From Embleya scabrispora DSM 41855 (GTDB lineage: Bacteria > Actinomycetota > Actinomycetes > Streptomycetales > Streptomycetaceae): DNA of 58,809 nucleotides. Position numbers and translations under genes: made by a program. Every line of letters starts with the position of its first letter. Within the stretch, counting starts at the first letter, position 1. Positions 1-58,809 of this stretch are shown piece by piece. The stretch lies in assembly GCF_000372745.1 (NCBI RefSeq), contig NZ_KB889698.1, positions 1 to 58,809 on the forward strand, given 5' to 3'. The notes under the pieces are model-generated. The model did not search any database, was not told the DNA's origin, and worked only from the letters and a program-made list of their open reading frames with translations.

Positions 1-96
1 ACGAGCGCGGACACGAGCCCGGATCCGACTGCGGATCCCACGCCGGACACGAGCGCGGACACGAGCCCGGATCCGACTGCGGATCCCACGCCGGAG
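1..96 (+). repeat. Two tandem copies of a 48-bp in-frame repeat
   Basis: Positions 1-48 and 49-96 are identical except for the last base. Each encodes 16 residues of the form TSADTSPDPTADPTPD inside the toxin's low-complexity region. The array may continue upstream of the window. Confidence 0.9.
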
Positions 97-3000
97 CCCG
101 CATCGCAGGCCCGTCCGGACACCCGGCCGGACCCGACGCCCGACGACTCCCCCGACGGCACCCCGGACGCCGGGCCGGATACCGACCCCCGTCAGGACAC
201 CACGCCGGACCCGTCCGCCGACCCGGCACCGGATCGCGACCTCGCCCCGGCCGCGGACCCGGTCGGGGACCAGGACGTGAGCCCGACGCCGGACGCACAC
301 ACCGACCCCACGCCGGACCGGGCGCACCAGGACACCGCGCCCGACACGACCCCCGACCGGCCGGTCGACCAGGTGTCGGAGCAGACCTCCGACACGACAC
401 CCGATGGGCACCTCGCCCCGGACCAGGACACGGATCCGACCCCCGACGACCCCGCCGGTCGGCCGGACCCGGCCTCCCACCCGACCGGGGACCCGACGCC
501 CACCCCGGCTCGGGACGGCAACGGCGACACCACCGTCGACGCGCCCGCGCAGCCGGGCGGACCGCTCACCACGACGACGCCCGGCGCACCGGTGCGGCCG
601 AACCAGGCGGGCCCGTTCCGCGGCACGATCCAACGCCTCGGCGACCGCATGCGGGGTCTTTTCGGCCAGGGCCCGAACGTCGCGACCACCCCGAGCCACA
701 CCGCTCCGGCGGCTCCGCCGCCGCATCAGCCCGGCCCGTACCACCAGAACACCAACGCACCGTCCCCCTACAACGCGACGCCGTACGGCAACGGCCCGGT
801 CGCGAACAACCCATACGCGCAGCCCATGCCGCACCCCACTACGCCGATCTCCCCCACCAGCCCGATCGCGAACCGCCCGCCGCTGTCCGCATCGCGTCCG
901 TTCAACCGGCCCGGCGGCCTGCTCCCGCCCAACTGGAGCGACGCTGCCGCGCTGAACAACGCGATCCCGCGTAATCCCGACGGCACTCCCGTGGTACATC
1001 CGGACCCGCGAAACGGCAGATGGTTCCGGCTGCAAAACGACGGCGGCATCCAGGTCCCCGGCCGAAACATCAACTGCCTGGACGGCGTATTGGCCTTCGG
1101 CAACACCTGGTTCGGGCGTCCGGAGGTGTCCGCCGCCCGTATGCCGGGCGAGAACACCGGTGAGACCAACGGCCCCGCACGCATGGCGCAGGAGACGAAC
1201 GGGACCTGGAACCAGCTGGGCGTCAACCCGGACGGCACGATCAACCCCGATGCCGGGTTCGCCCAGTTGGAAGCGACGCTGCGGGCCTCCGGACCCGGCT
1301 CGATCTCCTACATCGTCACCGAGTGGCCGCCGCGGCATGAGGTGCAACCGGACGGCTCGGTCGAGGTCGTGCGCAGCTCGCACGCCTGGGCCGCGATCAA
1401 CGTGGGCGGCGAAGTCCTCTATGTCGACCCGCAGACGAACCAGATCGCGACCCATCCGCAGCCGAACGCGATAAGCGTCTACGCCATCACGCTGGACGCG
1501 AACGCCCGACCGGTATCCATGTCGCCCCCGCCGGTCACCCAGCCCGTCGCAACGCCGCCGCCTCCGCTGCCGTACAACCAGCAGATCAACCCGTACAACC
1601 AACAGCCGGTGCAGCCCACCCCGTACACCCAGCAACCGCCGCCGTACGCACAGCCGCACCACCAGCAACCGGTACAAACGAACCCGTACACCCAGCAACC
1701 GGTGCAGCCGAACCCGTACACCCAGCAGCAGCAACCGCCGTACGCGCAGCCTGCGCCCCACCACCAGGCCCCGGTGCAGCCCGGCCCGTACAACCAGCAG
1801 CAGCAACCGGGCCCGTATCACCAGCCGCCGCAGGAACCGGGGCCCTACAACCAACCCGCCCCGCACCAGCAGCAGCCGGTGCAAAACAACCCGTACAACC
1901 AGCAGCCGATCCAACTCGGCCCGGTCCACCCGACGCCGCAGAACCCGCCGCCGGTCCAACCCGCGCCGCACCAGCAGCAGCCGGTCCAGACGGGCCCGGT
2001 CCACCCGACGCCGCACAACCAACAGCCGGTCCAGACGGGCCCCGTCCACCCCGCGCCGCACAACCCGCCGCCGGTCCAACCCGCCCCGCACCAACAGCAG
2101 CCGTTCCAGACCGGCCCCGTCCACCCCGCGCCGCACAACCCGCCGCCCGGCGACCTGCCGCAGAACGTCACGGGTCCGATGCCGGGCTCGGCACCGAATC
2201 CGAACGGGGGCACCACGCCCGGCGGGGGCCCGAACACGACGCCGGCCACCCCGCCGCCGCCGAGGCACGCCCAGAACAATCCGCCCGCTCCGATCGACAC
2301 GACGCCGCCGCTGGCGTCGCCGATGCGGCCGAACCCGAGGCCGCTCGGCGAGCCCGCGACCACGGCGAGCCCGACCGGCGACCGGCCGACCACGCACGAC
2401 GGTCGGCGCGACGACGTCGAGCGCGAGGTCGCCGCGTACATGGCGACCCGGCCGGCGGCGACGAATTTCGATCCGAACGCCGCGGCGAATCCCAACCCCA
2501 CGCCCAATAACAACAACAGCACCACCCCCACCAACCCGAACCCGCCCAAGCCCGAGGACGTTCAAGGCGGCCAGTCGCCCTACGACCTCAACGTCACCCG
2601 AGACCCGTCCTTCATGGCGGACCGCTCGAACCTGACCTGGGACACCAACCGCGGCAACGCCGAGTTCGAAATGCCGCAGACCGTGCGTTCGAACAACCCG
2701 CACCCGGACACGGGCGCGCCGCCGCGGACCAACCTCGACCGGGCGAAGCTGCTGCGCATGTTCGACGCGGCCGGGATCGACGCGCTCGTCAACCACCCGA
2801 CGCCCGAAGACCTCACCAGCGCCGAGCGGCAGGCCCGCGATGAGTTCGACCGACTGCTGCGCGGGGACGACGGGGCATTGCTGACCGGGTCCGACCTGGC
2901 CGACCGCCGCAACGAGTTGGCCGCGCGCGGCCGGGACATGACCGGCGCCGGCCGATTCCCGATCAACTCGGGTTACGCCGGCCAGATAGTGCACTTCGCG

Positions 3001-3420
3001 AGCCCGACGCTGGACAACCATTTCCCCGACGGCGTCTACATCAATCTCCAGGGTTATCCGGACTTCACGCCGTATGCGGTGCGCACGATCAATCTCCCGC
3101 ATACCGTCGTCGCACCGCCCAAGCGCAGCGATTTCCCGCCCGGCCGACAGGGTACGAAGGATTTCAAGGACGCTCGCGCGGAGGCGAACGACAAACAGCG
3201 CAAGCTGGATATTGCGCAGGCCAATGCCGAATTCCGGCGCGATCCGATGTGGGCCACCGCCCGACCCGGTCGCAGCGCGCCGGGATACGTCTGGCATCAC
3301 GTCGAGGGCACACGCACCATGATGCTCATACCGTTCGCAGTACACTACGCGGTGAAACATCACGGTGGGATCGCCAGCGCCATGGCCCCCAATACCTCGA
3401 CCGGCAACCCGGGAGTCTAG
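1..3420 (+). CDS. Polymorphic toxin, 3' part: papain-like (Tox-PL) domain, Pro/Gln stalk, C-terminal WHH nuclease (5' partial)
   Basis: The frame is open from the first base, so the gene starts upstream; the GTG at 277 is internal. About 1139 residues are visible. The first ~230 are Asp/Pro/Thr-rich low complexity. A papain-fold toxin (glutamine deamidase/protease) domain follows, with a plausible triad: Cys in NCLDG (codon 1075), His in SHAWA (codon 1381) and Asp in YVDPQTN (codon 1426). A long stalk of NPYNQQPVQ-type repeats runs from about 1570 to 2140. The C-terminus has the signature of the HNH/Endo VII WHH nuclease family: GVYINLQGYPDFTPYA, the WHH triplet (codons 3292-3300), then a His and HHGG. 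The two toxin domains in one chain are seen directly; targets (protein side chains and nucleic acid) are inferred from the families. The delivery domain lies outside the window. The next gene starts 2 nt after the stop and is the expected immunity protein. Confidence 0.8.
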   Translation, partial: TSADTSPDPTADPTPDTSADTSPDPTADPTPEPASQARPDTRPDPTPDDSPDGTPDAGPDTDPRQDTTPDPSADPAPDRDLAPAADPVGDQDVSPTPDAHTDPTPDRAHQDTAPDTTPDRPVDQVSEQTSDTTPDGHLAPDQDTDPTPDDPAGRPDPASHPTGDPTPTPARDGNGDTTVDAPAQPGGPLTTTTPGAPVRPNQAGPFRGTIQRLGDRMRGLFGQGPNVATTPSHTAPAAPPPHQPGPYHQNTNAPSPYNATPYGNGPVANNPYAQPMPHPTTPISPTSPIANRPPLSASRPFNRPGGLLPPNWSDAAALNNAIPRNPDGTPVVHPDPRNGRWFRLQNDGGIQVPGRNINCLDGVLAFGNTWFGRPEVSAARMPGENTGETNGPARMAQETNGTWNQLGVNPDGTINPDAGFAQLEATLRASGPGSISYIVTEWPPRHEVQPDGSVEVVRSSHAWAAINVGGEVLYVDPQTNQIATHPQPNAISVYAITLDANARPVSMSPPPVTQPVATPPPPLPYNQQINPYNQQPVQPTPYTQQPPPYAQPHHQQPVQTNPYTQQPVQPNPYTQQQQPPYAQPAPHHQAPVQPGPYNQQQQPGPYHQPPQEPGPYNQPAPHQQQPVQNNPYNQQPIQLGPVHPTPQNPPPVQPAPHQQQPVQTGPVHPTPHNQQPVQTGPVHPAPHNPPPVQPAPHQQQPFQTGPVHPAPHNPPPGDLPQNVTGPMPGSAPNPNGGTTPGGGPNTTPATPPPPRHAQNNPPAPIDTTPPLASPMRPNPRPLGEPATTASPTGDRPTTHDGRRDDVEREVAAYMATRPAATNFDPNAAANPNPTPNNNNSTTPTNPNPPKPEDVQGGQSPYDLNVTRDPSFMADRSNLTWDTNRGNAEFEMPQTVRSNNPHPDTGAPPRTNLDRAKLLRMFDAAGIDALVNHPTPEDLTSAERQARDEFDRLLRGDDGALLTGSDLADRRNELAARGRDMTGAGRFPINSGYAGQIVHFASPTLDNHFPDGVYINLQGYPDFTPYAVRTINLPHTVVAPPKRSDFPPGRQGTKDFKDARAEANDKQRKLDIAQANAEFRRDPMWATARPGRSAPGYVWHHVEGTRTMMLIPFAVHYAVKHHGGIASAMAPNTSTGNPGV

Positions 3421-3422
3421 CA

Positions 3423-3911
3423 GTGACCGTCGAATTGACGCCGCGAGGAACACTCTCGGAAGCAGCCCTGCGCGAACTCGAAGGGAAACTCGGGTTCGCC
3501 CTGCCGGCCGAATATCGGGCCTGGTTGGCCGCGACCAATGGGGCTGATTTCCCGGTCGCCGCCCAGCTCATGCCACATGGTCTGGATCCCGAGGACGATC
3601 TCTACGGATATCGAACCGGCGGGGATCTGCAGACCGAGTTGCTCTACGCCCACGGCTATTGCCGGGATGTTCTCACCCTGGACTATCTGCCGGTCACCCG
3701 ACTCACCACCGGAATCGTGGCGATCAAGGTCACCGAACCGGAATGCGGGTCGCTCTGGTACTGGAGCGAATCGACGCTCGACACCGACGAGGAATACACC
3801 CCGGAATACATCTCGGCCAATAATCTGCGCAAGGTGGCCGATACATTCGCCCGATTCCTGGAGCTGTGGGAGATCGATCCGACCTCCCCGTTCCTGGATT
3901 CCGAGTCCTGA
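3423..3911 (+). CDS. SMI1/KNR4 (SUKH-1) family immunity protein
   Basis: 162-residue protein starting at GTG, 2 nt after the toxin stop, so translation is probably coupled. The N-terminal helix and loop LSEAALRELEGKLGFALPAEYRAWLAATNGA is the classic start of the SUKH fold, and the strand GSLWYWSES near residue 105 is the typical core strand. SUKH-1 proteins neutralise toxins by direct binding, and their position right after a toxin with a WHH nuclease tip is standard for polymorphic toxin loci. I infer that it protects against the WHH domain of the preceding protein; it could instead act on the papain-like domain. It acts in the cytoplasm, with no signal peptide. Confidence 0.85.
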   Translation: MTVELTPRGTLSEAALRELEGKLGFALPAEYRAWLAATNGADFPVAAQLMPHGLDPEDDLYGYRTGGDLQTELLYAHGYCRDVLTLDYLPVTRLTTGIVAIKVTEPECGSLWYWSESTLDTDEEYTPEYISANNLRKVADTFARFLELWEIDPTSPFLDSES

Positions 3912-3976
3912 GGCGGGAGCGATGACACACCGCCCCGCCCCGACGGAATACCGGACATGAAGGAGAGGACCGCAGC

Positions 3977-4984
3977 ATGACCGACACCGGCACCGAGCAC
4001 GGCGGCTCTCCGGCCGCCGAATTCGCGGGTTCGATCGTCGATTTCGGCCGCACGTCGCGCAGCCGGGTATACCCGGACGGTATCTTCGTCGACCTCTACG
4101 GATTCCCGGACTTCCTGCCGTATGCGCGAATGGTGATCGAGACCGGCCCGGTACCGCCGGGCCTGGGCATCGACGAGGCCCGGGTCACCGACGTACTGGC
4201 CGCCAACCTCGCGGCGGCCGGCACCGGCGACCCGCTGTACGCCGACGTGGCCGAGACCGCGACTCCGCGCGGGTGGACCTGGCACCACGCGCCGCACGAA
4301 CGCCGGCTCCTCCTGGTCCCGGTCGACGTCAAGAACGCGCTCCGCCACCACGGCGGCGTGGCCACGATGACCGTCGACCGGGATCGCACCGGCCTGTGGA
4401 GCCCGGCCGAACAGGCCCGGGTGCCGGCCCGCCTCCGGGTGGGCCGGCCGCTCTCCGACGCCGATCTGACCCACCTGGAGAACAAGTACCTCAAGTACCG
4501 GCTCCCGCACGCCTACCGGGCACTGCTGATCGACAACGGCGGCGGCGCGCCGCCCCGACCGGCCGTGCACATGCGCCACGGGTTCGTACTGGACCAGCAG
4601 TTCTTCAACCTCTACGGCGAGTACGACCCCTACGATCTGCTCGACGTCGCGGCCCGCCTCACCGATCGACTGACCGCCGATTTCCTGGCCGTCGCGTGGG
4701 TGCAGGGCGGTGCCCTGGTGCTCAAGACGCAAGGGGTGGACGCCGGTTCGGTCTGGTACTGGGACAACGACGATCGGTATGCCCGACAAGGCGACTCCCC
4801 CGAGGCGACCGTCGGCCTGTTGTCCCGGCTCGCCGACGACGTCACCACGCTGCTGACCGACGAGCTGATCCAAGTGCCGGGCGAACTCGACGAGATCGCC
4901 CGCACCGCGGTTGCCGGCGGGCACTACCGACCGGTGGTCGCCGACCGCGCGGGCGCGGGTCTGCCCGCCGACCTGCGTCCCTGA
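3977..4984 (+). CDS. WHH nuclease domain fused to a SUKH immunity domain
   Basis: 335 residues, ATG with the ribosome site AGGAGAGGAC 7 nt upstream. Residues ~15-140 repeat the pattern of the toxin tip upstream: YPDGIFVDLYGFPDFLPYAR, then W102-H103-H104, then LLLVPVDVKNALRHHGG. Residues ~155-300 are a SUKH domain (LSDADLTHLENKYLKYRLPHAYRALL, later GSVWYWDNDD). A nuclease-type toxin domain and its immunity-type domain are thus one polypeptide. It has no secretion or delivery region. It could be an orphan toxin cassette whose stop codon was lost, a self-inhibited toxin, or an immunity protein using the dead or live nuclease copy as a decoy. The WHH triplet is intact, so loss of activity is not evident. 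Confidence 0.8.
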   Translation: MTDTGTEHGGSPAAEFAGSIVDFGRTSRSRVYPDGIFVDLYGFPDFLPYARMVIETGPVPPGLGIDEARVTDVLAANLAAAGTGDPLYADVAETATPRGWTWHHAPHERRLLLVPVDVKNALRHHGGVATMTVDRDRTGLWSPAEQARVPARLRVGRPLSDADLTHLENKYLKYRLPHAYRALLIDNGGGAPPRPAVHMRHGFVLDQQFFNLYGEYDPYDLLDVAARLTDRLTADFLAVAWVQGGALVLKTQGVDAGSVWYWDNDDRYARQGDSPEATVGLLSRLADDVTTLLTDELIQVPGELDEIARTAVAGGHYRPVVADRAGAGLPADLRP

Positions 4985-5016
4985 CGCGGCATCACGAAGG
5001 GAACGGACGAAGACTG

Positions 5017-5439
5017 ATGTTCGACAATCTGCTGCCGCCCGGCGTCGGTGCGGCGTTGCAACGCCCCGGCATGGAGCCGATGACGGCGGTCAGCGCGCAC
5101 ACCACGATCGTGGACCTGCACCCAGCCGTGGCCGCGCTGCTCGACCGCACCGAGCCCGCGATGCGCTCGGTGTTCCACGGGCGGTGCCCCGACGCCCTGT
5201 TGTTGTCCCAGGTCGCCGTCGAGGCCGAGGCGTCGTTGGCCGCCGAGGGCACGCAAAACCCCGATCACGAGGTCGTGCTCGACCGGATGCGGCACCTGCT
5301 CCGCGGCGCGGCGCTGGCCGCGATCCTGCTGCGCGAGCCGAACGACCCGGCGCACGAACGGCCGATCCCGCCCTGCTCGTCCTGCGCGCCCGCGCTGGCG
5401 GCCCTGGAGGTCGCGATCCTGGAGGTGCCCGCGTCATGA
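5017..5439 (+). CDS. YwqJ-like nucleic acid/nucleotide deaminase domain, stand-alone, altered active site
   Basis: 140 residues; the ATG at 5017 is preceded by GAAGGGAACGG. The motif VFHGRCPDALLLSQ (H54, C57, D59) and the downstream PPCSSCAPAL (C120, C123) match the two zinc-site motifs of actinobacterial YwqJ-type deaminase toxins, where the first motif usually reads HGRCAE. Here Ala-Glu is replaced by Pro-Asp, so the usual catalytic Glu is Asp59. No delivery domain is attached. The gene lies between two immunity-type genes and its stop overlaps the next start (ATGA). It could be a detached toxin tip that is weak or inactive, or a variant with different chemistry. Family assignment is by motif only. 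Confidence 0.65.
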   Translation: MFDNLLPPGVGAALQRPGMEPMTAVSAHTTIVDLHPAVAALLDRTEPAMRSVFHGRCPDALLLSQVAVEAEASLAAEGTQNPDHEVVLDRMRHLLRGAALAAILLREPNDPAHERPIPPCSSCAPALAALEVAILEVPAS

Positions 5440-6179
5440 GCGATCGTTTTCCCGAGGCCGTGACCCAGGCCCTCACGGCCACCGGCTGGCAACCCGGCAT
5501 TCACATCCCGGAAGAGGAACTCCTGCGCTGGTACCGGGCGTTGGGCACGGCCGGGATCGACGTCCCGCCGAGCGCGATCAAGGCGCTGTGGGAGTTCGGC
5601 GGCATGACGGTGCATCAGTACGGTCCCGGCGTGGACATGTCCCGGATGCCGTTCCGGATCGACCCACTGGTCGGGCTGTACGCGGGCGACCTGCTCGCCG
5701 CGTACGGCGCGGCGCTGGGCCGGCCGCTGACCCCGGTCGGCGAATACGACCTGGGCCGCGGCCGGTTGGCGATGGATCCGCGCGGTGCGGTGTACCTGTG
5801 GTGGGGCGATCTGTGGCACGTGGCCGACACCTTCGACAGCGCGCTGATCGCGCTGATCGAGGGCCGCCGGCCGACCCGCCTGAACCTGGCACCGGCCGAC
5901 GCGCCGCTGCCGCCACGGCCGATCGACGAGCGTGAGGCCCGGGACAAGGCCCGTCGGCATGTGGTGGGCGGGGGTCCGAACGCGCCGACCGACTTCGTGA
6001 TGACCGAGTTCGAGTACGGCTGGCTGGTCCAGGCGATCTACGCGAACCCCGACCCGATGGCCAACATAGGCGCGGGCCAGTGGATCGTGGACCGCCGCAA
6101 CGGCCGCGTGACGTTGTGGCCGAGCCTGCCCACCGAGAACGTTCTGGCCATGTTCCGCGAACGCTACGTGGACGCGTAG
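5436..6179 (+). CDS. Two-domain immunity protein: SUKH-3 followed by a YrhB/Imm35-like domain
   Basis: 247 residues; the ATG overlaps the stop of the deaminase gene by 4 nt. The N-terminal half (FPEAVTQALTATGWQPG, then ALWEFGGMTVHQYGPG) matches the SUKH-3 pattern of an aLxxxGWxPG helix followed by a FGG turn. The C-terminal ~75 residues (IDEREARDKARRHVVGG, GWLVQAIYANPDPMANIGAGQWIVDR) resemble YrhB/Imm35 immunity proteins, also found next to deaminase and other toxins. Tight coupling to the YwqJ-like gene suggests that it guards against that domain. Two immunity folds in one protein would suit protection against more than one toxin. It is the last gene of the toxin locus. Confidence 0.75.
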   Translation: MSDRFPEAVTQALTATGWQPGIHIPEEELLRWYRALGTAGIDVPPSAIKALWEFGGMTVHQYGPGVDMSRMPFRIDPLVGLYAGDLLAAYGAALGRPLTPVGEYDLGRGRLAMDPRGAVYLWWGDLWHVADTFDSALIALIEGRRPTRLNLAPADAPLPPRPIDEREARDKARRHVVGGGPNAPTDFVMTEFEYGWLVQAIYANPDPMANIGAGQWIVDRRNGRVTLWPSLPTENVLAMFRERYVDA

Positions 6180-6208
6180 CCCCTGCCCGCACACCGGCCG
6201 TGAACGCC

Positions 6209-6245
6209 GATGCGCCCCGGAACCGCGTGGGTTCCGGGGCGCATC
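6209..6245. terminator. Perfect 16-bp hairpin between convergent genes
   Basis: Arms 6209-6224 and 6230-6245 are exact reverse complements around the loop GCGTG. It sits 30 bp after the immunity gene stop and 27 bp before the stop of the opposite-strand gene, so it can end transcription from both sides. Confidence 0.85.
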
Positions 6246-6271
6246 GCGTGGTGGCGATCGGCGGAGCCGAG

Positions 6272-7939
6272 TCACTGTCGAAGGTGATCCTTGTTGATCC
6301 CGTACCCGGGTATGTGCATCCGACCACCCAACTGTGCGTACATCGCGGACTCCACGTTGGTGAAGAACACGACGGGCACGTTGATCGGCGGCGGACTGTC
6401 CGGGGTGAAAGTGATCGGAACGACTCCGAAGATGTTGCCCTTGAGGTACTTGACGTACATCGTCGTCTTCGTATCCGCTTCCATCCAGGACTTGCTGCCC
6501 TCCCGGGCCGTGATGGCGACGTCCCTACCCGACGCCTCCTTCACGGTCATGGACAGGTTCCAGATGTCGATCCCCTTCGAAACCGTGAACTTCAGTGCCG
6601 GTTCCTCGGTCCCTTGGAGGGTCTTGACCTTCACCACACCCTCGTAGTTCAGACCCGCCATCGCCAGCAGATTGGATCTGAGCACGAACGGGTCGACCGC
6701 GACCGGCGGTTCGCCGGACCCGGCCTTGGCGTCGACCGGGCCCTTGATCGGGCACGGAAAGGGCGTTTTGCCAGCCGTCGGCTTGGCCGAGGACAACGTG
6801 GCGGACGGTTTCGCCGACGTCGTCGCGGACCGGGTCGCGGCCTTGCCGGAGGGAGTGGCCGAAGCCGCCGACGCGGGCTGCGTGTTCGTCGCGAGCGTCG
6901 ACGGCGCAGCCGCCGGCGCGGTCGACGCCGTGGACGGGAGCATGTTCCCGGGCAACCCGAGTCCCGGGAGCCCGGGCAGGGCCACCTCGGGCAGTTTCAG
7001 TTCGGGCAACTCGAGCTCGGGCAACTTCGGTTCCGGCGTCCGTCCTTGCGGCGACCTCAACTCCGCCGCCCTGGTTTCGGCTGCCGGGCTTGGCGCTGCC
7101 GCAGCAGGTTGCCCCGCCTTGCCGACTGACGTCGAGGCCACCGATTCGCCGGGCGCGGTGCTCGGCGGCGCGCTCGCCGTGCTCGGCGGCGCCGACGTGC
7201 TCGACGAGGTCGTGGGACTCGCCGAAACACACGGACCGTCCGCGTACGGGTTGCTCGGCAGTTCATCGCTGGGCGACGCCTGGGCGATGCCGACGACACC
7301 GACCACGCCGATCATGGCCGTCGCGATCGTCGCCAGCGCCAGGCGCGGCGAAACCGCCCCTGGGGCACCGTCACCGGGCCGGTCGGTCTCCGACCCGGTC
7401 GATGCTTCCCCCGAGGCATCAGGGGCCTTTCCGTTCAGAGCCTGCGCGAGGAAGCCGTCCTCGACCAAGGTTTCCTGGGGAACGCGTTCGCCCCCGGTGC
7501 CGCCCTCGTCGTCCTCATCCGAGCGGTCCTCGCCGGCTTCCTCTTCCGCCGGCAGGAATACCCACGAGATCGCGAGCGTGCCGCCGATCAGGCCGAACAA
7601 CATCCCGACGAAGAATCCGCCGAATGTGGCGACGACGAACGACACGAGCGACACGAGGATCACGAAGATCCCGATGTAGACCCTGGCCTTGGGATTCAGC
7701 CAGATCGCGATCCCGGACAGGATCAGGATCGCGCCGATGAAGATCGCCGAGACGCCACCCATCTGGGTGATCTTGAAGGTGATGTCACCGGCGCTGAGCG
7801 TTGCGTAGGGCGCCCACAGGATCGGGCCGGAACCCAGGATCGTGAAGAGCCCGGCCCAGAAGGGCCGTTCCTTCCGCCACCTCCGAAACGCCTGCCATCC
7901 ACGTCCCAGCGCGCTGGGTTGCCGCTGTTCTGCGGTCAC
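6272..7939 (-). CDS. DUF6114 membrane protein with a long extracytoplasmic C-terminal extension
   Basis: 555 residues; GTG start with AGGGAG upstream. Residues ~25-150 are a DUF6114-type module with four hydrophobic segments (WAGLFTILGSGPILW, GVSAIFIGAILILSGIAIWL, VYIGIFVILVSLVSFVV, GMLFGLIGGTLAISWVFL). An acidic linker follows, then another membrane segment near residue 205 (LALATIATAMIGVVGVVGI), a ~200-residue Ser/Pro/Ala-rich stretch with a short LPELELPELKLPE repeat, and a folded-looking C-terminal ~165 residues. DUF6114 proteins are usually much shorter, so this looks like a fusion. It lies just downstream of a DUF6230 gene, the usual actinomycete pairing. Function is unknown; a cell-envelope role is inferred from topology. 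Confidence 0.75.
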   Translation of the reverse strand: MTAEQRQPSALGRGWQAFRRWRKERPFWAGLFTILGSGPILWAPYATLSAGDITFKITQMGGVSAIFIGAILILSGIAIWLNPKARVYIGIFVILVSLVSFVVATFGGFFVGMLFGLIGGTLAISWVFLPAEEEAGEDRSDEDDEGGTGGERVPQETLVEDGFLAQALNGKAPDASGEASTGSETDRPGDGAPGAVSPRLALATIATAMIGVVGVVGIAQASPSDELPSNPYADGPCVSASPTTSSSTSAPPSTASAPPSTAPGESVASTSVGKAGQPAAAAPSPAAETRAAELRSPQGRTPEPKLPELELPELKLPEVALPGLPGLGLPGNMLPSTASTAPAAAPSTLATNTQPASAASATPSGKAATRSATTSAKPSATLSSAKPTAGKTPFPCPIKGPVDAKAGSGEPPVAVDPFVLRSNLLAMAGLNYEGVVKVKTLQGTEEPALKFTVSKGIDIWNLSMTVKEASGRDVAITAREGSKSWMEADTKTTMYVKYLKGNIFGVVPITFTPDSPPPINVPVVFFTNVESAMYAQLGGRMHIPGYGINKDHLRQ

Positions 7940-7977
7940 TCTCGACTCCCTGAAGTGTTGCTGCGGTATCGCGGACC

Positions 7978-8006
7978 GGCTGCGGGCGGACCTGCCCCCC
8001 GCAGCC
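7978..8006 (-). terminator. Intercistronic hairpin between DUF6230 and DUF6114 genes
   Basis: Arms 7978-7986 (GGCTGCGGG) and 7998-8006 (CCCGCAGCC) enclose an 11-nt loop just after the DUF6230 stop. There is no T-run, so it may reduce read-through or stabilise the upstream message rather than end transcription fully. Confidence 0.5.
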
Positions 8007-8015
8007 GACGATGCG

Positions 8016-8651
8016 TCAGAAGCACTCCAGGCTCGGGCCGCCGACCTTCAGGTGCAGGTCGTTGAGCCAGAACTTGCCTGCCTGGACCATCCACGCGGAC
8101 TGGTTCACGTTGGTGAACTTCGCCTTGGTGGCCTGTTGGCCGAACATGTTCGGGGCGCCGTTGCCGATGTCCTTGGGACCCTTGGCCCACGGGACGCCGT
8201 TGTCCTTGCCCATGGTCGACGCGTCCACGCCGATGTCGATGTTCTCGAAGTAGGCGTCACCGTCGAGCGAATCCATCGAGAGCGTCATGTTCTCGGCCTT
8301 CGCGGGCCGACCGTTCCCACCCGCCTTGATCTGCATGACGAGCGGAGTGCCGGGCACGCGCACCGACTGACACATGTTGGTGATCTGCGCGGTGCCGAGC
8401 GCCGCCGTGGCCACCGGAACGTCGGCGCCGTTCTTGCGCTTGAGCGCCTCGCCGTACTGCGAGAAGTCGGTCGCGTCCATCTCGTCCGCGTGCACCTTGA
8501 AGTTGCCACCGGACACCGTGATGTTGACCGGCACAACACCGTTGGCGACCCCCGCGAACACACCGACGGTCATCGCCGCGACCGGTATGAGGGTGATGCC
8601 GAACCGCTTCCAGCGAGTCTTGCCGCTACCCGCCTGAACCTTCTTGTCCAT
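8016..8651 (-). CDS. DUF6230 family membrane-anchored protein
   Basis: 211 residues; the ATG is preceded by GAGGAGGACC. A basic N-terminus (KTRWKRF) and one hydrophobic segment (GITLIPVAAMTVGVFAGVANG, about residues 18-38) give a membrane anchor or uncleaved signal. The rest is an exported domain (ITVSGGNFKVHADEMDATDF, ITNMCQSVRVPG, CF at the end). The pattern matches the actinobacterial DUF6230 family, often labelled cholesterol esterase without evidence. The DUF6114 gene follows on the same strand 76 bp downstream. Biochemical function is unknown. A TACC..AGTAA operator-like repeat lies 211 bp upstream. Confidence 0.75.
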   Translation of the reverse strand: MDKKVQAGSGKTRWKRFGITLIPVAAMTVGVFAGVANGVVPVNITVSGGNFKVHADEMDATDFSQYGEALKRKNGADVPVATAALGTAQITNMCQSVRVPGTPLVMQIKAGGNGRPAKAENMTLSMDSLDGDAYFENIDIGVDASTMGKDNGVPWAKGPKDIGNGAPNMFGQQATKAKFTNVNQSAWMVQAGKFWLNDLHLKVGGPSLECF

Positions 8652-8861
8652 GGTCCTCCTCGGGACAGAATCCCCTCCTCATGCGGACCAGGGCCGCACG
8701 TGGCGGGGCATGGAGGGAGGGCCTGCCTGTCCTGGGACGGACCGGCACGGCCTGGATGGGGAGGTCCGCGTCCGAGCCACCGACCGGCTGCCGGGGCGAA
8801 TGGGACACGGATCGAGCGGCCCGATCATCTTTCACGACCGGGTCGGCACACAAGAGGTTCG

Positions 8862-8875
8862 TTACCGGCGAGTAA
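8862..8875. promoter_or_regulatory. Operator-like inverted repeat TTACCGGCGAGTAA
   Basis: TTACC/T and GGTAA-type half-sites, extended to CGTTAC...GTAACG at 8860-8877. Closely related repeats occur before the TetR gene, mce, ccr and ethylmalonyl-CoA mutase in this window. It lies upstream of the DUF6230/DUF6114 operon. Confidence 0.6.
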
Positions 8876-9038
8876 CGCCGACTTGGGGACAGCACCCTTC
8901 GCCGCATCACAGCGCGACGCCGGCGCCGGCACAGGCCATCCGATTTCATCGGATTAGTCCATTGAAAGGTCACCTGTAAGTGACCAAATGCCACGCAGGG
9001 CCAGGGATATGTCCCTTAGTCAAAGATGGGTAAAGACA

Positions 9039-9077
9039 AAGCCCCGGCCGCTCTCGAGACGAGAACGACCAGGGCTT
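9039..9077 (-). terminator. Rho-independent terminator of the thioredoxin-TPR gene
   Basis: Arms 9039-9055 and 9061-9077 pair over 17 positions, with a few imperfect pairs, around a 5-nt loop. Read on the minus strand it is followed by a T-rich tail. It lies 43 bp beyond the stop at 9121. Confidence 0.8.
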
Positions 9078-9120
9078 CATCGACAAGACAAGACGTCCGA
9101 CGCGGATCGGGGGACCAGGA

Positions 9121-10074
9121 TCAGAAGAGCACGCCCGCAAGCGCCATTCGCGCCTTGGGCACCCTCGGGTCGTCCGCGCCGACGATCTCGAACAGGTCGA
9201 GCAGATGCAGGCGCGCCTTGTTCCGGTCCTCGCCCGCGGTCCGCCGCACGGTCTCCACGAGTCGGGCGAACGCCTCGTCCGCCCGGCCGTCCAAGATGTC
9301 CAGGTCGGCCGCGAGCGTCTGCGCCGCGACGTCGTCCGGGTGTTCGGCGGCATCCACGCGCGCCTTGTCCGTGTCCACGCCCTGCGTGCGCAGCAGGAGT
9401 TCGGTGTTGATCAGACCGAGCTTGGCCTCGGCGTGTGCCGGGTGGTCGGAGATCACGTTCCGGAAGGCCTGGGCCGCGCCGTCCAGATCGCCGGCCTCCA
9501 GGGCCTCGTCGGCGGCCGCGAGCAGCGGGTCGCCGGCGGGCTCCTCCTCGGCCTCGGCGGGCGCGTCGGCGGGCTCGCCGTCGACCACGACGCCGGTCAG
9601 GCCGAATCGCTCCTCACCGAGTTGCACGAGTTGATCCAGCACCTGCCGGGCCTGCTGCTCGGGTACCACGCCCTGGAACAGCGGTGCGAGTTGACCACCC
9701 AGGACCGCCATCACGGCGGGAATGCCCTGAATGCCGAACTCCTGGGCGAGACGCGGGTTGGCGTCGACATCGATCTTGGCGAGCACGAAGCGGCCGGCGT
9801 ACTCCTCGGCCAGGCGCTCCAACAGCGGGCTCAGCTGTTTGCACGGCTGGCACCACTCGGCCCAGAAGTCGATCACTACGGGGGCCTGTTGGGAGAGCGC
9901 GAGCACCTCGGTCTCGAAGGTGGCCTCGGTGACGTCGATGACGACCCGTTGGGCACCGGACGCGGCGGCGGGCTTCCCGGCCGGCGCGGCCGCACGCTTG
10001 GCGGCGTTGTCGGCGGCGGCCTTGACCGCGCCGAGGTCGACTACTCCGCGCATGGACATGTTCCGTGGCTGCAT
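9121..10074 (-). CDS. Thioredoxin-TPR protein (CnoX/YbbN-like)
   Basis: 317 residues from the ATG at 10074, with GGGGGAAG 9 nt upstream; an upstream TTG at 10098 is less likely. An N-terminal leader (MQPRNMSMRGVVDLGAVKAA) precedes a thioredoxin domain at residues ~45-155 with the active site WCQPC (C75, C78) and the cis-proline motif GIPAV. A short acidic linker (EPADAPAEAEEEPAGD) leads to a TPR-like helical C-terminus (residues ~175-317). The architecture matches CnoX/YbbN proteins, which combine redox and holdase functions in protein homeostasis. Unlike E. coli CnoX it keeps both cysteines, so it may be redox-active. Cytoplasmic. A TGACGGGCCGTCA palindrome lies 120 bp upstream. Confidence 0.85.
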   Translation of the reverse strand: MQPRNMSMRGVVDLGAVKAAADNAAKRAAAPAGKPAAASGAQRVVIDVTEATFETEVLALSQQAPVVIDFWAEWCQPCKQLSPLLERLAEEYAGRFVLAKIDVDANPRLAQEFGIQGIPAVMAVLGGQLAPLFQGVVPEQQARQVLDQLVQLGEERFGLTGVVVDGEPADAPAEAEEEPAGDPLLAAADEALEAGDLDGAAQAFRNVISDHPAHAEAKLGLINTELLLRTQGVDTDKARVDAAEHPDDVAAQTLAADLDILDGRADEAFARLVETVRRTAGEDRNKARLHLLDLFEIVGADDPRVPKARMALAGVLF

Positions 10075-10193
10075 GTAGACATCTTCCCCCGAGAGCAAGC
10101 CGAACGATGCACGGGGCGACTCACGGGTGCACGTCGATGCCTCGTCGCGCCCCGGTCCCCGCAGGATGCGGGCCCGGGACGGACGACGACCCT

Positions 10194-10206
10194 TGACGGG
10201 CCGTCA
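10194..10206. promoter_or_regulatory. Palindrome TGACGGGCCGTCA upstream of the thioredoxin-TPR gene
   Basis: Six-base arms around a central G, 120 bp upstream of the start at 10074. The identical 13-mer occurs at 56812-56824 upstream of the 3-hydroxybutyryl-CoA dehydrogenase gene. It is probably a repressor operator; the binding protein is unknown. Confidence 0.5.
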
Positions 10207-10339
10207 GTCGCGATCGTGTGCTCGAATCCCCATCCAGGCACTGCGATTCGCTACGGCTCGTAGCGTAAGGGGAGCGTCGGGGAGAATGCGACCGTAGGAT
10301 CCGTAATGGCGGATGTGAGTTGCACCACCGCCGCGCACC

Positions 10340-10353
10340 GTACCAGCCGGTAA
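10340..10353. promoter_or_regulatory. Operator-like repeat GTACCAGCCGGTAA before the TetR gene
   Basis: It ends 11 bp before the GTG of the TetR gene, a position that suits autorepression. It matches sites upstream of mce, ccr and ethylmalonyl-CoA mutase. Confidence 0.65.
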
Positions 10354-10364
10354 CATGACCGACC

Positions 10365-10988
10365 GTGTACCGGGAATCGGCTGGAGACCAGGCGGACGAG
10401 CCGCCCACGCAGCGCAAGGGACGCCCGCGCAGCACCACCGCGGACGACGCGATCCTGGACGCGGCGCGCTCGCTGCTGGCCGACGGCGGATGGGCCGGGT
10501 TGACCATGGGGGACGTCGCCGCGCGGGCGGGAGTGGCCAAGACCACGCTGTACCGCCGCTGGCACTCCAAGCACGACCTGGCCATCGCCGCGGTCACGGA
10601 GATGCTCGGCACACTCGACCTGCCGGATCAGGGTCCGGACCTGCGCGCGGACATCGAGGACGTGGTCCGCCGCTTCGCCGCGCTCCTGGGCCGCCCGGAG
10701 ATGCGCACGGCCCTGATGGGCCTGGTCGCCGACTCCACCAGCGACCCGGCCCTGCGGCGCCGCATCCGCGAAGAGGTCGTCGATCCGCAAAAACGCCTCG
10801 TCGTCGAGGGCCGCGCCCGCGCCGGGTCCCGAGGCGAGATCACCGCCCCCGGCGACATAGACGTCGACCTGATCTTCGACATCATCGCCGGCACGGTGGT
10901 CCAACACATCCTGGTAAGCGCCGAACCCGCCTCCGACGCCTGGGTCCAACGCTTCACCACGTTCGTGGTAGGCGGCATGCTCCCGTAA
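10365..10988 (+). CDS. TetR family transcriptional regulator
   Basis: 207 residues, GTG start. The TetR HTH occupies residues ~22-70: DDAILDAARSLLADGGWAGLTMGDVAARAGVAKTTLYRRWHSKHDL is a textbook match ending in the TLYRRW helix. The C-terminal ligand domain ends in a TetR_C-like helix pair (FDIIAGTVVQHILVSAEPA). A 14-bp inverted repeat sits just before the start, which suggests autoregulation. The same repeat precedes several acyl-CoA genes in this window, so this protein is the natural candidate for their regulator, possibly sensing an acyl-CoA. That link is inferred, not shown. Confidence 0.9.
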   Translation: MYRESAGDQADEPPTQRKGRPRSTTADDAILDAARSLLADGGWAGLTMGDVAARAGVAKTTLYRRWHSKHDLAIAAVTEMLGTLDLPDQGPDLRADIEDVVRRFAALLGRPEMRTALMGLVADSTSDPALRRRIREEVVDPQKRLVVEGRARAGSRGEITAPGDIDVDLIFDIIAGTVVQHILVSAEPASDAWVQRFTTFVVGGMLP

Positions 10989-11025
10989 CCCCACCCGACA
11001 CTCCAAGCACCCGACCAAGCCGAGA

Positions 11026-11104
11026 CGCACTCGGCCCGGCCGGCGCCTGGGGCAATCAGCCCGGCCGGCGCATGAGGCCACCTTGCGCCGCCGGGCCGAG
11101 TGCG
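11026..11104. terminator. Bidirectional terminator with interspersed GC-rich repeats
   Basis: Arms 11026-11040 and 11090-11104 are exact 15-bp reverse complements. Between them are copies of a short element of the form CCCGGCCGGCGC(N)TGRGGC (around 11034-11052 and 11059-11078). The structure lies between the convergent TetR and icmA genes. Confidence 0.65.
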
Positions 11105-11147
11105 CGTGAGGCCACCGATGCCGAAGGCGAGGCCGACCGCGACCCCC

Positions 11148-12836
11148 TCAGAATCGCGCCGGCTCCGTATACGTGCCCCACTCCTCCCGAAGGACATCGC
11201 AGATCTCCCCGAGCGTCGCCTCCACCCGAGCCGCCGCCAACATCGGCGGCACCAGATTCCCCGAGCCCCGCGCGACATCCCGCATCGCGGCCAACGCCGC
11301 GTTCACCGCCGCCTGGTCCCGCTCGCCCCGCCGCACACCGAGCGCCGACACCTGGTCCCGCTCGACCTCGTGGCTGACCCGCATGATCTCCAGGTCGCCG
11401 GTCACCGAACCCTCGTGGCAGTTGACCCCCACCACACGCTTGTCGCCCTTCTCCACCGCCCGCTGATAGCGGAACGCCGACTCGGCGATCTCCCCGGTGA
11501 ACCACCCGTCCTCGATGCCGCGCAGGATGCCCGACGTCATCGGCCCGATCGGGTGCGGCGACGTCTCGCCCAGCTCGCGGATCCGCGCGAACGTCGCCTC
11601 CGCCTCGGCCTCCAGCCGATCCGTGAGCGCCTCGACGTACCAGGACCCGCCCAGCGGGTCGGCCACCGCCGCGACCCCGGTCTCCTCCATCAGCACCTGC
11701 TGGGTGCGCAGCGCGATCTCCGCGGCCTGCGCACTGGGCAGTGCCAGCGTCTCGTCCAGCGCGTTGGTGTGCAGCGAGTTGGTGCCGCCGAGCACCGCCG
11801 CGAGCGCCTCGACCGCGGTGCGCACCACGTTGTTGTACGGCTGCTGCGCGGTCAGCGAGACACCGGCCGTCTGGGTGTGGAAGCGCAGCCACTGCGCCTT
11901 GGCGGTCTTGGCGCCGTACACGTCACGCATCCACCGCGCCCAGATCCGGCGCGCCGCGCGGAACTTGGCGATCTCCTCGAAGAAGTCCACGTGCGCGTCG
12001 AAGAAGAACGACAGCCCCGGCCCGAACACGTCCACGTCCATGCCGCGCGACAGGCCCAGTTCGACGTAGCCGAAGCCGTTGGCCAGCGTGTACGCGAGCT
12101 CCTGCGCGGCCGTCGCACCGGCCTCGCGGATGTGGTAGCCGGACACCGAAAGTGGCTTGTACGCCGGGATCTCGGCCGCGCAGTACTCCATCAGGTCGCC
12201 GATCAGCCGCAGATGCGGCTCGGGAGCGAACAGCCACTCCTTCTGCGCGATGTACTCCTTGAAGATGTCGGTCTGCAGCGTGCCGTTGAGCGCGCCGATG
12301 TCCACGCCCTGCCGCTCGGCCGCGACCAGGTACATGCAAAACGCCGGCACCGCCGGGCCCGAGATGGTCATCGACGTGGTCACGTCGCCGAGCGGGATGT
12401 CGCGGAAGAGCACATCCATGTCGGCCGCCGAGTCCACCGCGACGCCGCAGTGCCCGACCTCGCCGAGCGAGCGTTCGTCGTCGCTGTCGCGGCCCATCAG
12501 GGTGGGCATGTCGAACGCGACCGACAGGCCGCCGCCACCGTTCGCCAGAATCATCCGGTAGCGCTCGTTGGTCTGCTCGGCGTTGCCGAACCCGGCGAAC
12601 TGCCGGATGGTCCACGCCCGGCCGCGATAGCCGGTCGGGTACAGACCGCGCGTGTAGGGAAACTCGCCCGGCCAGCCGATCCGCTCGAAGCCCTCGTAGG
12701 GCTGATCGGCGGGCGGCCCGTAGACCGGCTCCACCTCGAGTTCGGACAGGGTGGTGCGGCGCATGTCCTCGTTGCGGACCTTGTCGTACCGGTCCTGCCA
12801 GCGCCGCCGACCCTCTTCGATGTCCTCGGTATTCAC
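11148..12836 (-). CDS. icmA: Isobutyryl-CoA mutase large subunit
   Basis: 562 residues from the GTG at 12836, with ACAGGAG just upstream. The frame extends further to 12887, but this start reproduces the family numbering. The protein is the catalytic (substrate-binding) half of a B12-dependent acyl-CoA mutase and ends without the cobalamin-binding domain, as in IcmA; the small subunit IcmB must be encoded elsewhere. Two diagnostic residues fit isobutyryl-CoA rather than methylmalonyl-CoA: F80 in IRQFAGF (Tyr in MCM) and Q198 in KEYIAQKEW (Arg in MCM). The enzyme interconverts isobutyryl-CoA and n-butyryl-CoA, linking valine breakdown to butyryl-CoA and the ethylmalonyl-CoA route. A perfect 20-bp palindrome lies 57 bp upstream. 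Confidence 0.93.
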   Translation of the reverse strand: MNTEDIEEGRRRWQDRYDKVRNEDMRRTTLSELEVEPVYGPPADQPYEGFERIGWPGEFPYTRGLYPTGYRGRAWTIRQFAGFGNAEQTNERYRMILANGGGGLSVAFDMPTLMGRDSDDERSLGEVGHCGVAVDSAADMDVLFRDIPLGDVTTSMTISGPAVPAFCMYLVAAERQGVDIGALNGTLQTDIFKEYIAQKEWLFAPEPHLRLIGDLMEYCAAEIPAYKPLSVSGYHIREAGATAAQELAYTLANGFGYVELGLSRGMDVDVFGPGLSFFFDAHVDFFEEIAKFRAARRIWARWMRDVYGAKTAKAQWLRFHTQTAGVSLTAQQPYNNVVRTAVEALAAVLGGTNSLHTNALDETLALPSAQAAEIALRTQQVLMEETGVAAVADPLGGSWYVEALTDRLEAEAEATFARIRELGETSPHPIGPMTSGILRGIEDGWFTGEIAESAFRYQRAVEKGDKRVVGVNCHEGSVTGDLEIMRVSHEVERDQVSALGVRRGERDQAAVNAALAAMRDVARGSGNLVPPMLAAARVEATLGEICDVLREEWGTYTEPARF

Positions 12837-12892
12837 GTGGCTCCTGTCCGCTGCCGTCGTCGTAGGACCCATTCCCGCGCGGCACAAGAAAA

Positions 12893-12912
12893 TTACTAGG
12901 ACGTCCTAGTAA
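12893..12912. promoter_or_regulatory. Perfect 20-bp palindrome upstream of icmA
   Basis: TTACTAGGACGTCCTAGTAA is fully self-complementary and lies 57-76 bp upstream of the icmA start, inside the expected promoter. It is probably the operator of a dimeric repressor. It is unlike the 14-bp TACC..GGTAA sites. Confidence 0.75.
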
Positions 12913-12971
12913 ATGTCCACGACCCCGAGCGCGCCCCCGAGACTCGGCCCCGCGCAAGGCCCCGGAAACGC

Positions 12972-13002
12972 CGAAGCCCCCGACGGGACGTCGGAGGCTT
13001 CG
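12972..13002 (-). terminator. Terminator downstream of the DUF3817 genes
   Basis: Arms 12972-12983 and 12991-13002 pair with one mismatch around CGGGACG. It lies 42 bp beyond the stop of the second DUF3817 gene and upstream of the icmA promoter, insulating the two units. Confidence 0.7.
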
Positions 13003-13043
13003 AAGGCACGCGGGACCGGGGCGCGCGGCCCGGCGGCGACCGC

Positions 13044-13361
13044 TCAGGCGGTGGCCGGCGCAGCGGTCGGCTCGACCAGCTTGTGCTTCATCTTGTAGTC
13101 GAAGACGAACGGGCCGAACGGCGGAATCGCCGCGATGAAGGCGAGCAGCGTGGTCTTGTTGTCCCACGACAGCTTGGTGCGCACGTCCATCAGGGCCAGC
13201 AGGTACAGGATGAACATGACCGCGTGCAGCAGGCCCAGCGGCATGACCAGGTTGATGTCCGAGATCCGGCTCAGCAACGAGCCGAAGACGAGCAGAAGCA
13301 GGAACGAACAGCCCTCGGCGATCGAGATCACCTTGAAGCGGCCGACAGCGGTGGAAAGCAT
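13044..13361 (-). CDS. DUF3817 small membrane protein
   Basis: 105 residues from the ATG at 13361, preceded by GAGG. The family pattern is clear: FKVISIAEGCSFLLLLVFGS (first membrane helix), PLGLLHAVMFILYLLAL (second), then a third around LLAFIAAIPPFGPFVFDYK. DUF3817 proteins are small three-helix integral membrane proteins common in actinobacteria, function unknown. A second member of the family lies just upstream on the same strand, so the pair may form a hetero-oligomer. Confidence 0.85.
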   Translation of the reverse strand: MLSTAVGRFKVISIAEGCSFLLLLVFGSLLSRISDINLVMPLGLLHAVMFILYLLALMDVRTKLSWDNKTTLLAFIAAIPPFGPFVFDYKMKHKLVEPTAAPATA

Positions 13362-13474
13362 GGGGGATCCTCGGGGGAAGCGGATACGTATCGGGCTGAC
13401 TGCGAGCCGACGACGCGTGCCGAGCGGCCACGAACCGGGCGGACCGGGCAGACGGAGCGGCTGGGGCGGACGGC

Positions 13475-13837
13475 TCAGGCGGTGGCGCCGGCGGTTTCCA
13501 GTCCGCGCTCCCGGACCGCCTCGACGGCCTTGCGCTCGGCGAAGAACGACGCGAGCGGGATCGTGCCGGCGACCATCATCAGCAGCATGCGTTCGAACTT
13601 CCACTTCATCTTGCTGCTGAGATCGAACGTGACGACCAGGTAGATCATGAAGAGCAAGCCGTGGGCCTGGCTGACGTAGAGCGTCGCCTTCTCACCCGTG
13701 TCGAACCCGTACTTGAGGACCATGCACAGGCACAGGACCAGGAGCATGCACCCGGTGATCCAGGCCATCACCCGGTAACGGGTCAATACGACAGGCTTCA
13801 CGGCAGCACCTTCGGTAACGGCGGCTTCGACGACCAC
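13475..13837 (-). CDS. DUF3817 small membrane protein (paralogue)
   Basis: 120 residues from a GTG at 13837; an internal GTG giving a start at KPVVLTRYRVMAW is also possible. Three hydrophobic helices (MAWITGCMLLVLCLCMVL, YVSQAHGLLFMIYLVVTFDL, LLMMVAGTIPLASFFAE) match DUF3817, including the QAHGLLFMIYL stretch that parallels LLHAVMFILYL in the neighbour. The gap to the next gene is 113 bp. Function unknown. Tandem paralogous pairs of this family between icmA and a MarR gene are part of the conserved neighbourhood. Confidence 0.8.
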   Translation of the reverse strand: MVVEAAVTEGAAVKPVVLTRYRVMAWITGCMLLVLCLCMVLKYGFDTGEKATLYVSQAHGLLFMIYLVVTFDLSSKMKWKFERMLLMMVAGTIPLASFFAERKAVEAVRERGLETAGATA

Positions 13838-13977
13838 GTCGACCGCTTTTCACAATGGCGCATGCAGCTTACGTCGCCGGCACCGGGGTCCCCGAATCCG
13901 CCCCTCCCCACCGTTATGTGCCGACCGGTACGCACCGGCCGTGCCTCGGCCGAGTCGCACTCCGGGTCGCGCTCCCG

Positions 13978-14580
13978 CTACGCGTCGGCCGAATCGCGCT
14001 CCGCGCGGATCGGCGCCGGCACCGAGGCGTCCTCCGCCGCGGTCTCCTCGACCCGGAAGTCGCCCGCGTCCACCCGCAACACCCGCAGCAGGTCGAACAA
14101 CTGGGCGCATTGCTCCGGGGTGTACGCGCCGAGCCCGAACTCGCGCGCGGTCAGGTCCCGCGTGGCCCGCTCGGTGACGTCGCGGCCCTTGTCGGTGATC
14201 ACCGCGAGCACACCCCGCCCGTCGCGCGGGTTCGGCCGGCGGGCGACCAGTTCGGCCTGCTCCAGGCGGTCGATCGTGTTGGTCACACTCGTCGGGTGGA
14301 CCATCAGCCGCTCACCGATCCGGGACAGCGGCAACGAGCCGGTCCGGCTGAAGGTGAGCAGTACCAGTGCCTCGTAGCGGGCGAAGGTCAGCCCGTACGG
14401 CTTGAGCACCGCGTCGGCGCCCGCGAGCAGGATCTGCTGGGCACGCATGATCGAGGTGATGGCGACCATCGGCGGGCACTCCCCCCAGTGCTCTCGCCAG
14501 TGCTCGTCGGCACGCGTGATCGGATCGAAGGGGAGATTCAGTGGCTTCGGCACGGGCCGAGCGTAGTGGAGGTTACCCAT
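13978..14580 (-). CDS. MarR family transcriptional regulator
   Basis: 200 residues from the ATG at 14580; a GTG at 14553 (PKPLNLPFDPI) is an alternative, and neither has a strong ribosome site. Winged-helix core: RYEALVLLTFSRTGSLPLSRIGERLMVHPTSVTNTIDRLEQAELVARRPNPRDGRGVLAVITDKG, which is a complete MarR HTH and wing. The C-terminal tail is acidic. It is divergent from a second MarR gene starting at 14724, and the shared 143-bp spacer probably holds both promoters. Its ligand is unknown; its neighbours suggest acyl-CoA metabolism. Confidence 0.88.
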   Translation of the reverse strand: MGNLHYARPVPKPLNLPFDPITRADEHWREHWGECPPMVAITSIMRAQQILLAGADAVLKPYGLTFARYEALVLLTFSRTGSLPLSRIGERLMVHPTSVTNTIDRLEQAELVARRPNPRDGRGVLAVITDKGRDVTERATRDLTAREFGLGAYTPEQCAQLFDLLRVLRVDAGDFRVEETAAEDASVPAPIRAERDSADA

Positions 14581-14689
14581 CGGTCACGTGGCTGTCTCAC
14601 GTCTCGCGCATACCCCCACGCGTATGCCGCGCGGCCGGCCGTGAGCGCCGGCACGCGACGCGCCGATGGACCGCGACGACCAAAGGTCA

Positions 14690-14717
14690 TTCAATCTTCA
14701 ACTATTTTCGGTATTCT
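14690..14717 (+). promoter_or_regulatory. Promoter for the second MarR gene; leaderless mRNA likely
   Basis: A -35-like TTCAAT (14690-14695) and a -10-like TATTCT (14712-14717) are separated by 16 bp. The ATG follows 6 bp after the -10, and there is no ribosome-binding sequence, so the transcript probably starts at the A of the start codon. The stretch is notably AT-rich. Confidence 0.55.
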
Positions 14718-14723
14718 CTGTAC

Positions 14724-15224
14724 ATGACCGAATCCGAGCCCAGGTGGCTGAGCGACGAAGACCAGCGCGTCTGGCGCCGGATCATCGCGGTGATCAACAT
14801 GCTGCCGCCGCGGTTGGAGCGCGAACTCCAGCGCACGCACGGGTTGTCCCTGCACGACTACCAGATCCTGGTCCAGCTCTCCGAGCACCCGGACCGGGAG
14901 GTGCGGCTGAGCGATCTCGCCGAGGCGACGCAGCAGTCCAAGAGCCGGCTCTCGCACCAGATGACCCGGATGGAGAACGCCGGCCTGGTGGCGCGCCGCA
15001 ACTGTCCCACCGATCGGCGCGGCGCCTTCGCGGTGCTCACCGAGGAGGGTTGGCGAGTGCTCGAAGCCGCGGCGCCCACGCATGTGGAAAGCGTCCGCGA
15101 GCACCTGATGGACGTGATGACGCCCGCCCAGAAGCAGATCGTCGGCGAGGCGTTCGGCGCGGTGGCCGACAAACTCCGCCCGGCCACCCGCCCCACGGCC
15201 TGCCCGTCCCTGAAACAGCCCTGA
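14724..15224 (+). CDS. MarR family transcriptional regulator
   Basis: 166 residues, ATG start without a ribosome site. The MarR fold is clear: SLHDYQILVQLSEHPDREVRLSDLAEATQQSKSRLSHQMTRMENAGLVARRNCPTDRRGAFAVLTEEGW contains the recognition helix (SKSRLSHQMTRMENAGLV) and the wing (DRRGAFAVLT). It belongs to the common short MarR type with N-terminal WLSDEDQRVWR. It is divergently placed from the MarR gene at 13978-14580. Regulated genes are unknown; autoregulation through the AT-rich promoter is plausible. Confidence 0.9.
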   Translation: MTESEPRWLSDEDQRVWRRIIAVINMLPPRLERELQRTHGLSLHDYQILVQLSEHPDREVRLSDLAEATQQSKSRLSHQMTRMENAGLVARRNCPTDRRGAFAVLTEEGWRVLEAAAPTHVESVREHLMDVMTPAQKQIVGEAFGAVADKLRPATRPTACPSLKQP

Positions 15225-15280
15225 CCGACCGACCCAACCGAAGCCGGCCCACCCCTCGACCGGGCCGGGCCGACTCGCGA

Positions 15281-16246
15281 CTACTGGCCCCCCAGTCCCG
15301 CGATCAACTCGTCCGCGGCCGTATACGGGTCCAGAGCCCCCGAAAGCACCCGCTCGGCAAGCGCGTCGAGCCGCAGGCCGCCCCGTAGATCGCCGATCCG
15401 CGCCCGCAGCGCGGTGACCGCGATCGCCTCGACCTCGTCGGCCACCCGGCGCCGGCGCCGGCGGGTCAGCTCACCGCCGGCCTCCATCCAGGCCCGGTGC
15501 TTCTCCAGCGCCTCGACCACCTCGTCCACCCCCTCGCCGCGCGAGGCCACCGTCTTGACGATCGGCGGACGCCAGTCCCCCGGCCCGCGTGCCTCGCCCA
15601 GCGAGAGCATGTGGCCGAGTTCGCGCGCGGTGGTCGCCGCGCCGTCCCGGTCCGCCTTGTTGACCACGTACAGATCGCCGATCTCCAGGATCCCGGCCTT
15701 GGCCGCCTGGATCCCGTCGCCCATCCCGGGCGCGAGCAGCACCACCGTGCTGTCCGCCATCGAGGCGATCTCCACCTCGGACTGACCCACCCCGACGGTC
15801 TCCACGATCACCACGTCGCAGCCCGCCGCGTCCAGCACGCGCAGCGCCTGCGGGGTGGACCAGGACAGCCCGCCCAGGTGCCCGCGCGAGGCCATCGAGC
15901 GGATGTACACCCCGGGGTCGGTGGCGTGGTCCTGCATCCGCACCCGGTCACCGAGCAGCGCACCGCCGGAGAACGGCGAGGACGGGTCCACCGCGAGCAC
16001 CCCCACCCGCCGGCCCAGCCGGCGATACGCGCTCACCAGCGCGGTGGTGGAGGTCGACTTGCCCACGCCGGGCGATCCGGTCAGCCCGATCACGTACGCG
16101 TTGCCCGCCAGCGGCGCGAGCGCGGCCATCACCTCGCGCAACTTCGGCGACGCGTCCTCGACCAGCGAGATCAACCGGGCGACCGCCCTCGGCCTGCCCT
16201 CCCGGGCCTGGGCCACCAACGTCGCGACATCCATCCCCGACCTCAT
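15281..16246 (-). CDS. meaB: Methylmalonyl-CoA mutase-associated GTPase
   Basis: 321 residues. G3E-type GTPase of the MeaB/ArgK family: Walker A GSPGVGKST (residues 57-65), DPSSPFSGGALLGDRVRM, the switch region ETVGVGQSE, and the base-recognition motif NKAD. MeaB chaperones B12-dependent acyl-CoA mutases: it gates cofactor loading and ejects damaged cobalamin. Possible partners in this window are ethylmalonyl-CoA mutase (52991-55114) and IcmA with its unseen small subunit. It follows the thiolase gene on the same strand but is separated by a large inverted repeat, so it probably has its own promoter. Confidence 0.93.
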   Translation of the reverse strand: MRSGMDVATLVAQAREGRPRAVARLISLVEDASPKLREVMAALAPLAGNAYVIGLTGSPGVGKSTSTTALVSAYRRLGRRVGVLAVDPSSPFSGGALLGDRVRMQDHATDPGVYIRSMASRGHLGGLSWSTPQALRVLDAAGCDVVIVETVGVGQSEVEIASMADSTVVLLAPGMGDGIQAAKAGILEIGDLYVVNKADRDGAATTARELGHMLSLGEARGPGDWRPPIVKTVASRGEGVDEVVEALEKHRAWMEAGGELTRRRRRRVADEVEAIAVTALRARIGDLRGGLRLDALAERVLSGALDPYTAADELIAGLGGQ

Positions 16247-16275
16247 GCGCCACCGCTTCCCTGCTCGGATATGCC

Positions 16276-16341
16276 GAAACGACCCCGGAGTCGGCGTGGC
16301 GCTCCACCGGGGTGTGCGCCACGCGACTCCGAGATCGTTTC
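16276..16341. terminator. Large imperfect inverted repeat between thiolase and meaB
   Basis: GAAACGA..CGGAGTCG.CGTGGCGC (16276-16301) pairs with GCGCCACG-CGACTCCG...TCGTTTC (16316-16341) with small bulges. It lies between the thiolase stop and the meaB start, so it could end thiolase transcription or fold in the meaB leader. There is no T-run. Confidence 0.55.
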
Positions 16342-16429
16342 AGGTGGGTGTATCACCGGGAACCGCCCGGTCGGCGCCGGCCGCCGGACGAGTGCCCGAA
16401 CCCGGGCCCGAACCGGCGACCGGACCGGT

Positions 16430-17617
16430 TCAGCTGCCCGGGACCGTGATGATCAGCGCGTCGCCCTGGCCACCGCCGCCGCACAGCGCCGCCGCGCCGG
16501 TACCGCCGCCGCGCCGCTTGAGTTCGAGCGCCAGGTGCAGCACCACACGGGCGCCGGACATCCCGATCGGGTGACCCAGCGCGATCGCGCCGCCGTTGAC
16601 GTTGACCTTGTCGGTGCTCACGCCCAGGTCGCGCATCGACTGCACGGCCACCGCCGCGAACGCCTCGTTGATCTCGATCAGGTCCAGGTCCTCGACGTTC
16701 AACCCCTGCTTGCCCAGCGCGTGCTTGATCGCGTTCGAGGGCTGCGACTGGAGCGAGTTGTCCGGGCCCGCGACGTTGCCGTGCGCGCCGATCTCGGCCA
16801 GCCACTCCAGGCCCAGTTCCTCGGCCTTGGCCTTGCTCATCACCACGACGGCGGCGGCGCCGTCGGAGATCTGCGAGGCCGAGCCGGCGGTGATCGTGCC
16901 GTCCTTGGTGAAGGCCGGCCGCAGCTTGCCCAGCGACTCGGCGGTGGTGTCCGCACGGACCCCCTCGTCGGTGGCGAACACGATCGGCTCGCCGCGCCGC
17001 TGCGGGATCTGCACCGGCACGATCTCGGCGTCGAAGACGCCGTTCTTCGCCGCGGCGGCGGCCCGCTGGTGCGACCGCGCGGCGACCTCGTCCTGCTCCG
17101 CGCGGGAGATGTTCAGCTTGCCGTTGTGGTGCTCGGTCGACTCGCCCATCGGGATGTTCTCGAACGCGTCGGTCAGCCCGTCGTAGGCCATCGCGTCGAG
17201 CATCTCGACCGCGCCGTATTTGAAGCCCTCGCGCGACTTCGGCAGCAGGTGCGGGGCGTTGGTCATGGACTCCATGCCGCCCGCGACCACGATGTCGAAC
17301 TCGCCCGCGCGAATCAGCTGGTCGGCCAGCGCGATCGCGTCCAGGCCGGAGAGACAGACCTTGTTGACGGTCAGGGAAGGCACGTTCATCGGGATGCCGG
17401 CCTTGACCGACGCCTGGCGGGCGGGCATCTGCCCGGCGCCGGCCTGGAGCACCTGGCCCATGATCACGTACTGGACCTGGTCCCCGGTGATGCCCGCGCG
17501 CTCGAGTGCGGACTTGATCGCGATGGCGCCGAGGTCGGTGCCGGAGAAGCCCTTGAGGGATCCGAGCAGACGACCCATGGGCGTGCGGGCCCCGGCGACG
17601 ATGACAGAACCGGCCAT
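16430..17617 (-). CDS. Acetyl-CoA C-acetyltransferase (acetoacetyl-CoA thiolase)
   Basis: 395 residues from the ATG at 17617, with TGGAGG upstream. Thiolase motifs are all present: the nucleophile region [14 protein letters not shown], the histidine motif [10 protein letters not shown], and the C-terminal [12 protein letters not shown]. The enzyme condenses two acetyl-CoA to acetoacetyl-CoA, the first step of the ethylmalonyl-CoA route and of PHB-type metabolism, or cleaves it. It is divergent from mce, with a 258-bp shared spacer containing an operator-like repeat. Full length for the family (about 393). Confidence 0.92.
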
Positions 17618-17830
17618 GAGGGTGGCCTCCACAACTTTATGGTCGGGGTGCCATCGCCGGGCGGCCCGGACGACGTGCGGCATCCCCGCGACGGACGTGA
17701 GGTTGTTCCGGAACCTACCCGGAAGGGCCGCGACCGTGGCAGGGGGCTCCGATGTGACGGAACCCACCATCTCGGGCCACCCACACCGAGTGTGCTCTCG
17801 CCCATAGTCTCGTTGGGACGGGCCGGGTAT

Positions 17831-17844
17831 CTACCAGCAGGTAA
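17831..17844. promoter_or_regulatory. Operator-like repeat CTACCAGCAGGTAA between thiolase and mce
   Basis: Ends 31 bp before the mce start and lies in the divergent promoter region. It differs at only two positions from the site upstream of ccr (18485-18498). Confidence 0.65.
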
Positions 17845-17875
17845 CCCGGGTACTTCCCATAGCCCCTTGGAGGCC

Positions 17876-18319
17876 ATGGTGCTCACGCGTATCGACCACA
17901 TCGGCATCGCCTGCCGCGACCTCGACGCGACAGTGGCGTTCTACACAACGACCTACGGTTTCGAGGTGTTCCACACCGAGGTCAACGAGGAGCAGGGCGT
18001 CCGCGAGGCGATGCTCAAGATCAACGAGACCTCGGACGGCGGCGCCTCCTACCTCCAGTTGCTGGAGCCCATCCGGGAGGACTCCACCGTCGCGAAGTGG
18101 CTCGCCAAGAACGGCGAGGGCGTGCACCACATCGCCTTCGGCACCGCCGACGTCGACGCGGATTCGGCCGCGATCAAGGACAAGGGCGTCCGGGTGCTGT
18201 ACGACGAGCCGCGTCGTGGTTCCATGGGCTCGCGCATCACTTTCCTGCACCCCAAGGACTGTCACGGTGTGCTCACCGAGCTGGTGACCTCGGCCGCGGA
18301 CCCCGACGCGGAGCACTGA
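17876..18319 (+). CDS. mce: Methylmalonyl-CoA/ethylmalonyl-CoA epimerase
   Basis: 147 residues; the ATG at 17876 is preceded by TTGGAGGCC. Vicinal-oxygen-chelate fold with the expected metal ligands: H8 (RIDHIGIA), H84/H85 (GVHHIAF) and E135 (VLTELV). It interconverts the 2R and 2S forms of methylmalonyl-CoA and, in the ethylmalonyl-CoA pathway, of ethylmalonyl-CoA between Ccr and the mutase. It is followed by ccr in the same direction, with the thiolase gene divergent upstream. An operator-like repeat lies 31 bp before the start. Length is normal for the family. Confidence 0.95.
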   Translation: MVLTRIDHIGIACRDLDATVAFYTTTYGFEVFHTEVNEEQGVREAMLKINETSDGGASYLQLLEPIREDSTVAKWLAKNGEGVHHIAFGTADVDADSAAIKDKGVRVLYDEPRRGSMGSRITFLHPKDCHGVLTELVTSAADPDAEH

Positions 18320-18407
18320 GCCGAGCGCTCGAATGGCGCCGGCACCCGGCGTTTCGGCACCTGCCCGCGACACCTCGCGCGGCGCCGGCTCCCGACCACA
18401 CCTCGCG

Positions 18408-18466
18408 AACCCGACAACCCGTCAAGTGCGCAGCGCAGTTCCTGCGACTCCGCCTCTTGTCGGGTT
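18408..18466 (+). terminator. Long-loop hairpin between mce and ccr
   Basis: Arms AACCCGACAA (18408-18417) and TTGTCGGGTT (18457-18466) are perfect complements around a 39-nt loop. It could end mce transcription or form a leader structure before ccr; no clear T-run follows. Confidence 0.5.
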
Positions 18467-18484
18467 TGTGCCGACCGCCTAGCG

Positions 18485-18498
18485 TTACCAGCGGGTAA
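18485..18498. promoter_or_regulatory. Operator-like repeat TTACCAGCGGGTAA upstream of ccr
   Basis: Inverted repeat TTACC-4-GGTAA, 67 bp upstream of the ccr start. It is the most symmetric member of the 14-bp motif family in this window. Confidence 0.7.
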
Positions 18499-18565
18499 GT
18501 TCAGCGAAGTTCAACAAACCCTCATGTTGTCTCATGCTTCAACCGCCGACCCATGGAGGCCGACG

Positions 18566-19903
18566 ATGAAGGAGATCCTCGACGCCATCCTCGCGGGGGA
18601 CACCCCCAAGGAGGCGTACGCAGCGCTCCCGCTTCCCGACTCGTACCGCGCCGTCACCGTCCACAAGGACGAGGAGACGATGTTCGAGGGCGTGGAATCG
18701 CGGGACAAGGATCCGCGTCAGTCGCTGCACGTCGAAGACGTGCCGCTGCCCGAACTCGGCCCCGGCGAAGCCCTCGTCGCCGTGATGGCCAGTGCGATCA
18801 ACTACAACACCGTGTGGACCTCGCTCTTCGAGCCGGTCTCCACGTTCCGTTTCCTGGAGAAGTACGGCCGCAACTCGGAGCTGACCAAGCGGCACGACCT
18901 GCCCTACCACGTGGTCGGCTCCGACCTCGCGGGCGTCGTCCTGCGCACCGGCGCGGGCGTCAACGCCTGGAAGCCCGGCGACGAGGTGGTCGCCCACTGC
19001 CTGTCGGTCGAGCTGGAGAGCGCGGACGGGCACGCGGACACGATGCTCGACCCCGAGCAGCGCATCTGGGGCTTCGAGACCAACTTCGGCGGTCTCGCGC
19101 ACATTGCCCTGGTCAAGAGCAACCAGCTCATGCCCAAGCCGGCGCACCTGTCGTGGGAAGAGGCCGCCTCGCCGGGCCTGGTCAACTCGACGGCGTACCG
19201 CCAGCTCGTCTCGCGCAACGGCGCCGGCATGAAGCAGGGCGACAACGTGCTGATCTGGGGCGCCTCCGGCGGCCTGGGCTCGTACGCGACGCAGTTCGCC
19301 CTCGCCGGCGGCGCGACGCCGATCTGCGTGGTGTCCTCCGAGGACAAGGCGCAGCTGTGCCGGGACATGGGCGCCGAGTTGGTGATCGACCGCCGGGCCG
19401 AGGACTTCCGCTTCTGGAAGGACGAGCACACCCAGGACCCGCGCGAGTGGAACCGGTTCGGCAAGCGCATCCGCGAACTCACCGGCGGTGAGGACGTCGA
19501 CATCGTTTTCGAACACCCCGGTCGCGAGACGTTCGGCGCGTCCGTGTACGTCACCCGCAAGGGCGGCACCATCGTGACCTGCGCGTCGACCTCGGGTTAC
19601 ATGCACGAGTACGACAACCGATACCTGTGGATGAGCCTGAAGCGCATCGTCGGCTCGCACTTCGCCAACTATCGGGAGGCGTGGGAGGCGAACCGTCTGG
19701 TGGCGAAGGGTAAGATTCACCCGACGTTGTCGCGCACCTACGCTCTGGAAGAGACCGGCCAGGCGGCCCGGGACGTCCACCGGAACCTGCACCAGGGCAA
19801 GGTGGGCGTACTGTGTCTCGCACCGGAGGAGGGCCTGGGGGTTCGGGACGCCGAGATGCGAGCGCGGCATATCGACGCCATCAACCGCTTTCGTAACGTC
19901 TGA
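18566..19903 (+). CDS. ccr: Crotonyl-CoA carboxylase/reductase
   Basis: 445 residues; the ATG at 18566 is preceded by TGGAGGC. A medium-chain reductase with the hallmark Ccr sequence: INYNTVWTSLFEPVSTF, the GSDLAGVV motif, and the NADPH-binding stretch WGASGGLGSYATQFA near residue 230; the length (about 447) is right for the family. The enzyme reductively carboxylates crotonyl-CoA to ethylmalonyl-CoA with NADPH and CO2, the committed step of the ethylmalonyl-CoA pathway, and supplies ethylmalonyl-CoA extender units for polyketides. It follows mce and has its own operator-like site, so it is probably induced by the same signal. Confidence 0.96.
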   Translation: MKEILDAILAGDTPKEAYAALPLPDSYRAVTVHKDEETMFEGVESRDKDPRQSLHVEDVPLPELGPGEALVAVMASAINYNTVWTSLFEPVSTFRFLEKYGRNSELTKRHDLPYHVVGSDLAGVVLRTGAGVNAWKPGDEVVAHCLSVELESADGHADTMLDPEQRIWGFETNFGGLAHIALVKSNQLMPKPAHLSWEEAASPGLVNSTAYRQLVSRNGAGMKQGDNVLIWGASGGLGSYATQFALAGGATPICVVSSEDKAQLCRDMGAELVIDRRAEDFRFWKDEHTQDPREWNRFGKRIRELTGGEDVDIVFEHPGRETFGASVYVTRKGGTIVTCASTSGYMHEYDNRYLWMSLKRIVGSHFANYREAWEANRLVAKGKIHPTLSRTYALEETGQAARDVHRNLHQGKVGVLCLAPEEGLGVRDAEMRARHIDAINRFRNV

Positions 19904-19960
19904 CGGCGGTCCCTGGATCTGAGACCATTCTCCCTGGTAGTCAATGCGGTACGGGCGGTT

Positions 19961-19976
19961 CCGGATGTACATCCGG
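19961..19976. promoter_or_regulatory. Perfect 16-bp palindrome upstream of scy
   Basis: CCGGATGTACATCCGG is fully self-complementary and lies 67-82 bp before the scy start. It could be a repressor site for scy or, as a hairpin, a weak terminator for ccr. Confidence 0.55.
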
Positions 19977-20042
19977 GGTCGCATCGTCACCAACCGGTCG
20001 GAAACGGCCGATTTGCAGTACTGAAACGTACGCGGCCAGGGG

Positions 20043-23000
20043 ATGGAGTGGGACCCCACAGTGCGGGGCTACGACCGCTACCAAGTTGACGAGCACCTCG
20101 AACTGCTCGACGACGAGATCAAGCGGCTGAAGAAGGAGCGCGACGACACCGTCGCACACGCGGAGGACCTCGGCTATCAGGTCGAGGTTCTCCGCGCGAA
20201 GCTGCATGACCTTCGCCGCCAACTCGCCACGCCCCGATTCGACAGCATCGGCGGCCAGGCCGAGCAGATGCTGCGCAACGCCCAGTTGCAGGCCGATCAG
20301 GTCCGCGCGGACGCCGAGCGCGAACTCCAGGAGTCGCGCGCGACCACGCAGCGCCTGCTCCAGGAGGCCGCCGCGCGCTCCGCCCGGCTCGAGGCCGACT
20401 GGCAGGCCGAGGTGATGGAGCGCCGCCGGCGCCTGGACGAGGAACTGGCCCAGGCCCGCCAGGCCACCGAGACTCGGGTCAACGAGAACGTCGCGTGGGC
20501 CGAGCAGTTGCGCGCCCAGGCCGAGGAGCGTTCGCGCCAGCTTCTGGACAACGCCCGCGCCGAGGCCGAGCGGATCGCCGCCGCCGCGCGCGAGCAGGCC
20601 GTGGGCACCAGCGAGAGCACCCGCGCCGAGGTCGAGTCGCTGCTCTCGCGGGCCCAGAGCGACGCGGACCGGGTGGTCGCCGAGGCCAAGGCCCGGGCGA
20701 GCGTGGCCGTGGACCAGTCCGAGCAATTGCGCACCGAGACCCGCACCCGTGCGGAGAGCCTGGTGGGCGACGCCCGGGTCGAGGCCGCACGGATCATCGG
20801 CGAGGCGCGATCCGAGGCCGAGCGGGTCACCGGCGAGGCCGGCGCCCGCGCGCAGGGCGCCTCGGAGAACACCGCAAAGCTCCTCGAATCCGCCCAATTG
20901 GAGATCGAGCGGCTGCGCGCCGAGGCGGCCGGCGAGGCGGACCGCCGTCAGGCCGAGGCCCAGCGCCTGCTCCAGGCCGCCGAGGTCGAGGCGAACGAAA
21001 AGCTCGGCAAGGCCGCCGGCGACGCCGAGGCGTATCAGGCCAAGTCCCGCGCGGAAGCGGACAAGGTCACCGCCGAGGCCCGCGCCGCCGCCGAGCGGTT
21101 GCGCGCCGAGGCGCTCGCCGAGGCCGACCGGTTGCGCGACGAGGCCCGCGCCGAGGCCGAGGCGCTGCGTACCGACACCCGCGCCGAGTTGGACACCGCC
21201 CGCGAGGAAACCCTGGCTCGGGTCGACGAGTTGGAGGCCGGGGCGCGCGCGGAGATCGAGCGTCGCCGGCAGGAGGTGGACCGACTGCGGGCCGAGGCGC
21301 AACAGTTGCTCACCAACGCCGAGGCCGGCGCCGCCGAGCGCCTGGAGACCGCCGCACGGGCAGCGGACGACCTGATGGCCAAGTCCCGGTCCGAGGCGGA
21401 GCGGCTGCAGAGCGAAGCCCGTACCGAGGCGGACGAGTTGCGCGCCCGGGCACAGGCCGACGCCGAGGCGGTCGAAACGCGCACCCGCGAGTCGAGCGAT
21501 CGACTGGCGAACGAGGCCCGCGAGTACGCGGAACAGGTGCGTGCCAAGGCCGCGGAGAGCGCCGAGGAACTGCTGGAGACGGCCCGTGCCGAGACCGGCA
21601 AGCTGCGCGAGAAGGCGGTCGCCGACACGCACCGTCTGCGCGAGCTGACGCAGCGCCAACAGGCGGAGGCCGTCGAGGAGTTGCAGCGCGCCCGGGACGA
21701 GGCGCAGAACCTGCGCGAGGCGGCCGCGACGGCCGCCGAGCAACTGCGCGAGGAGTCGGCCGCGCAGGCCGCGGAGCGGGTCGAGGCGGCGCGCGCCGAG
21801 GCGGAGCGGGTACGCACCGAGGCGGCCGAGAACGCCGGCCGCTCGCACGCCGAGGCCGAGGAGTTGGTGGCCAAGGCCCGGACCGAGGCGCACAAGGCCG
21901 CGACCGACGCGTCCCGTGCGGCCGAGGAATTGATGCGCTCCGCCGAGCAGGCCGCGATCGAACTGCGCGACCAGGCCGTGACGCAGGCCGAGACGGTGCG
22001 CACGGAGGCCGAGCGGCAGGCGGCCGAGCTGCGGGCCCGCACCGAGGAACTGCGCTCGCGCGCCGAGCAGTCCGCCACCGAGGCGGAGGCCGCGTTGGAT
22101 CAGGCCCGGGCGGATGCCCAGGCCACCGTTGAGCAGGCGCGCGCCGAGGCCGGCGCGCGCACCCAGTCGGCCGCGGTCAAGGCGGACGAGCTGATCGGCA
22201 AGGCCCGCGAGGAGGCCGAGAAGGTCCTCACCGACTCCCGTGAGGAGGCGGACGGGATGCGCTCGGCCGCCCGCCGGGACGCCGCCTCGATGCGCGAGGA
22301 GGCGGAGACCGAGGCGCGCACGCTGCGCGAGGAGACCGAGAGCACCGCACGTTCGGTGCGCGAGGCCGCCGAGAGCGCGGCGCTGACGCTGCGCGAGGAG
22401 AGCACCGAGCAGGCCCGCACACTGCTGGCCGGCGCGGATGCCGACGCCACCCGGATGCGGACCGAGGCCGAGACCGCCGCGCAGGCGCTGCGCGAGAAGA
22501 CCACCGAGACGGCCCGTTCGGTGCTGGAGCAGGCCGACGCGGAGGCCGAGCGCATGCGCACGGAGGCCGAGACGGCCGCCCGCACGCTGCGCGAGGAGAC
22601 CACCGGGACCGCGCGTTCGGTGCTGGAGCAGGCGCACGCCGAGGCCGAGCGCATGCGCACCGAGGCGGAGGGGGCCGCCCACACGCTGCGTACCGAGACC
22701 GCCGCGACCGTGCGCGCCGCACTGGACAAGGCCGAGAAGGACGCCGCGCGGGTGCGTGCGGAGGGCGAGGAGACCGCGCTCGGCATCCTGGAACAGGCCG
22801 ACGGAGAGGCCCGCACCCTGCGCCAGGAGGCGACCGCGGCGCTGGCCGCGGCCAAGGCCGACGCGGATGCGGCGCGGGCGCAGGGCGAGACCGACGCGGA
22901 CCGGGCCAGGTCCGAGGCGCAGTCCGCCGCCCGGGCGCTCCTGGAGCGGGCCGAGCGCGACGCCGAGCAGGTGCGCACCGACGCCGAGACCGCGGCCCGC

Positions 23001-24668
23001 ACGCTGCGGCAGGAGGCCGCCGCCGCGCTGGAGGCCGCGCGCACCGAGGCCGAACGGCTGCACACCGAGGCGAGCGCGACACGCGCCGCGGCCGACCGCG
23101 AGGCGACCACGCTGCGCGAGGAGGCCGCCGCCGCACTCGCGGAGGCGACGGCGGAGGCCGAGCGGCTGCGCGGCGAGGCCGAGACGGCCGCGCTGACCCA
23201 GCTGGAGCAGGCCGACACCGACTCGGCGCGGATGCGCGAGGAGGCGGAGGCCGAGGCGACCCGGCTGCGGGTCCAGGGCTCCCAGGCGCTGGAGGAGGCC
23301 CGCGACGAGGCCGCCGAGCTGCGCGACCGCACCAAGGCACGGGCTCGCGAGCTGCTGGAGAAGGCCGAGGCGCGCGGCACGGACCTGCTCGAGAGTGCGA
23401 CCACCCAGGCCCGGTTGGCCAAGGAGGACGCGGCTCGCGCGGTGGCCGAGGCACAGGCCGAGGCGGAGGCGGTACGTGCCGCGGTGGTGGGCATCGAGGA
23501 CGCCGCCCGCGAGGAGTCGGACCGGCTCACCACGCTCGCCGAACGCGACCTGGCCAAGGCCCGCGACGACGCCGAGACCACGCTGGTCCGGGCCCGCGCG
23601 GAGGCGGACGCCACGGTCACCGCGGCGCGCAAGCACGCCGAGCGGATGAAGTCCGATTCCGAGCGGGAGGCCGAGAAGACCCGAACGGCCGGACGGGAAG
23701 CGGCGAACAAGGAGCTGCGCGAGGCCGAGGAGGCCGCGACCGAACTGCGCGACCAGGCCCGCGCGGAGCTGGAGCGGGCCGCCAACGAGGCCGAGGATCT
23801 GCTGATTCGGGCGAAGGGTCGGGCCACCGAGATCGTCGGCACGGCCGAGCGCAAGGCCGAACAGCGCGTCAACGAGGCGAACGAGGCGGCGAATCGACTG
23901 GTCGCCGAGGCCGAGGCGGAGGACGAACGGCTGCGCGCCGAGGCGACGGCGGTGATAGAGAAGGCGCGCAAGGACTCGGACGCGATGATCAGCGAGACGC
24001 GCCGGGACACCACCGCCACCCGCGAACGCTCCGACAAGGAAGCCGAACAGGCCGTCGAACGCGCCCGCCGGCAGGCCGCGGAGGGCCTGAAGCAGGCCGG
24101 CAAGCGAGTCGACGACCTCGTCGCCGCCGCCGAGGAACAGGTGAGCGAGGCCCGCGTGGACGCCGAGAAGATGAAGGTGGCCGCGGCGGAGGAAGCCGAG
24201 CGAATTCGTGACAAGGCCGGTTCCGAGGCGGATAGGGTACGGATTGCCGCGGTGAAGAAGGCCGAGGCGTTGCTCTCGGAAGCGGAACAGCGCCTCGCCG
24301 ACGCCCAGAAGGGCGCGGACGACCTGCGGGCGAAGGTGGCCGAACAGGTGGCCGCCGCCCAGCGGGAGGCGCAGGCGGTCCGTCGCAAGACCGCTGCGGA
24401 CGCCGAGAAGGTTCTCGACGAGGCGCGGAAGGAGGCGGAGCGACTGCGCACCGAGGCCCGCAAGGACGCGGACCGTCACCGTGCCGACGGACAGCGCAAA
24501 CTCGACGAGTTGAACCGCAGACGCAAGGACATCACCGCCGAGATGTCGCGCGTGCAGGGCGTGTTGGACGCGCTCGCCGCACCCGCGGGTCTGTCCTCCG
24601 GCAAGGGCAACTCCTCGTCGGGCAAGGGTCCCGCGGCGAAGGGTGCCGGTTCGTCGTCATCCGATTGA
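20043..24668 (+). CDS. scy: Scy: very long coiled-coil polarity (polarisome) protein
   Basis: 1541 residues from the ATG at 20043; a stop lies in frame 19 bp upstream, so no longer start is possible. The N-terminus (VRGYDRYQVDEHLELLDDEIKRLKKERD) is a DivIVA-like module. Almost all the rest is one uninterrupted Ala/Glu/Arg-rich coiled coil built from irregular repeats such as LREETEA..AxxxLxxAxxEAERMRTEAE. The tail is Lys/Ser-rich (GKGPAAKGAGSSSSD). In Streptomyces, Scy (about 1.3 kDa x 10^2) organises tip growth with DivIVA and FilP; this copy is about 200 residues longer, which fits repeat expansion. filP follows at once. Identification rests on architecture and on its place between mce/ccr and filP. 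Confidence 0.93.
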   Translation: MEWDPTVRGYDRYQVDEHLELLDDEIKRLKKERDDTVAHAEDLGYQVEVLRAKLHDLRRQLATPRFDSIGGQAEQMLRNAQLQADQVRADAERELQESRATTQRLLQEAAARSARLEADWQAEVMERRRRLDEELAQARQATETRVNENVAWAEQLRAQAEERSRQLLDNARAEAERIAAAAREQAVGTSESTRAEVESLLSRAQSDADRVVAEAKARASVAVDQSEQLRTETRTRAESLVGDARVEAARIIGEARSEAERVTGEAGARAQGASENTAKLLESAQLEIERLRAEAAGEADRRQAEAQRLLQAAEVEANEKLGKAAGDAEAYQAKSRAEADKVTAEARAAAERLRAEALAEADRLRDEARAEAEALRTDTRAELDTAREETLARVDELEAGARAEIERRRQEVDRLRAEAQQLLTNAEAGAAERLETAARAADDLMAKSRSEAERLQSEARTEADELRARAQADAEAVETRTRESSDRLANEAREYAEQVRAKAAESAEELLETARAETGKLREKAVADTHRLRELTQRQQAEAVEELQRARDEAQNLREAAATAAEQLREESAAQAAERVEAARAEAERVRTEAAENAGRSHAEAEELVAKARTEAHKAATDASRAAEELMRSAEQAAIELRDQAVTQAETVRTEAERQAAELRARTEELRSRAEQSATEAEAALDQARADAQATVEQARAEAGARTQSAAVKADELIGKAREEAEKVLTDSREEADGMRSAARRDAASMREEAETEARTLREETESTARSVREAAESAALTLREESTEQARTLLAGADADATRMRTEAETAAQALREKTTETARSVLEQADAEAERMRTEAETAARTLREETTGTARSVLEQAHAEAERMRTEAEGAAHTLRTETAATVRAALDKAEKDAARVRAEGEETALGILEQADGEARTLRQEATAALAAAKADADAARAQGETDADRARSEAQSAARALLERAERDAEQVRTDAETAARTLRQEAAAALEAARTEAERLHTEASATRAAADREATTLREEAAAALAEATAEAERLRGEAETAALTQLEQADTDSARMREEAEAEATRLRVQGSQALEEARDEAAELRDRTKARARELLEKAEARGTDLLESATTQARLAKEDAARAVAEAQAEAEAVRAAVVGIEDAAREESDRLTTLAERDLAKARDDAETTLVRARAEADATVTAARKHAERMKSDSEREAEKTRTAGREAANKELREAEEAATELRDQARAELERAANEAEDLLIRAKGRATEIVGTAERKAEQRVNEANEAANRLVAEAEAEDERLRAEATAVIEKARKDSDAMISETRRDTTATRERSDKEAEQAVERARRQAAEGLKQAGKRVDDLVAAAEEQVSEARVDAEKMKVAAAEEAERIRDKAGSEADRVRIAAVKKAEALLSEAEQRLADAQKGADDLRAKVAEQVAAAQREAQAVRRKTAADAEKVLDEARKEAERLRTEARKDADRHRADGQRKLDELNRRRKDITAEMSRVQGVLDALAAPAGLSSGKGNSSSGKGPAAKGAGSSSSD

Positions 24669-24777
24669 GCGATGCCGGCCGGTTCTCATCCCCCGGTCAG
24701 GTCGATGCTCCGCCCGATTCGTGCCAGGATTCCACCCGTCACCTCATTCACCGCACCCGTCATACGACAGGAACCCC

Positions 24778-25719
24778 ATGAGCGACACTAACTCTCCGCA
24801 CGGCTTCGACATCGTCCGCCGTGGGTACGAGCGTTCGCAGGTTGACGACCGCATCACGAAGCTCGTGTCGGACCGTGACAGCGCGCTCGCGAGGATCTCG
24901 GCGCTGGAGAAGCGGATCGAGGAACTGCACCTCGAAAGCCAGAACGCGCAGGCCCAACTCGCCGACGCCGAACCGTCCTACGCGGGTCTCGGCGCCCGGG
25001 TGGAGAAGATCCTCCGCCTTGCCGAGGAAGAGGCCAAGGACCTGCGCGAGGAGGCCCGCCGCGCCGCCGATCAGCACCGCGAGCTGGCCGAGGCCGCCGC
25101 CCAGCAGGTCCGTTCCGACGCCGAGCAGTACGGCAAGGAGCGCAAGGCCAAGGCCGAGGACGAGGGTTCGCGGATCCTCGACAAGGCCAAGAGCGACGCG
25201 GCGCAGCTGCGCGGCGAGGCGGCCAAGGACGCGTCGGCCAAGCGCGAGGAGGCCGAGGCCCTCTTCGAGGAGACCCGGGCCAAGGCCGCCCAGGCCGCCG
25301 CCGACTTCGAGACCAACCTGGCCAAGCGCCGCGAGCAGTCCGAGCGCGACCTGGCGGCCCGTCAGGCCAAGGCCGAGAAGCGCCTGTCCGAGGTCGAGCA
25401 CCGGGCCGAGCAACTGCGCCTGGAGGCCGAGAAGCTGCGTACCGACGCCGAGCGTCGTTCGCGTCAGACGATCGAAACGGCGCAGCGCCAGGCCGACGAC
25501 ATCGTCGCCGACGCGCGGGCCAAGGCCGACCGGATCCGCTCGGAGTCCGAGCGCGAGCTGGCCGCGCTGACCCACCGTCGGGACAGCATCAACGCGCAGC
25601 TGACCAACGTGCGCGAGATGCTGGCGACCCTCACCGGCGCGGCCGTCGCCGCCGCGGGTGTGAGCATCGATGACGACGACGACAAGATGCCGGGTGTGCC
25701 GGCGCAGCAGAGCCGCTGA
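24778..25719 (+). CDS. filP: FilP: intermediate-filament-like coiled-coil protein
   Basis: 313 residues from the ATG at 24778. The N-terminal GFDIVRRGYERSQVDDRITKLVSDRD repeats the DivIVA-type start seen in Scy. The central ~230 residues form a continuous coiled coil (LREEARRAADQHRELAEAAAQQV and so on), and the tail is acidic (GVSIDDDDDKMPGVP). Streptomyces FilP is about 310 residues and assembles a network at hyphal tips, giving mechanical rigidity. The gene follows scy after 109 bp and ends in a strong terminator. Cytoplasmic. Confidence 0.95.
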   Translation: MSDTNSPHGFDIVRRGYERSQVDDRITKLVSDRDSALARISALEKRIEELHLESQNAQAQLADAEPSYAGLGARVEKILRLAEEEAKDLREEARRAADQHRELAEAAAQQVRSDAEQYGKERKAKAEDEGSRILDKAKSDAAQLRGEAAKDASAKREEAEALFEETRAKAAQAAADFETNLAKRREQSERDLAARQAKAEKRLSEVEHRAEQLRLEAEKLRTDAERRSRQTIETAQRQADDIVADARAKADRIRSESERELAALTHRRDSINAQLTNVREMLATLTGAAVAAAGVSIDDDDDKMPGVPAQQSR

Positions 25720-25764
25720 CGCTCCCTCGCGGGGCATCGGTACGGGCCGTAGCGGCCGGTTTCG

Positions 25765-25821
25765 GCGGCCGGGCGGCGGACGGGTTCCACGAGGACCCGC
25801 CCGCCGCCCGGCCGCATTTTC
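25765..25821 (+). terminator. Strong rho-independent terminator after filP
   Basis: Arms 25765-25785 and 25795-25815 pair over 21 positions with one mismatch around a 9-nt loop, followed by ATTTTC. Confidence 0.9.
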
Positions 25822-25902
25822 ATGACGCGGTCTCGGGGTGCGTCGGCAGGACTCGCAGCGTGCCGCGTCGGACCCGAGCAGGTGAACGAGGAGCAACGGG
25901 GC

Positions 25903-27372
25903 ATGGGTCGACTGGGCAGCATCTGGCCGCGCCGCAGATCGGGGGCGCCCACCGGCAGCGGCACCGCCTCGGATGCGGACACGGCGTCGGGCACGGCGTC
26001 GGACGGGGCAGGCGCGCCCGCGGACCCGGTCGATGTCGACCCGACGGTGCCGGGCAAGCAGGCCACCGCTCCGGGGACTTCGGCCGATCCGGCACCCGTG
26101 CCGGTGCCGGTGCCCGCCCGGGTGGGCCCGGCCGATCCCGAGGCGACCGACGCGACGCCGCGGCCGGACGTGGTCGGTGCCGCGGACGCCGCCGCGGGCA
26201 CGGGCTCGGGCGTCCCGGCGCAGGCCGACGGCAAGGCCCCGGGCTCGACCCCGGCTTCGCCCCCGACGCAGGACCAGGTCCCGACCCAGGCCCCGGTCCG
26301 CCCGTGGACCGGTGTCGGCTCGCGGTTCGGCGATCCCGGTCAACCGCTGCGCCGTTCGTCGCCGTTCTACGTCGGCTTCATCGGCGGACTCGGGCTGATC
26401 ACCGCGTGGTTCCTGGCTCAGGCCGTGCTGGGCATCCAGCACGTCCTGATCATCATCCTGATCTCGTTCTTCCTGGCCGCGGGCCTGAACCCGTTCGTGG
26501 AACGGCTCGAACGCCGGGGCATGGCCCGACGCTGGGCCGTGTGCACGGTCGCCCTCGGCTTCCTGGTGGTGACCGCCGGTTTCGTCACCGCGATCGCGCA
26601 GCCGCTGGTCGAGCAGACGTCGAGCCTGATCAACTCCATCCCGGACAGCCTCACCGAGTTGCGCAACAACGAGAGGTTCCGAAAGCTCGACGAGAAGTAC
26701 GACATAGTCACCCGGGCCAAGGACTGGGCCGCCGACGCCAACACCGCGCAGAACGTGGCGGGCGGCCTGTGGGGCTTCGGCAAGATGGTGCTGACCTCGC
26801 TGTTCGACACGCTCACCGTGATCGTGTTGACGCTGTACTTCCTGGGGGCGCTGCCCAGCATCAAGAACCACCTGTACAACCTGTTCCCGAAGTCGCGGCG
26901 GGCACGGGTGCGGCTGCTCGGCGACGAGATCCTGTCCGGGATCGGCGGCTACGTGAACGGCGCGCTGATCGTGGCCACATGCGCGGGTCTGTCCTCGTTC
27001 ATCTTCCTGATGATCCTGGGCAACGACTACGCGCTGCCGCTGGCCCTGGTGATCGCGTTCACCGACCTGATCCCGATGATCGGCGCCACCGTCGGCGCCG
27101 CGGTGGTGTCGGTCGTGGTCTTCTTCGACTCCCCCGGCAAGGCGCTCACCTGCGTGATCTTCTTCCTGGCCTACCAGCAGTTCGAGAACTACCTGATCTA
27201 TCCGCGGGTGATGAACCGCGCGGTGAACGTGCCACCGGCGATCACGGTGATCGCGGCTCTGGTCGGTGGCGCGCTGCTCGGCGTGACGGGGGCATTGCTC
27301 GCGATTCCGATCGCGGCCGCCGTACTGCTCATACTGCGCGAAGTGGTCACACCTCGCCAGAATCAAGCCTGA
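25903..27372 (+). CDS. AI-2E family (UPF0118) transporter with a long N-terminal low-complexity region
   Basis: 489 residues from the ATG at 25903, with GAGGAG 9 nt upstream; the frame is open further upstream but lacks a better start. The first ~145 residues are Ala/Pro/Thr/Asp-rich and probably cytoplasmic and disordered. The rest has the AI-2E/PerM topology: membrane helices around VGFIGGLGLITAWFLAQAVL, VLIIILISFFLAAGLNPFV, WAVCTVALGFLVVTAGFV, then after a soluble stretch three to four more, with the typical FTDLIPMIGATVGAAVV and the YQQFENYLIYPRVM motif. Members of the family have been linked to autoinducer-2 or ion export; substrate unknown here. A hairpin at 27379-27398 follows. Confidence 0.88.
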   Translation: MGRLGSIWPRRRSGAPTGSGTASDADTASGTASDGAGAPADPVDVDPTVPGKQATAPGTSADPAPVPVPVPARVGPADPEATDATPRPDVVGAADAAAGTGSGVPAQADGKAPGSTPASPPTQDQVPTQAPVRPWTGVGSRFGDPGQPLRRSSPFYVGFIGGLGLITAWFLAQAVLGIQHVLIIILISFFLAAGLNPFVERLERRGMARRWAVCTVALGFLVVTAGFVTAIAQPLVEQTSSLINSIPDSLTELRNNERFRKLDEKYDIVTRAKDWAADANTAQNVAGGLWGFGKMVLTSLFDTLTVIVLTLYFLGALPSIKNHLYNLFPKSRRARVRLLGDEILSGIGGYVNGALIVATCAGLSSFIFLMILGNDYALPLALVIAFTDLIPMIGATVGAAVVSVVVFFDSPGKALTCVIFFLAYQQFENYLIYPRVMNRAVNVPPAITVIAALVGGALLGVTGALLAIPIAAAVLLILREVVTPRQNQA

Positions 27373-27378
27373 GTTGTC

Positions 27379-27398
27379 AATCATCCCACAGGATGATT
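27379..27398 (+). terminator. Short hairpin after the AI-2E gene
   Basis: Arms AATCATCC (27379-27386) and GGATGATT (27391-27398) are perfect complements with the loop CACA, 6 bp after the stop codon. AT-containing and without a T-run, so it is a weak terminator at best. Confidence 0.5.
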
Positions 27399-27532
27399 CA
27401 CGGAACTCCCCCTCGAACCTGTGATCGGACCGGGGCCCGCCGTGCGGCGGCCGTCGACAGCCGCGTTTCGGGCCTAAGCTCGGATCCTCAACCAGCTCAT
27501 GCACCGAAACCATCCTGGGAGTGCGGCAACAG

Positions 27533-28648
27533 ATGATCGAAGCGAGAGGGCTCACCAAACGCTACGGAAACAAGCTGGCGGTTGATCAGCTTTCCTTCCA
27601 GGTGCGTCCGGGCTCGGTGACCGGCTTCCTCGGCCCCAACGGCGCCGGTAAATCGACCACCATGCGGATGATCCTCGGGTTGGACGCACCGACCGGCGGC
27701 AACGTCACGGTCAACGGCCGCCCGTACGACCACGTCCAGGCCCCGCTGCGGGAGATGGGCGCGCTGCTGGACGCCAAGGCGATGCACGGCGGCCGGACCG
27801 CGTACAACCACCTGCTGTGCCTCGCGCAGAGCAACGGCATCCCCAACCGCCGGGTGGACGAGGTGCTCGCGATGGTCGGCCTGACCCAGGTCGCCAAGAA
27901 GCGGGCGGGAGGCTTCTCGCTCGGCATGGGCCAGCGGCTGGGCATAGCGTCCGCACTGCTGGGCGACCCCGGCATCCTGATGTTCGACGAGCCGGTCAAC
28001 GGGCTCGACCCCGAGGGCATCCTGTGGATCCGCAACCTGATGAAGCAGCTCGCTTCCGAGGGTCGCACCGTCTTCGTCTCCAGCCACCTGATGAGCGAGA
28101 TGGAGGTGACCGCCGACCACCTGATCGTGATCGGTCAGGGGCGGATGATCGCCGACACCTCGATGCGCGACTTCATCGAGACGAACTCGCAGTCGTTCAC
28201 GGTGGTGCGCTCGCCCCAGGTGGACAAGCTCAACACGCTGCTCCAGGGCAAGGGCGCGACGATCACCCCGGACCAGGCGGTGCCGGGCGCGTTCCGCGTG
28301 CACGAACTGCCGCCGGCGACGATCGGCGACCTCGCCGCCGAGCACGGCATCGCGCTGCACGAGCTCTCGCCGCGCTTCGACTCGCTCGAAGAGGTCTACA
28401 TGCGGATGACCCAGCACAGCGTGGAGTACCGCGCCGGGCTGCCGGGCGGCCCGCCGCCCGGATGGGGTCCGCCCGGGATGGCACCGCCGCCCGGTTACCC
28501 GCAGCAGGGTGGTCCGCAGTTCGCCGGCCCGCCGCCCGGCCTCCCGCCGCAGGGCGCGCCCGGCGCGCCGTGGGGACCCCCCGCCGGAGCCCCGGGCGCC
28601 GGCGCCCCGACCCTGTCCAAGCCGCAGTCCAACGGAAGCGAGGGCTGA
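27533..28648 (+). CDS. ABC transporter ATP-binding protein with Gly/Pro-rich tail
   Basis: 371 residues from the ATG at 27533; an in-frame GTG at 27521 is a possible alternative. NBD motifs: Walker A GPNGAGKST, signature FSLGMGQRL (degenerate LSGGQ), Walker B ILMFDEP and H-loop SSHLMSE. After the NBD, residues ~235-310 form the dimerisation-type domain of antibiotic/lipid exporters, and the last ~65 residues are Gly/Pro-rich (GPPPGWGPPG and so on). The permease gene starts 3 nt after the stop, so the two form an exporter. The fold is that of the bacitracin/daunorubicin-type ABC-2 exporters; substrate unknown. Confidence 0.92.
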   Translation: MIEARGLTKRYGNKLAVDQLSFQVRPGSVTGFLGPNGAGKSTTMRMILGLDAPTGGNVTVNGRPYDHVQAPLREMGALLDAKAMHGGRTAYNHLLCLAQSNGIPNRRVDEVLAMVGLTQVAKKRAGGFSLGMGQRLGIASALLGDPGILMFDEPVNGLDPEGILWIRNLMKQLASEGRTVFVSSHLMSEMEVTADHLIVIGQGRMIADTSMRDFIETNSQSFTVVRSPQVDKLNTLLQGKGATITPDQAVPGAFRVHELPPATIGDLAAEHGIALHELSPRFDSLEEVYMRMTQHSVEYRAGLPGGPPPGWGPPGMAPPPGYPQQGGPQFAGPPPGLPPQGAPGAPWGPPAGAPGAGAPTLSKPQSNGSEG

Positions 28649-28651
28649 GCG

Positions 28652-29596
28652 ATGGCACAGAACACTCCGCCCCCCATGCCGCAGAACCAACCGCACGTGC
28701 AGAACCAACCGCACCCGATGGCGTCCGCGCGGATGGCTCCCCCGCAGCAGGCGTTTCAGCAGCCGGGCGCGCAGTTCGCGCCGCCCGCTCAGCAGGCGCC
28801 GTACCCGCCGGTGCAGCAGATGCAGCTCGGCGGCCAGGTCGGCGGCGGCAACGCGGGCTTCGGTCGAGTACTGCTGTCCGAGTGGACCAAGATCCGTACG
28901 GTCCGCTCGACCATGTGGACGCTGGCCGTGATGGTGCTGCTGATCCTGGGTCTGGGTGTGCTGCTCGCCGGCACGGTCAAGCCGGACACCGACGACGACT
29001 ACGTGAGCATCGCGCTGATCGGCGTGATCATCGCCCAGCTCGCCGCCGCGACGCTGGGCGTGCTGACCATCTCCGCCGAGTACACGACGGGCATGATCCG
29101 CACCACGCTCACCGCGTACCCGCGTCGGCTCCAGGTGTTGGTCGCCAAGGGCGTGGTCTTCGCGGGCCTGATGTTCGGCGTCGGCGTGGTCACCATGGGC
29201 CTGACCGCGGTGATCGGCAAGTCGATGCTGACCTCGCGGATCGGCGAGTCCAGTGCCGACGTCGACCTGTTTCGCAGCGTCGTGGGCGGCTCGCTCTACC
29301 TGGCCGTGATCGGTCTGTTCGGGCTCGGCCTGGGCGTGTTGCTGCGGCACTCGGCGGGTGCGATCACCGCGCTGATGGGCGTGATCCTGCTGCCGATGAT
29401 CATCGGCCCGTTCCTGCCGCACTCGGTCGGCGAGAAGGTCATGGAGTACTCGCCGATGTTCGCGCTCGGCAAGCTGATCGGTGGCGGTGGTGACGACAGC
29501 GGCCCGGGTCCGTGGCCCTCGCTGTTGTTGATCGCCGCGTACGCGGCGATCGCGCTGATCGCCGGTGGAATCCGGATGCGTTCGCGCGACGTGTGA
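28652..29596 (+). CDS. ABC-2 type transporter permease
   Basis: 314 residues, starting 3 nt after the ATPase stop. The first ~65 residues are Pro/Gln-rich and cytoplasmic, mirroring the ATPase tail, which suggests a tethering role. ABC-2 topology of about six helices follows: LAVMVLLILGLGVLLAGTV, SIALIGVIIAQLAAATLGVL (then the family motif ISAEYTTGMIRTTLTAYPRR), VLVAKGVVFAGLMFGVGVV, GGSLYLAVIGLFGLGLGVLL, ITALMGVILLPMIIG and LLLIAAYAAIALIAGG. Cell membrane. It forms the exporter with the preceding ATPase. Confidence 0.92.
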   Translation: MAQNTPPPMPQNQPHVQNQPHPMASARMAPPQQAFQQPGAQFAPPAQQAPYPPVQQMQLGGQVGGGNAGFGRVLLSEWTKIRTVRSTMWTLAVMVLLILGLGVLLAGTVKPDTDDDYVSIALIGVIIAQLAAATLGVLTISAEYTTGMIRTTLTAYPRRLQVLVAKGVVFAGLMFGVGVVTMGLTAVIGKSMLTSRIGESSADVDLFRSVVGGSLYLAVIGLFGLGLGVLLRHSAGAITALMGVILLPMIIGPFLPHSVGEKVMEYSPMFALGKLIGGGGDDSGPGPWPSLLLIAAYAAIALIAGGIRMRSRDV

Positions 29597-29788
29597 CCCG
29601 GTCGGTCCGGCGGTGCGCCCGATCACCCATCCGGGCGGTTGCCTGACCGTTCGTCAAAAATGTTGGTCCGTATCCCGAAAAGGTCTCGCTCGACAGTCGT
29701 CGGGCGGGGCCTTTCGGCCGTTTTGGGGGCGACTCGCACAGCCGCCGAAGGCACATCGAAAGATGGTCCGACGATATGCTCACGTCTC

Positions 29789-31720
29789 ATGTATGGGCAG
29801 GGGGATCCAGGAACACCCAACGCAGCGGACGCGGCACCTGTGCGCGTTCCCGCTCCCGTTCACCAGAGCCGACGCTCGGGGAGCGGAGTGGCCGCGGGGC
29901 TCGGTTCCGCGGCGGCCGTCTTCGCGTTGGCGGGGATCGCGACCGCCGTCGTCCTGCTGGGCGATTCGGACACCGTCTGGGAGTCGGTACTCGCCGGCAC
30001 GCTGCTCACCACCGCCGTCGCGCTGTCCTCGATCGCCGCATGGCTGCGGCACCGGGTCTCCGAGCGGCGGATCGCCCGACTACGTGAGCTGACCGTGCGT
30101 CAGGCCGCGGAGAGCGCCCGGCTGGAGGCCGAACGCGCCCGCCTGGAGGCGGAACACGACGAGTTGTTGCGCGGACGCGCCGCGCTCGCCGACGAGGAAA
30201 CCCTGATGCGCGGCCGGGTGCACGACGTGTTCGTGAACCTGTCGATGCGCACGCTGACCCTGGTCGAGCGACAGCTGGACCTGATCGAGAAGCTCGAACA
30301 CGGCGAGGACGAACCCCAGCGGCTCCAGGACCTGTTCCGGCTCGACCACCTCGCCACCCGGATGCGCCGCAACAGCGAGAACCTGCTCGTGCTCGCGGAC
30401 GCGGACGAGCGACGCGGCCGGCGCCCACCGATCCCGCTGCTGGACGTGGTCCGCGCCGGTGTCTCCGAGATCGAGCGCTACGAGCGGATCGACGTCGGCC
30501 ACGTGCCGCGCGCCGACGTACTCGGCCGCGCCGCCGACGACGTCGGCCACCTCCTCGCCGAACTCCTGGAGAACGCCGCGGCCTACTCGGCGCCCGAGTC
30601 CCGAGTGGAGATCGGCGGCTGGACGCTGGAGAACGGCGAGGTCGTGTTGTCGGTGGACGACAACGGGATCGGCGTACCGGCGGACCGGCTCACCGAGTTG
30701 AACTCGCAGATCGAACGGGACAGCACCGAGGAGGAGGCGGCGGGCGGCGGTGGCGGCCTGGGCGTGTTCGTGGTCGGCCGACTGGCTCGCCGACACGGCA
30801 TCCGGGTGCAGCTGCGCCCGCGCCCGCAGGGCGGGTTGAGCGCGGTCGTGGTGATCCCCGCGACGGCGTTCGGCGGCTCGGGCCCCTCGCCGGCCGAGTT
30901 CTCCGCCGAGCGTGATCGGGAGCAGGAGCGCGAGCGGGACCGGATGGCCATCCCGGGCGTGGCCCCCGGCGCGCGGGCCATCCCGCCCGGCGCGGCCCGA
31001 ATGGCGCTGCCGGCGGCCCGGCCGGCCGGCGCCGATTCGAGGCCCGCCGTCGAGGCCGAGCCGCCCACCCGGGCCGAGTCCGCCGGGCCGCGCGGTCCGG
31101 TGGTGCCGCGCGAGGACGCCGAGCCGCCCGCCCGGACGCCCAAGGGGCTGCCCAAGCGCATGCCGGCGGCCAACCCCGCGCCGGCCCCCGAGGAGGCGGC
31201 GGCGAAGCTGGTCGCCCCCGGCGCACTGTTCGCGGGCGCCGAAGCGGGCGAGGCCGCCGCAGCGGTGGAAGCCGCCGACGGGCCACGGCCGAGCACCCCG
31301 CGGGCGGCCGCACCGGTCGAGCCGTCCGCCGCCGCACCGGCCGCCGTGGTCGCGCCGCCCGCCCGGCGTGCCGCGACCCCGAAGCCGCAGCCGGTCGCCC
31401 CCGCGAAGCCGCACCCGGCCGCCGGCGGGGACGGCACGGGGCCCGCCGTCTCCGCGGTCGGCCGCACCCGGCGCGGGCTGCCCAAGCGCCTCGTGGCGGG
31501 CGACAACAGCGGTGCGATGCGCGTCGTACCCGCTGCGGACACGTCCCGGGACACCGGCACGCTCTCCGCCGCCGAACTGCGCAAGCGGCTGACCGGTTTC
31601 CAGGAAGGTCTGGAGGCGGCCCGCCGGGAGGGCGAGGCGACCGACCCGGTCGCGCCGTCCGACGAAGAGCCCACCTTCCCGCCGCCCGCGCGGGAGGAGA
31701 CAGGAGGTGGAGACCGGTGA
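29789..31720 (+). CDS. Conservon sensor-like ATPase (CvnA-type histidine kinase homologue)
   Basis: 643 residues from the ATG at 29789. The frame extends to 29639 and the start is uncertain; a TATGCT -10-like box 8 bp before the ATG would suit a leaderless message. Two N-terminal membrane helices (GVAAGLGSAAAVFALAGIATAVVLLG, VLAGTLLTTAVALSSIAAWL) are followed by a coiled coil (LEAERARLEAEHDELL). A HATPase domain has ELLENAAAYSAPES (N-box, ~253), DDNGIGVP (~290) and GGGGLGVFVVGRLARRHG (~318). No classic phosphoacceptor His box is obvious. The C-terminal ~270 residues are Ala/Pro-rich. It is the first gene of a CvnA-B-C-D operon: a membrane G-protein-like signalling complex known from Streptomyces. 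Confidence 0.88.
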   Translation: MYGQGDPGTPNAADAAPVRVPAPVHQSRRSGSGVAAGLGSAAAVFALAGIATAVVLLGDSDTVWESVLAGTLLTTAVALSSIAAWLRHRVSERRIARLRELTVRQAAESARLEAERARLEAEHDELLRGRAALADEETLMRGRVHDVFVNLSMRTLTLVERQLDLIEKLEHGEDEPQRLQDLFRLDHLATRMRRNSENLLVLADADERRGRRPPIPLLDVVRAGVSEIERYERIDVGHVPRADVLGRAADDVGHLLAELLENAAAYSAPESRVEIGGWTLENGEVVLSVDDNGIGVPADRLTELNSQIERDSTEEEAAGGGGGLGVFVVGRLARRHGIRVQLRPRPQGGLSAVVVIPATAFGGSGPSPAEFSAERDREQERERDRMAIPGVAPGARAIPPGAARMALPAARPAGADSRPAVEAEPPTRAESAGPRGPVVPREDAEPPARTPKGLPKRMPAANPAPAPEEAAAKLVAPGALFAGAEAGEAAAAVEAADGPRPSTPRAAAPVEPSAAAPAAVVAPPARRAATPKPQPVAPAKPHPAAGGDGTGPAVSAVGRTRRGLPKRLVAGDNSGAMRVVPAADTSRDTGTLSAAELRKRLTGFQEGLEAARREGEATDPVAPSDEEPTFPPPAREETGGGDR

Positions 31721-32172
31721 CCGGGTCGAATGGCACCACGGCACGCGACGTCGACTGGCTGGTGGCCGGCCTCGCCGGGGATGTCCCGGGGGTCCGCGAG
31801 GTCGTCCTGGTCTCCTCCGACGGCCTGATGCTGGCCAGCGCACGCGGACCGGACGCGGCCGCCGCCGCGGCGGACGCGGAGGAACAGCTCGGCGCGATCG
31901 TCAGCGGCCTGGTCGCCCTGGCCGAGGGCACCTCGCGGGTGCTCGACATGGGCGCGGTCCGCCAGGAGATCGTCACGATGGCCGAGGGCTACGTCGTGGC
32001 GATGTCCATCAGCGACGGCTCCTGCCTGGGCGTACACGCGGGCGGATCCGCCGACCTGGGCGTGATCGCGTACCAGATGACCTCGTTCGTACGGCGCGCC
32101 GGCCACGTCCTGACGCCGGCCCTGCGCGCACAGATGCACCAGGACCGTGGAGGTGGTCGCGTTGGCTCCTGA
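31717..32172 (+). CDS. Roadblock/LC7 domain protein (CvnB-type)
   Basis: 151 residues; the GTG overlaps the stop of the upstream gene (GTGA) and is preceded by AGGAGGTGG. A complete Roadblock/LC7 fold: DVDWLVAGLAGDVPGVREVVLVSSDGLMLASA at the N-terminus, then QLGAIVSGLVALAEGTSRVL and YVVAMSISDGSCLGVHAG. In conservons this protein regulates nucleotide hydrolysis by the CvnD GTPase and binds the sensor. Its reading frame runs into the next gene by about 26 nt. Confidence 0.92.
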   Translation: MTGSNGTTARDVDWLVAGLAGDVPGVREVVLVSSDGLMLASARGPDAAAAAADAEEQLGAIVSGLVALAEGTSRVLDMGAVRQEIVTMAEGYVVAMSISDGSCLGVHAGGSADLGVIAYQMTSFVRRAGHVLTPALRAQMHQDRGGGRVGS

Positions 32173-32566
32173 CGGCGGTTATTCCGACTTCGACGCAGAG
32201 CGGGGGTACGCGACCCGGCCCGACACGGGCGGTCGTACCTCGCGTGTGCGCCCTTACACGCTGACCCGGGGCCGCACCCGGTACGGCCACGTGCTGCTCG
32301 TGGAGACCCTGGTCACCACGCTGGACTGCCCGCAGGACGAGACCGGCGACATGCCGGAGGTCGCCCGGATCGTGCACCTGTGCCGCGGGGTTCGGTCGGT
32401 GGCCGAGGTGGCCGCGATCCTGCACATGCCGCTCGGCGTGGTGCGGGTACTGATCAGCGACCTGGCCTCGCAGGGCCGAATCAGCGTGTACCAGGCCGAG
32501 CACGAGGCCGGCCGACCCGATCGCGCGCTGCTGGAGAGGGTGCTCGGTGGACTACGCAAGATTTGA
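32147..32566 (+). CDS. DUF742 protein (CvnC-type)
   Basis: 139 residues from a GTG at 32147 that overlaps cvnB; in-frame GTG or TTG codons up to 32162 are possible, since GGAGGT at 32149-32154 fits the TTG. The DUF742 signature is clear: VRPYTLTRGRTR, then a winged-helix-like region (EVARIVHLCRGVRSVAEVAAILHMPLGVVRVLISDLASQGRISVY). It acts as the third component of the conservon and may contact DNA or the GTPase. The next gene starts inside its 3' end, so the operon is translationally coupled. Confidence 0.9.
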   Translation: MEVVALAPDGGYSDFDAERGYATRPDTGGRTSRVRPYTLTRGRTRYGHVLLVETLVTTLDCPQDETGDMPEVARIVHLCRGVRSVAEVAAILHMPLGVVRVLISDLASQGRISVYQAEHEAGRPDRALLERVLGGLRKI

Positions 32567-33200
32567 TCTCGGCGGACTCGCCGGACTCGGCGACGAGGTC
32601 CCGGCCATCCCGCTGCCCGCCGCCGGCGCCGGCGGTCGACGGATCGGCGAGGGCCCGCCGATCACCTCGACGAAGATCGTCGTCGCGGGCGGCTTCGGGG
32701 TCGGCAAGACCACGCTGGTGGCGGCCGTCTCGGAGATCCCGCCGCTGACCACCGAATCGGTCATGACGGTGCTGAGCGAGGACGTCGACGACCTGTCCGG
32801 CCTGCCGGAGAAGCGCACCACCACGGTCGCGATGGACTTCGGCCGGATCAGCCTGGAATCCGACCTGGTCCTGTACCTGTTCGGCACCCCGGGGCAGAAC
32901 CGCTTCTGGTTCATGTGGGACGACCTGGTGCGCGGCGCCGTGGGCGCGATCGTCCTGGTGGACACCCGGCGGCTGGAGGACAGCTTCCCGGCGGTGGACT
33001 ACTTCGAGCGCTCCGGCATCCCGTTCGTGGTCGCCGTCAACCTCTTCGACGACGCACCGCGCTATCCCGAGGAGGACCTGCGCGACGCCCTGTCGATCAG
33101 CCCCCGCACCCCGATGACCGAATGCGACGCGCGGGTCCGGGAAAGCGCGGTGAACGCGCTGGCCGAACTGGTCGTGCACGCACTGGACCTGACGCCGTAG
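32547..33200 (+). CDS. Conservon small GTPase-like ATP/GTP-binding protein (CvnD-type)
   Basis: 217 residues; the GTG lies 20 nt inside the cvnC frame. P-loop GGFGVGKTT (G1), G3-like LFGTPGQNRFWFMWDDLVRGA and a G4-like AVNLFD region: a Ras/MglA-type fold. The TPGQ at G3 is the usual variant of this family. CvnD is the G-protein of the conservon; its state is set by the Roadblock partner. The four genes 29789-33200 are overlapping or nearly so, which fits one transcript. Confidence 0.92.
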   Translation: MDYARFDLGGLAGLGDEVPAIPLPAAGAGGRRIGEGPPITSTKIVVAGGFGVGKTTLVAAVSEIPPLTTESVMTVLSEDVDDLSGLPEKRTTTVAMDFGRISLESDLVLYLFGTPGQNRFWFMWDDLVRGAVGAIVLVDTRRLEDSFPAVDYFERSGIPFVVAVNLFDDAPRYPEEDLRDALSISPRTPMTECDARVRESAVNALAELVVHALDLTP

Positions 33201-33214
33201 GACGGACGGGCACC

Positions 33215-33703
33215 ATGGAGCAGCCGGAGCCGGCGGCGGAAATCACCCTGCGTGCGATCGGGCGCGTGTCCTGCCCGCGCGTGGAACTCGTGGACGACCA
33301 CTGGGGGAACGTGCCCTCGGTGATCCACTTGGACGCCGAGCGCTTCACCCCGGACGCGCTGACCGGCCTGGCCGACTTCTCCCATCTGGAGGTGGTCTAC
33401 CACTTCCACCGCGTACCCAACGCGGCCATCGAAACCGGCGCCCGGCGCCCGCGCGGCAACCCGAACCGGCCCGAGGTCGGCATCTTCGCCCAACGCGCCA
33501 AAAACCGCCCGAACCGCCTGGCGGTATCAAGGTGCTCCCTGGAACGAGTAGCCGGCCTGAACATCCACGTCCGCGGCCTGGACGCGATCGACGGCACCCC
33601 GATCCTCGACCTCAAGCCCTACCTGCGCGAGTTCGGCCCCCAGGGCAACCTCCACCAGCCGACGTGGTCAACGGAACTGATGAGCGACTACTACGCGGAC
33701 TGA
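33215..33703 (+). CDS. TrmO-like SAM-dependent tRNA methyltransferase (UPF0066/TsaA family)
   Basis: 162 residues from the ATG at 33215. The sequence fits the short actinobacterial TrmO branch: ITLRAIGRVSCPRVELVDD, LADFSHLEVVYHFHRV, the family loop RGNPNRPEVGIFAQRAKNRPNRLAVS, and LDAIDGTPILDLKPY near the end. TrmO methylates N6-threonylcarbamoyladenosine at position 37 of tRNA-Thr. It follows the conservon by 14 bp, so it may share its transcript without a functional link. The exact substrate of this shorter branch is not established. Confidence 0.8.
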   Translation: MEQPEPAAEITLRAIGRVSCPRVELVDDHWGNVPSVIHLDAERFTPDALTGLADFSHLEVVYHFHRVPNAAIETGARRPRGNPNRPEVGIFAQRAKNRPNRLAVSRCSLERVAGLNIHVRGLDAIDGTPILDLKPYLREFGPQGNLHQPTWSTELMSDYYAD

Positions 33704-33731
33704 CCCGTCCGAACCCCGCCCGGCAGCAAAT

Positions 33732-33779
33732 GGCCGGGCCGGCGCTCGAGGCCACTCGGCCCGGCCGGCGCTCGAGGCC
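33732..33779. repeat. Two close copies of a 22-bp GC-rich element
   Basis: GGCC(G/C)GGCCGGCGCTCGAGGCC at 33732-33753 and 33758-33779. Related elements of the type GGCCGGCGC(N)TGAGGCC occur at about 11034-11078 and, in the form CCCGTCCGGCG(C/T)TTG, at 52861-52880. It looks like a dispersed intergenic repeat family. Confidence 0.6.
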
Positions 33780-33810
33780 GAAGCAACCCGGCGGATGCGG
33801 CCCCGCCGCG

Positions 33811-34515
33811 ATGTGGCGCACGGACCGGGAGTTGGGCACCGCCTTCCCGTGCGACGGCGGCCTGACCCTGGTCCTGTTGATGCCGCCCCGAGAGCGCGCC
33901 GACGCGTTTCGCCTGGACCCGGAGGGCGAGTACGACCGCACCGTCACCCTGATGCCCGGCCTGGCCGCCCGCATCGCCGGCTGCACCCGCGCGACCAGGA
34001 TCGTGCAGGCCACCGACCTACCGTCCTACTTCCGCCACTCCACCGGCCCCGGCTGGGCCCCCGCCGGCGACGCCGGCCACTTCAAGGACCCGGTCACCGC
34101 CCAGGGCATCCGAGACGCCCTCCGCTTCGGCCGCCTCCTCGGCGAGGCGGCCGCCCCGGTACTCGGCAACCCGGAACGCCTCGACGCCGCAACCGCATCC
34201 TGGGAACACCGCCGGGACCACGAATGCCGCGAGACCTACCACTGGACCAACACCCTGGCCCGCTCCACCGCGGTCACCGCTCTCGAAGAAACCCTGATGC
34301 GCTCCATGGCCGCCCGCCCCGAAGGCTCCCGCCCCCTCCTCGACGTCTACTCGAGGATCCGAAGGCCCTCCCAACTCCTCACCCCCACAGCCCTCGCCAC
34401 CCTCCTCGCCCGCACCCTGACCCACCCGGGCGTCAACAGAGCAGCCGTCCTCCGCACAGCCCTGACCGAAGCCCGCAACCAACGAACCATCCGACACGAC
34501 CTGCGCCGGCGGTAG
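33811..34515 (+). pseudogene. Remnant of a FAD-dependent monooxygenase (C-terminal half only)
   Basis: A 234-codon frame from the ATG at 33811 encodes the C-terminal half of a PheA/TfdB-type FAD monooxygenase. It has the second FAD motif GDAGHFKDPVTAQGIRDALRFGRLLGE and the substrate-side stretch PCDGGLTLVLLMPP, but the N-terminal dinucleotide-binding domain (about 160 residues with GxGxxG) is absent and not found just upstream. A pair of repeats sits where the missing part should be, which suggests deletion next to a repeat. The Arg/Pro-rich codon use of the 3' part also fits decay. It could still be translated. Confidence 0.7.
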
Positions 34516-34924
34516 GAGCCACCACAGTCACCGAACGTCCCGTCACCAACGTCCCTCGACCCCACAATCCCGCCGTTGTACCGGGGCCTGCCGGGATTGC
34601 GGCTGCCCACCACCGGACCGGATCACGCGAGGACCCCTCAGAACCCGGCTTTCGCCGACGCCGGGCAGCGTGGAATCCATAATTCCGCACAATTTGCCAG
34701 CAAATCGTTGGGCGCATATCGGAACCCTTGATTCCGGACCGCCATCGGGCTCCTGCCGTTGCCCCGGATCGGCTTGTGCTGCCCACCAACCGATCCATAG
34801 CGTGTTTCGCGCCGGTCCGTTCGACGCCGTCCGGCACTCGACCGAGCCGCGCACATGAAGCATCTTTCTCATGGATTGTCGGATTCACCCACAATTCCGC
34901 AAGGATTCGCAGGAGAGTACAAGA
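34516..34924. other. AT-richer intergenic region before the WXG/hydrolase operon
   Basis: No supported gene. GC content falls visibly here. It holds a long-loop repeat CAATCCCG/CGGGATTG (34565-34572 and 34592-34599), an imperfect GGAAT-5-ATTCC (34672-34686), a perfect ATTTGC-CA-GCAAAT (34692-34705), and the ribosome site AGGAGAG (34910-34916) of the next gene. It is a likely regulated promoter region. Confidence 0.55.
34692..34705. promoter_or_regulatory. Operator-like repeat ATTTGCCAGCAAAT
   Basis: Perfect 6-bp arms with a 2-bp spacer in the AT-rich region 220 bp upstream of the WXG-partner gene. Confidence 0.45.
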
Positions 34925-35356
34925 ATGCCCGAACAGGAAATAGAAGATACAAATATAAATCGAATCATGTCGCCCGAATATTTTCGCACCGACCCGACGA
35001 GCGGCCCTCCCAAAAGCAACATAATTCCGCCGGCCACATCCTCACATGCCACCCTGTCGGCGCCGTCGGGTTCCTTTCAGGTCAAAATCGAAGAGTTGGC
35101 TCCGGCGGCCTCCAGGGCGGTCTCGGTGACCCAGGAGCTCAGGAGTCTCGGCGCGGATATAAATCACGGCCCGCCCCCGGGAACTCCGGGTTTCATGACC
35201 GGCTTCCAACTGGGCGAACTCAGTCGTGAGTGGGGCGGCGCGATCGCCCATCTCGCGGATCTGGCGCAAGCGGCGGCCGATAAAATCTACCGAACTCGGA
35301 CGAAATACGCCGGGACCGAATCCAACGTTGCCACCAACTTTACGCCGGGGTCATAG
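34925..35356 (+). CDS. Small WXG100-like protein with type VII secretion features
   Basis: 143 residues from the ATG at 34925, with AGGAGAG 8 nt upstream. After a polar N-terminus, two amphipathic helices (QVKIEELAPAASRAVSVTQELRSL and GELSREWGGAIAHLADLAQAAADKIYR) are joined near W103-G-G105, a WXG motif placed later than usual. Y128-AGT-E132 after the second helix matches the YxxxD/E export signal of ESX/type VII substrates. The next gene starts 2 nt after the stop and carries its own WXG domain, so the two probably form the heterodimer that type VII systems export. Base composition is lower in GC than the flanks. No type VII machinery is in the window. Confidence 0.65.
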   Translation: MPEQEIEDTNINRIMSPEYFRTDPTSGPPKSNIIPPATSSHATLSAPSGSFQVKIEELAPAASRAVSVTQELRSLGADINHGPPPGTPGFMTGFQLGELSREWGGAIAHLADLAQAAADKIYRTRTKYAGTESNVATNFTPGS

Positions 35357-35358
35357 CC

Positions 35359-37038
35359 GTGGTCACTTTCGCAGAGCTCAGAGGCGCGAACTTCGAAAGC
35401 TGGCGAGAATCCGCCCGTATGTGGAAGACAACAGCCGCCAAGCTGACCGAGCTGGAGAATGCCTTCAGAACCGGGGTCAACGACGGAGTCGAGACGGCCG
35501 GATGGAAGGGGCAGGCGGCCGGGACCGCGGACCAGGAACTCGAGCAGACGGTTCGGCAGATCGCCATCTCGGCGAGTCAGGCCCAAACCATCAGCACTGC
35601 AACCGATCGCGCGGCGACCGAACTCCCCGCGATTCAAACCACTTTCCGATCGGCGATCCAGGAGGCCGAAGCCGCAGGACTCCGAGTGATCGAGAACCCC
35701 GGCGGATACACCGTGCAGGCGGCGGTGACCGGGGAACCCGGTAACCTCAGTCCGGCAGATTCGGCAAAACAGCAAAGCGCAATCGACGGCTATGTTGCCC
35801 GGTTCAATACACTCCTGCGCCAGGCGAATGAAGCCGACTCGAAATTCGCTGCGGTCATGGCCACATTGCTGCCGGGCGACGTCGCGGAGACTCGGCTGGA
35901 TTCCTGGCAGAACAGCACCGAAGACACCCAGCGTGTAGCCGGCCTGTACGGCGTCGGGCCCGTTCCGAAACTTGATCCCGCGCAGACGGCGGGCTGGTGG
36001 AATGGGCTATCCGATGAGCAGCGGGCCATGTATTTGGCCGCTTATCCAAAACAGCTGGGAAGTACGGACGGCCTGCCGGCAGCCGTCCGCGACAAGGCAA
36101 ATCGCACGGCTCTGGACCAACGCTTGACCGAGCTGTCACCGGCACTGGCCGGCGGCAAATCTCCCAATCATGACAAACGCGAATGGGAGAACCTCACGGA
36201 GATCAAGAAGCAATTGGTCGCCGGCTACGCTCGTCCGACCGGTCGGGAATTACTGCTACTCAAGTTCGGTGACAAATTCCTCGACGGCCAGGTAATCATG
36301 TCCGTCGGCGATCCCGACAAAGCAAAGCATGTCTCCATCTCAGTTCCCGGTACCGACTCGACCGTTGTGGACACTCTCGAGGGTGGAATCAATCGAATAA
36401 ATGCCATTCAGGAGACCGCAGACACCCTGACACCGGGTGGGCACAGCGATTTGGCGTCGATCTTCTGGCTCGACTACGACGCTCCCGAACAAGGCGGAAG
36501 CATGGCCGGGTGGGATCGCTCTCGGGAGGGGGCGCCGCGGTTGGACTCCTTCGTCAACGGGGTGCGCGCCCAGGGGAATGATCAGCACCTGACGGTGGTC
36601 GGTCACAGTTACGGGACAGCATTGGTCGGCGATGCGGCAAAAGCCGGAAACGGGTTGGCCGTCGACGACATCGTTTCCCTGGGCAGCCCCGGGATGCACG
36701 TCAAGCGGGCTCAGGACTTGCACATGGATCCAGCCCACGTGTGGGCCGAGCGCGCAACGGGTGCGTCGGTGGACACGGCCGTGGTCGACGGCGGGAAGGT
36801 ATCGCACGGCACCGACCAGAAACCGGGCGGCCGCAGCGTCTTCGACATCCTGAGGGGAGGCCCCGGCGATCGAGTCACACCGACGGACACGGCTTTCGGC
36901 GCCAACATCATGCGCGGGGACGCACACGGCCACAGTGCGTACTGGAATCCCGGGAGTGAAAGCCTCATCAATCAGACCAAAGTCGTGATCGGCGCATACA
37001 ATGACCCAAATCAATCCAAACGGCCACAACTTCAATAG
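35359..37038 (+). CDS. WXG domain-alpha/beta hydrolase (DUF1023) fusion, candidate type VII secreted lipase/esterase
   Basis: 559 residues from the GTG at 35359, 2 nt after the partner gene. Residues 1-~130 form a WXG100-like helical hairpin with W49-K-G51 (ETAGWKGQAAG). Residues ~280-545 are a DUF1023 alpha/beta hydrolase: nucleophile elbow G415-H-S417-Y-G419 (VVGHSYGTALVG), the preceding SIFWLDYDAPEQGG, and a late H525 (HGHSAYW) that fits the catalytic His. There is no Sec signal; export by a type VII system is inferred from the WXG domain and the partner gene. Substrate is unknown, with phospholipids or other esters plausible. A lipoprotein gene overlaps or follows directly. Lower GC than the flanks suggests acquisition. 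Confidence 0.8.
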   Translation: MVTFAELRGANFESWRESARMWKTTAAKLTELENAFRTGVNDGVETAGWKGQAAGTADQELEQTVRQIAISASQAQTISTATDRAATELPAIQTTFRSAIQEAEAAGLRVIENPGGYTVQAAVTGEPGNLSPADSAKQQSAIDGYVARFNTLLRQANEADSKFAAVMATLLPGDVAETRLDSWQNSTEDTQRVAGLYGVGPVPKLDPAQTAGWWNGLSDEQRAMYLAAYPKQLGSTDGLPAAVRDKANRTALDQRLTELSPALAGGKSPNHDKREWENLTEIKKQLVAGYARPTGRELLLLKFGDKFLDGQVIMSVGDPDKAKHVSISVPGTDSTVVDTLEGGINRINAIQETADTLTPGGHSDLASIFWLDYDAPEQGGSMAGWDRSREGAPRLDSFVNGVRAQGNDQHLTVVGHSYGTALVGDAAKAGNGLAVDDIVSLGSPGMHVKRAQDLHMDPAHVWAERATGASVDTAVVDGGKVSHGTDQKPGGRSVFDILRGGPGDRVTPTDTAFGANIMRGDAHGHSAYWNPGSESLINQTKVVIGAYNDPNQSKRPQLQ

Positions 37039-37048
37039 GGCACACCTC

Positions 37049-37621
37049 GTGACTGGTCACCGCTTCCTCGCCAAGTTCACTGCGCTTTCGGTGGTGATTC
37101 TGTTGTTGGGCTCGATTTCGGCATGTGGAGGTTCAGTGAAAGAAAATGATGTAAAAATCCCCAAGATGTCGGAAGAGCGGGCCAAATCGGTCGCCGAGGA
37201 ATACGGAAGGCGAATCGTCGAAGGCATCGGAGCTCCTAAAGTGGAGCGCAAACCGTCGTCCAGTGCTTCTCCATGCGGAAACGTCATGGAAGGAAAGGAT
37301 TCCACGCAACATCACTTCTGGATGAAGCACGTCCAGAACGTCGTCGTGTCCCCGCAGGAGCAGGTGGCAACGTACCTTCGGGCTCGGACCGTCATTGAGG
37401 GCATGGGTTTCAAGATCCGAGACTTCGCCACCGACACGAGTGCGAGCGGAGGCGCCGGTAGATTGCGTGCAATGAACTCCGCCGACGGCTTTTCCATCGC
37501 TCTGGAAACGACCACTCCATCGGAGGAAATCATGATCATGATTTCCAGCCCGTGTCTGGAGCGGCTGCCCGAATGGGAGGGTGACGTCTCGGCGGGGCCC
37601 AGTGCCGGGCGGACTCCCTAG
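37049..37621 (+). CDS. Lipoprotein downstream of the WXG-hydrolase (candidate immunity protein)
   Basis: 190 residues from the GTG at 37049; an ATG at 37001 inside the hydrolase gene is in frame but would put ~16 extra residues before the signal. Signal peptide VTGHRFLAKFTALSVVILLLG ends in the lipobox SISAC, giving a lipid-anchored Cys. The mature part (about 165 residues) has two further cysteines (SPCGNV, SSPCLER) that may form a disulfide. No enzyme motif is seen. It lies at the outer face of the membrane. The order effector then lipoprotein is reminiscent of staphylococcal TslA/TilA, where a lipoprotein neutralises a type VII lipase; immunity here is an inference. Confidence 0.75.
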   Translation: MTGHRFLAKFTALSVVILLLGSISACGGSVKENDVKIPKMSEERAKSVAEEYGRRIVEGIGAPKVERKPSSSASPCGNVMEGKDSTQHHFWMKHVQNVVVSPQEQVATYLRARTVIEGMGFKIRDFATDTSASGGAGRLRAMNSADGFSIALETTTPSEEIMIMISSPCLERLPEWEGDVSAGPSAGRTP

Positions 37622-37652
37622 CCTCGGGCGGGCGAAGCCGCGACATGCGGGG

Positions 37653-37676
37653 CGGGAGCGCTGTCGCCCGCTCCCG
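37653..37676. terminator. Hairpin between the convergent lipoprotein and LLM genes
   Basis: Arms CGGGAGCG (37653-37660) and CGCTCCCG (37669-37676), loop 8 nt, between stops at 37621 and 37709. Confidence 0.6.
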
Positions 37677-37708
37677 TCGGAGCCGCGAACCCGGCTTGGA
37701 GCCAGAGC

Positions 37709-38719
37709 TCAGCGCGCCAGCGCCGGGAGCACTTCCTTGCCCAGTCGGGTCACGTTCTCCAGGGTCATCGATGGCACGCCCGCGCCCTCGGCGAACAGGA
37801 GGAAGCGGGTGATGCCCGTGCGCTCGGTGGTGCGGGAGAGGCGGCGGACGCAGTCGGTCGGTGAGCCGACCGGGTGAATGCGACACAGGAAGTCGGTGTA
37901 CTCGTCGGGGTCGCGCATGTGGCGTTGGCGGTCGTCCACGGTCACGTGCGCGGACAGGCCCCGGCGCAGCCACCGCGGCATCGCGCTCCGCAGGGTGTCG
38001 GTAGCCTCACGGCGGGTGTCCGCGACGTAGGCCACGCTCGCGGCGGCGTGCTCGACCGCCTTGGGGTCGCGGCCGCACGCGGACGCGGCGCATTCGTAGG
38101 TGCGGACCATCGCGGCCTTCTCGGCGTCGTCGGCGTGCATACCCAGCAGCATCGGCAGCCCGTGTCGGGCGGCCAGTGAGGCGCTCTCGCGCGAGGTGCA
38201 GGCCAGGATCACCGGCGGGTGCGGGTAGGTGCGCGGGCGTGGCACCACGGGCACCTTGCGGAACGCGAAGTGTTCGCCCTCCGCGCCCACCCGCTGGTGG
38301 GTGAGCCAGCGCATCAGCAGATCCAGCGATTCGGGGAAGGCGTCGTCGTATCGACGCAGACCGGTGCCGAAGACCTCCAGATCCACCCATGGCCCGCCGC
38401 GCCCGACGCCCAGGGTGAATCGGCCTCCGGAGAGTTGGTCCAGCAGGGCCGTCTGCTCACCGAGAGCGACCGGGTGTTGATCGGACAGCACGCTGATGGC
38501 CGTCCCCACCCCGATTCGGTGCGTACGCCCCAGTAGCATGGAGGCGAAGGTGACCGCCGACGGGCACAACCCATACGGCACGAAATGGTGTTCGGCGATC
38601 CACGCCTCGTCGAACCCGGCCTCCTCCGCGGCGATTCCCGCGTCCATGGCAGCGGTGAGCACCTCACCGTGATCGCCCGCGTCGAACTGTGCCGCCAGCA
38701 GGAAGATGCCCAACTTCAT
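37709..38719 (-). CDS. LLM class flavin-dependent oxidoreductase (luciferase-like monooxygenase)
   Basis: 336 residues from the ATG at 38719, with GAGGAGGA upstream. TIM-barrel bacterial-luciferase fold: MKLGIFLLAAQFDAGDH at strand 1, AGFDEAWIAEHHF, then LLDQLSGGRFTLGVGRGG, and PVILACTSRESASLAARHGLPMLLG in the flavin-binding C-terminal half. Probably uses FMNH2 or coenzyme F420; the residues that tell these apart cannot be judged by eye. Substrate unknown. It is transcribed alone, divergently from the 3-hydroxyacyl-CoA dehydrogenase gene. Confidence 0.87.
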   Translation of the reverse strand: MKLGIFLLAAQFDAGDHGEVLTAAMDAGIAAEEAGFDEAWIAEHHFVPYGLCPSAVTFASMLLGRTHRIGVGTAISVLSDQHPVALGEQTALLDQLSGGRFTLGVGRGGPWVDLEVFGTGLRRYDDAFPESLDLLMRWLTHQRVGAEGEHFAFRKVPVVPRPRTYPHPPVILACTSRESASLAARHGLPMLLGMHADDAEKAAMVRTYECAASACGRDPKAVEHAAASVAYVADTRREATDTLRSAMPRWLRRGLSAHVTVDDRQRHMRDPDEYTDFLCRIHPVGSPTDCVRRLSRTTERTGITRFLLFAEGAGVPSMTLENVTRLGKEVLPALAR

Positions 38720-38920
38720 CGCGTCCTCCTCGTCGTGTCCCCGTCGGCCCTGCGGCCGGATCGGGCCGACGGCGGCGGAGCGGGACGTGGGGCGGGGCGC
38801 CCACAGACAACACAACGCTCGAACGACCTCAGAGGTAATCCTTCACCGCTGATGGTTTTCCACCCGAACGAGCGGCTATCGACAAGGCGGCGCCATCGCG
38901 CGACCGCCGAGGCGAATGCT

Positions 38921-38948
38921 CGAACACATACCCGAACACATATTCGGG
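38921..38948. promoter_or_regulatory. Direct repeat CGAACACATA x2 overlapping inverted repeat CCCGAA-6-TTCGGG
   Basis: The direct copies are at 38921-38930 and 38933-38942; the perfect inverted repeat spans 38931-38948. It lies 200 bp upstream of the LLM gene and about 150 bp upstream of the dehydrogenase gene, so it may control either. Confidence 0.5.
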
Positions 38949-39027
38949 ACGGACCGAGGCGAACGGCACATCCCACCGACCTGTGCCTGTCCGACAGGGG
39001 CTGCCATACTCCTGGGACCCCGCGGTA

Positions 39028-39041
39028 CTACTTCGCAGTAA
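39028..39041. promoter_or_regulatory. Weak member of the TACC/T..GTAA operator family: CTACTTCGCAGTAA
   Basis: TACT-4-AGTA symmetry 54 bp before the dehydrogenase start. The spacer differs from the other copies, so it is the least certain site. Confidence 0.4.
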
Positions 39042-39095
39042 CCAAGGCGTACTCCCGCTGGGGAGACGCCATTTCAGCAGCGAGGAGCACAGCAG

Positions 39096-40871
39096 ATGAC
39101 CCGTGACATCAGCACGGTCGGCGTGGTCGGCCTGGGCACCATGGGCGCCGGCATCGTCGAGGTCCTGGCCCGGGCGGGAATCACCGTCGTGGGCGTGGAC
39201 GTCTCCGACGAGGCCATCGCGCGTGGCCGGGCCCGGATCGCCGAGTCGACCGCCCGCGCCGCGGCGCGCGGGAAGCTGACCGAGGACCAGCAGCGAGACA
39301 TCTTCGATCGCATCACCCTCGGCACCGACCTGAGCTCGGTCGCCGCAGCGGACCTCGTCCTGGAGGCGATACCGGAGCAGCTGGAGCAGAAGCAGGAGCT
39401 TTTCGCCCAGCTCGACAAGATCTGTGGGCCGGAGACCATCCTGGCCACCAACACCTCCTCACTGTCGGTCACCGAGCTGTCGGTGTCCACCACGCGCTCC
39501 TCGCGCGTGGTGGGACTGCACTTCTTCAACCCCGCGCCGGTGATGAAGCTGGTCGAGGTGGTCCGCACGGTGGTCACCGAACCCGAGGTGCTCGCCGATG
39601 TGGTCGCGCTCGCCGAGCGGCTGGGCAAGTCGCCGGTGGTGGCCGGTGACCGGGCCGGGTTCATCGCCAACGGGCTGCTGTTCGCGTACCTCAACCACGC
39701 GGCGTCGATGTACGAGCAGAAGTACGCCACCCGCGAGGACATCGACGCGGCGATGCGCTTCGGCTGCGGTCTGCCGATGGGGCCGCTCGCGGTGCTCGAC
39801 CTGGTCGGGATCGACACCGCGTACGAGATCCTGGAGCAGATGTATCGCCAGTCGCGCGATCGCCTGCACGCACCCGCGCCGATCCTCAAGCAGATGCGTA
39901 CCGCGGGCCTGCTCGGGCGCAAGAGTGGTCGCGGCTTCTACACCTACGAACAGGCCGGTTCGCCGGTCGTGGTGGCCGAGGCCGGCGGGTCCGCGGCCGT
40001 CGCCGGCACGCCGCGCGACGTGCGCGCGGTGGGCGTGGTGGGCACCGGGACGATGGCCACGGGCATCGTCGAGGTGTTCGCCAAGTCCGGCTACGACGTG
40101 GTCTACGTCGCGCGCAGCGAGGAGAAGGTCGAGCGGGTGCGCGCGGCGCTGGTCCGCTCGCTGGACAAGCAGATCCAGCGTGGCCGGCTGACCGAGGAGG
40201 CCAAGGCGGACGCGCTGGCCCGGGTGGTCGGCTCGACCCGGCTCGACGACCTGGCCTTCGCGGACCTGGTCGTGGAGGCCGTTGTCGAGGAACTGTCGGT
40301 CAAGCAGGCCCTGTTCGAGAACTTCGACGAGATCTGCAAGCCCGGCGCGGTGCTGGCCACCACCACCTCCTCGCTGCCGGTGATCGACTGCGCGGTGGCC
40401 ACCTCGCGGCCCGGTGACGTGGTCGGCATGCACTTCTTCAACCCGGCGCCGGTGATGAAGCTGGTCGAGGTCGTTCGTACGGTGGCCACCTCGGACGATG
40501 TGGTGGCCACCATCCACGAGGTCTGTCGGCGGACCCGCAAGCACGCGGTGGACTGCGGCGACCGCGCGGGCTTCATCGTCAACGCGCTGTTGTTCCCGTA
40601 CCTGAACGACGCGGCGCGCATGCTCCAGGCCAACTACGCGACGGCCGAGGACATCGACACCGCGATCAAGCTGGGTGCCGGTTACCCGATGGGCCCGTTC
40701 GAACTGCTCGACGTGGTCGGGCTGGACGTCTCGCTGGCCATCCAGAAGGTGCTCTTCGCCGAGTTCCGCGAGCCGGGCTGGTCGCCGGTGCCGCTGCTGG
40801 AGCACCTGGTCACGGCGGGCTACCTCGGCCGCAAGACCGGTCGCGGCTTCCGGGACTACGCGAAGCGGTAG
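39096..40871 (+). CDS. Tandem (two-module) 3-hydroxyacyl-CoA dehydrogenase
   Basis: 591 residues, made of two complete HBDH-type modules (residues ~1-283 and ~308-591) joined by a short Ala/Gly linker. Module 1 has GLGTMGAG for NAD binding and GLHFFNPAPVMKLVEV with the catalytic His; module 2 has GTGTMATG and GMHFFNPAPVMKLVEV. Each ends with a C-terminal dimerisation domain (MGPLAVLDLVGID, MGPFELLDVVGLD, then GRKSGRGFYTYE / GRKTGRGFRDY). It oxidises 3-hydroxyacyl-CoA, or reduces acetoacetyl-CoA to 3-hydroxybutyryl-CoA in the reverse direction. The fused form is common in Streptomyces. It ends in a T-tailed terminator. Confidence 0.93.
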   Translation: MTRDISTVGVVGLGTMGAGIVEVLARAGITVVGVDVSDEAIARGRARIAESTARAAARGKLTEDQQRDIFDRITLGTDLSSVAAADLVLEAIPEQLEQKQELFAQLDKICGPETILATNTSSLSVTELSVSTTRSSRVVGLHFFNPAPVMKLVEVVRTVVTEPEVLADVVALAERLGKSPVVAGDRAGFIANGLLFAYLNHAASMYEQKYATREDIDAAMRFGCGLPMGPLAVLDLVGIDTAYEILEQMYRQSRDRLHAPAPILKQMRTAGLLGRKSGRGFYTYEQAGSPVVVAEAGGSAAVAGTPRDVRAVGVVGTGTMATGIVEVFAKSGYDVVYVARSEEKVERVRAALVRSLDKQIQRGRLTEEAKADALARVVGSTRLDDLAFADLVVEAVVEELSVKQALFENFDEICKPGAVLATTTSSLPVIDCAVATSRPGDVVGMHFFNPAPVMKLVEVVRTVATSDDVVATIHEVCRRTRKHAVDCGDRAGFIVNALLFPYLNDAARMLQANYATAEDIDTAIKLGAGYPMGPFELLDVVGLDVSLAIQKVLFAEFREPGWSPVPLLEHLVTAGYLGRKTGRGFRDYAKR

Positions 40872-40944
40872 AGCGGTACCGGGCCGACGCGGGTCGGCCG
40901 GGAGTCGGCGGACGCGAGTCCGTCGAAGGTGGGTGGTACGAGAG

Positions 40945-40984
40945 GGGTACGGGCGTGCGCACCGCGTGCACCCGTACCCTTTTT
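40945..40984 (+). terminator. Rho-independent terminator after the tandem dehydrogenase
   Basis: Arms GGGTACGGG (40945-40953) and CCCGTACCC (40971-40979) are followed by TTTTT (40980-40984). The next gene's start codon is 4 bp further on, so the same DNA must also carry or adjoin that gene's promoter. Confidence 0.85.
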
Positions 40985-40987
40985 GGT

Positions 40988-41287
40988 GTGCCGCGTCGTA
41001 ACAAGCCCACCAGCCGCTCCCGGACCGTGGACCGGGACGAACCCCGCGACCCCAGCCTCGGCTTCGAGGAGCGCGAGTCGGGGGCCGACGGGGAATGGCT
41101 GGTGCGACCGATCAGCGGTCAGGCGGCGACCAAGACCTATCGCTGTCCCGGGTGCGACCACGAGATCCCGCCGGGCGTGCCGCACCTGGTCGCGTGGTCC
41201 GCGGACGGGCGGGTCGAGGAGCGCCGGCACTGGCATCGCCCGTGCTGGAACAGCCGCGGGCAGCGGCGGATCACCCGGCGACGGTAG
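40988..41287 (+). CDS. Small basic protein with CPGC...H..CW zinc-site pattern (annotated ATP/GTP-binding in relatives)
   Basis: 99 residues from the GTG at 40988; an upstream GTG at 40955 lies inside the terminator hairpin and is unlikely. Basic and polar. It carries YRCPGCDHEIPPGVPHLVAW and, later, RRHWHRPCW, a Cys2-His/Cys pattern that suggests a structural zinc site. It resembles a short conserved Streptomyces protein usually labelled ATP/GTP-binding protein, though no P-loop is visible. No ribosome site precedes the start, so a leaderless message is possible. It overlaps the 3' end of the opposite-strand gene by 17 bp. Function unknown. Confidence 0.7.
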   Translation: MPRRNKPTSRSRTVDRDEPRDPSLGFEERESGADGEWLVRPISGQAATKTYRCPGCDHEIPPGVPHLVAWSADGRVEERRHWHRPCWNSRGQRRITRRR

Positions 41288-41723
41288 GCGCCGCGTCCCG
41301 ACCCGTGGCCATCCGCCGACCGGCCGGACGCCGGGGGCGGGTCACCAGCGTCGCGGTGAGCAGCAGCGCCAGGGCCGGCAGGGTCACCGCGAGCACGAGC
41401 GGGACGAGCAGCGCGACCGCCGAGGCCGCGACATGCAGAGCGGCCGCGCCGATCACGCCGACCCGGGCGGACGAGCCGGCGTGCAGCCGATCGCGCAGGT
41501 TGCGCACCGCCCACACCGACCAGATCACGATCACCAGGCCGAGCAGGGCGAAGAAGGCGATGCCCAGGGCGCTCACCAACGGCCGACTGTCCACCTCCCG
41601 GTCCCGCGAGACGCGCAGGACCAGCATCGGCGCGACCACGCCACAACAGACGACCGCCGCCACCACCTCGGCGCACAAGGTCACGATGGCCGCGTACGTC
41701 ACGATGCCCCGGGTCAACGTCAT
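41271..41723 (-). CDS. Four-helix membrane protein of unknown function
   Basis: 150 residues from the ATG at 41723. Hydrophobic segments: IVTYAAIVTLCAEVVAAVVCCGVVAP, LVSALGIAFFALLGLVIVIW, VGVIGAAALHVAASAVALLVPLVL and LPALALLLTATLV. The C-terminus is basic. I do not recognise the family. It is convergent with the small zinc-site gene, with 17 bp of overlap. Confidence 0.65.
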   Translation of the reverse strand: MTLTRGIVTYAAIVTLCAEVVAAVVCCGVVAPMLVLRVSRDREVDSRPLVSALGIAFFALLGLVIVIWSVWAVRNLRDRLHAGSSARVGVIGAAALHVAASAVALLVPLVLAVTLPALALLLTATLVTRPRRPAGRRMATGRDAAPTVAG

Positions 41724-41960
41724 AAGCCGCGATCGTGCCCGCTGGGCGCGGGTTTGTCGAGAGTGCGTTCGAGTCGGCGTGGGGAACACCGGTCGGGTAC
41801 GACGGGCCGGACGAACCCGGTGGAGCGTGTCCGGCGCAACGGCCCCGCCGCCTCGCCCGGGTGAACCCGGGTCCGGGCGGGCCGATCGGGGCCGTCCGGA
41901 CCCGTCGGCGCGGTCGCCTGGCCCGGGTTCGCCGGGTTCGCTCTCGGGGCCGCCGGCCCC

Positions 41961-43451
41961 TCAGGTCCGTCGCCCGAAGCGCAGCGAGACGTAGCGGTCG
42001 AGCAGCTTCATGGTGCCCCGCGTGCGGGTGAACGACGCGGGCTCCATCGGCGTCTTGAACAGCCGTCGGGTGATCGATTGCGGGCGGGCGAATTCGCGCA
42101 GCCCGTCCGCGCCGTGGATCCGCCCGAAGCCGCTCCCGCCGACCCCGCCGAACGGCAGCGCCGGAATGCTCGCGAAGGCGATCACCGCGTCCACCGACAC
42201 CATCCCGGTTCGCAGTCGCCGAGCGATCTCCACACCCAGCCGGCCGGTCCGGGCGAACACCGCCGCGCCCAGGCCATAGCCAGTGCCGTTGGCCAACCGC
42301 ACCGCCTCGTCCAGGTCCTCGACCGTGCGTACCGAGATCACCGGGCCGAACGTCTCCTCGCGGGCCACGCCGCTGTCGTCCGGCGCGTCCACGAGCACGA
42401 CCGGGTCGATGTACGGCGGTCGTACCGCGCCGACCCCACCCACCACCGCCGTCGCGCCGCCGGCGATCGCCTCGTCGATGTGCCGACGCACCACCTCGAC
42501 CCGGACCGGCATGGTCATCGGCCCGTACGCGCCGCCCGGTTCATCGGGTGGCACCAAGTCCGCGATTCCAGCACGGAGTTCGTCCAGGAACTCGGCCTTG
42601 ATCGAGCGCTGGACGAAGACCCGCTCGATCCCCACGCAGGTCTGCCCGGCGTTGGAGCGCGCGCCCCACAGGGTGGCGTCGGCGGCTTCCTTGACGTTCG
42701 CGCCCGCGCCGACGATCAGCGCGTCCTTGCCGCCGCACTCCATCAACACGGGTGTGAGGGTGAGCGCGCACGCGGCCATCACTTTGCTGCCGGTGGCAGC
42801 CGAGCCGGTGAAGGCCGGCTTGTCCACGCCGGCCCCGCACAGTGCGGCCCCCGTCGAGCCGTCGCCGGTGACCACCTCGAACACGCCCGCCATCGCGTCC
42901 GGATTGGCCCGGGCGAACGCGTCGGCCAGGAACACGCCCACGCCCGGGGTGAATTCGCTCGGCTTGAACAACACCGCGTTGCCCGCCGCGAGCGCGTAGG
43001 CGATCGAGCCCAGTGGAGTGAACACCGGGTAGTTCCACGGTCCGATCACGCCGACCACACCGAACGGCCGGTACTCCAGGTACGCCGCGTGGTTGGCCAT
43101 CGCCAGGCCGGCGGGCACTCGGCGACGGCGCAACACCCGCGCGGCGTGCGCCGAGGCCCAGGCGATGTGCTCCAGGCCCAACAACAACTCCAGGAACGCG
43201 TCGTCGTGCGGTTTGCCGGTCTCGTCGTGGATCAGCGCCCCCAACGCGTGCCGGCTTCGCACGATTTCGGCCGCCCAGGCGCGCATTCGGCGGCGCCGCT
43301 CGACGGGCGGGAGGCCGGCCCACCAGGCGCCGCCGACCCGGGCCCGATCCACCGCCGCGCGCACGTGCCCGGCGTCGTGGATCGGGTAGCGGGCCAACTC
43401 CTTGCCGGTGGCCGGGTCGAAGGATGCGAAGGTCTCCATGGTCGTGGTCAC
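41961..43451 (-). CDS. Aldehyde dehydrogenase family protein
   Basis: 496 residues; the GTG at 43451 overlaps the stop of the upstream CoA ligase gene (GTGA), with a second start at ATG 43440. All ALDH features are present: PWNYPVFTPLGSIAYALAAGN for the fold, FTGSAATGSKV for NAD binding, general base in MECGGKDALIV, nucleophile in NAGQTCVGIERV, and the C-terminal ETFGPVISV and PFGGVGGSGFGR motifs. It resembles the fatty-aldehyde / coniferyl-aldehyde-type branch (about 470-500 residues). With the coupled CoA ligase it probably forms an aldehyde to acid to acyl-CoA channel. Substrate unknown. Confidence 0.9.
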   Translation of the reverse strand: MTTTMETFASFDPATGKELARYPIHDAGHVRAAVDRARVGGAWWAGLPPVERRRRMRAWAAEIVRSRHALGALIHDETGKPHDDAFLELLLGLEHIAWASAHAARVLRRRRVPAGLAMANHAAYLEYRPFGVVGVIGPWNYPVFTPLGSIAYALAAGNAVLFKPSEFTPGVGVFLADAFARANPDAMAGVFEVVTGDGSTGAALCGAGVDKPAFTGSAATGSKVMAACALTLTPVLMECGGKDALIVGAGANVKEAADATLWGARSNAGQTCVGIERVFVQRSIKAEFLDELRAGIADLVPPDEPGGAYGPMTMPVRVEVVRRHIDEAIAGGATAVVGGVGAVRPPYIDPVVLVDAPDDSGVAREETFGPVISVRTVEDLDEAVRLANGTGYGLGAAVFARTGRLGVEIARRLRTGMVSVDAVIAFASIPALPFGGVGGSGFGRIHGADGLREFARPQSITRRLFKTPMEPASFTRTRGTMKLLDRYVSLRFGRRT

Positions 43452-44989
43452 CGCCGGCTCGTCCTCTCTCGCAGCACGGACTTCTGCACCTTGCCGGCCG
43501 CGGTCAGCGGCAGCGCGTCGACGAACTCGACGCTCCTGGGCGCCTTGTAGCCGGCGATCAACGTCTTCACATGGACCCGGAGCAGATCGGCCGTCAGTTC
43601 GCGGCCCGGATGCAGCACCACGACGGCGTGTACACGTTCGCCCCAGGTGGGGTCGGGCAGGCCGATCACGGCGCAGCCGGCGACGTCCGGGTGTGCGTTC
43701 ACCGCGTTCTCGACCTCGGCGCTGTACACGTTCTCCGCGCCCGTGACGATCATGTCCTTGAGCCGGTCCACCACGGTGATGTAGCCCTCGGCGTCCATGA
43801 AGCCCAGGTCACCGGTATGCATCCAGCCGCCGCGCAGCGCCTGTGCGCTCTCCTCCGGCCGGTTCCAATACCCCAGCATCACGTGGTCCCCGCGCGAGAC
43901 GATCTCGCCGACCTCGCCGCGCGCGAGTTCCCGCTCGTCCGGGCCGACGATCCGTACGTCCGCGTGGTAGCAGGGCCGGCCCGCCGAGCGCAGCTTCACC
44001 GGGTCCGCGTCCAGGTGGTCCTGCGGCGCCAACAGCGTCGCCAGTGGCGAGAGTTCGGTCTGGCCGTAAGCCTGGATCAGAGCCGTACCGGGCAGCGCCT
44101 TGAGCACCCGGTCGAGCAGCGTGGCGGTGATCGGCGACGCGCCGTAGGTGAGCAGTCGCAGCGAGGAAAGGTCGTACCGGGCGAAATCCGGGTGCTCCAG
44201 CACCATTTGCAGCATCGTCGGGGCAAGGAAGACCTCGGTGACGCATTCGTGCTCGATGGTCGCGGCGACCTGTTCGGGGTCGAAGAACGGCAGCACCACC
44301 TGCGGTATGCCGACGATCGAGGTCATCAGCGACACCCCGAACCCGGCGATGTGGAACAGCGGGGCCGCGTGCAGGACGCGGGCATTGGGCGCGAGCCGGT
44401 AGGCGGCGGTGGCGACCAGGCCGCCCATCGCGGAGGCGAGCAGGTTGTCGTGCGAGAGCATCACGCCCTTGGGGAATCCGGTGGTCCCGCCGGTGTAGAA
44501 GATTCCGGCGAGGTCGTCGCCACCGCGGTTCGCGTCCGGGATCGGCTCGGCCGCGGCGAGCAGCGCCTCGTAGTCGTGCGTTCCGGGCCCGGTGGGCGCG
44601 TTGCCCATGTGCACGATCTCGCGCACGCTCGACGAGGCGGCGCGCAGCGTGGGTACCAGACCGGCGAACGCGTCGTCGACGATCAGGACGCGGGTCTGCG
44701 AGTCGTCCAGCGAGAAGGCGATCTCGGCCGCGCTCCAGCGGATGTTCACCGGGTTCAGCACGCCGCCGGCCCACGGAATCGCGCTCAGACACTCCAGGTA
44801 GCGGAACGAGTTCAGGCCCAGGATCGCGACCCGATCGTCGGGCGCGACACCCAACCCGCGCAGCGCGCCGCCGAGCCTGGCCACCCGCTCGCGCAGCTCG
44901 TGGAACGTGGTGCCCACGTCGCCGTCGAGCACCGCCGTGCGCTCCGGTGTCTGTTGGGCCCATCGGTGCAACGGCTGGGTGATGCCCAT
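43448..44989 (-). CDS. AMP-dependent acyl-CoA synthetase (long-chain fatty acid-CoA ligase type)
   Basis: 513 residues from the ATG at 44989, preceded by AGGAGCAGTCC. Adenylate-forming motifs: P-loop YTGGTTGFPKGVMLSH (A3), YGQTELSP (A5), HTGDLGFMDAEGYITVVDR (A7) and the C-terminal PLTAAGKVQKSVLR with the catalytic Lys (A10). It activates a carboxylic acid to acyl-CoA via acyl-AMP. It is translationally coupled to the aldehyde dehydrogenase downstream, so the pair probably works on the same carbon chain. The upstream 258 bp are very GC-rich with short tandem repeats and hold no gene. Confidence 0.93.
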   Translation of the reverse strand: MGITQPLHRWAQQTPERTAVLDGDVGTTFHELRERVARLGGALRGLGVAPDDRVAILGLNSFRYLECLSAIPWAGGVLNPVNIRWSAAEIAFSLDDSQTRVLIVDDAFAGLVPTLRAASSSVREIVHMGNAPTGPGTHDYEALLAAAEPIPDANRGGDDLAGIFYTGGTTGFPKGVMLSHDNLLASAMGGLVATAAYRLAPNARVLHAAPLFHIAGFGVSLMTSIVGIPQVVLPFFDPEQVAATIEHECVTEVFLAPTMLQMVLEHPDFARYDLSSLRLLTYGASPITATLLDRVLKALPGTALIQAYGQTELSPLATLLAPQDHLDADPVKLRSAGRPCYHADVRIVGPDERELARGEVGEIVSRGDHVMLGYWNRPEESAQALRGGWMHTGDLGFMDAEGYITVVDRLKDMIVTGAENVYSAEVENAVNAHPDVAGCAVIGLPDPTWGERVHAVVVLHPGRELTADLLRVHVKTLIAGYKAPRSVEFVDALPLTAAGKVQKSVLRERTSRR

Positions 44990-45163
44990 GGACTGCTCCT
45001 CGCGTCGGAGGGGAGGTAGAAGTGCGGGCGTGCGGGCGCGGAACCGGGGGTGCCGGGCGGCCGGTGCCGGGCGGCCCGGCGGCGGGTGTCCGGGGCCCAG
45101 GGCCGGTGTCGGGTGCCCGGTGTCCGGTGCGGCGTCTCGGGGTCGCCGGCGGACGGCGAAGCC

Positions 45164-45195
45164 GCCTGGATGCGGAGGCGCCTGGATGCGGAGGC
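45164..45195. repeat. Perfect tandem duplication of a 16-bp unit
   Basis: GCCTGGATGCGGAGGC at 45164-45179 and 45180-45195, in the GC-rich spacer between the CoA ligase start and the SCO5389-like stop. Confidence 0.8.
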
Positions 45196-45247
45196 GCGGG
45201 CACGCCGCCGAGGCCCGCCCGCGCCGCCGAAGGGTTCCGCCGCGGTG

Positions 45248-45640
45248 TCAGCAGTCGCGCAGCGTCGGCGACTGGTTGAGCAGTTGGCCTCGAATCGAGG
45301 TGAACTTGGCGTACCGGTCCGCGTCCAGGCCCTCGACCGGGAAGACCGCCACGCGGTGGCAGTTCTGGAACGCCAGCTTGACCCCGAAATGCCGTTCCAT
45401 CGAGCCGCGAATCGCATCCGAGGCCAACGCGCGCAGCAGTTGCCCGCGCTCCGTCTCGGTGCCGGGCGGCACCTGGTTGTCCGCGAACGGCCCGCCGTCC
45501 ACCTGGAGCTGCGTCACCAGCGAGGAGACGAGATTCCAGGCGTAGGGCAGCGAGGTACGCACACAGTCGACGAACTCGGCCTCGTCCACGTCACCGCGTT
45601 CGGCCTGTTCCAACAGCTTCGCAGGCACATCGAGCGACAT
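45248..45640 (-). CDS. SCO5389 family protein
   Basis: 130 residues from the ATG at 45640 (SLDVPAKLLEQAERGDVDEAEFVDCVRTSLPYAW), preceded by GGAGCACC; the frame runs further upstream but this is the conserved start. The sequence closely matches a small, highly conserved Streptomyces protein (FADNQVPPGTETERGQLLRALASDAIRGSMERHFGVKLAFQNCHRVAVFPV, ending QLLNQSPTLRDC) that sits next to nucS. Biochemical role unknown. It is divergent from nucS, which fits the known neighbourhood. Cytoplasmic. Confidence 0.88.
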   Translation of the reverse strand: MSLDVPAKLLEQAERGDVDEAEFVDCVRTSLPYAWNLVSSLVTQLQVDGGPFADNQVPPGTETERGQLLRALASDAIRGSMERHFGVKLAFQNCHRVAVFPVEGLDADRYAKFTSIRGQLLNQSPTLRDC

Positions 45641-46013
45641 CGGTGCTCCTTCCGGCCGGGCGTACGCAAGTTCGCCCGGCGGTTCGGGTCGTGTCTCGTA
45701 CGTGGCAGGTGGCGCCCATGCCTCGATCACGACGCGCCCGAACGCCCATCCGCCCGACCCGCACCGTCTCCTGACTCACCGTAGGACATCGGGCACACGT
45801 TGCTCCATAGCGAACGGTCGGCGAACCCGCCGCGCGGCCCCTCCGGCGCGGTGGCCACGGCCTGCACCGGTTCGGGCGTGCCCCGGAGTGCGTTCGCGAC
45901 GTCCCGCTCGGTTTCGCGTCGGTCGAGGGTGAGTGATGAGGTGCGTCACACGAGTCGTGCCCGCGCCTCGGGGGTGGCCGAGGGAGGTGCTTCGGAGGCG
46001 GTAGCGTCGGGGC
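45641..46013. other. Divergent promoter region between SCO5389-like and nucS genes
   Basis: No supported gene or clear repeat. Frames here lack ribosome sites and codon character. It must hold both promoters. Confidence 0.6.
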
Positions 46014-46673
46014 ATGCGTCTCGTCATCGCCCGTTGCTCCGTGGACTACGTCGGGCGACTCACCGCCCACCTGCCGTCCGCCCCCAGGCTCATCCTCGTC
46101 AAGCGGGACGGAAGCGTGTCCGTGCACGCCGACGACCGCGCGTACAAGCCGCTGAACTGGATGAGTCCGCCGTGCACCCTCAAGGAGGGGGACGGCGTGT
46201 GGACGGTGATCAACAAGGCCGGCGAGAAGCTGATCATCACGATCGAGGAAGTGCTGCACGACACCTCGCACGAACTGGGTGTCGACCCCGGCCTGGTCAA
46301 GGACGGCGTGGAGGCACACCTTCAGGAACTGCTGGCCGACCGGCTCGACGCACTCGGCGCCGGCTGGACGCTGATCCGCCGCGAGTACCCGACACCGATC
46401 GGCCCGGTGGACATCCTGTGCCGGGACGCGGACGGCACCACCGTCGCGGTCGAGATCAAGCGCCGCGGCGAGATCGACGGCGTCGAGCAACTCACCCGCT
46501 ACCTGGAACTGCTCAACCGGGACACCCTGATCGCCCCGGTCAAGGGCGTCTTCGCCGCGCAGGAGATCAAGCCCCAGGCCCGCGTGCTGGCGGTGGACCG
46601 GGGCATCACCTGCGTGACCCTGGACTACAACGCGCTGCGCGGCACCGAGGACGACAAGCTGAAGCTGTTCTGA
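46014..46673 (+). CDS. nucS: Mismatch-specific endonuclease NucS
   Basis: 219 residues. N-terminal DNA-binding domain ([38 protein letters not shown]) and C-terminal RecB-like nuclease with D133 (PVDILCRD), E147 and K149 (VAVEIKRRG) and the [12 protein letters not shown] helix. The C-terminal peptide LKLF is a beta-clamp-binding-like end. NucS (EndoMS) cuts both strands at mismatches and is the core of the non-canonical mismatch repair of actinobacteria that lack MutS/MutL. It is followed by a long-loop hairpin. Identification is certain at family level. Confidence 0.96.
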
Positions 46674-46699
46674 TCCGGTCGTCCGCCGAACCTGTTGAT

Positions 46700-46743
46700 C
46701 CGGTCGTCGCCGGGTCCCGAGTGCGGGGTCCGACGACGACCGG
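46700..46743. terminator. Hairpin between convergent nucS and NTPase genes
   Basis: Arms CCGGTCGTCG (46700-46709) and CGACGACCGG (46734-46743) are perfect, loop 24 nt. The left arm sequence is a near repeat of 46676-46685. Confidence 0.6.
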
Positions 46744-46755
46744 CGGCCGACCACC

Positions 46756-49308
46756 TCATGAGGCGTCGGTGCCCGCCGGTGACTGGGGTGGGGCCGAAGT
46801 GGCCGGCGGCGCACTCGTCGGCGGTGGTGCCGACGTCGATGTTGCCGGCGCGGAAGTGCTGCCCCGGGACGGCGAGTTGGCCGGGCTGGACGATCGTGGC
46901 GAGTTCGCCGGCGCCGACGTGGTGGCCGAGGTCGTCTCCCGCGTCGTCGTGGTGGTCGTGGCCGTCGCACCGGTCGAGCCCGGTTTGTGGCTGCCGGTCG
47001 GGGGAGCCGGCTTGTCCCGGTCGACCTTGGGGTCGACCTCGGCGCCTCGGTTGGGGGTGTTCGGGTCGAAGGCCGCCGAGCCGGTGGAGCCCACCGGCCT
47101 GCGATGATCGTCCTTGTCCGGCGAGTCCGAGCCCATCGCGACCACCGCGGCCAGGGTGACCACCAGGACCACCGCCGCGCCCGCCGTCATCAGCACGCCG
47201 CGCCGGCCGATCCCGCCGCGCGACGCGCCGGCTCCGCCCTCCGCGGACGCCGCGACCGCCGCCCGGTCGCCGCCGGCCAGCGCCAACACCCGGCGATCCG
47301 CCGCGAGTCCACGCTTGTCCGAGCCGACGTCGCGCATCCGGGTGGCCGCGGCCGCCTCCTCGCGCGCACCCTGTGCATCGCCCGTGCACAGCGCCAGGAC
47401 GGCCAACTCGTGCCGGAACCAGGCGTGATCGGACGCCGCCGAGGCGCCCGCGTCGCGCGCCGAGGACAGGCCCAGGTCGAGTACCTCGCCCCACGTGTCC
47501 CAGCGGGCCGAGGCGCCGAACGCGGGCGCCGAGGCCCGGGCCAGCGCGCGCGCCGAACCGGCCTTGCCCAACCGCTCGGACTCGCGTAGACACGCCAGGA
47601 TCGTGTCCGCCTCGCGGGCGACCTCGGCGGGGGTGACCGAGGGGTGCGAGACCCACCAGGTGAAGTGCTGGATCGCCGCGACCGCCCACGAGGACGGTCC
47701 GCGCACGATCGCGGCGACCGCCTCGGCGGTGCCCCCGGTGAGCCGATACCGGCCGAACTCGCATGCCGCCAGCCCTGCTTCGACCAGCTCGTCCGCGGCA
47801 CCCACCGCGTCCACCGCGCCGGTCAGGGCCGGCAGGTGTACCGGGTCCGGGAGTTCGCCGTCCAGGGCGGAGGCCAGCCGCAGCACCTGCTGCGCCGACG
47901 CGGACACCAGCGGCACCAGGCGCGGTACGAACTGCCGCGGCTCGCCCGGCGAGGGCAACTCGCCCGAGCCGTCCGCCGCGCCGTCGTCGAGCAGCCCGTA
48001 GCCGGACCGCCCGCGCTCGCGCCGCGCGAGCAAGGCGCCGGCCTGGACGAACCGCCCCGGATGGCCCCCGACCTGGAACCACAGCGCGGAGGCCCAGGCG
48101 AGTTCCTCGTCGTCGAGTTCACGCCCGGCGATACGCCGCAGCAGGTCGAAGGACGCCTCCTGGGGAAGACCGCCCAGGGTGATCTCGTGCAGCGGCGAAT
48201 CCCGGCGCACGATCGGGTCGACCACCTCCGGACCCGCCACCAGGAACGCGCATTCGGGTGCCATCCGCAGGAGTTCGACCACGTCGTCCTGGCCCAGCTC
48301 CAGATCGTCCACGACCACGAGCGCGGCCACATCGGCCAGCATCCCGACCAGCTGCTCGCGGGTGGGCCGGTACGCCGGGCCGGCGAAGCACGCGTCGTGC
48401 AACTGCTGCAACAGGTCGTCCAGGCCCCGACGCCGCCCGTCGAGCAGGACCACCCCGTCCGGCGCTCCCGCGGGATCGAGCGCGGCGAGGTGACGCAGCA
48501 GGGTGCTCCGCCCGCTCGACGACGGTCCACCGATCCGGACCGAGGTGCCGCGCTGCAACAGGCCGGTCAGCTCGGCGATCTCGACGCCGCGACCCAGCGG
48601 CGGCAGATCGCTCGTGGGCACCGAACCGGGCAGCCTGGACGGGCGCGGCTGCCGGGCCCCGCCGGGCATCGGCCCGACGTCGGTGCCGTCCACCCCACCG
48701 AAGGTGAGCAACAGCTCGCCCGCGATCAGCTGGAGCACACCCGGCCCGGGCTCGCCGTTCCCGCCCCGATCGGCCCCCGCGGCCGGGTCCGACCGGTCGT
48801 CGTCGATCCGGATCGGCTCGGTTCGACCGGTCCGGGGCGCGGAAGAAGACTCGGCGGAAGGCTTGACGGAAGACGATGAAGCGGAAGGCTCGAAGGAAGG
48901 CGCCGAAAAGGACTCGAACGAAGGCGCGGCGGACGTCCGGGATGAGGGCGGGGACCCCGCGGACGCTCCGGGCGGCGGCGAAAACCCGGCCGCGGCCCCG
49001 AACGGCGACGCCGGCGGCTCACTCTCGGACCGCGACTCGGACGCCGGCGGCTCGAACGCGGCCCCCGACCCGCCCGGCTCCTCGCGCTGCCCCGCACGCA
49101 CCGCACCGGCCTGCGGACGCGGCCCGAACAGCTCGTCCAGATAGGCGTCGTCACCCCACGAACCGCCGACGGAGTCCATCGAGTCGCCGTAGGAGTCCAT
49201 CGCGTCGCCGGCCGAATCCGTCGGCGTATCGGCCAAGGGCCCGAGCGGATCGTCCTCGAAGCGCTTTTCCCCGTCTTCTTCCGGCCGTTCCCTGCCGCCG
49301 CCGTTCAT
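46756..49308 (-). CDS. Membrane-anchored STAND-like NTPase with an atypical Walker A (Arg for Lys)
   Basis: 850 residues from the ATG at 49308, with AGGGAGTGGC upstream. Residues 1-~215 are acidic then Ser/Pro-rich and disordered. An NTPase domain follows (residues ~245-480): P-loop GGPSSSGRSTLLRHL near 260, where the usual GK(S/T) reads GRS, and a Walker B-like AALVVVDDLEL. A helical region to about 690 has winged-helix and TPR-like character. One membrane helix (GVLMTAGAAVVLVVTLAAVVAMG, about 703-725) is followed by a Ser/Thr/Pro-rich external tail of ~125 residues. Such NTPases act as signalling switches; ligand and partners are unknown. The Arg may weaken ATP hydrolysis. It is opposite in direction to nucS. 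Confidence 0.7.
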   Translation of the reverse strand: MNGGGRERPEEDGEKRFEDDPLGPLADTPTDSAGDAMDSYGDSMDSVGGSWGDDAYLDELFGPRPQAGAVRAGQREEPGGSGAAFEPPASESRSESEPPASPFGAAAGFSPPPGASAGSPPSSRTSAAPSFESFSAPSFEPSASSSSVKPSAESSSAPRTGRTEPIRIDDDRSDPAAGADRGGNGEPGPGVLQLIAGELLLTFGGVDGTDVGPMPGGARQPRPSRLPGSVPTSDLPPLGRGVEIAELTGLLQRGTSVRIGGPSSSGRSTLLRHLAALDPAGAPDGVVLLDGRRRGLDDLLQQLHDACFAGPAYRPTREQLVGMLADVAALVVVDDLELGQDDVVELLRMAPECAFLVAGPEVVDPIVRRDSPLHEITLGGLPQEASFDLLRRIAGRELDDEELAWASALWFQVGGHPGRFVQAGALLARRERGRSGYGLLDDGAADGSGELPSPGEPRQFVPRLVPLVSASAQQVLRLASALDGELPDPVHLPALTGAVDAVGAADELVEAGLAACEFGRYRLTGGTAEAVAAIVRGPSSWAVAAIQHFTWWVSHPSVTPAEVAREADTILACLRESERLGKAGSARALARASAPAFGASARWDTWGEVLDLGLSSARDAGASAASDHAWFRHELAVLALCTGDAQGAREEAAAATRMRDVGSDKRGLAADRRVLALAGGDRAAVAASAEGGAGASRGGIGRRGVLMTAGAAVVLVVTLAAVVAMGSDSPDKDDHRRPVGSTGSAAFDPNTPNRGAEVDPKVDRDKPAPPTGSHKPGSTGATATTTTTTRETTSATTSAPANSPRSSSPANSPSRGSTSAPATSTSAPPPTSAPPATSAPPQSPAGTDAS

Positions 49309-49748
49309 GCCACTCCCTGTGCTCCCCGTCGTGGTTCCTCGACGCGCCGGTGCGGCCGGGGACAAGTCCGGGCACTCGGGGGCGGAAACCGGTGATCAGT
49401 GTGCCGGGCGCGGCCGGCACACCGATACCCGGCGCCGGGTTCGTGACAAGATCGTTGAGCACCGACGCGCCGAGCAGCGGGGCCGCCGTCCATGGGCTGC
49501 GCGTACTCCCGCCGTACCGCGTACCACCTTGCCACCTCCTGCCGTCGAGCGGACCGGGTCCGGGCCGACCTTCGCTCCCTCTTCACATCAACGCGCGCGC
49601 CTTCGAGTGGTCACGGGACGATCCGATCGAGCCGGGCCCGAGGGCGTCACGGGCTTGCCGAAAAGTCGGTGCCTGCCCGTCGTGTCGCCCTATGGTGCAC
49701 AAGTGGCGCCACGACGGTCAGGCGCACAGGGGGAACAGGGGGACATAC
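49309..49748. other. Divergent intergenic region between NTPase and sugar dehydrogenase genes
   Basis: No supported gene; overlapping frames lack starts with ribosome sites. It contains an inverted repeat GTGTGCCGG-6-CCGGCACAC at 49399-49422 and the GGGGGACATAC ribosome site of the next gene. Confidence 0.6.
49399..49422. promoter_or_regulatory. Inverted repeat GTGTGCCGG-6-CCGGCACAC
   Basis: Perfect 9-bp arms, 91 bp upstream of the NTPase start; may be an operator or a leader hairpin. Confidence 0.45.
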
Positions 49749-52700
49749 ATGTCCGGTTCCATCACGTCCGGTTCCATACGTTTGCGACGCACGGGACGGC
49801 GGGTGAGCCGGCACAGGACCCGGTTCGCCTGCGCCGCCGCGCTGTTCGCCTCATTGGCACTGTCGATACCCTCGGCCGGCGCATCGCCGGCCTCGTCCGC
49901 GGTAGTCTCCGACTCATCGTCCCGCCCGCCCGGCCCGGAGCTCTTCGGCTCGGCACAGACCGCGCGTGCCGCCTCCGCGCAGGCCGCCGCGGTGCCGCCG
50001 AAATTCTCCGACGATTCGGTACTGACCGGCCTGACCCAGCCGATCGACGTGGCCTTCGCCGGGGACGGACGGGTCTTCGTCGCCGAGAAGTCCGGCGTCG
50101 TCAAGGTGTTCGACTCGCTCACCGATCCCACGCCCACGGTGTTCGCCGACCTGCGAGCGAAGGTGCACAACTTCTGGGACCGCGGCCTGCTCGGCCTGGC
50201 CCTGGCCCCGAACTTCCCGACCGATCCATCGGTCTACGTGATGTACGCGCACGACGCGCGCCCCGGCGGATCGGCCCCCTACTGGGGCACCGCCACCGGT
50301 CTGGACGACGGTTGCCCGGACCCGCCGGGCGCACAGGCCAAGGGGTGTCTGATCACCGGCCGAATCGCCAAGCTGACCGCGACCGGGAACACCGCGGGCC
50401 CCGAACAGGTGCTGGTCGAGGGCTGGTGTCAGCAGTTCCCCTCGCACGCCACCGGCAGCCTCGGCTTCGGCCCGGACGGCTATCTCTACGCATCCGCCGG
50501 GGACGGCGCCAGCTTCGACTGGGCCGACTACGGCCAGAGCACGGCGAGTGGCCCGATCCCGGGCAAGGATCCGATCCCGGCGAACCCGTGTGCCGATGGG
50601 AACAGTCCGGTCGGCACCGTACTGACCGCGCCGACCGCCGAGGGCGGCGCACTGCGCGCGCAGGACTTCCGTACGCCGGGTGACCCGTTCGCGCTCAACG
50701 GCAGCATCATCCGGATCGACCCGAACACCGGTGCGGGCGCGCCCGGCAACCCGCTCGCGGGCAGCGCCGACGCCAATGCCCGCCGCCTGGTGGCGGCCGG
50801 CATGCGCAACCCGTTCCGGTTCGGCTTCCGGCCCGGCACCAACGAGCTGTGGGTGGGCGACGTCGGCTGGGGCACCTGGGAGGAGGTCGACCGGCTCATC
50901 CCCTCCGGCAGCGCCGTGGCCAACTTCGGCTGGCCCTGCTACGAGGGCTCGGCCCGCCAGGGCGGCTACGAGTCGATCGGTCTGAACCTGTGCGCCAACC
51001 TGTACGCCGAGGGCCCGGGAGCGGTCAAGGCGCCCTACTACGCCTACCAGCACAGCGCCGTGGTGGTCCCGGGCGACGGCTGTCCGACCGGCAACGGCTC
51101 GGCCATCTCCGGCGTGACCTTCTACTCGGGACAGCGCTATCCGGCCGCCTACCGCAACGCGATGTTCTTCGCCGACCACAGTCGGCGCTGCGTGTGGAGC
51201 ATGCTGGCCGGTCCGGACGGGCTCCCGGATCCGGCCACCCGCCAGGTGTTCGTGAGCAACGCGAACCCGGTGCAGCTGACCACCGGCCCCGAAGGCGACG
51301 TGTACTACGTCGGCTTCGAGGACGGCGCGATCCACCGGATCCGCTACACCGGCAGCGCGCCGAACGCGGTCGCCTCGGCCGGCCCGACCACCGGAACGAC
51401 GCCGCTGACCGTGGCGTTCACCGGCTCGGCGTCGACCGACCCGGATCCGGGCGAGACCCTCACCTACGCCTGGGACCTGGACGGCGACGGCGCGTTCGAC
51501 GACTCGACCGCGGCGAACCCGTCGTACACGTACACCGCTCCCGGCACCTACACCGTGAGACTGCGGGTCACCGACCCGGTGGGCCTGACCGGCGTCTCCG
51601 CACCGATCACCGTCTCGGCGGGCAACGCACCGCCGACCCCGGTGATCGACACCCCGGCCGCGACACTGACCTGGAAGGTGGGCGATCCGATCGCCTTCAG
51701 CGGCCACGCGACCGACCCGCAGGACGGCGCCATCCCGGGCACGGGCCTGAACTGGCAGATCATCATGCATCACTGCACGACGCCCACCGACTGCCACGAG
51801 CACCAGATCACCGGCCAGGGCGGCACGTCCGGCACCTTCACGGCGGTCGACCACGAGTATCCGTCGTGGCTCGAACTGCGGCTGACCGCCACCGATTCCG
51901 GCGGCCTGACCGGGACCACCAGCGTGCGCCTGGACCCGCGGACCGTGAACATCACGCTCGCCTCCGACCCGCCGGGCCTGACCCTGGGCCTGTTCTCCGC
52001 ACAACGCCCGGCACCGTTCACCAGCACGGTGATCGTGGGCGGCACATCCTCGATAGCCGCGCCGACGACACAGACCCTGAACGGCAAGAACTACGAATTC
52101 GTGTCCTGGTCGGACGGCGGCGCGGCCGCGCACAACATCACCGCGCCCGCGACGCCGACCACGTTGACCGCCACCTATCGTGAGGTCGACGGACAGCCGG
52201 CCGGTCTGATGGCCGCGTACGGCTTCAACGCGACGAGCGGCACGATCGTCACGGACGACGCCGGCCAGGGCAACAACGGCACCGTCACCGGCGGCACCTG
52301 GGTCGCCGGCCATTCCGGCAACGCGCTTTCCTTCAACGGAACTTCGTCGATGGTGACGGTGCCGCACAGCGCCCGCCCGACGCTCACCACCGGAATGACC
52401 CTGGAGGCATGGGTCAAACCCACGGCGATCACGAACTGGCGCACCATCCTGCTCAAGGAACGTGGCGGCGGCCTGTCCTACGCGCTGTACGCGAACGGCA
52501 CCGCCGCGCCCAACACGTCCATCAACACGACCGGCACCAACAACGACACCTACGCCGACGGCGCCGCACCACTGACCGGCGGCGCGTGGGCGCACGTCGC
52601 GGCCACCTACGACGGCAGCACGCTGCGCCTGTACGTCGACGGCGTCCAGGTCGGGGCCACCGCGCACACCGGCCCGATCGTGGACGCCGGCGGCGCGCTG

Positions 52701-52823
52701 CGCATCGGCGGCAACAGCGTCTGGGGCGAATACTTCGCCGGCCTGATCGACGACGTCCGCATCTACAACCGCGCCCTGACTCCCACCGAAATCACCACCG
52801 ACATGGGCCACCCGGTCCCATAA
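49749..52823 (+). CDS. Secreted PQQ-type glucose/sorbosone dehydrogenase with PKD and LamG-like domains
   Basis: 1024 residues from the ATG at 49749, with a purine-rich GGGGGA ribosome site. Signal peptide: basic start (RLRRTGRRVSRHRTR), hydrophobic FACAAALFASLALSIPSAGA. A beta-propeller of the soluble quinoprotein sugar dehydrogenase family occupies residues ~85-535 (LTQPIDVAFAGDGRVFVAEKSG, DRGLLGLALAPNF, GSLGFGPDGYLYASAGDG, GMRNPFRFGFRPGTNELWVGDVGWGTWEEVDRL). A PKD domain is at ~538-620 (SASTDPDPGETLTYAWDLDGDG), a second Ig-like region at ~626-710, and a LamG/concanavalin-like domain at ~817-1020 (GFNATSGTIVTDDAGQGNNGTV, AWVKPTAITNWRTILLKE). It probably oxidises sugars outside the cell or binds polysaccharide; the substrate is not known. 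Confidence 0.9.
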   Translation: MSGSITSGSIRLRRTGRRVSRHRTRFACAAALFASLALSIPSAGASPASSAVVSDSSSRPPGPELFGSAQTARAASAQAAAVPPKFSDDSVLTGLTQPIDVAFAGDGRVFVAEKSGVVKVFDSLTDPTPTVFADLRAKVHNFWDRGLLGLALAPNFPTDPSVYVMYAHDARPGGSAPYWGTATGLDDGCPDPPGAQAKGCLITGRIAKLTATGNTAGPEQVLVEGWCQQFPSHATGSLGFGPDGYLYASAGDGASFDWADYGQSTASGPIPGKDPIPANPCADGNSPVGTVLTAPTAEGGALRAQDFRTPGDPFALNGSIIRIDPNTGAGAPGNPLAGSADANARRLVAAGMRNPFRFGFRPGTNELWVGDVGWGTWEEVDRLIPSGSAVANFGWPCYEGSARQGGYESIGLNLCANLYAEGPGAVKAPYYAYQHSAVVVPGDGCPTGNGSAISGVTFYSGQRYPAAYRNAMFFADHSRRCVWSMLAGPDGLPDPATRQVFVSNANPVQLTTGPEGDVYYVGFEDGAIHRIRYTGSAPNAVASAGPTTGTTPLTVAFTGSASTDPDPGETLTYAWDLDGDGAFDDSTAANPSYTYTAPGTYTVRLRVTDPVGLTGVSAPITVSAGNAPPTPVIDTPAATLTWKVGDPIAFSGHATDPQDGAIPGTGLNWQIIMHHCTTPTDCHEHQITGQGGTSGTFTAVDHEYPSWLELRLTATDSGGLTGTTSVRLDPRTVNITLASDPPGLTLGLFSAQRPAPFTSTVIVGGTSSIAAPTTQTLNGKNYEFVSWSDGGAAAHNITAPATPTTLTATYREVDGQPAGLMAAYGFNATSGTIVTDDAGQGNNGTVTGGTWVAGHSGNALSFNGTSSMVTVPHSARPTLTTGMTLEAWVKPTAITNWRTILLKERGGGLSYALYANGTAAPNTSINTTGTNNDTYADGAAPLTGGAWAHVAATYDGSTLRLYVDGVQVGATAHTGPIVDAGGALRIGGNSVWGEYFAGLIDDVRIYNRALTPTEITTDMGHPVP

Positions 52824-52837
52824 GCCGGCCCGACCCC

Positions 52838-52874
52838 AAGCGCCGGACGGGCCGAAACAGCCCGTCCGGCGCTT
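52838..52874. terminator. Perfect 15-bp hairpin between convergent genes
   Basis: Arms 52838-52852 and 52860-52874 are exact complements with loop CGAAACA. The right arm and what follows (GCCCGTCCGGCGCTTGAGGAC, 52860-52880) recurs as a diverged copy at 52939-52959, the dispersed Streptomyces-type element. Confidence 0.9.
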
Positions 52875-52990
52875 GAGGACACCCACGAATCCACGCGACT
52901 CGCAATCCGGCGATGTGCTTCGAACGCGGCCCCATTCGGCCCGTCCGGCGTTTGCGGACAGGCCCCCGCCGCGAACCGGGCGCGGTGAGT

Positions 52991-55114
52991 TCAGCCCACC
53001 GACACCGCAGCCTCGGCCGCCAGGCCGTTCGCCTCGCGGATCACCTCCACGATCCGCCCCATGATGTCGGTGATCCCGAAGTCCTTCGGCGTGAAAACGG
53101 CAGCGACCCCCTGCGACCGCAACACCACGGCGTCCGCGGACGGAATGATCCCGCCCACGATCACCGGCACATCACCGATCCCCGCGGAGCGCATGCGCGA
53201 GAGCACATCCGGAATCAGCTCCAGGTGCGATCCCGACAGGATGGACAGCCCCACGCAGTGCACATCCTCCTCGACCGCGGCCGCGACGATCTGCTCCGGA
53301 GTGAGCCGAATCCCCTGGTAGACCACCTCGAAGCCGACATCGCGCGCCCGCACCGCGATCTGCTCGGCCCCGTTCGAGTGCCCGTCGAGCCCCGGCTTGC
53401 CGACCAACAGCCGCAACCGGCCACCCAGTTCCTCGCCCGTACGCCGCACGGCACCGCGCACCTCGGCCAGCCCCGCGCCATCCTGCACGCCGACCACCCC
53501 GGACACCCCGGTCGGCGCCCGATACTCGCCGAACTCCTCGCGCAGCGCCTGCGACCACTCCCCCGTGGTCACCCCGGCGCGCACGCACGCCAGCGTGGCC
53601 GGCATCAGGTTGACCGCCGAGGTGGCCTTCCACGAACGCGCGTCCTCGCGCAGCCGGGCCATCGCCGCGTCCACCGCCTCCGGGTCGCGGTCCGCGCGCC
53701 ATGCCTTGATCTTCTCGATCGCCGAGCGCTCGGCGTCCGGGTCGGCGCTCATGATCGCCGCGTCCAGGTCGGCGGTGAGCGGGTTCTCCTCGGTGGTCTC
53801 GAACCGGTTCACCCCGACCACGACCTCGTCGCCCGCCTCGATCCGGGCCCGCCGGGCCGCGTGCGAGCCGACCAGTTGCGACTTCATGTAGCCCGACTCG
53901 ATCGCGGAAACCGCGCCGCCCATCGCCTGGACCCGGTCGATCTCCTCGCGCGCGCCCGCCACCAGATCGGCGACCTTGGCCTCGATCACGTGTGAACCGT
54001 TGAAGATGTCGCCGTATTCGAGCAGGTCCGACTCGTAGGCCAGGACCTGCTGGATGCGCAACGACCACTGCTGGTCCCACGGTCGCGGCAGCCCCAGCGC
54101 CTCGTTCCAGGCGGGCAGTTGCACCGCCCGCGCCCGCGCGTCCTTGGACAGCGTCACGGCCAGCATCTCCAGCACGATGCGCTGGACGTTGTTCTCCGGC
54201 TGCGCCTCGGTCAGGCCGAGCGAGTTGACCTGTACGCCGTAGCGGAACCGGCGCTGCTTGGCGTCCTGTACTCCGTAGCGCTCCAGCGTGAGCTCGTCCC
54301 ACAACCGGACGAACGCCCGCATCTTGCACATCTCCTCGACGAACCGCACCCCGGCGTTGACGAAGAAGGAGATGCGCTGGACCACCTCGCCCATCCGGTC
54401 CGCCGGCACCTGCCCCGAATCGCGGACCGCGTCCAGCACGGCGATCGCGGTGCACATCGCGTAGGCGATCTCCTGCACCGGAGTCGCGCCCGCCTCCTGG
54501 AGGTGGTAGCTGCAGATGTTGGTCGGGTTCCACTTGGGAATGTGCGAGACCGTGTACGCGACGGTGTCGGTGATCAGCTTGAGCGAGGGGCCGGGCGGGA
54601 AGACGTAGGTCCCGCGCGACAGGTATTCCTTGATGATGTCGTTCTGCGTGGTGCCGGTGAGCTTGGCGATGTCCGCGCCCTGCTCCTCGGCGACGACCTG
54701 GTAGAGCGCGAGCATCCACAGCGCGGTCGCGTTGATCGTCATCGAGGTGTTCATCTCCTCGACGGGGATGCCGTCCAGGAGCTGTCGCATGTCGCCGATG
54801 TGCGAGATCGGCACGCCGACCTTGCCGACCTCGCCGCGCGAGAGCACGTGGTCGGGGTCGTAGCCGGTCTGGGTCGGCAGGTCGAAGGCCACCGAGAGGC
54901 CGGTCTGGCCCTTGGCCAGATTGCGCCGGTAGAGCGCGTTGGAGGCGGTGGCCGAGGAGTGGCCGGCGTAGGTGCGCATGACCCATGGACGGTCACGCTT
55001 GATCGGAGATGCCTGCTCGATCGGAGCCCCCTTGCTCGAAGAACTGGGGGGCCGACCGGCCGGGGACGGCGTGGCCGGCTGCGAGGGCTGAGCTGAGGGC
55101 GTCTGGCTCGCCAC
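52991..55114 (-). CDS. Ethylmalonyl-CoA mutase (MeaA type), B12-dependent
   Basis: 707 residues from the GTG at 55114, preceded by GGAGGT. About 40 Pro/Ser-rich residues precede the mutase core. The substrate domain has WVMRTYAGHSSATASNALYRRNLAKGQTGLSVAFDLPTQTGYDPDH and TGTTQNDIIKEYLSRGTYVFPP. The C-terminal ~130 residues hold the cobalamin-binding module with LDGHSNG, the DxHxxG ligand motif. Both halves on one chain and the sequence pattern fit Ecm/MeaA, which converts ethylmalonyl-CoA to methylsuccinyl-CoA, the step after Ccr and epimerase. S. coelicolor places meaA beside ccr; here it is about 33 kb away. An operator-like site lies 111 bp upstream. Confidence 0.9.
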   Translation of the reverse strand: MASQTPSAQPSQPATPSPAGRPPSSSSKGAPIEQASPIKRDRPWVMRTYAGHSSATASNALYRRNLAKGQTGLSVAFDLPTQTGYDPDHVLSRGEVGKVGVPISHIGDMRQLLDGIPVEEMNTSMTINATALWMLALYQVVAEEQGADIAKLTGTTQNDIIKEYLSRGTYVFPPGPSLKLITDTVAYTVSHIPKWNPTNICSYHLQEAGATPVQEIAYAMCTAIAVLDAVRDSGQVPADRMGEVVQRISFFVNAGVRFVEEMCKMRAFVRLWDELTLERYGVQDAKQRRFRYGVQVNSLGLTEAQPENNVQRIVLEMLAVTLSKDARARAVQLPAWNEALGLPRPWDQQWSLRIQQVLAYESDLLEYGDIFNGSHVIEAKVADLVAGAREEIDRVQAMGGAVSAIESGYMKSQLVGSHAARRARIEAGDEVVVGVNRFETTEENPLTADLDAAIMSADPDAERSAIEKIKAWRADRDPEAVDAAMARLREDARSWKATSAVNLMPATLACVRAGVTTGEWSQALREEFGEYRAPTGVSGVVGVQDGAGLAEVRGAVRRTGEELGGRLRLLVGKPGLDGHSNGAEQIAVRARDVGFEVVYQGIRLTPEQIVAAAVEEDVHCVGLSILSGSHLELIPDVLSRMRSAGIGDVPVIVGGIIPSADAVVLRSQGVAAVFTPKDFGITDIMGRIVEVIREANGLAAEAAVSVG

Positions 55115-55224
55115 GGAATACCTCCGGAGGGTTCCGGACCGACCGGTACTCGGCGACTACCGGCCTGGGCTATCCCGCTGGTCCGCCGTCACCGCGCCTG
55201 GTGCGGCCCTGCTTACCACGGAGT

Positions 55225-55238
55225 GTACTGACGGGTAA
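55225..55238. promoter_or_regulatory. Operator-like repeat GTACTGACGGGTAA upstream of ethylmalonyl-CoA mutase
   Basis: Member of the 14-bp TACC/T-4-GGTAA family, 111 bp before the start at 55114 on the minus strand. Confidence 0.6.
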
Positions 55239-55291
55239 TAGCTCCGGACAGGTGTGATCGACCACAGCACGCAAGTCGTTGCCCGGTCGGC

Positions 55292-55306
55292 CCGACACTG
55301 TGTCGG
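55292..55306 (-). terminator. Short hairpin after the STAS gene
   Basis: CCGACA-CTG-TGTCGG, 23 bp beyond the stop at 55329. A weak terminator candidate without a T-run. Confidence 0.4.
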
Positions 55307-55328
55307 CCCGGTCGCCCGATCGACCGGA

Positions 55329-55634
55329 TCAGGCGGCGGTGGGCTGGCGGAGCGTGAGGATACGGTGCAATCGGGTCAACACGAGCACCCGGTACACGTC
55401 CGGATTGACCCCGGTCAGCACCAGACGACGTTCGCACCGACCCGCACGCCGATGCGCGCCGACGATCAGGCCCAGGCCGGTGGTGTCCAGGGCGGACATC
55501 CGGGTGAGGTCGAGAATCAGGTCGCCGTCACCGTTGTCCAGCGCGTCGTGCAGCGCCAGTCGGACATCGGCGGCGGCCCGCACGTCGAGCACACCTTCCA
55601 AGTGCAGCTCACGTGGGTGGCCCCAAACGCGCAT
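55329..55634 (-). CDS. STAS domain anti-sigma factor antagonist
   Basis: 101 residues, a single STAS domain. LHLEGVLDVRAAADVRLALHDAL and the central LILDLTRMSALDTTGLGLIVGAHRRA match SpoIIAA-type proteins; Thr51/Thr52 in ALDTTG stand where the phosphorylated Ser usually is. Such proteins bind an anti-sigma kinase when unphosphorylated and release a sigma factor. No kinase or sigma gene is nearby, so its partners are unlinked. It lies between the mutase and the hydroxybutyryl-CoA dehydrogenase, all on the minus strand, with its own 227-bp upstream spacer. Confidence 0.88.
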   Translation of the reverse strand: MRVWGHPRELHLEGVLDVRAAADVRLALHDALDNGDGDLILDLTRMSALDTTGLGLIVGAHRRAGRCERRLVLTGVNPDVYRVLVLTRLHRILTLRQPTAA

Positions 55635-55861
55635 CGTCTCCTCCTGGGGGGATCCGTCCGTTCGATGACGGTTCGATTTCCCAGAAGAACACCCAAAACC
55701 CGATAATCCTCACTCATCACATCGGACTTCACTCGTATCAGTGACGAATCATCAGATGATGCACAGGCCGTACGCCGCCCATCGGGCCAACGGCCGCCCG
55801 ACGACCGCCCCATGACCTGGAAGTTTCCGAAGTCGGTCGCGGAGCGGCCGTCGCACAGGGC

Positions 55862-56710
55862 TCAGTAGTCGTAGAAACCCTTGCCGGTCTTGCGGCCCAG
55901 GTCGCCCGCCGTGACCATGCGGTTGAGCAGCTCCGGCGGGGCGAACTTCTCGTCCTTGCTCTCGGCGTAGATGTTGCTCGTCGCGTTGCGCATGATGTCC
56001 ACGCCGGTCAGGTCGGCGGTGGCCAGCGGTCCCATCGCGTGGCCGAAGCCCAGCTTGCAGGCGATGTCGATGTCCTCGGCGGTGGCCACGCCCGCCTCGT
56101 ACAGCTTCACCGCCTCGACCGTGAGCGCGGTGATCAGCCGAGTGGTCACGAAGCCGGCCACGTCCCGGTTGACCACGATGCACGTCTTGCCCATCGCCTC
56201 GGCCAGTTCGCGTGCGGCGGCCAGCGTCGCGTCCGAGGTCTTGAAGCCGCGGACCAGTTCGCACAGGCTCATCAACGGCACCGGCGAGAAGAAGTGCATG
56301 CCCACGACCGACTCGGGTCGGCCGGTGACGGCGGCGATCCCGGTGATCGGGATCGCCGAGGTGTTGCTCGCAAGCACCGCGCCGGGCTTGCAGATCCGGT
56401 CCAGCTCGCGGAATACGGCCTGCTTGACCTCGACCTGCTCGAACACCGCCTCGACCACGACGTCCGCGTCCGCGACGGCTTCCAGGTCGGTGGTGGTGGC
56501 GATCCGGGCCAGCGCCGCCGAGGCGTCCTCGGCGGTCAGCCTGCCCTTGGCGACGAACTTGTCGTACGAGGCCGCGATCCCGCTCAGCCCGCGCTCCAGG
56601 GCGGCGTCGGTGACATCGCGCAGGACGACGTCGTATCCGGCCTGCGCGGCGACCTGGGCGATGCCCGACCCCATGAGCCCGGCCCCGATGACGGCGATCT
56701 TGTTGGTCAC
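55862..56710 (-). CDS. 3-hydroxybutyryl-CoA dehydrogenase
   Basis: 282 residues from the GTG at 56710, with GGAGAGG upstream. NAD-binding IAVIGAGLMGSGIAQVAAQAGYDVVLRD, the catalytic His in VVGMHFFSPVPLMSLCELV, NRDVAGFVTTRL, and the C-terminal domain ending in GRKTGKGFYDY. Length is normal for the family (about 283). It reduces acetoacetyl-CoA to 3-hydroxybutyryl-CoA with NAD(P)H or works in reverse. Together with thiolase and Ccr it feeds the ethylmalonyl-CoA route; a crotonase is not in the window. A palindrome identical to that of the thioredoxin gene lies 102 bp upstream. Confidence 0.93.
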   Translation of the reverse strand: MTNKIAVIGAGLMGSGIAQVAAQAGYDVVLRDVTDAALERGLSGIAASYDKFVAKGRLTAEDASAALARIATTTDLEAVADADVVVEAVFEQVEVKQAVFRELDRICKPGAVLASNTSAIPITGIAAVTGRPESVVGMHFFSPVPLMSLCELVRGFKTSDATLAAARELAEAMGKTCIVVNRDVAGFVTTRLITALTVEAVKLYEAGVATAEDIDIACKLGFGHAMGPLATADLTGVDIMRNATSNIYAESKDEKFAPPELLNRMVTAGDLGRKTGKGFYDY

Positions 56711-56811
56711 TGCGCTACCTCTCCAGTACACGATCCCGAGCCGACGCCCCGCGGGCGCCGGTGCTCCCGGGAGCGTAGCCGGACCGTCGACGGCGCCGAC
56801 GCACCCCTACC

Positions 56812-56824
56812 TGACGGGCCGTCA
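56812..56824. promoter_or_regulatory. Palindrome TGACGGGCCGTCA upstream of 3-hydroxybutyryl-CoA dehydrogenase
   Basis: Identical to 10194-10206. It overlaps the stop codon of murA and lies 102 bp before the dehydrogenase start, in the expected promoter. Confidence 0.5.
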
Positions 56825-58102
56825 GAAACGCGAGGTACTCTCCGGCTCCGGCTCCCGGACGATCTTCGCCCCCAGCGACTGGAGCTGCGTCTCCAGGCCC
56901 GTGTAGCCGCGATCGATGTGGTGCACCCCGCTGACCGTGGTGTCCCCGTCGGCCACCAGGCCGGCCAGCACCAGGCCCGCCCCGGCGCGGATGTCCGCGG
57001 TCAACACCGGGGCGCCGGAGAGCTGTTCGACCCCGCGCACGATCGCGTGGTGTCCGTCGGTGCGAATCGACGCACCCAGCCGGAGCAACTCCTGAAGGAA
57101 CACGAAGCGCGCCTCGAAGAGGTTCTCGGTGATCATCGCCGAGCCCTCGGCGATCGAGTTCATCGCGGCGAAGAACGGCTGCATGTCGGTGGCGAACCCG
57201 GGATACGGCAGGGTGACCACGTCAACCGCCTTGGGCCGTCGATCCATTACCACCCGGAACCCGTCCCGCACGTGCGACACCTCGGCGCCGGCCAGCGTCA
57301 ACTTGTCGAGCGCGATCTCCAGATGCTCGGGGTGGGCGTTGCGTACCGTCACGTCGCCCAGCGTCATCGCGGCCGCGACCGCGAACGTGCAGGCCACGAT
57401 CCGGTCGGGCACCGTGCGGTGGCGCACCGGCTTGAGCCCATCGACGCCCTCGATCTCGATCGTGGACGAACCGGCGCCCTCGATCCGCGCGCCCATCTCG
57501 GTGAGCATCGAGCAGATGTCCACGATCTCCGGCTCACGCGCCGCGTTGTCGATCACCGTGCGGCCCTGCGCGAGCACCGCGGCCATCAGGATGTTCTCGG
57601 TCGCGCCCACACTCGGGAAGTCCAGCCAGACGGTGGTGCCCTTCAGCCCGTTCGGCGCCTTGGCGATCAGCACCCCGTGCGAGTTCTCCACGGTCGCACC
57701 GAGCTTGACCAAGCCCTCGATGTGCATGTCGAGACCGCGCGAGCCGATCGCGTCCCCGCCCGGGTAGGCGACATGCACCTCGCCGCAGCGCGCGAGCAGC
57801 GGCCCCAGCACACAGATCGACGCGCGCATGCTGCGCACCAGGTCGTAGTCCGCCTCGAAGCGCGGCGCCGCCGGCACCCCGATCCGCACCGTCCCGGTGG
57901 TCTCCCCCTCGACCTCACAACCCAGCCGCCGCAGCAGCTCGCTCATGATCTCCACGTCGAGGATCCGGGGTGCCTCCTCGAGCACCGTGGTGCCCTCGGC
58001 GAGCAGCGCTGCAGCCATCAATTTGAGCGCGCTGTTCTTCGCGCCCGTGATCCGCACCTCGCCGGCGAGTCGCTGACCACCTGTCACCCGGAACCTGTCC
58101 AT
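56822..58102 (-). CDS. murA: UDP-N-acetylglucosamine 1-carboxyvinyltransferase with Asp117 at the catalytic Cys position
   Basis: 426 residues from the ATG at 58102; the longer frame to 58222 adds no conserved sequence. EPSP-synthase-type fold: [95 protein letters not shown]. The loop that carries Cys115 in E. coli MurA reads PGGD117AIGSR here, as in mycobacterial MurA, where Asp confers resistance to fosfomycin. The enzyme transfers enolpyruvate from PEP to UDP-GlcNAc, the first committed step of peptidoglycan synthesis. It is divergent from the adenosyltransferase gene. Confidence 0.94.
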
Positions 58103-58208
58103 CGGAGAATCGTACTGATTCCCGGACCCGGCCACGGACCACGCCAAGCACGGACAAAGCGCGCCCCCAGGGCCCGTTCCGGACGATCCGCGCCCTAGGG
58201 TTTGCGTC

Positions 58209-58781
58209 ATGGTCAACCTCACCCGGATTTACACGCGCACCGGCGACGACGGCACCACCGCACTCGGGGACATGTCGCGCACCGCCAAGACCGACCCTCG
58301 ACTCGCGGCGTACGCCGACGTGGACGAGACCAACGCGGTGATCGGCGTCGCGCTCTCGCTCGGCAACCTGGACGAGGATGTGGTCAAACTGCTGACCCGC
58401 ATCCAGAACGACCTGTTCGACCTGGGCGCCGACCTGTCCACCCCGGTGGTCGAGGACCCCAAGTACCCACCGCTGCGGGTGGAACAGAGCTACATCGACG
58501 CCCTGGAGGCAGCCTGCGACCAGTACAACGAGAACCTGGAGAAGCTGCGCAGCTTCATCCTCAACGGCGGCACTCCCGGTGCGGCGCTGCTACACCAGGC
58601 CCGCACCGTCGCCCGCCGCGCCGAGCGCACCACGTGGGGCGCGCTGGAGGTACACGGCGACTCGATGAACCCGCTGACGGTGAAGTACCTCAACCGCCTG
58701 TCGGACCTGCTGTTCATTCTGGCGCGGCACGCGAATCGCGAGGTGGGCGACGTGCTGTGGGTACCCGGCGCCAACCGCTGA
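58209..58781 (+). CDS. Cob(I)yrinic acid a,c-diamide adenosyltransferase, PduO type
   Basis: 190 residues. Motifs of the PduO-type ATP:cob(I)alamin adenosyltransferases: ATP-binding [14 protein letters not shown] at the N-terminus, [13 protein letters not shown], then [12 protein letters not shown] and [17 protein letters not shown]. It makes adenosylcobalamin, the cofactor of the two acyl-CoA mutases in this window. Divergent from murA, with about 100 bp between the starts. The window ends 28 bp after its stop. Confidence 0.95.
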
Positions 58782-58809
58782 CGCGAACCCGCGCAGGCGT
58801 GGGGCCCGG

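What the first reader, a model, noticed from the sequence alone, without database searches (positions are those of the whole stretch)
34925..37621. Candidate type VII secreted lipase with WXG partner and lipoprotein immunity
Three coupled genes: a WXG protein with a YxxxE export signal (W103-G-G105, Y128..E132), a protein with its own WXG hairpin (W49-K-G51) fused to a GHSYG alpha/beta hydrolase, and a lipid-anchored protein. The layout parallels S. aureus TslA/TilA, where a type VII lipase is neutralised by a lipoprotein, but with the domains in the opposite order and from an unrelated hydrolase family (DUF1023). The unit is lower in GC than its surroundings and follows a gene remnant, so it may be mobile. 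It would be a new class of actinobacterial effector-immunity set.
Basis: partly seen in the sequence, partly recalled or inferred. Interest (0 to 1): 0.8.

Follow-up and report, generated by a model that had tools for sequence, protein, structure and literature searches.

The report
Secreted lipase toxin with immunity lipoprotein
Three neighbouring genes of a soil actinobacterium look like a set for fighting other bacteria: an export helper, a probable fat-cutting enzyme that is sent out of the cell, and a membrane-anchored protein that probably protects the producer; similar sets occur in other actinobacteria and may explain a mycobacterial lipoprotein family called LppA.

Summary
The three genes are real and at the stated place (partner 34925-35356, DUF1023 hydrolase 35359-37038, lipoprotein 37049-37621, all +), in an Embleya genome with ESX genes. 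The layout recurs: of the 80 best of 575 relatives, 70 (one spurious) have a lipobox ORF just downstream, against 11/241 off-module ORFs and 0/30 ORFs after Tox-REase-2 toxins. Lipoprotein divergence tracks the hydrolase domain and partner divergence the N-terminal domain (69 loci). The N-terminal domain also occurs with other C-termini (Tox-REase-2, amidase, DUF6973). Lipoproteins can form tandem arrays. The lipoprotein's predicted fold matches M. tuberculosis LppA best (tied with DUF4853), and 10 of 11 LppA-family genes examined lie in clusters with DUF1023 genes. Best reading: a type VII polymorphic effector-immunity set acting at the envelope. Corrections: the domain order is the usual one (TslA is the reversed case); W103 is probably not a WXG hairpin; two sister genomes carry the set at the same place, so recent mobility is unsupported; it is a recurrent set, not a class first seen here. 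Some relatives lack the lipoprotein. Enzyme substrate, export and protection are inferred, not shown.

The parts
34925..35356 (+). Gene A: 143-aa partner (probable EsxB/EspC-like type VII targeting partner) with C-terminal YxxxE (Y128-E132)
   Evidence: ORF and sequence; family profile best matches EsxB in the PDB, E 7.3e-5 (two of its 30 rows are in a wrong frame); 11 of 30 and 10 of 30 rows match EspC PF10824 and WXG100 PF06013 at E 0.1; gene A itself matches neither
35359..37038 (+). Gene B: 559-aa effector; N-terminal helical targeting domain fused to an alpha/beta hydrolase
35359..35898 (+). Gene B residues 1-180: N-terminal type VII domain with W49-K-G51, also found with other C-termini; boundary approximate
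   Evidence: weak WXG100 score 10.9 bits; profile hit to EsxA 3zbh E 0.014; profile of this part found in 76 of 80 relatives; other C-termini
36259..37035 (+). Gene B residues 301-559: DUF1023 / Abhydrolase_8 domain, S417 in GHSYG, probable acid D472, H525
   Evidence: PF06259 118 bits, residues 310-468; S417 and H525 invariant in 44 rows; D472 is inferred by eye from the alignment
37049..37621 (+). Gene C: 190-aa lipoprotein, probable immunity protein, LppA-like fold; lipobox Cys26, further conserved Cys76 and Cys169

Best explanation
The trio is a type VII (ESX) polymorphic effector-immunity set. Gene A, an EsxB/EspC-like helical protein with a C-terminal YxxxE signal, pairs with the N-terminal helical domain of gene B and takes it to the ESX machine (inferred). 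B's DUF1023 serine hydrolase domain acts outside the cytoplasm, most likely as a lipase or other esterase on membrane or envelope lipids of competing bacteria (inferred). Gene C, a lipoprotein anchored on the outer face of the producer's membrane, binds the hydrolase domain and blocks it (inferred). Shown here: gene structure, families, recurrent linkage, the double dissociation of divergence, exchange of the C-terminal domain, tandem lipoprotein arrays, an LppA-like fold of C by prediction, and ESX genes in the same genome.
For: Linkage: lipobox ORF downstream in 70 of 80 relatives (one spurious) against 11 of 241 control ORFs, same regex; 73 of 80 by a looser regex; 0 of 30 after Tox-REase-2 toxins; 0 of 8 after short DUF1023 genes. 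N-domain profile in 76 of the 80; an upstream ORF called in 71 of 80. Co-divergence, 69 loci: lipoprotein with hydrolase domain given N-domain 0.66, with N-domain given hydrolase 0.26; partner with N-domain given hydrolase 0.58, with hydrolase given N-domain 0.07; reached by 0, 0, 0 and 65 of 500 permutations. The order held in 300 of 300 half-samples (smallest lipoprotein difference about 0.00), and the values were 0.71/0.005/0.44/0.06 after thinning to 21. Domain exchange: N-domain with Tox-REase-2 (L019), DUF6973 (L014, own genome), Amidase_6 (L166), DUF6571 (L153). The nuclease-fold chimera L019 has a downstream protein without a signal. Tandem lipoproteins after one hydrolase: G003 three, G026, G445 and G403 two, G407 two or more; LppA three and two in G153. 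Identity to two sister genomes: C 52-56%, B 75-76%, A 79-83%. Tail [YF]xxx[DE] in 41 of 70 partners, shuffles mean 16.2, max 30. Own genome: EccC 789.8 bits and two WXG100 genes within 8 kb of it.
Against: No assay of lipase activity, export, toxicity or protection exists here. Gene A has no Pfam hit to a type VII family, and B's WXG100 score (10.9) is below cut-off. Two hydrolases in the sister genomes (L012, L013) have no lipoprotein next to them, and those genomes hold no further family member beyond the two beside other hydrolases; L007's first downstream protein has no signal. L030, L050, L057 and L084 of the 80 lack a lipobox protein. L039, L040, L056 and L073 have a lipoprotein but no recognisable N-domain, so the pairing is not bound to this N-domain. 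In a phylum sample 7 of 12 assessable long DUF1023 genes had a lipobox neighbour by regex. The lipoprotein also keeps some correlation with the N-domain (0.26). The 80 loci are the best matches to the query and some come from one species, so they are not an even sample. Co-divergence cannot tell an inhibitor from an activator. The structure of the hydrolase could not be predicted (tool off).
Confidence: 0.7

Rival explanations
1. Gene C is a membrane-anchored foldase, activator or anchor for the exported hydrolase (as Lif is for Pseudomonas and Burkholderia lipases, recalled), and the enzyme serves nutrition or envelope remodelling.
For: Such a helper would also lie next to the lipase, be membrane-anchored and co-diverge with the hydrolase domain.
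Against: Tandem divergent copies after one hydrolase; hydrolases with the catalytic residues but without it (L012, L013); lower identity between sister genomes than the enzyme; the same N-domain carries other C-termini with other downstream proteins.
Confidence: 0.14
2. The unit is a type VII toxin-immunity set, but the DUF1023 domain is not a lipase: it cleaves another ester or amide bond in the cell envelope. (Overlaps with the best explanation in all but the substrate.)
For: The hydrolase part found no solved relative by sequence profile; of four papers that name DUF1023 passages of two were seen, with no biochemistry; alpha/beta hydrolases have many activities (PMC11878206, abstract start).
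Against: Only a weak similarity to the Tle3 phospholipase model (E 0.023; 5 of 14 rows, best 0.013), which points to lipids but is not significant.
Confidence: 0.3
3. An ESX substrate aimed at eukaryotes (protozoa, fungi, plants) or at the cell's own envelope, with gene C merely limiting self-damage.
For: ESX systems of pathogenic mycobacteria are known for host interaction (PMC10730906 introduction, passage seen).
Against: Exchangeable C-termini, including a nuclease-toxin fold and an amidase, and lipoprotein arrays.
Confidence: 0.12

Closest known systems
S. aureus TslA/TilA with TlaA1/TlaA2 (PMC10730906; abstract, results section 6, discussion and passages read)
   Same: Exported lipase, small helical partners, lipoprotein immunity next to the toxin domain, several immunity lipoprotein genes at the locus
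   Different: TslA has the lipase first and the targeting domain last; TilA is DUF576; window gene C has no Pfam match and an LppA-like fold; one partner gene, not two
LXG toxin clusters of Bacillota, e.g. TelC/TipC (PMC6193138, passages read; cluster order from PMC10730906 discussion)
   Same: Order partner - toxin - immunity; immunity domain on the outer membrane face for an envelope-acting toxin; several immunity paralogues
   Different: TelC is a lipid II phosphatase; TipC is held by a transmembrane helix
Tox-ABhydrolase-3 of Zhang et al. 2012 (PMC3482391, 12 of 52 passages seen)
   Same: Predicted lipid-acting alpha/beta hydrolase toxin with GHSxG, listed with T7SS (WXG) among its export routes and Actinobacteria among its hosts
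   Different: Listed immunity Imm66 and Imm69; DUF1023 is not named in the held part of that paper, so identity of the two is unknown
LppA family PF16708 (2v7s)
   Different: About 10% identity; gene C is not matched by PF16708; searches (0 papers; 15 of 187 listed, mostly other LppA or other meanings) showed no immunity role, which is not exhaustive

Membership tests
Abhydrolase_8 (DUF1023, PF06259) | Score above Pfam's cut-off | tested here: met
   118 bits against 20.5
Abhydrolase_8 (DUF1023, PF06259) | Nucleophile Ser in GxSxG and catalytic His kept | tested here: met
   S417 and H525 invariant in 44 of 44 rows
Type VII polymorphic effector-immunity set | Small partner gene upstream with C-terminal Y/FxxxD/E | tested here: met
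   Y128xxxE132; family 41 of 70, shuffles mean 16.2
Type VII polymorphic effector-immunity set | N-terminal WXG/LXG-type helical domain | tested here: inconclusive
   W49-K-G51 present; WXG100 10.9 bits, below cut-off; one of 14 rows E 3.1e-7; EsxA profile hit E 0.014; W.G at that place in 18 of 71 relatives, [WLF].G in 51 of 71
Type VII polymorphic effector-immunity set | Same N-domain with exchangeable toxin domains | tested here: met
   Tox-REase-2, DUF6973, Amidase_6, DUF6571
Type VII polymorphic effector-immunity set | Specific immunity gene 3' of the toxin, co-diverging with the toxin domain | tested here: met
   that the protein gives immunity is not tested
Type VII polymorphic effector-immunity set | ESX-dependent export, toxicity, neutralisation | not testable with these tools
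   needs experiments
WXG100 (PF06013) or EspC (PF10824) for gene A | Score above Pfam's cut-off | tested here: not met
   No hit for gene A at E 5, although 10 and 11 of 30 rows of its family alignment match at E 0.1
LppA (PF16708) for gene C | Match to the Pfam model | tested here: not met
   No Pfam family for the 206-aa frame at E 5, nor for the 190-aa form at E 0.1
LppA-like fold for gene C | Same fold and alignable profile | tested here: met
TslA/TilA | C-terminal targeting domain; DUF576 immunity | tested here: not met
   The helical domain is N-terminal; gene C has no Pfam hit

The most novel reading that the evidence does not exclude
The window's lipoprotein and the mycobacterial LppA family are one large actinobacterial family of immunity lipoproteins against ESX-exported DUF1023 lipases; that gives LppA-type lipoproteins a function and implies that actinobacterial (T7SSa) ESX systems, known mainly for host interaction, also carry out fighting between bacteria.
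Probability: 0.4. Interest if true: 0.85.

Novelty: new variant of a known kind. Interest (0 to 1): 0.6.

Why it matters
If right, it joins three poorly understood things into one testable system: DUF1023 hydrolases, the small ESX-type partners beside them, and LppA-like lipoproteins. It would suggest a function for a structurally solved mycobacterial lipoprotein and make the question whether actinobacterial ESX systems serve competition between bacteria directly testable in harmless soil strains.

Tried and rejected
Mobility of the trio: not supported for recent times, as it sits at the same place in G001 and G002; older transfer is possible, and the third sister genome G003 has only a 41% relative on another contig. 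Foldase reading of gene C: disfavoured by tandem arrays and losses. DUF4853 context: PF16145 rang in 0 of 296 genomes and in no control genome, so nothing could be learnt. Sequence-only link of gene C to LppA: alignment A3, which holds a mycobacterial LppA row, reached 2v7s at E 0.0013, but A4 without mycobacterial rows did not; the link therefore rests on fold and profile-profile comparison. Tox-REase-2 as a same-N-domain control: 0 of 30 loci carry this N-domain, so only L019 tests that directly. The N-domain count (119 of 150 genomes) is inflated, because query residues 200-300 also match the short DUF1023 proteins.

Rows dropped and limits: in A2 the rows L005 and L006 are in a wrong frame, and A2 was still used. 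The co-divergence test used 69 of 80 loci (hydrolase of 500 aa or more, partner ORF of 90 aa or more, lipoprotein ORF; L084 left out). No partner ORF was called in 9 of 80 loci, in most of which the hydrolase start used was too far downstream. Two of 13 LppA rows below the Pfam cut-off (L112, L113) were left out of the 10 of 11. The 20 regions were picked to favour non-hydrolase C-termini, so their proportions mean nothing; L151 and L154 were not scanned in Pfam. The regex prefers a lipobox ORF where several ORFs compete, which favours the module slightly; the same preference was used. In one search one of 24 loci (L229) gave no frame, L220 (296 aa) had no downstream ORF, and L233 and L234 ran off the stretch; these were not counted. 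Among further short DUF1023 genes the regex flags L015, inside a frame that reads like an acyltransferase membrane protein; it is outside the 0 of 8. L278-L283 were fetched and not analysed.

Papers: PMC10730906 abstract, section 6, discussion, passages; PMC3482391, PMC6193138, PMC11878206, PMC8467076, PMC9363015, PMC12419801 passages; all others as search listings only. Searches for prior reports; the titles and abstract starts listed there (capped lists in 25, 79, 112) show no DUF1023 effector with a lipoprotein immunity partner, within the open library held. Mycobacterium tuberculosis gene names remembered for similar trios (Rv2798c-Rv2797c-lppV, Rv2542-lppA-lppB, Rv0963c-lprP) are recalled, not tested.
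Full report
What is there. The finding holds at sequence level. The window lies in an 11.39 Mb genome of the same genus as G001, whose contig carrying the trio has the length of an Embleya hyalina contig, 504,692 bases; so the genus is Embleya (inferred from this match). Gene A (34925-35356, 143 aa), gene B (35359-37038, 559 aa) and gene C (37049-37621, 190 aa from GTG 37049) lie head to tail with gaps of 2 and 10 bases. B is a DUF1023/Abhydrolase_8 protein (118 bits, cut-off 20.5) with the nucleophile motif GHSYG (S417) and an invariant H525 (44 of 44 rows); the acid is probably D472, read by eye from the alignment. C has a signal with lipobox ISAC and two further cysteines, C76 and C169, kept in 90% or more of 56 rows.

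Is the pairing chance? By one regex 70 of 80 have a lipobox ORF just downstream, against 11 of 241 ORFs elsewhere in the same loci; one of the 70, in L084, is a spurious ORF. By a looser regex it is 73 of 80, with a median gap of 10 bases; in L053 and L093 a lipobox is visible by eye, in L090 by the first regex. L030, L050, L057 and L084 remain without one. With the first regex, ORFs after Tox-REase-2 toxins in the same bacterial family gave 0 of 30 and ORFs after short DUF1023 proteins 0 of 8. In an even phylum sample, 7 of 12 assessable long DUF1023 genes have such a neighbour by regex (L212, L221, L225, L226, L227, L231, L232; L223 by eye as well), while L222, L224, L228 and L230 do not. 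Within Embleya there are exceptions: the L012 and L013 hydrolases have no lipoprotein next to them, and the first downstream protein of L007 has no signal, though two further family members with lipoboxes follow it. Of the 80, 76 carry a recognisable N-domain; L039, L040, L056 and L073 do not and still have the lipoprotein.

What belongs to what. If C guards against B's enzyme and A serves B's export, C should diverge with B's C-terminal part and A with its N-terminal part. In 69 loci, partial rank correlations of distances were 0.66 (C with hydrolase, given N-domain), 0.26 (C with N-domain, given hydrolase), 0.58 (A with N-domain, given hydrolase) and 0.07 (A with hydrolase, given N-domain); 0, 0, 0 and 65 of 500 permutations reached these values, so C keeps a smaller link to the N-domain as well. 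With mature lipoprotein sequences the values were 0.69, 0.25, 0.59 and 0.07; the order held in 300 of 300 half-samples, with a smallest difference near zero for C, and after thinning to 21 loci they were 0.71, 0.005, 0.44 and 0.06. This is the strongest evidence here. It shows matched pairs; it does not by itself show inhibition.

Export. The family of A gives EsxB as the best solved structure by profile (E 7.3e-5); 11 of 30 rows match EspC and 10 of 30 WXG100 at E 0.1, though A itself matches neither. An acidic residue in the tail column is kept in 67 of 70 rows, and [YF]xxx[DE] occurs in 41 of 70 tails against 16.2 on average in shuffles. B's W49-K-G51 fits a WXG hairpin; the Pfam score is weak (10.9 bits), one of 14 rows is significant (3.1e-7), and the profile of B reaches EsxA at E 0.014. 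The own genome holds a full EccC (789.8 bits) and two strong WXG100 genes within 8 kb of it. In a Mycolicibacterium plasmid the gene before the hydrolase is annotated 'type VII secretion target'.

Polymorphic toxin. The N-domain of B occurs with other C-termini: Tox-REase-2 in a Streptomyces decoyicus plasmid (L019), DUF6973 in the own genome (L014), DUF6571 (L153), Amidase_6 (L166), and some without a useful Pfam name (L150, L152, L155, L156, L167). Downstream, by the same regex: L019 has a protein without a signal; L014, L153, L155 and L156 have lipoproteins; L150, L152 and L166 have hydrophobic but lipobox-free proteins; L167 gave none. The lipoproteins of L153, L155 and L156 show no profile match to C (0.1%). 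A signal-less neighbour for a toxin that must act in the cytoplasm and lipoproteins for hydrolases fit immunity at the site of action; with this N-domain the nuclease case is a single one.

Immunity-like behaviour of C. Tandem related copies follow one hydrolase in G003 (three), G026, G445 and G403 (two) and G407 (two or more); in G003, G445 and G403 the first copy has no lipobox by regex. C is the least conserved of the three genes: 52-56% identity to the sister genomes against 75-76% for B and 79-83% for A; a flanking gene has 94.8% in G001. Both resemble what the TslA and TelC papers describe for TilA and TipC (PMC10730906 section 6 and discussion; PMC6193138 passages).

Mobility. The trio stands between homologous flanks in G001 and G002 (left flank 85-87%, main right-hand piece 87% and inverted; trio 73% at DNA level). 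Most simply, it was present in their common ancestor. The lower GC is a trait of the whole family (68 of 80 hydrolases and 74 of 79 lipoproteins are lower than their flanks) and is no sign of recent arrival.

Verdict. A type VII effector-immunity set is the best reading (0.7); the lipase label is less certain. It is a new variant of a known kind, recurrent in actinobacteria. The bolder reading, that LppA-like lipoproteins form one immunity family and that actinobacterial ESX systems serve competition, is not excluded and is given 0.4.

Noticed in passing
G000:C145, L014 / L169 (own genome): Second type of set: same N-domain fused to DUF6973, with a partner ending in YARTE upstream and a different lipoprotein downstream.
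   Followed up: partly
G000:C169, L002 / L010 (own genome): A paralogous trio (partner, DUF1023 hydrolase, lipoprotein) at 33-38% identity to the window's hydrolase.
   Followed up: partly
L019 5989-7272: Streptomyces decoyicus plasmid protein with the N-domain, the first stretch of the DUF1023 domain and then Tox-REase-2, as if the toxin domain had been exchanged inside the hydrolase.
   Followed up: partly
L001, L015-L018, L213-L219: A second class of short DUF1023 proteins (about 400 aa in most) without the partner-lipoprotein layout; in Embleya followed by a frame that reads like an acyltransferase membrane protein (my reading, no call).
   Followed up: no
window 37718-46673: This block is inverted relative to G001 and G002, with a breakpoint right beside the trio.
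   Followed up: partly
window 33704-34669: Between the left flank and the trio the two sister genomes carry other frames (they read like oxidoreductases, in one also a MerR-like regulator; my reading), so this gap is variable.
   Followed up: partly
L233, L234 (G053, G238) and G077: DUF1023 domains inside very long open frames (4,990 and 20,955 aa); G077 has four matches in one 4,292-aa frame.
   Followed up: no
L172, L257, L258: In three arrays the first lipoprotein-family gene after the hydrolase has no lipobox by regex while later copies do.
   Followed up: no
L039, L040, L056, L073: Hydrolases with the downstream lipoprotein but without a recognisable N-domain; they may use another export domain.
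   Followed up: no
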